Origin: a virus
DNA: 27,905 nucleotides
Virus record (IMG/VR): IMGVR_UViG_3300047551_000906
Span: 1 to 27,905 of that record
Reading direction: 5' to 3' (one strand)
Below, in pieces: positions 1-27,905 of this stretch (position 1 is the first letter of the stretch; each line of letters begins with the position of its first letter). Made by a program: the position numbers and the translations under genes. The notes below the pieces were generated by a model. That model did no database searches. It saw only the letters and a program-made list of their open reading frames with translations, and had not been told where the DNA came from.

Positions 1-605
1 ACTATGGTTAATTTCTCTCCTGATTTATTTTGACGAAGAAAAATTCCAGTCACAGTTGCATATTGACCACGAACTGGCTGTCTCTCTCCATAAACATTAA
101 AATATCTAAAGATAACAGTCTCCAACCCAAACAGGCTAGAATACATTTTACAAAGAGATTCTCCTGATACTTTGGTAGCAGAATACGGATTTAAACAATC
201 AACAGGCATCGTTTCAACCATAGGTGGATCATTTTTTAAACCATATGCAGAAGAAGTAGAGGAATACAATACTCGTTTTACTCCAGCCTCTCTTGAGCAT
301 TGCAAAACTATTCCTGTTCCCAAAATATTTGATCTCAATGCTTTGATTGGGTCTTCTATGCACTGAGGTATTCTAGATTCTGCTGCCATATGAAACACAC
401 AATCAACTCCTTGATAAAGATGACGAGTGTGTTCATAAGAAGTAATGTCAGCAACAACATTATATGATTTGGGATTCCAATAAAATTTCTCATTTGATGT
501 GGCTGATTCGTTGTCTATAACCACAACAGAATGACCATCGCTAATTAGTCGGTCTACAAGATTAGATCCTATGAACCCCGCTCCACCTGTTACTATTGCT
601 TTCAT
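1..605 (-). CDS. NAD-dependent sugar epimerase/dehydratase, extended SDR family (3' end cut by window edge)
   Basis: I translated this from the ATG at 605-603; the frame stays open to base 1, so about 201 N-terminal residues are visible of the roughly 310 usual for the family. It opens with a Rossmann signature (VTGGAGFIGSN) at residues 5-15, continues with an acidic residue at the end of beta-2 (VVVIDN), and has the SDR catalytic pattern STSSAYG followed by YSATK. Family members interconvert or dehydrate nucleotide-activated sugars (for example UDP-glucose 4-epimerase or dTDP-glucose 4,6-dehydratase); the substrate cannot be told from this part. It is the most downstream gene seen in the island and starts 3 bases after the stop of the FkbM-type methyltransferase gene, so it is probably co-transcribed. 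It may feed an activated sugar to the glycosyltransferases encoded upstream. Confidence 0.88.
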   Translation of the reverse strand, partial: MKAIVTGGAGFIGSNLVDRLISDGHSVVVIDNESATSNEKFYWNPKSYNVVADITSYEHTRHLYQGVDCVFHMAAESRIPQCIEDPIKALRSNILGTGIVLQCSREAGVKRVLYSSTSSAYGLKNDPPMVETMPVDCLNPYSATKVSGESLCKMYSSLFGLETVIFRYFNVYGERQPVRGQYATVTGIFLRQNKSGEKLTI

Positions 606-608
606 ATT

Positions 609-1253
609 TCACCTTGCATATATCATTCCCCATCTCTTTTTTCTTTCGGGAACAATGTCACATTTTTTAAAAACATTATCCCATTCATCATATTCTAGAT
701 TTGGATTATATTCCATTATTTTTTCTCCAGATCCTTCCCAATGACTATCAGAAGCAAAACGAGTATATCCCAAGTCCTTCAACAATTTAACACAATAGAT
801 CGTATCATCAAAAAACTCTTCACACCACTCAAACAAAATAGTTTCGCTTTTTTTACTCATCCCACGGATAGCAAATAATTCTGCTCCTTCTATATCCAAT
901 TTAATGATATCTGGATTTCCGTATCGCCTAACCAAAGTGTCAATAGTATATGATTTAACCTTTATCTCTCGTTTAGTGTTATTGAAAAAATATTGATGTC
1001 GTATAGCATCAATCCATTTTGGGTTGATAGAATTTATTCCTGGATTTGAATCGCACAAGTACATAGACATTTCGTCAGAATCCACATCGGATACAACTCC
1101 CGCAATAAATTCTACATTAGAAATTGGATTTTGACGAAACAACATCTCGTACATAGGATGACCTTCAACCCCAACAACTTTTGAGTTTGGGTAAATAGAC
1201 AATACTTCTTTTGTAAAATTTCCGTGATTAAAGCCAATATCAAAAATCAACAT
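609..1253 (-). CDS. FkbM-family SAM-dependent methyltransferase
   Basis: The 214-residue protein begins with a glycine-containing SAM-binding strand (FDIGFNHGNFT), followed by an acidic strand end (VVGVEGHP), and carries the FkbM hallmark in its second half: YTIDTLV, then PDIIKLDIEGAE near residues 140-160. FkbM proteins usually O-methylate sugars or natural products and are common in polysaccharide clusters. An AAGGAG sits about ten bases before the ATG, supporting this start. It lies between the sugar kinase and sugar epimerase genes, so methylation of an island-made glycan is the natural inference. The target hydroxyl and sugar are not predictable. The base composition is clearly AT-rich compared with the replication genes. 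Confidence 0.85.
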   Translation of the reverse strand: MLIFDIGFNHGNFTKEVLSIYPNSKVVGVEGHPMYEMLFRQNPISNVEFIAGVVSDVDSDEMSMYLCDSNPGINSINPKWIDAIRHQYFFNNTKREIKVKSYTIDTLVRRYGNPDIIKLDIEGAELFAIRGMSKKSETILFEWCEEFFDDTIYCVKLLKDLGYTRFASDSHWEGSGEKIMEYNPNLEYDEWDNVFKKCDIVPERKKRWGMIYAR

Positions 1254-1267
1254 AGTACATTTACTCC

Positions 1268-1993
1268 TTATATTGTGGTTACGCCACGGTGCTTAACCAC
1301 TTCTGATGCACACAAGTTTGCAAATTGTATTGACTCTGTTATGATCTCTGTCTGAAAATATTTTATCACAAGTGCTGCCATGAAACTATCACCAGCACCA
1401 GAGGTATCTTTTACATCAACGGTGTTTACAGGATACTGTCTTCCTTGAAACAAACAACCATTACCACCAACAGTATGTATGATCTTGCTGTTTAAAAGTT
1501 CACTGATGTGTGGTTTTGAGTTTTTATATTCGTAGTCATTTATCTTGATGTATTTGGCGTGATTAGCCCAACTACCAAGTACCTTTTTTGTATCCAAAAA
1601 AACATTAGGATGAATCTTGCAGATGTGTTCTATATCACTCTCTGTTAAGAATCCTTTATTGTAATCAGATATGACTATTAGTTTATAATCAAAATCAATA
1701 TTCTTGATGTCTACTCGGTCTATATCACTTTCATTATCAACCCGAACAAACATATGGTTGGTATTTTCGTGAACATATCTGGTCTTGGTTATGCTTTGCC
1801 AATTTGAATTTGTAAAAATATCGCAATCCATATAGGACTGTATATTTCTTTGTACATTCTTTGCCATGCCCACATTCTCTACCTGATTGACCACTTTTAA
1901 TATGGGAACAGGAAAATCTGGTGCTAGCCTAGTAGAATCACAATAGACAAATACATCTCTGCAACTTTCGCCAATAATCAAAATGTCTTTCAT
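1268..1993 (-). CDS. PfkB-family sugar kinase, HldE (RfaE) kinase-domain-like
   Basis: The 241-residue protein is a short ribokinase/PfkB-fold kinase. Near the N terminus, RLAPDFPVPILKV (22-34) resembles the substrate loop of HldE heptose-7-phosphate kinases (RISPEAPVPVVKV), followed by a degenerate glycine-rich segment VGMAKNVQRNI. The C-terminal half has the PfkB signature DTSGAGDSF (196-204) with the presumed catalytic Asp202. HldE kinase domains are usually about 310-320 residues, so this is a reduced version; no cytidylyltransferase domain is present. AAAGAG precedes the ATG. It ends about 15 bases before the FkbM gene and starts 11 bases after the E1 beta stop. Phosphorylating a heptose or other sugar for activation is the inferred role; the exact substrate is uncertain. 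Confidence 0.8.
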   Translation of the reverse strand: MKDILIIGESCRDVFVYCDSTRLAPDFPVPILKVVNQVENVGMAKNVQRNIQSYMDCDIFTNSNWQSITKTRYVHENTNHMFVRVDNESDIDRVDIKNIDFDYKLIVISDYNKGFLTESDIEHICKIHPNVFLDTKKVLGSWANHAKYIKINDYEYKNSKPHISELLNSKIIHTVGGNGCLFQGRQYPVNTVDVKDTSGAGDSFMAALVIKYFQTEIITESIQFANLCASEVVKHRGVTTI

Positions 1994-2003
1994 TTTAACT
2001 CTT

Positions 2004-3047
2004 TCAGGTAGTCACGGTAATCTTTGGTGCAAAATGTAGATCATCAAAAGACAAAACCTCTTCGTGTCTGTCCATATTAAACATTTCCAAAACCTTGTTT
2101 ATCACATCAACTTTGGTGGGATAGAAAATTTCAGTTAGAGAGGTAGAGGTTGGGCAAGGAACATTAGGTGTGCTTAGTTGTTGTGGTGCTTGTGATAGGC
2201 ATCTAAAACAGTTAACACAAACCTTTGAAACTATTTCTCCACCAATATTAAACGCAGCGTTTGTTGTATCCAAACACAGTAGTTTACCTGTCTTGCCTAT
2301 AGAGTTGTAAACGGTGTCGTAATCTATTGGATTGATAGAAACCAAATCTATAACCTCAACACTTATTCCTCTATCCATCAAAATCTTGGAAGCCCTAATA
2401 GCATCAACCACACCGTCTCCGTAGGTGACAAGAGTGATATCTTTTCCTTCCACCACAATTCTAGCCTTATCCAAAGGGGTTTCATAGTATTCTTCTGATA
2501 CCTCTTCTTTTAGACTATACAGCCACCTCGGCTCCAAATAAACAACAGGATTGTTGTCAGCAACAGCAGCATTCAATAATCCCTTTGCTGTTTTTGGAGT
2601 AGATGGTATCACCACTTTTAGACCCGAAACATTACCAAATAAAGAATATAGTGCTTGGGTGTGTTGTGGGCCATTTCCCCATTGGCGACCAACTGCAAGT
2701 CTAAAAACGATTGGAACGCTATTACCACCACCAAACATGTAGTTCCACTTTGCTGCTTGTGTAACAATTTGATCTATTGCAAATATTCCAAATTCAACTC
2801 TTGCATGATGAATAATCGGTCGAAGACCAGTTATGGCAGAACCAACTCCAACTCCAGTGTTGCAAAATTCTGAAACAGGAGTATCAAACACTCTGTTTGG
2901 ATACTGTTCTTTTAGAGTTCCCATAGTCCCGTCTGCACCATTCTTGTATGATACACCAAGACCCATGACAACCACTCTAGGATCTCTAGCAAGAGACTGT
3001 TCTGTTGCTTCTCGTATTGCTTCGGTGAAAGATAGTAGTTTAGTCAT
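2004..3047 (-). CDS. Thiamine-diphosphate-dependent 2-oxoacid dehydrogenase E1 beta-like subunit
   Basis: The open frame extends further upstream, but the ATG at 3047-3045 gives the canonical E1 beta start (MTKLLSFTEAI); the 20 extra residues come from overlap with the E1 alpha gene. The resulting 347-residue protein shows DTPVSE with the ThDP-activating Glu60, the glycine-rich AITGLRPI segment, QHTQAL with conserved His129, GLKVVIPSTP and DNNPVVYLEP, then a transketolase C-terminal domain (VTYGDGVVDA, VEVIDLVSINPID). Oddities are four C-terminal cysteines (277, 280, 283, 298) and a tail of about 20 residues beyond the usual end. It overlaps the E1 alpha gene by 8 bases and should form an alpha2beta2 enzyme with it. 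No E2 or E3 gene is visible, so a role in acyl or ketol transfer to a sugar is plausible but inferred. Confidence 0.9.
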   Translation of the reverse strand: MTKLLSFTEAIREATEQSLARDPRVVVMGLGVSYKNGADGTMGTLKEQYPNRVFDTPVSEFCNTGVGVGSAITGLRPIIHHARVEFGIFAIDQIVTQAAKWNYMFGGGNSVPIVFRLAVGRQWGNGPQHTQALYSLFGNVSGLKVVIPSTPKTAKGLLNAAVADNNPVVYLEPRWLYSLKEEVSEEYYETPLDKARIVVEGKDITLVTYGDGVVDAIRASKILMDRGISVEVIDLVSINPIDYDTVYNSIGKTGKLLCLDTTNAAFNIGGEIVSKVCVNCFRCLSQAPQQLSTPNVPCPTSTSLTEIFYPTKVDVINKVLEMFNMDRHEEVLSFDDLHFAPKITVTT

Positions 3048-4002
3048 GGTAAACATCCTTGTACAAGTCTTCGTGAGGGGGATAGGGAGAAGATACACCA
3101 AAATCAATAGCAGATTTTACACTTACATTTATTTCATTTTCTACAGACTCAATCTCTATTTCGGAGTATTCCTTGAGAAGTTCTGTTCTCAAATTTTTAA
3201 CAGAATCGTGTTTCTGTCTGTCTTCTATCTTGTCTATTTCACGATAACCAATTTTATCATCGCATATAGGAGCACTATGTGCCATGTGTCTAAATGTGAT
3301 ACATTCCAACACAGCGGGTTGCTTGTTTGTCTTGATGTTCTCTATTGCAGTCTTTGCTTTATTGTAAACATCAAAGAAATCGTTTCCATCAGCCTTATAA
3401 TACTTTGCACCAAACCCATCAACGATCTTTTCAAGATTGTGTGATTCGCTTCTTCTATCTTTTAGTTTGCTCATAACAGAATAAAGATTGTTTTCAACAA
3501 CCAAAAGTAGTGGCAACTTGAATAGAGATGCAAAATTTATAGTTTCGTAAACAACTCCCTCTTCAGAAGCACCATCTCCGAAGAAAGCCACAGTAATGTT
3601 TTCTGAATTGTTTAGTTTTTGCGTAAGTGCCGATCCTGCTGATATTGGAGCAACACTTCCAAGAATTGGTGTCGAACCAACAAAGTTTACAGATCGGTCA
3701 ATCATGTGCATAGAACCACCTTTACCACGGCAGCAGCCTGTTACTTTGCCTAGAAGTTCGGCTACCATTCTATTTGGATCTCCACCCTTTGCCAAATAGT
3801 GTCCATGCGAACGATGATTGCCAAACGCATTGTCTTCGTGATTTAGATTTTCACATACACCAACGGCTACTGCTTCTTGACCGATATAGAAGTGGACAAA
3901 ACTCATAATCTTGTTTTCAAAATAATGTTTCACAAGATCCTCTTCGATTCTACGAATCAGAAACATTTTCTTATACGCTTCCAACATTTTTTGCTTGTTC
4001 AT
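3040..4002 (-). CDS. Thiamine-diphosphate-dependent 2-oxoacid dehydrogenase E1 alpha-like subunit
   Basis: The 320-residue protein resembles pyruvate/acetoin dehydrogenase E1 alpha. It has FYIGQEAVAVGV (38-49), NHRSHGHYLAKGG (62-74), CCRGKGGSMHM (90-100) and the ThDP/Mg motif beginning GDGASEEGVVYE (142-153) and closing with ENN (170-172). The histidine-containing loop FRHMAHSAP (237-245) is followed by DDKIGYR, as in the family's active-site loop. Known relatives decarboxylate a 2-oxoacid and pass the acyl group to lipoyl-E2, or form acyloins when no E2 is present. Here it is translationally coupled to E1 beta and begins 4 bases after the zinc dehydrogenase stop, inside a sugar cluster. A carboligase-type function in making a modified sugar is my inference. 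The fold and cofactor assignment is firm, the substrate is not. Confidence 0.91.
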   Translation of the reverse strand: MNKQKMLEAYKKMFLIRRIEEDLVKHYFENKIMSFVHFYIGQEAVAVGVCENLNHEDNAFGNHRSHGHYLAKGGDPNRMVAELLGKVTGCCRGKGGSMHMIDRSVNFVGSTPILGSVAPISAGSALTQKLNNSENITVAFFGDGASEEGVVYETINFASLFKLPLLLVVENNLYSVMSKLKDRRSESHNLEKIVDGFGAKYYKADGNDFFDVYNKAKTAIENIKTNKQPAVLECITFRHMAHSAPICDDKIGYREIDKIEDRQKHDSVKNLRTELLKEYSEIEIESVENEINVSVKSAIDFGVSSPYPPHEDLYKDVYHD

Positions 4003-4006
4003 ATGA

Positions 4007-5035
4007 TTATCCGTTCAAATGATTCATTCTGACCATGATTCTTCCAGCAATACCCGAACGCAAAGTTTCAACAGCAGTATTTATCTCATCCAAAGAGAAC
4101 TCATGTGTGATTATATCATCTATGTTCAACATTCCTGCTTTGTGTAGTTTAACATATCTTGCGATATCTTCGTTGGGAGAAGTCTTGCCACCCTGTGTTG
4201 CCTTTATAATTTTTCCATTACCACCAAACAAAGAGTTTGCATTCGGAATATTCATAATTTGCCCTGGCTTTGGCTGACCAACCAAAACATATCTTCCTTT
4301 ATCTGAAAGATATGGAATAGTTGAACTGATAGCATCAGTATTTCCAGTAGTGTCAACAATCACATCAATTTTTGTTGATAGTTCTGTTTGAATATTCTTT
4401 ATGTTTATGAAATTTGATGCTCCTATTTTCATAATCATTTCTCTTTTTTCTTCGCTGACATCAACTCCGATTATTGGATAGGCACTAGCCATTTTAGCAC
4501 CTTGAATTAAATTCAGTCCAACGCCGCCACAACCAACAATCATAATACTCTCGCCAAATTTCAAATCAATTTCATTGTTGATTGTCCCCAAAGCAGTAGT
4601 CAATCCGCATCCAAGAAGAGCACAAAGCCTGTCATCTGTATCAACAGGAACAGCAGTAAGGCGATTTTCTGACACTATAGAGTACTCGCTGATAGTAGTA
4701 ACCTTTCCACTCGATATTGTTTTGCCATCAAGAATATAATTTGGAAAAGCAGATTCAATTCCTGCACCAACTCTCCAGTGCATGACAACTTTATCTCCTA
4801 CTTTCACTCTAGTCACTCCTTCTCCAACAGCCTGAACTGTACCACACCCTTCGTGTCCTAGCAAGTGCGGAAGAAATTTTTCATTACCTTTTAGCCCAGC
4901 GATTTCTTGTAGTTGTGCACCACACAAACCACTGATAGAAATCTTGACCAACACTTGCCCCACCTTTAGCGGTGTCAGTTCTACTTCTCTGATTGCCACG
5001 GGAGAATTTATACGCTCAAGTACTGCTGCTCTCAT
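4007..5035 (-). CDS. Zinc-dependent alcohol dehydrogenase (MDR superfamily)
   Basis: The 342-residue protein has the medium-chain dehydrogenase layout. The catalytic zinc ligands are Cys38 (SGLCGAQ), His61-Glu62 (LLGHEGCG) and Cys143 (LLGCGLTTALG), followed by the NAD(P)-binding motif VGCGGVGLN (167-175) and an acidic residue in IIGVDVSEEKR. The four-cysteine structural-zinc lobe expected around residues 85-110 is missing; that stretch (MHWRVGAGIESAFPN) has no cysteine. It resembles class III-type alcohol dehydrogenases without the second zinc. Its start overlaps the upstream gene's stop as ATGA, and its stop is 4 bases before E1 alpha, so all three should be translated together. Oxidation or reduction of a sugar or of the carbonyl product of the E1 pair is inferred. 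Confidence 0.9.
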   Translation of the reverse strand: MRAAVLERINSPVAIREVELTPLKVGQVLVKISISGLCGAQLQEIAGLKGNEKFLPHLLGHEGCGTVQAVGEGVTRVKVGDKVVMHWRVGAGIESAFPNYILDGKTISSGKVTTISEYSIVSENRLTAVPVDTDDRLCALLGCGLTTALGTINNEIDLKFGESIMIVGCGGVGLNLIQGAKMASAYPIIGVDVSEEKREMIMKIGASNFINIKNIQTELSTKIDVIVDTTGNTDAISSTIPYLSDKGRYVLVGQPKPGQIMNIPNANSLFGGNGKIIKATQGGKTSPNEDIARYVKLHKAGMLNIDDIITHEFSLDEINTAVETLRSGIAGRIMVRMNHLNG

Positions 5036-5724
5036 ATTAAAATTTCCTTTGGATATTTGTAAGAACCAAACAAGTCAACCACATCATAACCAATTAACGG
5101 TCTTGCATAACGATGAATATAAAATTCTGAATTGAGTATCATCATATCCACCATGAACGCAAAACAACTTTCAATACAATGAACCGACTGTGCCTTTTCT
5201 ATCAGCAAAGAATAATCAAAAATACTTTTGGTTAAACCATCTTTCGGTCTAATCACTCTCGTGCCTTTGGGCAATCTCTGCTCGTTTATCGCAAATCTAG
5301 AATCATCGTGTACAAAAATATAAGGTTCATTTATATTATAAGTATTGTATAGTTCTTGTTCTCTATGAGAGTCTCGCTTATAGTAAAAAGAAGTCCACTT
5401 TTTTTCAAATGGTATTCTATGTTGCAGATAAAAGTTTCTTTCAAAACTTATGCTCTTGTCTTCCCAAGAAAAACCAATCAAAAATAATTGGTCAGAAGAT
5501 AGATTATTGTTGATAAAGTTTATAGCACCGGCATCGTCACATTCTATGAAATTAAGATTCTTTAAATCTTTATACATCTGCGAAACAGAAACCGCATTAT
5601 GCGGCTTAACAAACATATAATAATTTTGTGCCGGGTTAATTATATTACGAACAAGACCATTGCATATCAAATGATCTCCAAGACCCATGTGTTGATATAT
5701 GAATTTAGAATTCCAAATGTTCAT
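5032..5724 (-). CDS. Putative GT-B glycosyltransferase, family 9/heptosyltransferase-like
   Basis: The 230-residue protein starts with a strand leading to MGLGDHLICNGLVRNI (13-28), which looks like the GLGDxL nucleotide-sugar transferase start of heptosyltransferase-type (GT9) enzymes. Later segments YIFVHDDSRFA and SLLIEKAQSVHCIESCFAFMVDM resemble the second half of such enzymes, where the donor-binding region and a conserved Ser/Glu near the C terminus lie. It is shorter than typical GT9 enzymes (about 320-350 residues), so it may be a reduced version. It has ATGA overlaps at both ends. The composition is among the most AT-rich in the window. The pairing with an HldE-like kinase suggests a heptose theme. 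Family assignment is by pattern only; a hypothetical polysaccharide protein is the alternative. Confidence 0.5.
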   Translation of the reverse strand: MNIWNSKFIYQHMGLGDHLICNGLVRNIINPAQNYYMFVKPHNAVSVSQMYKDLKNLNFIECDDAGAINFINNNLSSDQLFLIGFSWEDKSISFERNFYLQHRIPFEKKWTSFYYKRDSHREQELYNTYNINEPYIFVHDDSRFAINEQRLPKGTRVIRPKDGLTKSIFDYSLLIEKAQSVHCIESCFAFMVDMMILNSEFYIHRYARPLIGYDVVDLFGSYKYPKEILI

Positions 5725-6431
5725 CTAGGATCTCGGGTGTGAACAATAAATTGGTGTTCCTCTTTGTTTTCTCCGTGCTGAACTCCCCATTGCGTTGGAT
5801 CAGGTAGTATAGTGATATCGTGCTTCTTTGTCAATAGGCTCCATATGGATTGATCGTGCCTATGACCTTTGAAATTTGGTTCTTCCCAACCGTCTTTGTT
5901 TGGTGTATCTGTAACAAAGTGCGGATTAGTTGCTATTTCCAAATACTCTGATACTATTCTTTTTGCATCATCTGTCCCACGAAAACACATAAAACTAGCC
6001 ATCCTCTGTGGAGTATCAGAATATTTTGCATCTGTCATGTCCATATACTTCAACAAGTCTCTCTTGGTGTATTCTTTTTCTATATGACTACCAGCCAACT
6101 TAAATGCTATGATACCACGAGGATCAGATTTCACAGCATCAAATATGGGTTCCATCCTTCTGATAAAAATAGAACCAGAGTCAGCATAAAAAAGAATATC
6201 TGTTTCTGATAGGGTATTCAAAGTTCTCTTGATGAAGTACGGCTTCCACAACCAGTATCCAGCACCACGCTTTTGTGATAGGATATCCGAATGAACAATA
6301 CTAAAATAGGATTCAATGTCTGCTGCTCCCATCTGATAAACAACATTGAATCCTGCGGCTAGACCACTTTGGCTGTTCTTGAATTGGGATTCCAAGAACT
6401 TGCCATTTGCATAGTTTAAAAGAACTCTCAT
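5721..6431 (-). CDS. Putative glycosyltransferase (GT-A-like) of surface-glycan type
   Basis: The 236-residue protein carries GAGYWLWKPYFIKRTL (56-71), then DILFYADSGSIFI with an acidic DxG metal-site-like motif, a central KLAGSHIEKEYTKRDLL, and GHRHDQSIWSLL toward the C terminus. This pattern is seen in small, poorly named glycosyltransferases from capsule and O-antigen clusters, where D-x-G/D coordinates the nucleotide-sugar metal. No signal peptide or membrane segment is visible, so it should act in the cytoplasm. It overlaps both neighbours by 4 bases (ATGA), placing it in the same translational chain. Donor and acceptor are unknown. Confidence 0.6.
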   Translation of the reverse strand: MRVLLNYANGKFLESQFKNSQSGLAAGFNVVYQMGAADIESYFSIVHSDILSQKRGAGYWLWKPYFIKRTLNTLSETDILFYADSGSIFIRRMEPIFDAVKSDPRGIIAFKLAGSHIEKEYTKRDLLKYMDMTDAKYSDTPQRMASFMCFRGTDDAKRIVSEYLEIATNPHFVTDTPNKDGWEEPNFKGHRHDQSIWSLLTKKHDITILPDPTQWGVQHGENKEEHQFIVHTRDPR

Positions 6432-7060
6432 TGTTGTGATTGAGGAACCAAAGACTCGGTTGTTTTTGAATTATAGATGTACATGTGCATTGGTTCAGGA
6501 ATGTGGTACTCGGTCTGAACCTTTGGATACAGCCTCATAAGCCAATCAATGTCTTCTGTAGACTGTCCGTTAGCACCGTACATGGGACGGAACTCTTCGC
6601 TCTGTGCAATTTCACGCCGCCACAAACACATATGGTACGGAGGACGCTTGATGTCTCCAAGCAATCCCTCTTCGTTTCTCCACAACTGTCCATGAGGATT
6701 GCCAATTCCAAAAGACACATTCATTGGCTCTCCGTCAAGAGAGCAGAATTGGTCGAATGAGATGCAATCAACTGTTGGATTTTCTGTGGCAGCAGTCAGC
6801 AGAGCATCAACATAGTTGTTTGCTATGCCGTCATCATCGTCCATGAAACACACGAACTGCCCACGAGCAGCCTGCAACAGCACATTACGCTTCTCTGAAA
6901 TGCTTTGGGATTTGTTATCTGTCAGGACTAGAATCTCTACAGATCGACAGTTGCCCAACTGCCCTTCCAACTTTTTCATCAGGGCAGTAACAGACTCGGT
7001 TCGTGATGGAATAGACAGTATCAAAATACTAATTAAGATTTCATTTGACGGTACTGGCAT
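6428..7060 (-). CDS. Family 2 glycosyltransferase (GT-A)
   Basis: The 210-residue protein has the layout of a short GT2 enzyme: an N-terminal strand (ISILILSIPSRTESV, 10-24), EKRNVLLQAARGQFVCFMD leading to a run of four aspartates at 74-77 (the metal/nucleotide-sugar DxD), and an acceptor-side TEDIDWLMRLYP containing the ED motif typical of the catalytic base region. There is no membrane segment, so it is a soluble transferase. The GTs of this family transfer a sugar from UDP-, GDP- or dTDP-sugar with inversion. It overlaps the next gene by ATGA and starts one base after its upstream neighbour's stop codon. Composition is less AT-rich than genes 1-6.4 kb, hinting at a different origin within the island. 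Confidence 0.82.
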   Translation of the reverse strand: MPVPSNEILISILILSIPSRTESVTALMKKLEGQLGNCRSVEILVLTDNKSQSISEKRNVLLQAARGQFVCFMDDDDGIANNYVDALLTAATENPTVDCISFDQFCSLDGEPMNVSFGIGNPHGQLWRNEEGLLGDIKRPPYHMCLWRREIAQSEEFRPMYGANGQSTEDIDWLMRLYPKVQTEYHIPEPMHMYIYNSKTTESLVPQSQQ

Positions 7061-7061
7061 A

Positions 7062-7706
7062 TTATTCTCCTATTTTTTCCACTTGGTACACCCAACACCC
7101 TTCACCAAAACCATCATCATATGATGAAAATCCAACACCATATTGGTCTTCGTATTTTCCTTCGCCTACTCCTATTGTGTCGTGAACTGCTCTACGAACA
7201 TCAGAACACCATCCGTAATCGTGACCAGCCAAAACTCCAAGATTCTTTAGTTTTGGCAACCACGCTTTAATGTCGGCAACAACTGAATCATAACGGTGAT
7301 CGGCATCAATGAAAACAAAATCAAGAGAACCGTCTTCGTATAAATTTGCTGCTTTGACAGAATCTTCTCTTACTGGAGTAATCACATGAGAAACTGGTTT
7401 TATATTGCTTAAAAACTTCTCGTATAGATTTCCATTCTTAACATAGGTGTCATTTTGGTGTCCGTCTTCTGTGACACTCCCCATCCAAGTATCAACACAA
7501 TCAAATTTTATTTTCTTTCCAGAATTGTGTATTTCTACTGCCATGTAAGCAGACGATCTTCCTTTCCAAGAACCAACCTCTACAAAATGACAATCATCAG
7601 AAAAAAGTTTAACTATTTCAGAATATAGTCTAGGAAAAGTAAAATACCCTTCTTCAAAACAAGAGTCTGTCCAGTAGTGATCTATTTTAGGCTGTTGTTG
7701 CTGCAC
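7062..7706 (-). CDS. Class I SAM-dependent methyltransferase (Methyltransf_24-like)
   Basis: The 214-residue protein has a SAM-binding motif FVEVGSWKGRSSAYMA (41-56), an acidic motif II region (FDCVDTW), and SLDFVFIDADHRYDSVVADI (near 128-147) followed by GVLAGHDYG, matching the class I methyltransferases linked to glycan and cephalosporin-hydroxylase-like clusters. The start is a GTG at 7706-7704 inside the end of the upstream gene, supported by GGAGG nine bases before it; the nearby ATG belongs to the upstream frame. The overlap is 20 bases. It likely methylates a sugar or a small acceptor made by the island. The target is unknown. Confidence 0.8.
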   Translation of the reverse strand: MQQQQPKIDHYWTDSCFEEGYFTFPRLYSEIVKLFSDDCHFVEVGSWKGRSSAYMAVEIHNSGKKIKFDCVDTWMGSVTEDGHQNDTYVKNGNLYEKFLSNIKPVSHVITPVREDSVKAANLYEDGSLDFVFIDADHRYDSVVADIKAWLPKLKNLGVLAGHDYGWCSDVRRAVHDTIGVGEGKYEDQYGVGFSSYDDGFGEGCWVYQVEKIGE

Positions 7707-8394
7707 CGAACATTACCTCCATATCAAAGTTCTTGGCTTTACGAGCCTCAAAGGTCTTACTGTCCACATCGTACATGTCCTTGTTTTCATTACGAGCATG
7801 GAGAGTGTCAAACGGCTCGTTTGTCCACTCGTGACGAATAATGCAGAAAGGAGCGATTGCCAACTTGCCTAGACGGTGGCACACTTCTGTCTGCTCGTTA
7901 TCGCAATACAGAGACTTGTATTCAGGGTTGTAGATATAGCCAAACTGCTTGTATAGAGGGAATCCCATGACAGTCAGAGTCATAAGCATGTCTTCTTTAG
8001 GACGCAGACCGTCCCAAAACTTGATTGCCCCACTGAAATCAGGAAAGGCTTGCTCAAAACATTGAAAAATTATTTCATCGTAACCCATCTGCTGCGGATT
8101 CATGTCGTCTGAAGCAAGCAGTAGCACATCACCGTCTTCGCCTTCCATGTCTGCGTTACAGGCTTCAATCTTACTCTTGGAGTTGCCGTAGCAGTACTTG
8201 ATGTCGGCATTACGCTTGCGAGTCTCAAACCACTCTCGCATAGCGTCGTTGTTCATGGTGGCATCGTCTGCGTCCATGCTGACAACAAAACGAACATCAT
8301 GTCGTCCACTCAAGAAAGTGAGATAGCGGGTAAAGACCGTCTTGAACTTGTCAGGGCGATTACGGGTTGGAAACTTTATCACGAGTCTGCTCAT
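7687..8394 (-). CDS. Putative GT-A fold glycosyltransferase-like protein
   Basis: The 235-residue protein has an N-terminal GT-A-like start (LVIKFPTRNRPDKF, 4-17), then SMDADDATMNND (39-50) and VLLLASDDMNPQQMGYDEII with two aspartates at 96-97 that look like a DxD-type metal site. C-terminal residues IAPFCIIRHEW give a further possible catalytic Asp/Glu-His region. Such proteins transfer sugars or are sugar-nucleotide binding relatives. An AAGGAG lies eight bases before the ATG. It is the first gene of the island after regA (16-base gap), and its GC content is closer to the phage core than to the AT-rich left part. No promoter is evident, so it is likely read through from the regA transcript. 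Confidence 0.6.
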   Translation of the reverse strand: MSRLVIKFPTRNRPDKFKTVFTRYLTFLSGRHDVRFVVSMDADDATMNNDAMREWFETRKRNADIKYCYGNSKSKIEACNADMEGEDGDVLLLASDDMNPQQMGYDEIIFQCFEQAFPDFSGAIKFWDGLRPKEDMLMTLTVMGFPLYKQFGYIYNPEYKSLYCDNEQTEVCHRLGKLAIAPFCIIRHEWTNEPFDTLHARNENKDMYDVDSKTFEARKAKNFDMEVMFGAATTA

Positions 8395-8410
8395 TACGAA
8401 TATCTCCTTT

Positions 8411-8851
8411 TTATTCTTCGGGCTTCTGTCCCGACTTGCTGCGTCCTATGTGGTATTTAGGACACAGTTCCCACTCTCCCTTTTCTTTATGTGGAAGAAT
8501 CTTTATTTTGTTTAGCGGAACCTTGTCCACAATCTTTTCCTTGTTTACAATCTTGAGCAACCCCCACTCCTCAAGCAGACACGCGATGGTATTACGCCGT
8601 CCAATGTCTTCGGAGTCAATAGAGGTGGGTAGATCATCAAGTGCAAACATTTCCTTGAAGTGGACAATGTAGTACTTGCCACGCTTGTGAAGAATATGGC
8701 AAGACTGCCACAACTTCTTTTCTTTACGAGATGATACCCCGATACGGGTCAGGGTTTCACGAACCTTTAGAAAGTCATCAGGCTTTGCGATTGTGACTTC
8801 TAGCAGGTCTTTAGGTTCAAGATCAATATACCGTTCGTTTGGTTGTTCCAT
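8411..8851 (-). CDS. regA: RegA translational repressor
   Basis: The 146-residue protein matches T4 RegA over nearly its whole length: KPDDFLKVRETLTRIG, then KLWQSCHILHKRGKYYIVHFKEM, RRNTIACLLEEWGL and a C-terminal PKYHIG. RegA binds AU-rich ribosome-binding sites of early phage mRNAs, including those of the 44/62/45 genes and its own in T4, and shuts down their translation. Compared with T4 (122 residues) there are about 15 extra N-terminal residues and a short extra tail. The ATG is at 8851-8849, with only a weak Shine-Dalgarno (GTGGAATAGG), consistent with a controlled start. In T4 gene 43 follows; here an accessory glycan island follows instead. Confidence 0.95.
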   Translation of the reverse strand: MEQPNERYIDLEPKDLLEVTIAKPDDFLKVRETLTRIGVSSRKEKKLWQSCHILHKRGKYYIVHFKEMFALDDLPTSIDSEDIGRRNTIACLLEEWGLLKIVNKEKIVDKVPLNKIKILPHKEKGEWELCPKYHIGRSKSGQKPEE

Positions 8852-8888
8852 GCCTATTCCACTTTCTATAAAATTTACGACACGGAAC

Positions 8889-8896
8889 TATTTATT
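8889..8896 (-). promoter_or_regulatory. Possible late-promoter box AATAAATA upstream of regA
   Basis: On the minus strand the 48-base gap between genes 62 and regA contains AATAAATA, close to the T4 late -10 box TATAAATA used by gp55. It lies about 38 bases before the regA ATG, leaving room for a short leader. The motif is short and this gap is AT-rich, so chance occurrence is a real alternative. Late transcription from here would also reach the glycan island. Confidence 0.3.
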
Positions 8897-8899
8897 ACT

Positions 8900-9286
8900 C
8901 TACGCTTTTCCACCTTTGGAAACTGATGCCACAATTTCAGCCACCTGTTGGGGGGATAGAACGGTCAAAGCCTCCCTAGCCTTCTTGGCAGAGAACCCGT
9001 AATATTCAATTAGGGCTTGAACCCGCTCATCACTCTCCCGCTTCAGCCACTTGGAGAACCGCTTACGCTTCCGAACGGCTCCACGAAGAAAGTCAAAGTG
9101 CATCTTGGGGTCAATGTGGGCACGGGTATTCATTTCATTTACAGCGAAAAGGGTGTCGGGAAAGTACGACAGACACCGCCCAACCACGAACGGGGGATAC
9201 GAGGTCTTGCCCCACTCGGGTGTATCCATCAACGGCTCTTTGGTTTCGTTGATGGCTTTCAAATAATCAGTCAGTTGGTGGCTCAC
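8900..9286 (-). CDS. 62: Clamp loader small subunit gp62
   Basis: The 128-residue protein sits directly between gene 44 and regA, as gp62 does in T4, and overlaps gene 44 by 4 bases (GTGA) with a GTG start at 9286-9284. In T4 the gp44(4):gp62(1) complex loads the gp45 clamp onto primer junctions. The identity rests mainly on position, size class and the coupled start; visible sequence such as TSYPPFVVGRCLSYFPDT and HIDPKMHFDFL fits the N-terminal part of gp62 proteins (which recognise the gp44 collar). It is much shorter than T4 gp62 (187 residues), so the C-terminal part appears lost. The C terminus (FSAKKAREALTVLSPQQV) is helical and basic. Confidence 0.82.
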   Translation of the reverse strand: MSHQLTDYLKAINETKEPLMDTPEWGKTSYPPFVVGRCLSYFPDTLFAVNEMNTRAHIDPKMHFDFLRGAVRKRKRFSKWLKRESDERVQALIEYYGFSAKKAREALTVLSPQQVAEIVASVSKGGKA

Positions 9287-10236
9287 TTAAACTTGCACTC
9301 CATCATTAGTTGAACCATGCAAGCCGCAAGATTGATCTCTGCGTCTGCTGCGAATGCTGCCTTGTATTGGTAGTCTGCAAGAATCAGGATGGCTTGAGGA
9401 ATGGAACCGCCTTCAAGATTCTCGTACAGAGAGTCGTAAACTGTTCTAAACAAACGAGTTGCGTCATTATCAAGGTTCTCTACCACCCACTTACGGACTC
9501 CTGCAAAATCCTTGCCCTTCATGCACTTCATAAGTTCCTTGACCTGAACATCGGCAATAGAGTTCAGGATGCCTACATCAATCTTGCCACAAGCAGAATA
9601 CCGCTGAAGTTCATTGATGGTTCGGCGGAAGTCGGGGAAATACTTTCCGACCAATTGAGCCACCACCTTCTGATCGTATTCTATACCCTCCCGCTTCAGA
9701 ATGTCTTCCGCTCGCTTCAGGAACTTGACAGCAAGTTTAGGCTTTTCCTTGCTAGGGATTCGGAAATCAATACAGGTGCATCGGGAATGCAAAGGCTCAA
9801 TCACCCTGTTCTTGAAATTACAAGTCAGGATGAATCGGCAGTTGCCTGCAAACTCTTCAATGAATCCGCGAAGGGCGGGTTGAGTGGACTGTGCATTGGA
9901 ATAGTCAAACTCGTCAAGGATGACCACCTTCTTTGCCCCATCTGTAAGGGAGACAGTAGAAGCAAACTGACGAATCTTGGTGCGGAGGGTATCAATATTA
10001 CCGTCCTCCGAACAGTTAATCATCAACCAATCACAACCAAGATCGTTGCACAGAGCCTTGGCAACTGAAGTCTTTCCACAGCCTGCTCCTCCAGAAAGGA
10101 GTAGATTCTGTGGTTCCTTCCGATGCACCATTTGGGTAAACACATCCTGCGTGTCTTGCGGCAAGATGCACTCGTCCACGCTTTGCGGACGATAACGCTC
10201 AACCCATAGCCCCTTCACGGATTCATTTGTTTTCAT
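9283..10236 (-). CDS. 44: Clamp loader ATPase subunit gp44 (AAA+)
   Basis: The 317-residue length nearly equals T4 gp44 (319). It has the AAA+ order: VERYRPQSVDECILP at the N terminus, Walker A GGAGCGKTS (49-57), Walker B VVILDEFD (104-111), sensor 1 in FILTCNF and the arginine-finger motif SRC (151-153), then FPDFRRTINELQRYS in the lid, closely matching T4. It hydrolyses ATP to open gp45 and close it on primer-template DNA. GAAAGG precedes the ATG. It lies 8 bases after gene 45 and overlaps gene 62, so 45-44-62 form one translational unit. Confidence 0.97.
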   Translation of the reverse strand: MKTNESVKGLWVERYRPQSVDECILPQDTQDVFTQMVHRKEPQNLLLSGGAGCGKTSVAKALCNDLGCDWLMINCSEDGNIDTLRTKIRQFASTVSLTDGAKKVVILDEFDYSNAQSTQPALRGFIEEFAGNCRFILTCNFKNRVIEPLHSRCTCIDFRIPSKEKPKLAVKFLKRAEDILKREGIEYDQKVVAQLVGKYFPDFRRTINELQRYSACGKIDVGILNSIADVQVKELMKCMKGKDFAGVRKWVVENLDNDATRLFRTVYDSLYENLEGGSIPQAILILADYQYKAAFAADAEINLAACMVQLMMECKFK

Positions 10237-10244
10237 AAAGCCTT

Positions 10245-10949
10245 TCAGGCAGAGTAACTGGAATCAGAATGATTTGCAATCCAATAGGTTAGTGGCTCGT
10301 TCTTGTTGGAGAACATACTGATTCCCTTTTCAGAAATCTGCACACGGTAGTCTCCAGACATGATCTTGAGATTATCCACATCCATGATAAACTCAAATTC
10401 TGCACCTCCGTCGTAATCTGCAACCACCAGTGAATAATCATTGGAAGTCACATCCTCCTTGTCACGAGCCACAATCTGAATGCTCTTGCCGTCTTTTGAC
10501 GGTTCAACACACAGGTGCTTGACCTGTAGAACTGCTGCTGCCTTCAGGAGTTCAGAGAAATCCTTTGAGGACAGATCAAATTCCACAACAGGCTTGGGCA
10601 TGGACACCTTCTTGCTGGTGTGGTGCACCAACTTTTCATCACAGTAGTAATACTTTACTGTTGACTTGCCGTTCTTGATGGCAATGTAGTTCTGCTCAAA
10701 AGAAAAATCAGGGTCTTTGAACAGACTGACTGTGCCAAGAAACTTGTTCAAATCGTAGATAGAGAACTGCTTGGTGAACTTCTCGTCCACCTTTGCTTCG
10801 GCTACAATTGTCTTGCCTGTGGACAGAGTAGTGATAGTGTTACCCACATTCACCAACAGTCCGGGATTGATAGCAGAAAAGTTCTTGAGAATATCAAGAG
10901 TTCGCTTGCTGATCTTCATGGTATCAGTCTTCGTTGCTGTAGTCGTCAT
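10245..10949 (-). CDS. 45: Sliding clamp gp45
   Basis: The 234-residue protein resembles T4 gp45 (228): ISKRTLDILKNFSAINPGLLV at the start, SIYDLNKFLGTVSLF (near 65-80), and SLVVADYDGGAEFEFIMDVDNLKI with the typical second-domain pattern, ending near a short YWIANHSDSS tail. It forms the trimeric ring that tethers DNA polymerase and, in T4, also activates gp55-dependent late transcription. The frame is open upstream to 10979. I chose the ATG at 10949 because AAAGGGA lies just before it; an ATG at 10919 aligns with the T4 start but lacks a ribosome-binding site. The first 26 bases overlap the tiny upstream gene. Confidence 0.95.
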   Translation of the reverse strand: MTTTATKTDTMKISKRTLDILKNFSAINPGLLVNVGNTITTLSTGKTIVAEAKVDEKFTKQFSIYDLNKFLGTVSLFKDPDFSFEQNYIAIKNGKSTVKYYYCDEKLVHHTSKKVSMPKPVVEFDLSSKDFSELLKAAAVLQVKHLCVEPSKDGKSIQIVARDKEDVTSNDYSLVVADYDGGAEFEFIMDVDNLKIMSGDYRVQISEKGISMFSNKNEPLTYWIANHSDSSYSA

Positions 10950-11103
10950 ATCGTCCCTTTCGTCCAGAATTGATATCATTCACCCAATCACGCAATTGCT
11001 GTCGGTCAAAACTCTTCTTTCCCCGCCGCTTCTTGTTTCCTGCGTTTTTACGAGCCTTCTTTGCTGCACGGTCGTAATCGTCCCAACTTGGCTTGCTCTC
11101 CAT
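10924..11103 (-). CDS. Small highly basic protein of unknown function
   Basis: The 59-residue protein has a good Shine-Dalgarno (AGGAG eight bases before the ATG at 11103). It shares one base with the rnh stop (TGATG) and its end overlaps the start of gene 45. Residues 12-31 are rich in lysine and arginine (AAKKARKNAGNKKRRGKK) and the end is acidic (DDYSNED). The composition suggests nucleic-acid or polymerase binding, but that is inference. In T4 the place beside gene 45 is taken by RpbA, an RNA polymerase-binding protein of about 129 residues; I see no sequence similarity to it. The strong start and tight overlap argue that it is real. Confidence 0.7.
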   Translation of the reverse strand: MESKPSWDDYDRAAKKARKNAGNKKRRGKKSFDRQQLRDWVNDINSGRKGRYDDYSNED

Positions 11104-11957
11104 CAAAAGTCTCCTATATCTGAAATGAGGTTCTTGAGTCCTTTGCTAATCATATAGTTCAAAATCTTTGAACGATTAGCGGTAAACGGTTTACGCCACT
11201 CCTCCATGATACGCTCTTGGTATTCTGGCGGAATGCACAGATGCGAGATAAGTGTCTCGTTTCTGTTCCAATTGGCTGCAACGGCATCAGGAACCTTGCC
11301 GCTTTCAGCCCAAGACTGTTGCAATTCTTCAAGACGCTTACGGGTCACAGGCTTCTGCCGCTTGCCGTCCGTCACAAAACAATCGTCTTCGGACAGCACA
11401 TTAGGCACACCGTCTGAAGAATCGCCTTTCACGATATGCTCAAAAAGAAAAGTCTTTGGATTGTCAACCGTCACGAACTTCTTCTGCATGGGCGAGTACT
11501 GTTTGACTCCATTGTAGATTTGCAGTTGCCCAAAGTCCTTGTCTCCACTCAAAATCAGAATAGGTTCCTGCTGATGCAGGTTTCGTGCAAGCACCGCAAT
11601 CACATCGTCGGCTTCGCACCCTCTCACGGATAGGTTCTTGTACGGGAACACTTCACGCACCTCTGTGCGAACGGTGTCCATAATTTCGTAGAATCGCTTC
11701 CACATGTCGGGATTGTCCTTGCGAGCCTCACGACGAGCAGCCTTGTAATGCGGGAAGAACTTGCGTCTCCACGAATACTCGCCACCCTGCCCTTCTTGGC
11801 ACAGGACAAGTTCACCGTATTCCTTGCCGAACCTCTTGCGATACATGCGATAGGTGTTCAGCACCATATGACGAATCAAGGACTCGTCGGTGTAGTCCAA
11901 GTTACGCTGTGCGAACAGGGACGACATAATCACTTGGCTGTTGTCTACGAGAATCAT
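11103..11957 (-). CDS. rnh: RNase H / 5'-3' flap exonuclease (FEN family)
   Basis: The 284-residue protein aligns with T4 RNase H (305). It has LVDNSQVIMSSLF with metal Asp5, YSWRRKFFPHYKAARREARK (the arch/DNA-binding part), CEADDVIAVLAR (Glu115, Asp117, Asp118), SGDKDFGQL (Asp139, Asp141), KQYSPMQKKFV and GDSSDG (Asp179, Asp182), ending GLKNLISDIGDF as in T4. The enzyme removes RNA primers and flaps from lagging strands, loaded by gp32/gp45. The residue in the position of T4 Asp71 is Glu55 (LCQEG instead of LCIDN). Unlike T4, where rnh is near genes 33 and 59, here it sits between gene 46 and gene 45, with ATGA overlaps. Confidence 0.93.
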   Translation of the reverse strand: MILVDNSQVIMSSLFAQRNLDYTDESLIRHMVLNTYRMYRKRFGKEYGELVLCQEGQGGEYSWRRKFFPHYKAARREARKDNPDMWKRFYEIMDTVRTEVREVFPYKNLSVRGCEADDVIAVLARNLHQQEPILILSGDKDFGQLQIYNGVKQYSPMQKKFVTVDNPKTFLFEHIVKGDSSDGVPNVLSEDDCFVTDGKRQKPVTRKRLEELQQSWAESGKVPDAVAANWNRNETLISHLCIPPEYQERIMEEWRKPFTANRSKILNYMISKGLKNLISDIGDF

Positions 11958-13048
11958 AGTGTCTTTAGCAACAAGCAGTGCTTGTTGATCCTTCCTGTTG
12001 GAACGAGTGCTGTGGTCTTCATGTCTTCAAGTGCCTTGAGCATTCCTGCGGACTTCTTCAACCACTCTTCCCACTTACGCACCGTCTTTTCATAAGACTT
12101 GGACTCGTCCCATCCTGTGATGGTTGACCCCTTGACACCCAACCCCAACTTGGGTTCGGCAGCAGTGAACACGATAGCCTTGTGGGTTTTGGTGTTGAAC
12201 ACAACGAGTCCTTGAGCACCAATAATACCACGAGGATCGACTGACTGCAAGCCACTTTCGGTCTTTTGGCAATACTTTAAACGCTTCACCGCTTTTTCAG
12301 GATTTACCTTACGGGGCTTGCGGGGTTTACGAGCCGCCACCATGCCACTAATTTTTACATTCGTGGTTGCAACTGCTTCTTCAAATATTTCAATCAGCCG
12401 CTTCTGTGCGGGTCTTTTCAAATATGAATACCCTTCGGCAAGGTCAGGGTCGGTTTTATAATATGCAGAGTGCATCTCTTCCATTGCAACCATTAGCCTG
12501 TCACGCACAATGATGGCTGTGGGGCGGGTCATGGGCTTGGAATCAATCCAAGAGGCTATAGCGGGCTTATAACGCTTGCTGCCTGCCCCTGTGAAGGCTT
12601 CGTCAATCAGGGGTTCTAGTTCTGAAAGGGTGTCATCAGCCTTTGCACGAACACGATCTTGAATATTGGGAGTGTCATCGTCCGCAGGTGCAGCCGAACG
12701 GGCTTCGGTCAGCAGTTCGCTGATGTATTTTTGAATTCCTGCCTGCTGCTCGTCTGTCCACACGAAACCCCGAGACTCCATGCGGCAGTACGGGCACACA
12801 AGACGCAGACTGCTCTTGGACGCACGAGACACCATCTTTGCGTCTTCCTTGCGTCCCTTGCCCACCAACCACTCGCTGATCCACTTTCGTGCGTCTGATG
12901 GGGAGAAGGACTGGCGGTAGAAATACATTCCCCGATCCAGTGCTTTGGCACGGGCTTCGTCCGACGCAAAGTCTTCAGGAGTGAACAGCGGCTCGTCACC
13001 GCCATTCAAGATTCGCTGCACTCGTTCTTTGGATAGTTTCTTGCTCAT
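11954..13048 (-). CDS. Unknown conserved-type protein with a single CxxC, between genes 46 and rnh
   Basis: I do not recognise this 364-residue protein. The first part (MYFYRQSFSPSDARKW) leads to a CPYC motif at about 85-88, which could be half of a zinc site, since only two other cysteines (KYCQK, KHCLL) lie near the C terminus. The middle is helical and charged; a basic linker AARKPRKPRK precedes a C-terminal domain with beta-type GIIGAQGLVVFNTKTHKAIVF and a helix EKTVRKWEEWLKK. No Walker, nuclease or membrane motif is visible. I chose the ATG that overlaps the gene 46 stop (ATGA) rather than the one 9 bases upstream; neither has a good ribosome-binding site. Placement in the recombination operon suggests a role in DNA metabolism. 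Confidence 0.8.
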   Translation of the reverse strand: MSKKLSKERVQRILNGGDEPLFTPEDFASDEARAKALDRGMYFYRQSFSPSDARKWISEWLVGKGRKEDAKMVSRASKSSLRLVCPYCRMESRGFVWTDEQQAGIQKYISELLTEARSAAPADDDTPNIQDRVRAKADDTLSELEPLIDEAFTGAGSKRYKPAIASWIDSKPMTRPTAIIVRDRLMVAMEEMHSAYYKTDPDLAEGYSYLKRPAQKRLIEIFEEAVATTNVKISGMVAARKPRKPRKVNPEKAVKRLKYCQKTESGLQSVDPRGIIGAQGLVVFNTKTHKAIVFTAAEPKLGLGVKGSTITGWDESKSYEKTVRKWEEWLKKSAGMLKALEDMKTTALVPTGRINKHCLLLKTL

Positions 13049-14763
13049 GGTGTGCATAGTCTACTAAAGTTGTTCACCTTCTTGAATGTAAGTATGTTGG
13101 CAAACTTGTCAAGCAACTGGTCAGATTTGTGGCTAATTACGAATACATTATTTGCTGCACCCATATTTTGAAGAATTTTTATCACTTCTTCTGTGCCTAC
13201 ACCGTCCAGTGACGAATCAAATACTTCGTCTAGAATAAGCAGATTGGTGTTGGCTGAATTCTTCATTTTGGCAATGTCCCGCCACGCCAACAGGAGCGAC
13301 ACATCTATTCGTAACTTTTCGCCTTCACTAAAGTTTTCATACGAGAACTCGTCACGGTGGCGGCTCTTGATGATTTCCACAAAGTCTTCGTTCAGGGTGA
13401 ACTGTGCAAAGAAGTCCATAGACACCAAGTATTTGTTGATGATTTTATTGAGAGCAGGGATATACTTCTTGATAATCTTTCGCTTGATGCCGCTGTCCTT
13501 GAGCAGCACGGTGGCAATCTCCATTGTGTGGAGGTCTTCCACGATTCCCTTACGCTCGTCTTCTTTGGCTTCCTGACTGGTTTGAATGCCTTCTAGTGCG
13601 GTTCGTTCAGCCGCAATGCTGTCACGCTCCGCTATGGTCTTGGTCTGCAAGTCCCGCAACTGCTTGATGTATTTCTTGGAAGCAGCAATGGCTGAATCAG
13701 TTTTAGCCACTTCGGTTTCCTTTGCGGATACCGCTTGCGACTCCTTGACCAACACCTCCAAGTTTGCCTTTTCTTTGGAGATAAGTTCCTCAATCTTGGT
13801 GATGGCAGTCTGTAGTTCGTCTTGACGAGCAGTCTTCTTGGCAATCATGTCGTCACGGAAAGACTGCGGAAGGTCGTGCTTGCACACAGGGCAGTCTTCG
13901 TTCTGCTTGTAGAACTCACTTTCTTCCTGTGCCTTTTTGATGTTGCTGCCCATCTGCTTTCGGAGAGAAACCATTTGGTTCAGGGAGTCACGCTTGGCTT
14001 CAACCGCAGCGGTGTTAGCAGTCATAGCGGAGATAGCCGCCTGCAACTCGTCTCGCTTCTTTAGCAGTTCGTCAAGAGCGGCTTGCTCTTCGTCCTCTTG
14101 GGAACGGTACGACTGTAGTTGCGAATCAGACTTCTGCTCAATCTTGGAAATCAAGTCTTTCTTGTGTTCCACCTTGAGTTTCAGGGTGCTGATTTCACTT
14201 TCCACGCCACGCAGGGTTTCCTTTGCGTCTTGCAGACGGGACTTCAGCACATCGTTCATCTTGGAGAACACATCAATGTCCAACAGGTTTTCCACTATGC
14301 CTCGTCTGTCTCCCGCAGGCAGACGCATGAACGGCACATAGTTGGTGGAACCAAGAATCACCACCTGACAGAAAGTTTTGTAGTTCATCTTGAGAATTTG
14401 TGTTTCAAGTATTGCTTGGTAGTCCTTGGCATTGGCAGTCTGCTCTACAGTCTTGCCGTTCAGTTCCATTGCAAAAACCTTGGGAGCCAAGCCACGAGTC
14501 ACCTTGTAAGCGTTGCCATTCACGGTGAACTCTATCTCTACAAGGCAGTCCTTGCCGTTGATGGAGTTGACAAGTTGTGGCAGGTTCACACCACGATACG
14601 GCTTTCCGTAAAGCACAAAGGTCAGAGCATCCAACAGAGTGGTCTTGCCTGCACCGTTCTCGCCACAGATCAGCGTGGTGGGAGACTTGTCCAACCGCAC
14701 CTCTGTGAAAGTATTGCCTGTGCTCAACAGGTTCTTCCATCGGATTTTTGTAAACTGAATCAT
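13045..14763 (-). CDS. 46: Recombination endonuclease subunit gp46 (Rad50/SbcC-like ATPase)
   Basis: The 572-residue protein (T4: 560) has an SMC-like layout: Walker A GENGAGKTT (34-42), a long heptad-rich coiled coil (about 170-400), the zinc hook CPVC at 291-294 between the coiled-coil arms, the ABC signature FSEGEK (478-483), Walker B LLILDEVFD (508-516) and a switch histidine in VISHK. With gp47 it resects double-strand ends to start the recombination-dependent replication typical of T4. The ATG overlaps the gene 47 stop (ATGA), so the two subunits are co-translated. Everything expected for an active enzyme is present. Confidence 0.97.
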   Translation of the reverse strand: MIQFTKIRWKNLLSTGNTFTEVRLDKSPTTLICGENGAGKTTLLDALTFVLYGKPYRGVNLPQLVNSINGKDCLVEIEFTVNGNAYKVTRGLAPKVFAMELNGKTVEQTANAKDYQAILETQILKMNYKTFCQVVILGSTNYVPFMRLPAGDRRGIVENLLDIDVFSKMNDVLKSRLQDAKETLRGVESEISTLKLKVEHKKDLISKIEQKSDSQLQSYRSQEDEEQAALDELLKKRDELQAAISAMTANTAAVEAKRDSLNQMVSLRKQMGSNIKKAQEESEFYKQNEDCPVCKHDLPQSFRDDMIAKKTARQDELQTAITKIEELISKEKANLEVLVKESQAVSAKETEVAKTDSAIAASKKYIKQLRDLQTKTIAERDSIAAERTALEGIQTSQEAKEDERKGIVEDLHTMEIATVLLKDSGIKRKIIKKYIPALNKIINKYLVSMDFFAQFTLNEDFVEIIKSRHRDEFSYENFSEGEKLRIDVSLLLAWRDIAKMKNSANTNLLILDEVFDSSLDGVGTEEVIKILQNMGAANNVFVISHKSDQLLDKFANILTFKKVNNFSRLCTP

Positions 14764-15821
14764 TGCTGTTTAGTGTTTTCCAGTGCTTGGGTTTCAGCGT
14801 ACAGTTCACGCAGCAGGGTCTTTAGCCGTGACGAGTCCACATTCTGTAGCCCGTCAATCTCACGATTTATAATCGTAATGGTGTCCTCTGTCAAGTCCAC
14901 ATTTTCTTCGGCTACGGTTTCAGGAGCCAAGTCTTCAATCACCGTGACTGTCTGTGGTTGGTGTGCGTAGAGGGAGTCCACAAATTTCTCAAACAGATAC
15001 GGCTTGGTCTTGGTTTCCACCACAACCCGCACAAACTTGCCCTTGACCCGTGCTTCTTCTACTTGGATTGGTGTGGCTGGATCAGCGTCTTTGTCGTTGT
15101 AGCGGAGTTGGGTAAAGATGGTGTACGGATTGGGAACAAACTCCAAGTCGCCTGTATCGGTATCCAGTACATGGAACCCCTTCTTGTCACCGTAATCGTT
15201 CATGGTGATCTGATACGGGCAACCCAAGTAGTGCACATTGTCTCGGCTGTGGCGGCAATGGAAGTGTCCTGTATACACCGCAGAGTACCGCTTGAACAGG
15301 TCAGCGTTCATGCCGCCGTCAAACGGTGTGTTCTTCAGCACATTGAATCCGTGAAGTTCAAGGTGTCCACACAAGATATCTGTGGGTGCGGTGCGAATAA
15401 AATCAAGACACTCTGCTTCGTTTTCTTTGTTAATCCAAGGCACTAAAGCAAGTGGTCGCCCGTCAAATTCTTGAATTGTGGGCTTCTCGTGAATCACAAA
15501 CTTGTCCGAAAACAGTTCACGAAGCGAATTCACATTACTCGTATTCTTGTAGAAGATGTCGTGGTTGCCAAGAATAACATGGAACTCTGCACCTGTCCGT
15601 TCCAATCGCTTCACAAACCCTTCACGCACCGCATTCAAGGTGGAGAAGTTCACAAACTTTCGGCGGTCTAAAAAATCACCCAAGTGGAGGATATGTGACG
15701 GCTGATGGGTTTCCACCCACGGGAAAAACACGCGGTCAAAGAACCGCATGAAATACTCCATGAATATCGGAGAATCGTTTCGTGCCCCAAAATGGGTATC
15801 AGTAATGATGGGGAGTTTCAC
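14760..15821 (-). CDS. 47: Recombination endonuclease subunit gp47 (Mre11/SbcD-like)
   Basis: The 353-residue protein (T4: 339) carries the calcineurin-like phosphoesterase motifs in order: Asp8-x-His10 (ITDTHFG), LHLGDFLDRR with Asp49, LGNHD (85-88), CGHLELHG with His153, and TGHFHCR with His186 and His188. These hold the two metals of Mre11-type nucleases. The start is a GTG at 15821-15819 overlapping the gene 55 stop as GTGA. The partner gp46 follows directly with an ATGA overlap. The C-terminal part (after about 270) is charged and probably contacts gp46. Confidence 0.96.
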   Translation of the reverse strand: MKLPIITDTHFGARNDSPIFMEYFMRFFDRVFFPWVETHQPSHILHLGDFLDRRKFVNFSTLNAVREGFVKRLERTGAEFHVILGNHDIFYKNTSNVNSLRELFSDKFVIHEKPTIQEFDGRPLALVPWINKENEAECLDFIRTAPTDILCGHLELHGFNVLKNTPFDGGMNADLFKRYSAVYTGHFHCRHSRDNVHYLGCPYQITMNDYGDKKGFHVLDTDTGDLEFVPNPYTIFTQLRYNDKDADPATPIQVEEARVKGKFVRVVVETKTKPYLFEKFVDSLYAHQPQTVTVIEDLAPETVAEENVDLTEDTITIINREIDGLQNVDSSRLKTLLRELYAETQALENTKQQ

Positions 15822-16360
15822 TTCTTGCTCTTTACTTTTTTCTTCGTCTTCTTTGGAGTTTCGGTTTCAGCCTTCTCTGGCTTCTTTTCAAAATTGTGAA
15901 TGTCTGTTTCGGTAAGCACAGACGGCTTGTTGTCCTCTCCACTCAAGTAGTTCTCACGAAACCACTTCTTCAGCGTAGAGTCAATATCTGAATTTTCAAT
16001 CTTCTTGAGTTTGATGTACGCTTGCTTCTTCTCTTTGGATATACGGCGAAGAAAAGCGTAGTAAATGATCTGCGTGAAATACGAAAACGGATTCTTGGAC
16101 TTGCGTGGATTAAAGTTGTACGCATACAGCAGGCAATTTTCTATTCCATCCGATATCATCTCTTCACGATACGGATAGTTTATAAAATTGGGCTTGCGTG
16201 ATAGGCGGTCAGCAATAGCCATGAAACACTCACCGATATAGGTGGTTACAGGTGGGTGTGGCTTGCCTTCTTTTTCAGCCGCCTTCACGAGCGTTTTCCA
16301 CGCTTTCATCTCTTCGAAAAAGCGTTTGTTGTCAATATAATGATCGTTCTTTTTAGCCAT
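15818..16360 (-). CDS. 55: Late-transcription sigma factor gp55
   Basis: The 180-residue protein (T4: 185) has a reduced sigma-70 region 2: YREEMISDGIENCLLYAYNF then NPFSYFTQIIYYAFLRRISKEKK (about 64-112), which binds the core polymerase and recognises the TATAAATA-type late -10 box. N-terminal residues VTTYIGECFMAIADRLSRKPNF match gp55 family proteins. In T4 a short hydrophobic/acidic motif at the very C terminus binds the gp45 clamp; here the protein ends in a lysine-rich tail (about 158-180), and the only similar motif is the internal TETDIHNFE. A sigma70-like promoter lies directly upstream. An AAAGGA Shine-Dalgarno precedes the ATG. Confidence 0.95.
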   Translation of the reverse strand: MAKKNDHYIDNKRFFEEMKAWKTLVKAAEKEGKPHPPVTTYIGECFMAIADRLSRKPNFINYPYREEMISDGIENCLLYAYNFNPRKSKNPFSYFTQIIYYAFLRRISKEKKQAYIKLKKIENSDIDSTLKKWFRENYLSGEDNKPSVLTETDIHNFEKKPEKAETETPKKTKKKVKSKK

Positions 16361-16378
16361 GATGTCCTTTCATTACGA

Positions 16379-16406
16379 ATAGTATCACACAATCACACTT
16401 TGTCAA
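16379..16406 (-). promoter_or_regulatory. Sigma70-like promoter for gene 55 and the genes after it
   Basis: Reading the minus strand, a perfect -35 TTGACA (16406-16401) is followed by a 16-base spacer and TACTAT (16384-16379), which has an extended -10 TG one base before it. Predicted start is about 16372, roughly 12 bases before the gene 55 ATG, with an AAAGGA ribosome site between. The -35 overlaps the stop codon of the upstream LSm-like gene. This suggests that host-type polymerase makes gp55 before late genes switch on. Confidence 0.68.
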
Positions 16407-17248
16407 GCACTGTCTTGGGGATTTTCTCCGGTGAGTCCGTCCATGTAGTCTTTCAAGAATGGCGACCAATCACCCAAACGGTTTCCGTAGTGGGGGTCTT
16501 TGGCTTGCTCGCCTGTGGGCGGTTTCCACTCGCCTTTGCTTTTTGACGGCTTTTGTTTCTTGGAAACTGACGGTTTCTTTTTCTTGGGCTTGAACATAGA
16601 ATCCATCATTTCAATGTCCATGAAGTCTTCCATGCAGTCTTTTAAATAATCCATAATTCCATTCTCTATCCACTCGTTTATCATATCGTTGGGAACAGAG
16701 AAACTGAACAGGATTCCCTTTTGTTGTGGGGGAAACATTGGAGGAAACAGAGGTCGTTTATTTCCTTTTGGTGGTTTTGGAGCGTTTGCGTCTTCAGGAA
16801 ATTCTGGTTTCTTGTCCACAGGATCATCCAGTTTAGGAATACCCATAGACTCCAACAGGGCATCTAATTTCTTTAATTCTTCTTCTGTGGGTGGGGGAAT
16901 AACGGGATCAATGTCAGGTTCAATCCCTCCTGTTCCACTAGCCTTAAAAGTGTCTTGTGCATCTGACTGTGTGAAATATAACTTCTCTATATCTGGATCA
17001 GGTGTTAATTCTAAAAGAACAAACTCTCGTGGAATATCCACCTTGAGTTCTGTTGCACCACCAAGCCAATCTGTAAAATATAGCACACTCTTTTTCATAC
17101 CAGTGAACGGATCAGTCACCACAGAATAGTTCATTTTCATGGGGCGTTCCAGCGTGAACTTACCACGAGGGCGGGCGGCTACTTTGGCAATGATTTCTTC
17201 ACCGCTACGCAGTTTGAAGACTCGGAGTTTAGACTTCTTGGCTCTCAT
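16403..17248 (-). CDS. LSm/Hfq-like N-terminal domain protein with proline- and lysine-rich tail
   Basis: The frame is open further upstream, but the ATG at 17248 overlaps the uvsW stop (ATGA) and has AGGAG seven bases before it, giving 281 residues. Residues 8-40 (LRVFKLRSGEEIIAKV and KFTLERPMKMN) resemble the Sm1 strand-turn-strand of LSm/Hfq proteins, and DIPREFVLLELTP near 71-83 could be the closing strand. A low-complexity linker follows (proline- and acid-rich 110-165, PPMFPPQQ), then a small acidic helix (INEWIENGIMDYLKDCMEDFMD, split 190-211) and a lysine-rich stretch (219-240). RNA binding or ring assembly is a reasonable inference; the fold is from pattern only. It sits between uvsW and gene 55. 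Confidence 0.72.
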   Translation of the reverse strand: MRAKKSKLRVFKLRSGEEIIAKVAARPRGKFTLERPMKMNYSVVTDPFTGMKKSVLYFTDWLGGATELKVDIPREFVLLELTPDPDIEKLYFTQSDAQDTFKASGTGGIEPDIDPVIPPPTEEELKKLDALLESMGIPKLDDPVDKKPEFPEDANAPKPPKGNKRPLFPPMFPPQQKGILFSFSVPNDMINEWIENGIMDYLKDCMEDFMDIEMMDSMFKPKKKKPSVSKKQKPSKSKGEWKPPTGEQAKDPHYGNRLGDWSPFLKDYMDGLTGENPQDSA

Positions 17249-18747
17249 TCCGTTTCTCCTATCTTGATCTTCACCACCTTGTGAGTGAATCCTTCTGATT
17301 CGTATATTTTCAAACGCTCTTCCATGTGCCGCATTGTGTGGTTTACCCAAGATTTCCACGAGAGATCGTCACCGATATCAAATAGTCTAGCAATGGACTT
17401 GTTCTCGGAGACTCGTAACTGCCTGCCAATGCTCTGCAATACTCGTATTCGGGACTTTGAGGGAGAAGCAAACACAATATTGTTGAGTCTGCGTATGGAG
17501 ATGCCTGTGCTGAATGTTCCATAAGAAGCCACTATAACTGCGTCAGACTCCTGCTCAACGATCTTGCGTATCTCTTCTCGCTCTCCCGCTTCTGTGCCTC
17601 CGTATACAAAGAACACTTTACGAGTGGAGCCTACACGCTCGCTCACTAACTTATGTAGTTCTGTTCCGTGTCCCTCAACAAATTGAAATAATACAAGTGT
17701 GTTGCCTTTTAATTTTTGGCACATGTCTGCGATGAACTCGTTTCGTCGTTGTGAAGAAATGATCCACTTGATTTCGTCTTGGTACTTGGCTCGCTTGACT
17801 GCAAGTCTGTCTTCTGCGGGATAGTTCAACACCAAGCAATCAATTTTTAGATCGCTGAGAATTTTCTTCTCCATGAGTTCTTTGGTCTTGGTGACTTCAT
17901 ACGCACGACCAAATAGCCCTTCAAGTACAAGGCGATGCGTCTGTGTGCCGTCTAGTGTGCCTGTTGTACCTACACGGAACGGGCATGTCTTGAGTTTGGT
18001 CATAATAGAGGTAAGCGATTTGGCTTTGAATAGGTGAGCCTCGTCACCAACCACCGCACCAAACTGCTGAAAATATTTTTCGTTCTGCTTGAACACGCTC
18101 TGCCATGTGGAAATGACCACACGCTTGTCTGTGGTCTTGCTTGCACCGGCTAGAATCTTGTGGCAGTTCTGATTTACCCGCCAATTGTTGTCATACGAGT
18201 AATCAATAAAGTCAGAATACATCTGCTCTACGAGAGACACCGTAGGCACAAGAATGAGTATCTTTTTATCTTTTGGAATCTTGTCCAAGTAGTAGCGGAT
18301 AAGCGAGTAGATAATGAGACTTTTGCCGCTTCCTGTGGGAGACAGGAGCAAGCACCGCTCTTTCTCTATGGCGTGATGCACGGCATTTATTTGGTGATCG
18401 TGGGCTTGGGCTTTCTTGCCACCCACACAAACCTGTAAGAAATCCTCTATAAATTTTCTTACAGTTTCAGGTGTGGTTTTCACCTGATTGGTCATGGGCA
18501 TGGCAATACTGTAACCACGCTCTTGGGCAAACTTCTCAATATATTCTGCAAGCCCGCCGTATATCTGTTGTGTGTGGATGTTGTATAGACATATCTCACC
18601 GTTCCACATACGGGAACGGTACGCAGGCATGAACTTGTAACCGGGAACTTTAAATGTAAAGTAATCAGCCAACTCTTTGGCTATACCACGCTCGCATCCA
18701 ACGCGAAGCCAAACAGAGTCAACTATACTCACATCAAGATCCATCAT
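17245..18747 (-). CDS. uvsW: UvsW RNA-DNA/recombination helicase
   Basis: The 500-residue protein (T4: 503) is an SF2 helicase: Walker A SPTGSGKS (136-143), motif Ia ILVPTVSLVEQM, DEAH box (235-238), motif III TGTLDG, then ASYGTFSTGISIRRLNNIV (motif V region) and QSIGRQLR (motif VI). The N-terminal ~100 residues form the DNA-binding domain typical of UvsW. In T4 it unwinds R-loops and drives branch migration and fork regression, switching off origin-dependent replication. The ATG shares a base with the stop of the deaminase gene (TAATG). The position next to uvsY is as in T4, apart from the inserted deaminase. Confidence 0.96.
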   Translation of the reverse strand: MMDLDVSIVDSVWLRVGCERGIAKELADYFTFKVPGYKFMPAYRSRMWNGEICLYNIHTQQIYGGLAEYIEKFAQERGYSIAMPMTNQVKTTPETVRKFIEDFLQVCVGGKKAQAHDHQINAVHHAIEKERCLLLSPTGSGKSLIIYSLIRYYLDKIPKDKKILILVPTVSLVEQMYSDFIDYSYDNNWRVNQNCHKILAGASKTTDKRVVISTWQSVFKQNEKYFQQFGAVVGDEAHLFKAKSLTSIMTKLKTCPFRVGTTGTLDGTQTHRLVLEGLFGRAYEVTKTKELMEKKILSDLKIDCLVLNYPAEDRLAVKRAKYQDEIKWIISSQRRNEFIADMCQKLKGNTLVLFQFVEGHGTELHKLVSERVGSTRKVFFVYGGTEAGEREEIRKIVEQESDAVIVASYGTFSTGISIRRLNNIVFASPSKSRIRVLQSIGRQLRVSENKSIARLFDIGDDLSWKSWVNHTMRHMEERLKIYESEGFTHKVVKIKIGETE

Positions 18748-19289
18748 TACTTTAAATTTTCTGGAAAAAATAACTGCCCACCAAATCTAATATTCCTGTC
18801 GCTCTTTATATCTCCTGCCCATCCAACCACATCAACACCAGAATCAATCATCATTTGTATTCCGTATGATACACTCTTTTCCCATTCGGTAGAAGTTCTT
18901 TCTACCAATCGTCTAAAAGTCACAACTCTTTTTATTCCAAATTCTATTATTGCACGAGCACATTCAGAACACGATGCCCATGTCGTATACATGTGCAATC
19001 CACTGGTTGGTAGATTGTTCTTTATCGCTTTAAAAATAACAGAGCGTTCTGCGTGTTCTGTATAGAAATTTTTGTGATCTTGCACGGTGTAAGAACTAGG
19101 CATCCGTATTGATTGTGGTATTCCGTTCCAAGAAGATACAACAATACCACCATTAGGAATAACCAAAGCAGATCCAACTTGAGTTCGTGGATCTGTAGAG
19201 TGGTGTGATGCTATTTTCCAAACATCCTGAAGATACATTCTATCAATCCACCAATTTGTGATATCTTCTCTCAGAAGTTTACTGTCCAT
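18747..19289 (-). CDS. cd: Deoxycytidylate (dCMP) deaminase
   Basis: The 180-residue protein has the zinc deaminase motifs HAE (79-81, in FYTEHAERSVIF) and CSEC (107-110, in TTWASCSECAR), the latter with Ser in place of the usual Pro before the first ligand pair. ALVIPNGGIVVSSWNGIP matches the substrate loop of dCMP deaminases. T4 cd is 193 residues. It converts dCMP to dUMP for dTMP synthesis and could shift the host pool toward thymidine. I chose ATG 19289 (GGAG upstream) over a GTG at 19316. It overlaps uvsY by 11 bases and abuts uvsW. In T4 cd is not in this cluster, so the gene has moved into the recombination operon. Confidence 0.9.
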   Translation of the reverse strand: MDSKLLREDITNWWIDRMYLQDVWKIASHHSTDPRTQVGSALVIPNGGIVVSSWNGIPQSIRMPSSYTVQDHKNFYTEHAERSVIFKAIKNNLPTSGLHMYTTWASCSECARAIIEFGIKRVVTFRRLVERTSTEWEKSVSYGIQMMIDSGVDVVGWAGDIKSDRNIRFGGQLFFPENLK

Positions 19290-19713
19290 TAACAAATTTT
19301 CTCCAATCAATAGCACACCTTATTTTCCAGTGTCGATTGTTTAGTTCTTTAACTATCTCTTCTAGAAGCCCTATCTTTTCTTTTTGATAATACATTTTCT
19401 GTCTAGATTTTACGATATCAGGATCAGCATTCAGGTACATATCCAAATCGTTACGCAAAATCTTTAGGTTGAACGGCTCCCATCCTCTTGCTGCTAATTG
19501 TTCTTCGCTCATTTTACCTGTATAATATTCCCACTTGTCCCGTAAGATTACGGCTGCATCGTTTTCATATTTGGCAAGCATGAGTCTTTCCTCCATAAGA
19601 AAGTTCATGTACTTGCTGTGCAATTGTGGAATACGCAACGATTCTGCGTCTAGGGCAGAATCGTCAATTCGTGTATCTTTTTCTATCTCTTTTCTGATGT
19701 CATCAAGGGTCAT
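19279..19713 (-). CDS. uvsY: UvsY recombination mediator
   Basis: The 144-residue protein (T4: 137) starts MTLDDIRKEIEKD, matching T4 MRLEDLQEELKKD, followed by a helix-rich body (YMNFLMEERLMLAKYENDAAV, split across 35-55) and DKWEYYTGKMSEEQ, and ends AIDWRKFVNGQ like T4. UvsY loads UvsX recombinase onto gp32-coated single strands. The open frame begins 16 codons earlier, but GGAG lies nine bases before this ATG and a sigma70-like promoter overlaps the extra codons, so the shorter start is right. It begins a new transcription unit with dCMP deaminase and uvsW. Confidence 0.94.
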   Translation of the reverse strand: MTLDDIRKEIEKDTRIDDSALDAESLRIPQLHSKYMNFLMEERLMLAKYENDAAVILRDKWEYYTGKMSEEQLAARGWEPFNLKILRNDLDMYLNADPDIVKSRQKMYYQKEKIGLLEEIVKELNNRHWKIRCAIDWRKFVNGQ

Positions 19714-19733
19714 AAACAAATCTCCGTTGGAGG

Positions 19734-19761
19734 AGTATACACCAGATTCAATAGAAGTCAA
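19734..19761 (-). promoter_or_regulatory. Sigma70-like promoter for uvsY-cd-uvsW
   Basis: In the 79-base gap before uvsY the minus strand reads TTGACT (19761-19756), a 16-base spacer, and TATACT (19739-19734), five of six matches to each consensus hexamer. The predicted start is about 19727, 14 bases before the uvsY ATG with a GGAG between. This gap is downstream of the tail gene and upstream of the recombination genes, so the promoter separates late structural from early/middle genes. The call is from motif match alone. Confidence 0.66.
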
Positions 19762-19792
19762 GACCGTAAACTTGTCTCTTGGCTCAAAAATA

Positions 19793-20326
19793 TTACAGAA
19801 CCTCTACTTCATAACTGCGGTATTTAAAAGTGCAGTTTGCAACAAATGGTTCAGGATCAATCACCGCAGAGTTAAAGTCTATAGAAGACAGAGTGCGTGG
19901 GTATATGTCGTAGAATCTGATTCCCAGTTTAGGATTCTTTGTAGAATTCAAAATAATAAGATCTGCTGTGGTGGTATGAGTATTAGACGGTTTGATCTCG
20001 TTATAATTTTCCACATTAGTGGACTGCCGCATCCAATTAAATATTTCAAGCCAATTGCCCATGTTCTCGTCCACCACGAATCCCACAGTTAATTCATCAA
20101 AGTCTAGTTTGGACGGACGAGACACCTGAACAAATGGTGTAGGCATGATTACTTCGCTCATGGTCACGGTCGGTAGCGACACAGTTTGGCAGAAATAAGA
20201 CACTTTTGGCAGTTTGGCGATACTGAACCGATAATAGGTCGGTAGCAGAGGATTCATGTATTGAGGGTAACGACTGAGTATGTTACTCTCAATTTCTGAA
20301 AGATTAAATGGTTCGCCTTTAGCCAT
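19793..20326 (-). CDS. Tail-tube-fold structural protein, possible tail completion protein gp3
   Basis: The 177-residue protein is placed between gene 23 and uvsY, where marine T4-like phages carry a tail completion protein of this size (gp3; T4 gp3 is 176 residues). Its sequence resembles the gp19 tail tube of this same window: VSYFCQTVSLPTVTM and later FVVDENMGNWLEIFNWM line up with VSFLVKAAQIPASSI and TVISDTNLSLRSAFEAW in gp19, suggesting a tail-tube beta-barrel fold. The ATG at 20326 has no clear Shine-Dalgarno; a GTG 21 bases upstream is the alternative. It begins just after the gene 23 terminator. Whether it is gp3 or another tube-like tail protein (gp54/gp48 type) is not settled. Confidence 0.72.
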   Translation of the reverse strand: MAKGEPFNLSEIESNILSRYPQYMNPLLPTYYRFSIAKLPKVSYFCQTVSLPTVTMSEVIMPTPFVQVSRPSKLDFDELTVGFVVDENMGNWLEIFNWMRQSTNVENYNEIKPSNTHTTTADLIILNSTKNPKLGIRFYDIYPRTLSSIDFNSAVIDPEPFVANCTFKYRSYEVEVL

Positions 20327-20333
20327 GTAATAG

Positions 20334-20339
20334 TATTTA
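20334..20339 (-). promoter_or_regulatory. Possible late -10 box TAAATA just before the tail gene
   Basis: TAAATA occurs 7 bases before the ATG of the tail-tube-like gene and right after the terminator, giving a nearly leaderless transcript if used. It would explain how that gene is expressed past the terminator, but the spacing is odd and the motif short. Confidence 0.25.
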
Positions 20340-20345
20340 GACACC

Positions 20346-20380
20346 AAAAGAAAAGGGGGAGAGGTTTGACCCTCTCCCCC
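20346..20380 (-). terminator. Strong intrinsic terminator after gene 23
   Basis: A perfect 10-bp stem (GGGGGAGAGG / CCTCTCCCCC, with a 6-base loop, 20355-20380) is followed on the minus strand by TTTTCTTTT (20354-20346). It lies 24 bases after the gene 23 stop. It should end the abundant capsid transcript and insulate the recombination genes; the stem alone is also palindromic for plus-strand transcription but lacks a U-tract there. Confidence 0.9.
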
Positions 20381-20403
20381 AAGTCTTCAGTTTACTTCAA
20401 CTA

Positions 20404-21864
20404 TTACGATGCAACGCCGTGTAGGTTGTCTACGCGGAAGATGCGGTAGTAACGGTTGCTGCGGGTCGCTAGACGACCACCACCAGCAACACTACCTTCA
20501 GCGAAGGGGTTCGCAACCATGCCGTAGCGGGTCTTGAACGCAATCTTGGGCTGGAAGGTAGAAGTGTCAACGGCTCGCATCATCTGTAGCGGAACATACG
20601 GGCAGTAGAATACGCCTGCATCGTATGGGCTGGTTCCCTTGTAACCAACCATTACAAAGTTAGCACTTGCAGAGGTGCTATCAATGTAGGGGTCAATATA
20701 AACCTTGACCTTACCGTTGAGTGTGCCAGCAAAAGTATTGCCAGTATCATCAACATCAAGGCTGACATTTAGTGCAGGGCTGATGTTGAGGAATCCACCC
20801 ATTGCGAGAGCAGAAGCAACATCTGCCGAGCAGATGATGAAGTTGCCCTTGCCACGACGGGTATCCTTGGCGATCTGGTTGCACTCACGCTCAATCTGGA
20901 ACATGAGTCCACGGAACTTCTCAGCACTCCAACGACCGTCAGAGTCCTGAACAAGATCGTAGACACCACCAACGGTGGTAGAACCAGCAGAAGTTAGACC
21001 GCCAACTACAGTGTTGTAGTACAGGTCGCTTTGCTGTGCTCCGAGACGAGCGGTACGATATAGAGTGCGAACTACTTCTCGGTTGATTTCAGCAAGAATT
21101 TCAGTGCTGAGAATGTTGGCGAGTTCGGTTTCGGCATCAAGACCGTGAACTGCCTTGAGGTCTTGAGCGAGTTCAACGCTGTAGGATGCAGCAAGAGCAC
21201 GAGTGTTAGCCTGTACAGCCACACGCTCAATGCTGAAGCCCATTTCTTGCGGAGTAACACCTTCGCCAACACTGGTGCTCATACCAATACCTTGAGTCAA
21301 ACCAACATTAGAAGTTGCTCCACCAAGTGCTGGAAGACCCAAGAATGGATCAACAAATCCATAGGTTCCGCCTAGAGCACCAGTTAAACCCTTACCAATA
21401 GCACCACCAGTGTGACCGCTGAATGAAGAAGTAGCAGTACCACCTGCGAATGCAGAATCAGCCTCATTGAAGAAGGCTTCTGCACCGTGTACGCCTGCGG
21501 CTTCTCCCTGATTACGGTACTTGCTACGCATTGCGAAGATTAGACCGGTTGGAGCAGACATGGCTTGAACGCCGCAGATGTCGTATGCCATTAGGTTTGG
21601 CATGGCACGACGAACGAGTTGGATCAGGATGGGGTCGTAACCCTTGATGTTGCCTTCGTTACCAACTACGGGCGACATACCGTTACCAACATTGTTGCCG
21701 TTTTCTGCGAGCATTTGCTGACGGACTGCCTTCTCCTGATTCTCTAGGAGGGTAGCAGTTACCGCACGACGGTGCGGATCAGCGATTGGGGCCATATCGG
21801 CGTGATCTAGAACGGGCTTCCACTTGCGGAGAGCCTGTTCAGTTAGCATCTTGTTCTCTTCCAT
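20404..21864 (-). CDS. 23: Major capsid protein gp23
   Basis: The 486-residue protein (T4: 521) is a clear gp23: LRKWKPVL near the start, ENQEKAVRQQM, then VRRAMPNLMAYDICGVQAMSAPTG-type core sequence (residues about 80-105), IERVAVQANTRALAASYSVELAQDLKAVHG (split, mid-protein), and a C-terminal FKTRYGMVANPF. It forms the hexamers of the prohead. Likely protease cleavage after LAE at residue 54 (gp21 cuts after short hydrophobic-x-Glu motifs) would remove the propeptide. AAAGGAG sits just before the ATG. A weak hairpin precedes and a strong terminator follows, so its transcript may be mainly monocistronic. Glycine/alanine-rich loops at about 130-180 are long relative to T4. Confidence 0.98.
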   Translation of the reverse strand: MEENKMLTEQALRKWKPVLDHADMAPIADPHRRAVTATLLENQEKAVRQQMLAENGNNVGNGMSPVVGNEGNIKGYDPILIQLVRRAMPNLMAYDICGVQAMSAPTGLIFAMRSKYRNQGEAAGVHGAEAFFNEADSAFAGGTATSSFSGHTGGAIGKGLTGALGGTYGFVDPFLGLPALGGATSNVGLTQGIGMSTSVGEGVTPQEMGFSIERVAVQANTRALAASYSVELAQDLKAVHGLDAETELANILSTEILAEINREVVRTLYRTARLGAQQSDLYYNTVVGGLTSAGSTTVGGVYDLVQDSDGRWSAEKFRGLMFQIERECNQIAKDTRRGKGNFIICSADVASALAMGGFLNISPALNVSLDVDDTGNTFAGTLNGKVKVYIDPYIDSTSASANFVMVGYKGTSPYDAGVFYCPYVPLQMMRAVDTSTFQPKIAFKTRYGMVANPFAEGSVAGGGRLATRSNRYYRIFRVDNLHGVAS

Positions 21865-21883
21865 TGTAGTGACTCCTTTGTTT

Positions 21884-21905
21884 GAAAACAGTCTGGATTA
21901 GACTG
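21884..21905 (-). terminator. Weak hairpin with short U-tract between genes 22 and 23
   Basis: On the minus strand CAGTCT-GGATT loop complement-AGACTG forms a perfect 6-bp stem (21905-21889) followed by TTTTC (21888-21884), in the 64-base gap before gene 23. It could be a partial terminator or an mRNA-processing/stability site that raises gene 23 expression relative to gene 22. Confidence 0.45.
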
Positions 21906-21928
21906 GAATGTGTTAAGAAAAAAGTAAA

Positions 21929-23062
21929 TTAGTCCTGTTTCTTGCTCATGGACTTGAGGTACGCCTCCATGAGCGGAGAAGCCTCGGAACCTTCCTCGTA
22001 GGACTCTTCAAGAGACTCCTCTTCGGTAGCGGTTTCGGTTACGGTTCCGATCTTCTCAATGTTCTCGCGGAGAACAGAGAGTTTTTCGGCAAACTGCTCT
22101 ACCGAATCAAACTCCACGCTCTCAGCGAGTTCACGGAGTTTCTGGGTTTCGGTGTCGGTTAGTCCTTCAGCCATTTCGCGGAACAGGAGTTCGCAACGGA
22201 GTTGTTCGCACTCTTCGTTGATCTCCATGTTCTTGGAAACCTGCTCGTCTAGTTCGCTCTTTAGGCTTTCAAAATCCTCAACGGTGGACTCAAACAGATC
22301 AAGTTTCTCTTCGGGGATTTCAATGTAGGACTCGGCAAACACGCTGCGGAGTTTCTCAATGAATCCCTCGGTGATCTCGGTGCGAAGACCGTTGGCTACA
22401 GCGAGACGATTCTCCTGCATCCACTCTTCCACCACATAGTTGAGATACTCATCAATACGCTCAACCATCTCTTCGGTAACTGCAAGGGTGTGCTCTTCTA
22501 GGAGAGTCTCGTACTTGCCCTGTAGTTCTTCTTCGATCTGGCTGGTGCGAGCAGCGAGTTGAGCCTCAAACAAGGTTGCAGCCTCGTTCATAAACTCTTC
22601 GCTGAGTTCCTTGCCAGCGAACAAGGTTTCGATGCTCTCCTTCATAGAGGGCTTCTCAATCTTGGCACTGGCTGCGCTTGGCTTGGGCTTGATTGTTCCC
22701 ATGTTCTTGCCAGAGTTGGCGTTGTGGGGTTCAGCAATCTTCTGACCCTTCTTGTTGGCATCATGGGCAATCTTGGTGTCAGAGTAGTCAGAAGCGGCTT
22801 CCTTCATGGACTTCTTGGAGGGCTTTTCTTCCTCCTCTTCCTCTTCTTCGTCCTCGTCTTCCTCGGACTCTTCCTCTTCTTCCTCTTCCTTGGCTTCTTC
22901 TAGTTCGCCGTCGAACTCCTCTTCCACGATTTCCTCCTCAACAACCTCTTCCTCGCCTTCGGGGGCATCGGTGGGTTCATCGGTAGGATCGGTGTTTTCT
23001 GCGAGGAAGCCTTCCCCTAGAATTACCTTCTTGATTACATCTTCGATCTTTTCGTTAGCCAT
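21929..23062 (-). CDS. 22: Prohead scaffold (core) protein gp22
   Basis: The 377-residue protein lies between protease 21 and capsid 23, as the main scaffold does in T4 (269 residues). It has an extremely acidic N-terminal part (Glu/Asp-rich 36-80 with an EEEEEE-type run) followed by a lysine/serine linker with KPSKKSMKE and KPSMKES, and a long helical coiled-coil-type body (about 140-340) typical of assembly scaffolds. In T4 most of it is cleaved away by gp21 after assembly. The additional acidic region makes it longer than T4. AAAGGAGA precedes the ATG. Identification rests on position, size and composition together with the helical body. Confidence 0.9.
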   Translation of the reverse strand: MANEKIEDVIKKVILGEGFLAENTDPTDEPTDAPEGEEEVVEEEIVEEEFDGELEEAKEEEEEEESEEDEDEEEEEEEEKPSKKSMKEAASDYSDTKIAHDANKKGQKIAEPHNANSGKNMGTIKPKPSAASAKIEKPSMKESIETLFAGKELSEEFMNEAATLFEAQLAARTSQIEEELQGKYETLLEEHTLAVTEEMVERIDEYLNYVVEEWMQENRLAVANGLRTEITEGFIEKLRSVFAESYIEIPEEKLDLFESTVEDFESLKSELDEQVSKNMEINEECEQLRCELLFREMAEGLTDTETQKLRELAESVEFDSVEQFAEKLSVLRENIEKIGTVTETATEEESLEESYEEGSEASPLMEAYLKSMSKKQD

Positions 23063-23095
23063 GACTGGAGTTCTCCTTTGAAATATGTAGACGCT

Positions 23096-23740
23096 TCAGA
23101 GTTTTGAGATGAAGTCTTTGAAGAGGCGAATTGCCTGTTCTTCTAGTTTGCGTGATGGGGTATTTTTAATTACTTTCTTGTAATTTTCAATAACCACTGG
23201 TTTGAGAACCCCGTTATCCCAAATCCATTCCTTGCCTTCCATGATACCGTTCACAAACGCATTGGGTGCGGAGGGATCAGCCACCACATCCACTGCTGCC
23301 AGCATGAAGTCTTCCTGTACCACATTGACTCCATCTTGTTCCTTCAGGCTTCCCATGCCTCGTGACGAAACGCCTAGTTTGGCTCCTTCGTCAATCAGAT
23401 TCTTTACAATCTTGCCGTAGGGGGTGTCCATGATCTTGGCTTCACCAATAATCTGCTTGCCGTCTACAGACAAGTTCTTGATGATGTGGGACACACGCTC
23501 TAGGTTGACGGTTGGGCCCTCTGGATGTCCGAGTTCACCCATAGCACGGTTCTGCTTTACATACTCGTTGGTGTAGCGACCAATTTCTTTTTCCATTATC
23601 TCACCGGGATACACGCGACCGTTACGGTTCTTGGTATCCGACTCCATGAACACACCCTTAATGAAATAAGTCTTCTGACCGTTCTTGTCTTCGGTCAGAA
23701 CTTGGATGTCGCTTTGGGTTGTTTCGGTGATTAACTTCAT
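23096..23740 (-). CDS. 21: Prohead maturation protease gp21
   Basis: The 214-residue protein (T4: 212) has the family pattern: FIKGVFMESDTKNRNGRVYP (28-47), AMGELGHPEGPTVNL with the active-site His, IGEAKIMDTPYGKIVKNL, and GVSSRGMGS with the catalytic Ser, followed by AAVDVVADPSAPNAFV. This is a serine protease (U9/S80-type, herpesvirus assemblin-like) that cleaves scaffold, capsid and core proteins during head maturation. The ATG shares a base with the stop of the core-protein gene (TAATG), so translation is coupled. All expected catalytic motifs are present. Confidence 0.96.
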   Translation of the reverse strand: MKLITETTQSDIQVLTEDKNGQKTYFIKGVFMESDTKNRNGRVYPGEIMEKEIGRYTNEYVKQNRAMGELGHPEGPTVNLERVSHIIKNLSVDGKQIIGEAKIMDTPYGKIVKNLIDEGAKLGVSSRGMGSLKEQDGVNVVQEDFMLAAVDVVADPSAPNAFVNGIMEGKEWIWDNGVLKPVVIENYKKVIKNTPSRKLEEQAIRLFKDFISKL

Positions 23741-24192
23741 TAGTCTTTAGCAGCCTTCTTTTTGTTGTACTGCTTCCATGCGGTTGCGTACATTACTTCC
23801 TTGCCACGCTTGCCGTACTGCTTGGCAAAGGAAGCCTTGGTGCGGGGAGAACCAGTCATCTTTTCCATTCCAGGAGGAGACACTTCGTCTAGTTGCTCGG
23901 TTTCTTCGGCAACCTGTTCAGTATCTTCAGCGACTTCCTCTGTCTCTTCGTACATGGAAGGCTTTTCTTCCTTGGACTTCTTCTTTTCTTTCTTTTTTTC
24001 GTTTTTCTCGCTGGGATCGTCACTATAGATGCCCATCTTCTTGTCTTCGCTGAATAGATCAGAAGCAATGCCTACACGCTCTTCGTCTAGCAGGAGCGAA
24101 GCCTTGGCGTATAGAGCGTTGAAAACGCACTCTTTAGCGTCCACATAGTTCTTCTCTAGCAGGGCTTTTACGATCTTCTTGTTGTTGTCCAT
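23740..24192 (-). CDS. 67: Small prohead core protein (gp67/gp68-like)
   Basis: The 150-residue protein occupies the place of T4 genes 67 and 68, between portal 20 and protease 21. The N-terminal helix (VKALLEKNYVDAKECVFNALYAK) is like that of small head core proteins of marine T4-like phages. The middle (60-105) is low-complexity: a lysine cluster KKKEKKKSKEEK, then an acidic repeat (VAEDTEQ / VAEETEQ), and the C terminus is lysine-rich (KQYNKKKAAKD). Likely a scaffold co-factor that is degraded by gp21. AAGGAG lies 6 bases before the ATG and a late promoter-like box just upstream. Only one small gene here instead of T4's two. Confidence 0.75.
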   Translation of the reverse strand: MDNNKKIVKALLEKNYVDAKECVFNALYAKASLLLDEERVGIASDLFSEDKKMGIYSDDPSEKNEKKKEKKKSKEEKPSMYEETEEVAEDTEQVAEETEQLDEVSPPGMEKMTGSPRTKASFAKQYGKRGKEVMYATAWKQYNKKKAAKD

Positions 24193-24211
24193 AGGTTCTC
24201 CTTGTCAGACC

Positions 24212-24222
24212 TTATTTATTTA
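24212..24222 (-). promoter_or_regulatory. Late-promoter-like box (TAAATAAATAA) before the 67-21-22-23 genes
   Basis: In the 59-base gap between portal 20 and the small core-protein gene, the minus strand reads CTAAATAAATAAGG, containing a match to the T4-type late -10 element (TATAAATA; ATAAATA in marine relatives). It lies about 20 bases before the ATG, with the start site close to the AAGGAG. This fits gp55-driven late transcription of the head-assembly genes. Confidence 0.6.
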
Positions 24223-24251
24223 GTATTCCCTATATTTCTCGTATAATGCTA

Positions 24252-25916
24252 TTATTCTTTGGGATTTCCGAATTCATCTTCGTCTTCGTCGCCCCCAACT
24301 ATTTCCCCGATTGTGACTTGAGGTTCAGCAGCATCGGCAGCGGGTGCTCCCGCAGCAGGGGCGGCTCCAACACCCTCAACAGGGGTCATTTGCCCCTCGG
24401 GAGCCACAATTTTGCCCTCTGCGGTTTCCTTCTTGATGGCATTATCAATTTCTTCAATGTCTTCCGCAGTCTGCTTTAAAATATGCCGACGCACAAAGTC
24501 GCGGGAGTAGTACTTGCCCACAAAGTCTTCTGCGTCTCTTGCAGTCTGTAGACGATCCTTGAGCACTTCGCTTTCCTTGAGTTCAGAGAAGTGGGAGTCC
24601 TTGTTGAATTTGAATGCAATCTTGGGTTCAATTTCCTTCCACTCGTCTTCACGAATTATTCCCTTAAGAACCAACTGAATTCGGAGCAGATTCAAAAATA
24701 CTTCAGAGAACTTCATACGGAGCCGTTCCACAAACTTAAAGAACTTTACTTCGTCACGACTAATCTCTGAAGCACGACCAATATTAAATCCTGTGCTTTC
24801 TTCTAGACGAGTAGTAGGAACATTAAGAGATTGGAACAGTTTCTTCTGGAAATACTTCACATCTTCCATCTCGCCCAAGTTTTGTCCACCCTGTAGAGTG
24901 CTGACTTCTGTGCCCTTGCCGCCTTCACGACGAGGCATCCAGAAGTCTTCCAACATGGACAGGTGCTTACGGGTATCGTTGATCTCTCCTGTGGTGGGAT
25001 CGTACATGAGTTTGTTACGATATCGCTGCATGAGTCCACGCACATACTCTTCAGCCTTTTGCTTGGGAAGATTTCCAACATCCACATAGAAAATACGGCG
25101 TTCAGGAGCACGAGCCAAACGATAGATCAATACAGCGTCTTCAATCATTCGCAACTGGTTGAGTGATTTGATTGCCTTGTGGAGATAGCCCACAATCTTC
25201 TTGCGACGAGCATCAAACAACCCGCTATGAACAAAGCAGATGGCATCAGGATTGATCTTTAGCCCGTCAAGGGTCATAGACGCGGAAGCCTGATCCTGTT
25301 CAGAATAGATGTAAAACTCTTCTATATCAGAGACAAGGTTTATGCCTTTAGGTGCAGAGCCGTCAGTAACAGGTTTCTTCTTTATTTTGCGAACCTTTCT
25401 GATCTTGGTGGGATCAATAGGACGCAATTCAATAATACCTTTTTTCTTGTTTTTATCATCAACAATAATGTGATAGTAGATACGGCTGTCCACATACCAC
25501 TTGCGAAACAACTCGTATCCACGACGAGTAAACTCCATGAGGTTCATCACTTCGTGGAACTCGTCTTCAATTTTGTCTTTAATGCTTTTATTTTGCTTGA
25601 CAGCAGAAACATCAATCTTGACTGCATCTAGTGTATCGTTATAGACAATGCTTTCGTTGCAAATGTCTGCAATAGCACTTTCCACTTCAGGATGGAGTGC
25701 CATCTCACGATACTTGTGAATGAGTTCAATATCTGATTTTACCGAACCGTCAAAGTCAACATACGCACCAAAATAACCACCCACTTCGATGGGTGTTGCT
25801 CCGTCATCATAATCAGGAGGCACAAAAGAAACAGGCTTCTTGAGGATATCCTCCGCAGAAGCCGTTTCCTTAGCGTCCTTTTTTCCGATACTAAAACCGA
25901 ACAGGTTTATCGCCAT
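24252..25916 (-). CDS. 20: Portal vertex protein gp20
   Basis: The 554-residue protein (T4: 524) has the conserved portal segments used as marine-phage markers: GGYFGAYVDFDG (about 47-58), EVESAIADICNE, RIYYHIIVD, ELRPIDPTKIRKVR, FYVDVGNLPKQKAEEYV, EDFWMPRREGGKGTEVSTLQGG, VPTTRLEESTGFNIGRASEISRDE (split) and the C-terminal stem region. The C terminus is extended with a Pro/Ala-rich tail (APAAGAPAADAAEP) and an acidic end (GGDEDEDEFGNPKE). The dodecamer is the prohead nucleation point and DNA-packaging port. It is followed downstream by the core-protein gene after a late promoter. The identity is certain; the tail is poorly conserved. Confidence 0.98.
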   Translation of the reverse strand: MAINLFGFSIGKKDAKETASAEDILKKPVSFVPPDYDDGATPIEVGGYFGAYVDFDGSVKSDIELIHKYREMALHPEVESAIADICNESIVYNDTLDAVKIDVSAVKQNKSIKDKIEDEFHEVMNLMEFTRRGYELFRKWYVDSRIYYHIIVDDKNKKKGIIELRPIDPTKIRKVRKIKKKPVTDGSAPKGINLVSDIEEFYIYSEQDQASASMTLDGLKINPDAICFVHSGLFDARRKKIVGYLHKAIKSLNQLRMIEDAVLIYRLARAPERRIFYVDVGNLPKQKAEEYVRGLMQRYRNKLMYDPTTGEINDTRKHLSMLEDFWMPRREGGKGTEVSTLQGGQNLGEMEDVKYFQKKLFQSLNVPTTRLEESTGFNIGRASEISRDEVKFFKFVERLRMKFSEVFLNLLRIQLVLKGIIREDEWKEIEPKIAFKFNKDSHFSELKESEVLKDRLQTARDAEDFVGKYYSRDFVRRHILKQTAEDIEEIDNAIKKETAEGKIVAPEGQMTPVEGVGAAPAAGAPAADAAEPQVTIGEIVGGDEDEDEFGNPKE

Positions 25917-25941
25917 AATGTAAATACCTTTTCAAAAAGTA

Positions 25942-26550
25942 TCAGAAACCTTGACCGAAATTGATTCCAAGTCCCTGTAGTAATGTTCCTACTCCGTTTC
26001 CACCAATTGCTGCTGCTGAAGCAGGACCGGGAGCAGCCTCCCACCAAGAGTAGTTTAGAGTAACAGGGAATTCTGCAATCTGGTCATTGTTCTCGTAAGA
26101 GAGATCAATGCTGCCGACTTCGCTGGGGAAGCAACCGATAAAGTTGTAAGTGCGGACTGCCTCGCCGTCGCGGTGTAGTTGAGTTACAGACCAAGTAGGC
26201 ATAAACTCCATGAAGTTTCGGGGTGCAATATTTGCAACATGTTGATTGAAAATAGCACTCCAAGCCTCAAACGCTGAACGCAGAGACAGATTGGTATCAG
26301 AGATTACGGTGAGCGACCAATCGGCAAATGTACGATCACCTGGTAGTTTGATCCGACGACCACGATACGGAACTTCAATAGTTCCTATCGAAGATGCAGG
26401 GATCTGTGCTGCTTTCACCAAGAAAGAAACTGCTCGGTTATCCGAATAACCCGGAATCGCACCGTTTACTACGAACAAATTGGTACGAGCACCACCGCCA
26501 GCAAAGGCGTTTACGAACCCTGAAATATTGTTTGTTGGTTCTACTGGCAT
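25942..26550 (-). CDS. 19: Tail tube protein gp19
   Basis: The 202-residue protein (T4: 163) shows the tube pattern: NLFVVNGAIPGY, VSFLVKAAQIPASSIGTIEVPYRGR (split), FADWSLTVISD, AFEAWSAIFNQHVANIAPRNF and a C-terminal FPVTLNYSWWE. Hexameric rings of it form the inner tube. A Gly-rich tail of about 30 residues (GIGGNGVGTLLQGLG-type) follows the T4-length core. The gene lies between sheath (18) and portal (20), the T4 order. A GGAG lies just before the ATG (GGAGTAAGTCCTA). Gap of 35 bases after gene 18. Confidence 0.94.
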   Translation of the reverse strand: MPVEPTNNISGFVNAFAGGGARTNLFVVNGAIPGYSDNRAVSFLVKAAQIPASSIGTIEVPYRGRRIKLPGDRTFADWSLTVISDTNLSLRSAFEAWSAIFNQHVANIAPRNFMEFMPTWSVTQLHRDGEAVRTYNFIGCFPSEVGSIDLSYENNDQIAEFPVTLNYSWWEAAPGPASAAAIGGNGVGTLLQGLGINFGQGF

Positions 26551-26585
26551 TAGGACTTACTCCTTTTTCTCTCTTATCTATACGA

Positions 26586-27905
26586 TCAGCCGCCAACTTC
26601 GCTGAAATTTACGCCAGTCTTGGTGGCGATAAAGTTCAACTGGATGAAGTTGATGCTACGGGTTGGTTTGACGAAAATATCGGCTACAAACTCGTTGCGG
26701 TCGATGACTTCGCCTGTGTTGTTGGTTTCATCGCACACCACCTTGAAGTCGGTGATGCCACGACGCTGTTGCACAGTCTTGAGGAACGGAACAACCAAAT
26801 TTCTGAACTGTGCACGGGTGAATGCGTCGTTCTGTTCGAACAAGAAGAACTTGCTTGCGGTGGCAATTGCCTTCTCAAGAATGATGAACAGGCGACGAAC
26901 ATTGATACGGTCGAAGGCAGAGGGCTTGGTCTGCATGGTCTTGTCACCAAACAGGATCACGCCCTCACCTGGGAACGACACGACAGGGTTGATCTGTCGG
27001 GTGTACAGTTCGTCGCGGTGAGCCTCGCTTGAGGGGTTGTAAGCCAACTTGACTACGCTCTTGATCTGTCCACGGTTGAAGCCTGCGGGTGAGAACCACG
27101 CTTCATTGGTGAACTCGGTGCGAGCAACTAGACCTGCAATGTCTGCGTTGAGCGGAACAAGTCGGACTAGGTTGTTATAAGTGTCTAGTTGATACTTCCA
27201 ACCGCTGTCGCAAACAGCATACGAACTGTTAACATTCAATGTGTTATTGCGGAAGGTTTTGATACTACTAAGTGCTTCGTATGGTAGTTTGTTTTCCACA
27301 TCGGATTGTGCTGGAGAAACAAATGCCATGCAATCTAGACGCTTCTCACAAATCTGCTGAATGATTAGTTGTTGAAGTGTTGCAGAAGCGTTTCCTGTTG
27401 GGAGCAGAGACACATCAATGGTGTCTGCGTCTTGGAACAGACTCCATCCGCTTCCCCACCGCTCGCTGTCGTTTGGTGCGACAGAACTACCACCAGTCAG
27501 TCCTAGAGAGTTTACTCCGTGACCAACAGCCGATGCAGTTGAAAGAGCGGAACCCAAGAGAGTGTAGTTTGTGTCTGATGCTACTTTAACTGTGCTAGTG
27601 TCTGGATCACTTCTGGTTGCCCAAATGTATTTTGACTGATCGTTGATTACGGTTCGGTAGTAGTTGCTGCTACCGTCAAAATTACGGGCATCAGAAGCAC
27701 GAGACAGTCCTTCAAATTTTTCGAGCAGAGCGTTTGCGGTTCCTGTCCACTTACCATCTTTGTCGAGAACTAGAATATTGATAAGATCGTTTGATCCACC
27801 CGCATCTGAAGAGTATTGAGTAGTGGTTGCTCCAGTAGAAACATATTTTGCGTATACACTCTTTATATCAAATGCTGCACCACTTACTTGTGCTTTTGGT
27901 AGCAG
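26586..27905 (-). CDS. 18: Tail sheath protein gp18 (5' end beyond window edge)
   Basis: The frame is open from base 27905 to the stop at 26586, giving 439 C-terminal residues of a sheath protein that is 659 residues in T4. Visible segments include LEKFEGLSRASDARNFDG, TEFTNEAWFSPAGFNRG, VVSFPGEGVILFGDKTM, FDRINVRRLFIILEKAIATASKFFLFEQND (split) and RNEFVADIFVKPTRSINFI, all characteristic of contractile-sheath C-terminal domains. The subunit polymerises around the tube and contracts to drive injection. It belongs to the same late unit as 19 and 20. Confidence 0.94.
   Translation of the reverse strand: MLPKAQVSGAAFDIKSVYAKYVSTGATTTQYSSDAGGSNDLINILVLDKDGKWTGTANALLEKFEGLSRASDARNFDGSSNYYRTVINDQSKYIWATRSDPDTSTVKVASDTNYTLLGSALSTASAVGHGVNSLGLTGGSSVAPNDSERWGSGWSLFQDADTIDVSLLPTGNASATLQQLIIQQICEKRLDCMAFVSPAQSDVENKLPYEALSSIKTFRNNTLNVNSSYAVCDSGWKYQLDTYNNLVRLVPLNADIAGLVARTEFTNEAWFSPAGFNRGQIKSVVKLAYNPSSEAHRDELYTRQINPVVSFPGEGVILFGDKTMQTKPSAFDRINVRRLFIILEKAIATASKFFLFEQNDAFTRAQFRNLVVPFLKTVQQRRGITDFKVVCDETNNTGEVIDRNEFVADIFVKPTRSINFIQLNFIATKTGVNFSEVGG

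Follow-up and report, generated by a model that had tools for sequence, protein, structure and literature searches.

The E1 component of acetoin dehydrogenase acts on a ketol. E1 pairs that join pyruvate-derived two-carbon units to sugars are already known from paulomycin and avilamycin. In paulomycin biosynthesis, the Plm8/Plm9 pair is held to put a pyruvate-derived C2 unit on a deoxysugar (PMC4802897), and for both Plm8/Plm9 and AviB1/AviB2 of avilamycin, C2 attachment to a sugar is proposed or genetically supported (PMC4802897, PMC4753412). Like these systems, the locus described here has an E1 alpha/beta pair among genes of sugar biosynthesis and, in a likeness drawn by description, does so without an E2. 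The window, the whole 27.9-kb stretch analysed (IMGVR_UViG_3300047551_000906), is a linear fragment of a T4-like phage of marine type, one end of which falls inside the sugar cluster.

Gene content of the window

A preliminary description had read positions 2004-5035 as an E1 alpha/beta pair with a zinc dehydrogenase (ADH). Domain matches bore this out, and all three minus-strand genes are genuine and complete (Table 1). The neighbouring HldE-like kinase and the epimerase, the latter cut by the contig end, are present as claimed. The TTG start at 3107 given by the ORF caller for E1-beta was dropped as too far upstream, the conserved start being the ATG at 3047, from which the gene overlaps E1-alpha by 8 nt, as in the relative L006. 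An Rfam search gave no match.

Table 1. Positions of genes and motifs in the window
Feature	Coordinates	Strand	Match or remark
NAD-dependent nucleotide-sugar epimerase/dehydratase	3..605	-	3' part lost at contig end
FkbM-type methyltransferase	609..1253	-	
Compact HldE domain-I-like (PfkB) sugar kinase, 241 aa	1268..1993	-	
E1-beta, ThDP enzyme beta chain, 347 aa	2004..3047	-	Transket_pyr 1e-23, Transketolase_C 1e-24
E1-beta GR-x-WG-x4-H129-x-Q	2655..2690	-	catalytic His and subfamily-specific Arg/Trp
E1-beta Glu60, ThDP-activating glutamate	2868..2870	-	role by PMC2663715 (E59-beta)
E1-alpha, ThDP/Mg binding chain, 320 aa	3040..4002	-	E1_dh 6e-65
ThDP-binding motif GDG-X(26)-NN, E1-alpha residues 142-172	3487..3579	-	
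Zinc-dependent alcohol dehydrogenase (ADH), 342 aa	4007..5035	-	ADH_zinc_N 7e-18
Cluster c37 gene, no family assigned	5032..5724	-	adjoins ADH in 7 loci
Cluster c26 gene, no family assigned	5721..6431	-	present in 9 loci
GT2-like glycosyltransferase	6428..7060	-	
Methyltransferase	7062..7706	-	Methyltransf_24
Phage glycosyltransferase	7687..8394	-	phrog_14945

The GC content drops from 46.5% to 37.7% within the window, a shift that could betray a chimeric assembly in which bacterial and phage contigs were joined. Such a join is extremely improbable: an independent contig (L007) has the same junction, with clamp-loader/exonuclease genes followed by glycosyltransferases and then by ADH and E1-alpha, and the isolates S-SM2 and P-TIM68 carry the module.

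Family of the E1 pair and the search for E2

Alignments of 15 relatives showed that alpha GDG-X(26)-NN, beta Glu60 and beta His129 are all kept, leaving the pair catalytically intact by sequence, as first described. Glu60 is the counterpart of E59-beta, whose role in E1 has been reported together with those of the other residues (PMC2663715). The domain set is that of a PDH-type alpha2beta2 E1 (E1_dh in alpha, Transket_pyr and Transketolase_C in beta), ThDP motif and Glu/His included. Transketolase_N was not the best match for E1-alpha (9e-4 vs 6e-65 for E1_dh).

The preliminary description had named close similarity to a pyruvate or acetoin enzyme of the host as evidence against its reading; no such match was found. 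The best PDB matches of the pair were PDH-type E1 chains, with a PDH-like fold, and the nearest relative seen for E1-alpha outside its own subfamily was AcoA of acetoin dehydrogenase (about 41% identical). In E1-alpha, a Tyr-to-His substitution preceding R-x-HGH was rejected as a subfamily mark because AcoA carries the same change. In E1-beta, GR-x-WG precedes the catalytic His in 25/25 relatives and is missing from the solved E1-beta chains shown, and a C-terminal extension, which may bear on the E2 peripheral-subunit-binding surface of this chain, runs about 20 residues past the point where the alignment with E1-beta chains in the PDB stops (predicted model pLDDT about 81 there). AcoB has neither the motif nor the tail. 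Both chains scored below the curated PDH E1 equivalog/subfamily cut-offs (E1-alpha, 310.8 vs 393.9 bits; E1-beta, 271.4 vs 321 bits).

The E2 domain PF00198 was not found in the window, a result that says little by itself because the linear fragment ends inside the cluster. Nor was it found in the complete phages S-SM2 and P-TIM68 or in a 436-kb T4-like record carrying an E1 pair. We also screened 20 cluster-bearing genomes of Patescibacteria (ultra-small bacteria), 17 with the E1 pair and 3 with a compact ThDP enzyme; PF00198 was detected in none of them, and the same search found it in 10 of 14 control genomes. In the mapped loci, the E1 pair sits beside sugar genes, and no aco operon containing lipoate genes and E2/E3 was found around it. 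The lack of an E2 gene noted at the outset extends across the phage records and bacterial genomes searched.

Because no E2 was found and the scores lie under the PDH E1 cut-offs, the E1 pair is very unlikely, judged from sequence, to act in a 2-oxoacid dehydrogenase complex. A true 2-oxoacid or acetoin dehydrogenase E1 that borrows host E2/E3 and raises acetyl-CoA during infection would agree with the clear homology and fold, with the retention of the histidines that in PDH serve lipoyl transfer and with the HR-x-HGH active-site stretch shared with AcoA. The adjoining sugar genes, the 0/20 count for E2, the sub-threshold scores, the beta-chain tail and the replacement of the pair by non-E1 enzymes all argue against it, and its probability is slim.

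Single-sequence scans with E1-alpha recovered no relatives because the short patterns used were not conserved; alignment-based scans did recover them. Matches labelled 'Acinetobacter phage' (41% identity) proved to be aco operons of bacteria whose records carry a phage label, and they were not counted as phage evidence. Other phage-database matches, in Listeria, Enterococcus, Staphylococcus and gut records, were about 24-37% identical, and their records are unannotated.

ThDP enzymes beside the zinc dehydrogenase

The catalytic Zn ligands of ADH (C38/H61/C143) are conserved and the structural-zinc cysteines are absent. ADH is the module's constant partner gene and was found in about 80 viral loci. 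A ThDP enzyme follows it in 74 of the 76 with neighbouring genes visible (61 compact fused E1-like, 7 split transketolase, 6 E1 pair), and the kinase comes next in most of them. Viewed from E1-beta, 13 viral loci had room for a neighbour, and ADH adjoins the E1 pair in 12 of them. In some relatives (L174-L176 and L178), ADH and E1 are accompanied by a short-chain dehydrogenase in place of the kinase, a point against the sugar pathway proposed below. The module also occurs in bacteria, including Patescibacteria with either the E1 pair or the compact enzyme. This genome-neighbourhood survey, proposed earlier as a check, revealed a recurrent module order, and the module is no peculiarity of one phage. 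Among open-licence papers, no description of a cyanophage transketolase/LPS module or of a cluster of HldE, transketolase and ADH was found.

The three ThDP enzyme types in the slot belong to different families. On the ADH tree (93 rows), the type switches 17 times, the minimum possible being 2. The DNA of L014 (compact) and L015 (E1 pair) is 79% identical up to the ADH stop and becomes alignable again at the kinase (72%), and that of L041 (compact) and L051 (transketolase halves) is 78-79% identical on either flank of the ThDP gene. Split transketolase was found in L050-L054, L059 and L075; its PYR half in phages has no C-terminal domain. When the compact enzyme served as fold-search query, its full chain superposed poorly (TM at most about 0.65 on the query), and the result was not used for function.

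Since the slot of the E1 pair is filled in other loci by compact E1-like or split transketolase-type enzymes, a carboligase or ketol-transfer role would fit the pair. The original proposal of such a role in place of a complex E1 was partly supported, the missing E2, low PDH scores and slot replacements being consistent with it. ADH and the kinase could tolerate different products, and swaps may therefore alter the product rather than preserve it.

Ketol transfer, as one form of carboligation, would have a ketose phosphate donate a two-carbon ketol and an aldose (phosphate) accept it in transketolase fashion, giving a 7- or 8-carbon ketose whose oxidation state ADH sets before the kinase. Split transketolase-type genes in the same slot and HldE/HldD-type genes downstream agree with this, as does sedoheptulose 7-phosphate, a pentose-phosphate intermediate that is the ADP-heptose precursor in known bacteria (PMC10671730). 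However, the pair belongs to the E1 family and not to transketolase, and Patescibacteria with the cluster have weak E1_dh matches of transketolase-N length elsewhere, which would make another transketolase superfluous unless it had a special task. We regard ketol transfer as possible, if somewhat unlikely. The adjacency of ThDP enzyme and ADH would also suit a decarboxylase turning a 2-oxo acid into an aldehyde, which ADH converts to an alcohol for phosphorylation and nucleotide linkage in CDP-alcohol style; the nucleotidyltransferase family of fuller relatives indeed includes glycerol-3-P cytidylyltransferase. This route is distinctly unlikely, given that transketolase-type enzymes exchange with the ThDP gene and that the partner genes are HldE/HldD-like, not polyol.

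A proposed sugar pathway and its known counterparts

A fuller locus (L005) adds an HldD-like epimerase, an HldE-II-like nucleotidyltransferase, a capsule-type phosphatase and a cupin. Heptose-pathway genes were the best family matches yet scored under curated cut-offs (HldE kinase, 89.7 < 345; nucleotidyltransferase, 100.5 < 181.5; HldD, 237 < 274.6). No GmhA isomerase turned up among the phage modules; some of the bacterial copies have relatives of GmhA and GmhB nearby. Because of these sub-threshold scores and the absence of GmhA from phage modules, 'heptose' serves as an analogy for what may be an ADP-heptose-like route in the fuller relatives. Two labels in S-SM2 and P-TIM68 were rejected: the 'phosphoheptose isomerase' is a HAD-like protein and one 'nucleotidyltransferase' is a cupin.

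Carboligation could instead take the form of acyl branching, with hydroxyethyl/acetyl moved from pyruvate onto an NDP-keto-sugar and the acetyl branch reduced by ADH, as in paulomycin or yersiniose. Plm8/Plm9 and AviB1/AviB2 are E1 pairs adding C2 units within sugar clusters, a ketoreductase is required next in paulomycin (PMC4802897, PMC4753412), and a GalE/dehydratase-type epimerase lies in the window. Yet those pairs are likened to ours by description; pyruvate is not a normal substrate of the split transketolases filling the same slot; and HldE-type kinase and nucleotidyltransferase work before nucleotide activation, not on NDP-keto-sugars. We consider acyl branching unlikely.

On balance, an E2-independent ThDP carboligase and ADH probably build a higher-carbon or branched sugar that is then to be nucleotide-activated. 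E1-alpha and E1-beta would form an alpha2beta2 ThDP enzyme working without E2/E3, on which an activated two-carbon unit from a 2-oxo acid or ketose is made and then passed to a sugar at an aldehyde or ketone carbon. The adjoining ADH would perform a redox step on donor or product. The HldE-type kinase, joined in fuller relatives by the phosphatase, HldE-type nucleotidyltransferase and HldD-like epimerase, would yield the nucleotide-activated product, a higher-carbon (heptose-like) or branched sugar destined for a surface glycan. Intact cofactor and catalytic residues, a kept module order, the lack of an E2 gene and repeated replacement of the ThDP gene are the sequence-level support; carboligation, the order of steps and the sugar product we infer. 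More tentatively, and with slightly less than even confidence, marine T4-like phages and Patescibacteria may share an undescribed nucleotide-sugar pathway in which a ThDP carboligase and ADH supply a higher-carbon or branched sugar to an HldE/HldD-like route, the ThDP step being a cassette exchangeable among three enzyme types.

If so, a short pathway to an unusual sugar is carried by phages and traded among them, its C-C bond step catalysed by interchangeable enzymes. The labels 'pyruvate dehydrogenase' and 'transketolase' on such phage genes, otherwise taken as central-carbon takeover, would need correcting, the E2-free E1 enzymes would be new carboligases, and a sugar of undescribed structure would be hinted at in Patescibacteria. 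The natural swaps L014/L015 and L041/L051 would let the shared reaction be tested directly.

Among known systems, the paulomycin and avilamycin pairs differ in serving Streptomyces antibiotics through deoxysugar C4 branching from pyruvate, with no HldE-type kinase described in the available text. The aco operon (L004), unlike the window module, carries E2, E3 and lipA. With the ADP-L-glycero-D-manno-heptose pathway (GmhA, HldE, GmhB, HldD), the fuller relatives share a divergent HldE-I kinase, an HldE-II nucleotidyltransferase, an HldD-like epimerase and a HAD phosphatase, whereas the phage modules lack GmhA, include a ThDP enzyme and ADH, and score under every curated cut-off. Split-gene transketolase, known for example from Carboxydothermus (PDB 6yaj/6yak), fills the same slot in relatives but belongs to PF00456, another family than the E1 pair. 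In the cyanophages S-SM2 (SSM2_197-203) and P-TIM68, the ThDP gene bears no annotation beyond 'transketolase central region'. It encodes a fused, compact E1-like protein that lacks the C-terminal domain and shares about 27% identity with E1-alpha of the window. Both share the order ADH, ThDP enzyme, HldE-like kinase, epimerase and nucleotidyltransferase, and their identity to the window (S-SM2/P-TIM68) is 62/57% for ADH and 63/54% for the HldE-like kinase.

Composition and phage origin of the sugar cluster

The window is a linear virus record of 27,905 bases with its genes on the minus strand. It carries T4-like core genes (tail sheath, portal, major capsid, UvsW-like helicase, SbcC/SbcD-like and clamp loader), and its capsid protein showed a best identity of 57%, to Synechococcus myoviruses. 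The sugar cluster follows this core, has a lower GC content and ends in an epimerase gene truncated by the contig end. The junction from the phage core to the zinc dehydrogenase (ADH) and E1-alpha was also present in an independent contig (L007), which argues against a chimeric assembly. Two conserved cluster genes had no Pfam, NCBIfam or PHROG match.

Locations of the sugar cluster and of individually noted genes
Feature	Location	Strand	GC	Description
Sugar cluster (location and GC of the low-GC part; all genes listed in transcription order)	window 1-7060	minus	37.7%	glycosyltransferase, methyltransferase, glycosyltransferase, two unknown-family genes, ADH, E1-alpha, E1-beta, HldE-like kinase, FkbM methyltransferase, epimerase
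Segment compared for GC	window 7687-27905	minus	46.5%	
Two unmatched genes	window 5032-6431	minus		
Mislabelled HAD-like/cupin gene	L002:19968-20279			
Mislabelled HAD-like/cupin gene	L002:21606-21938			
Mislabelled HAD-like/cupin gene	L002:21898-22275			
Mislabelled HAD-like/cupin gene	L003:14953-15429			
Mislabelled HAD-like/cupin gene	L003:15429-15767			

Neighbourhood and exchange of the thiamine-enzyme gene

In the complete cyanophage S-SM2, the counterparts of the window ADH and kinase were 62% and 63% identical, respectively, and the gene after ADH encodes a compact fused protein (E1_dh + Transket_pyr) without the C-terminal domain. Scanning with an ADH alignment yielded 80 viral loci, a set in which S-SM2 is present more than once and some entries are near-copies. 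A thiamine-dependent (ThDP) enzyme lay within three ORFs after ADH in 74 of the 76 viral loci with ADH away from an edge, as the compact form (61), a split transketolase composed of Transketolase_N and a PYR-only chain (7) or an E1 pair (6). With E1-beta as the starting point, 14 viral loci were recovered, and ADH stood beside the pair in 12 of 13 with room for it. The viral E1 pairs of L174-L178 have a short-chain dehydrogenase in place of the HldE-like kinase, and L177 lacks ADH.

Among bacteria, ADH, E1-alpha and E1-beta stand in this order in some Patescibacteria, usually with HldK next, and are about 49-64% identical. Other Patescibacteria, as well as single-cell genomes of Prochlorococcus, have the compact form, and forms with a split transketolase were spread over many bacterial phyla. 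The module is accessory, with a strong E1-beta match in 6 of the 145 genomes that were sampled within a single phylum. More distant bacterial clusters (L119-L164, e.g. L127, L134 and L145) contain HAD-like, APH-type kinase, split transketolase, methyltransferase and ADH genes, with a fusion running from nucleotidyltransferase to PfkB kinase, the opposite order to HldE. A contig labelled as a Bifidobacterium breve MAG (L117, CAMDBB010000002.1) holds a phage-like compact module with 54-82% identity to viral genes and is probably mis-binned. The record 'Acinetobacter phage MD-2021a' (L004, CAKLQH020000018.1) contains lipA, E2 and E3 genes in a bacterial operon for acetoin dehydrogenase, and looks like host DNA under a phage label.

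The ADH tree of 93 sequences showed 17 changes of ThDP type, against a minimum of 2. Between L014 and L015, DNA identity is 79% as far as the ADH end and resumes in the kinase (72%); between the two genes one has a compact enzyme and the other an E1 pair. Likewise, L041 and L051 carry a compact enzyme and transketolase halves, respectively, between flanks 78-79% identical on both sides. That the surrounding genes persist when this one is exchanged argues for one kind of step being served by all three enzyme types; alternatively, the swaps may alter which sugar is made.

Active-site residues and the search for an E2 partner

The GDG-X(26)-NN motif is retained in E1-alpha, as are Glu60 and His129 in E1-beta, which correspond to E59-beta and H128-beta of Geobacillus E1 (PMC2663715). 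All three catalytic zinc ligands (C38, H61, C143) are present in the ADH sequence, which has no structural-zinc cysteines. The predicted beta structure (pLDDT 83.7, pTM 0.87) superposed with PDH/BCKD E1-beta chains at TM about 0.83-0.87 on the query. Its C-terminal tail (pLDDT about 81) extends ~20 residues past the aligned end of PDB E1-beta chains and bears an SFEEL-like motif in 22 of 25 relatives. A GR-x-WG motif upstream of His129, found in 25/25 E1-beta relatives, is a candidate substrate-binding feature.

It is very unlikely that the pair belongs to a pyruvate dehydrogenase. Both subunits scored below the curated PDH cut-offs. No E2 catalytic domain (PF00198) was found in the complete phages S-SM2 and P-TIM68, in the 436-kb E1-pair record L015/G004, which has T4-type capsid and portal matches, or in any of 20 cluster-bearing Patescibacteria genomes, of which 17 have the E1 pair and 3 the compact enzyme (MAGs of unstated completeness). 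The same search detected it in 10 of 14 controls and in three genomes of Prochlorococcus. Among the 17 E1-pair Patescibacteria genomes, strong E1_dh matches lay only at the cluster and others were weak, except for a second match of 134.7 bits in G025.

Proposed sugar route and relation to known systems

What E1, compact E1 and transketolase have in common is two-carbon transfer on ThDP, which favours an E2-free carboligase, as the preliminary description had suggested. We consider it somewhat more probable than otherwise that the E1 pair acts in this way and, together with ADH, produces a branched or higher-carbon sugar, which would be fed to the HldE-like steps. Since split transketolases occupy the same slot, extension of the chain from ketoses is judged likelier than branching with a unit derived from pyruvate; both are sub-cases of the carboligase explanation, and their probabilities fall within its own. 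The fuller relatives L005 and L008 additionally encode a cupin, a nucleotidyltransferase resembling HldE domain II, a capsule-type HAD phosphatase and epimerases; in L005 one epimerase is HldD-like. All heptose-family scores were under the cut-off, so the route, judged from sequence, appears heptose-like and not the known heptose pathway. In S-SM2 and P-TIM68 (L002 and L003 in the table), genes labelled 'phosphoheptose isomerase' encode short HAD-like proteins, and some labelled 'nucleotidyltransferase' encode cupins.

A literature search for the phage/Patescibacteria module found no paper describing it. Hurwitz et al. (2013; PMC4053976) assigned the viral gene families for transketolase and pyruvate dehydrogenase to central carbon metabolism. 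E1 pairs credited with adding C2 units to sugars, a role like the one proposed here, are already known from the paulomycin and avilamycin clusters (PMC4802897, PMC4753412).
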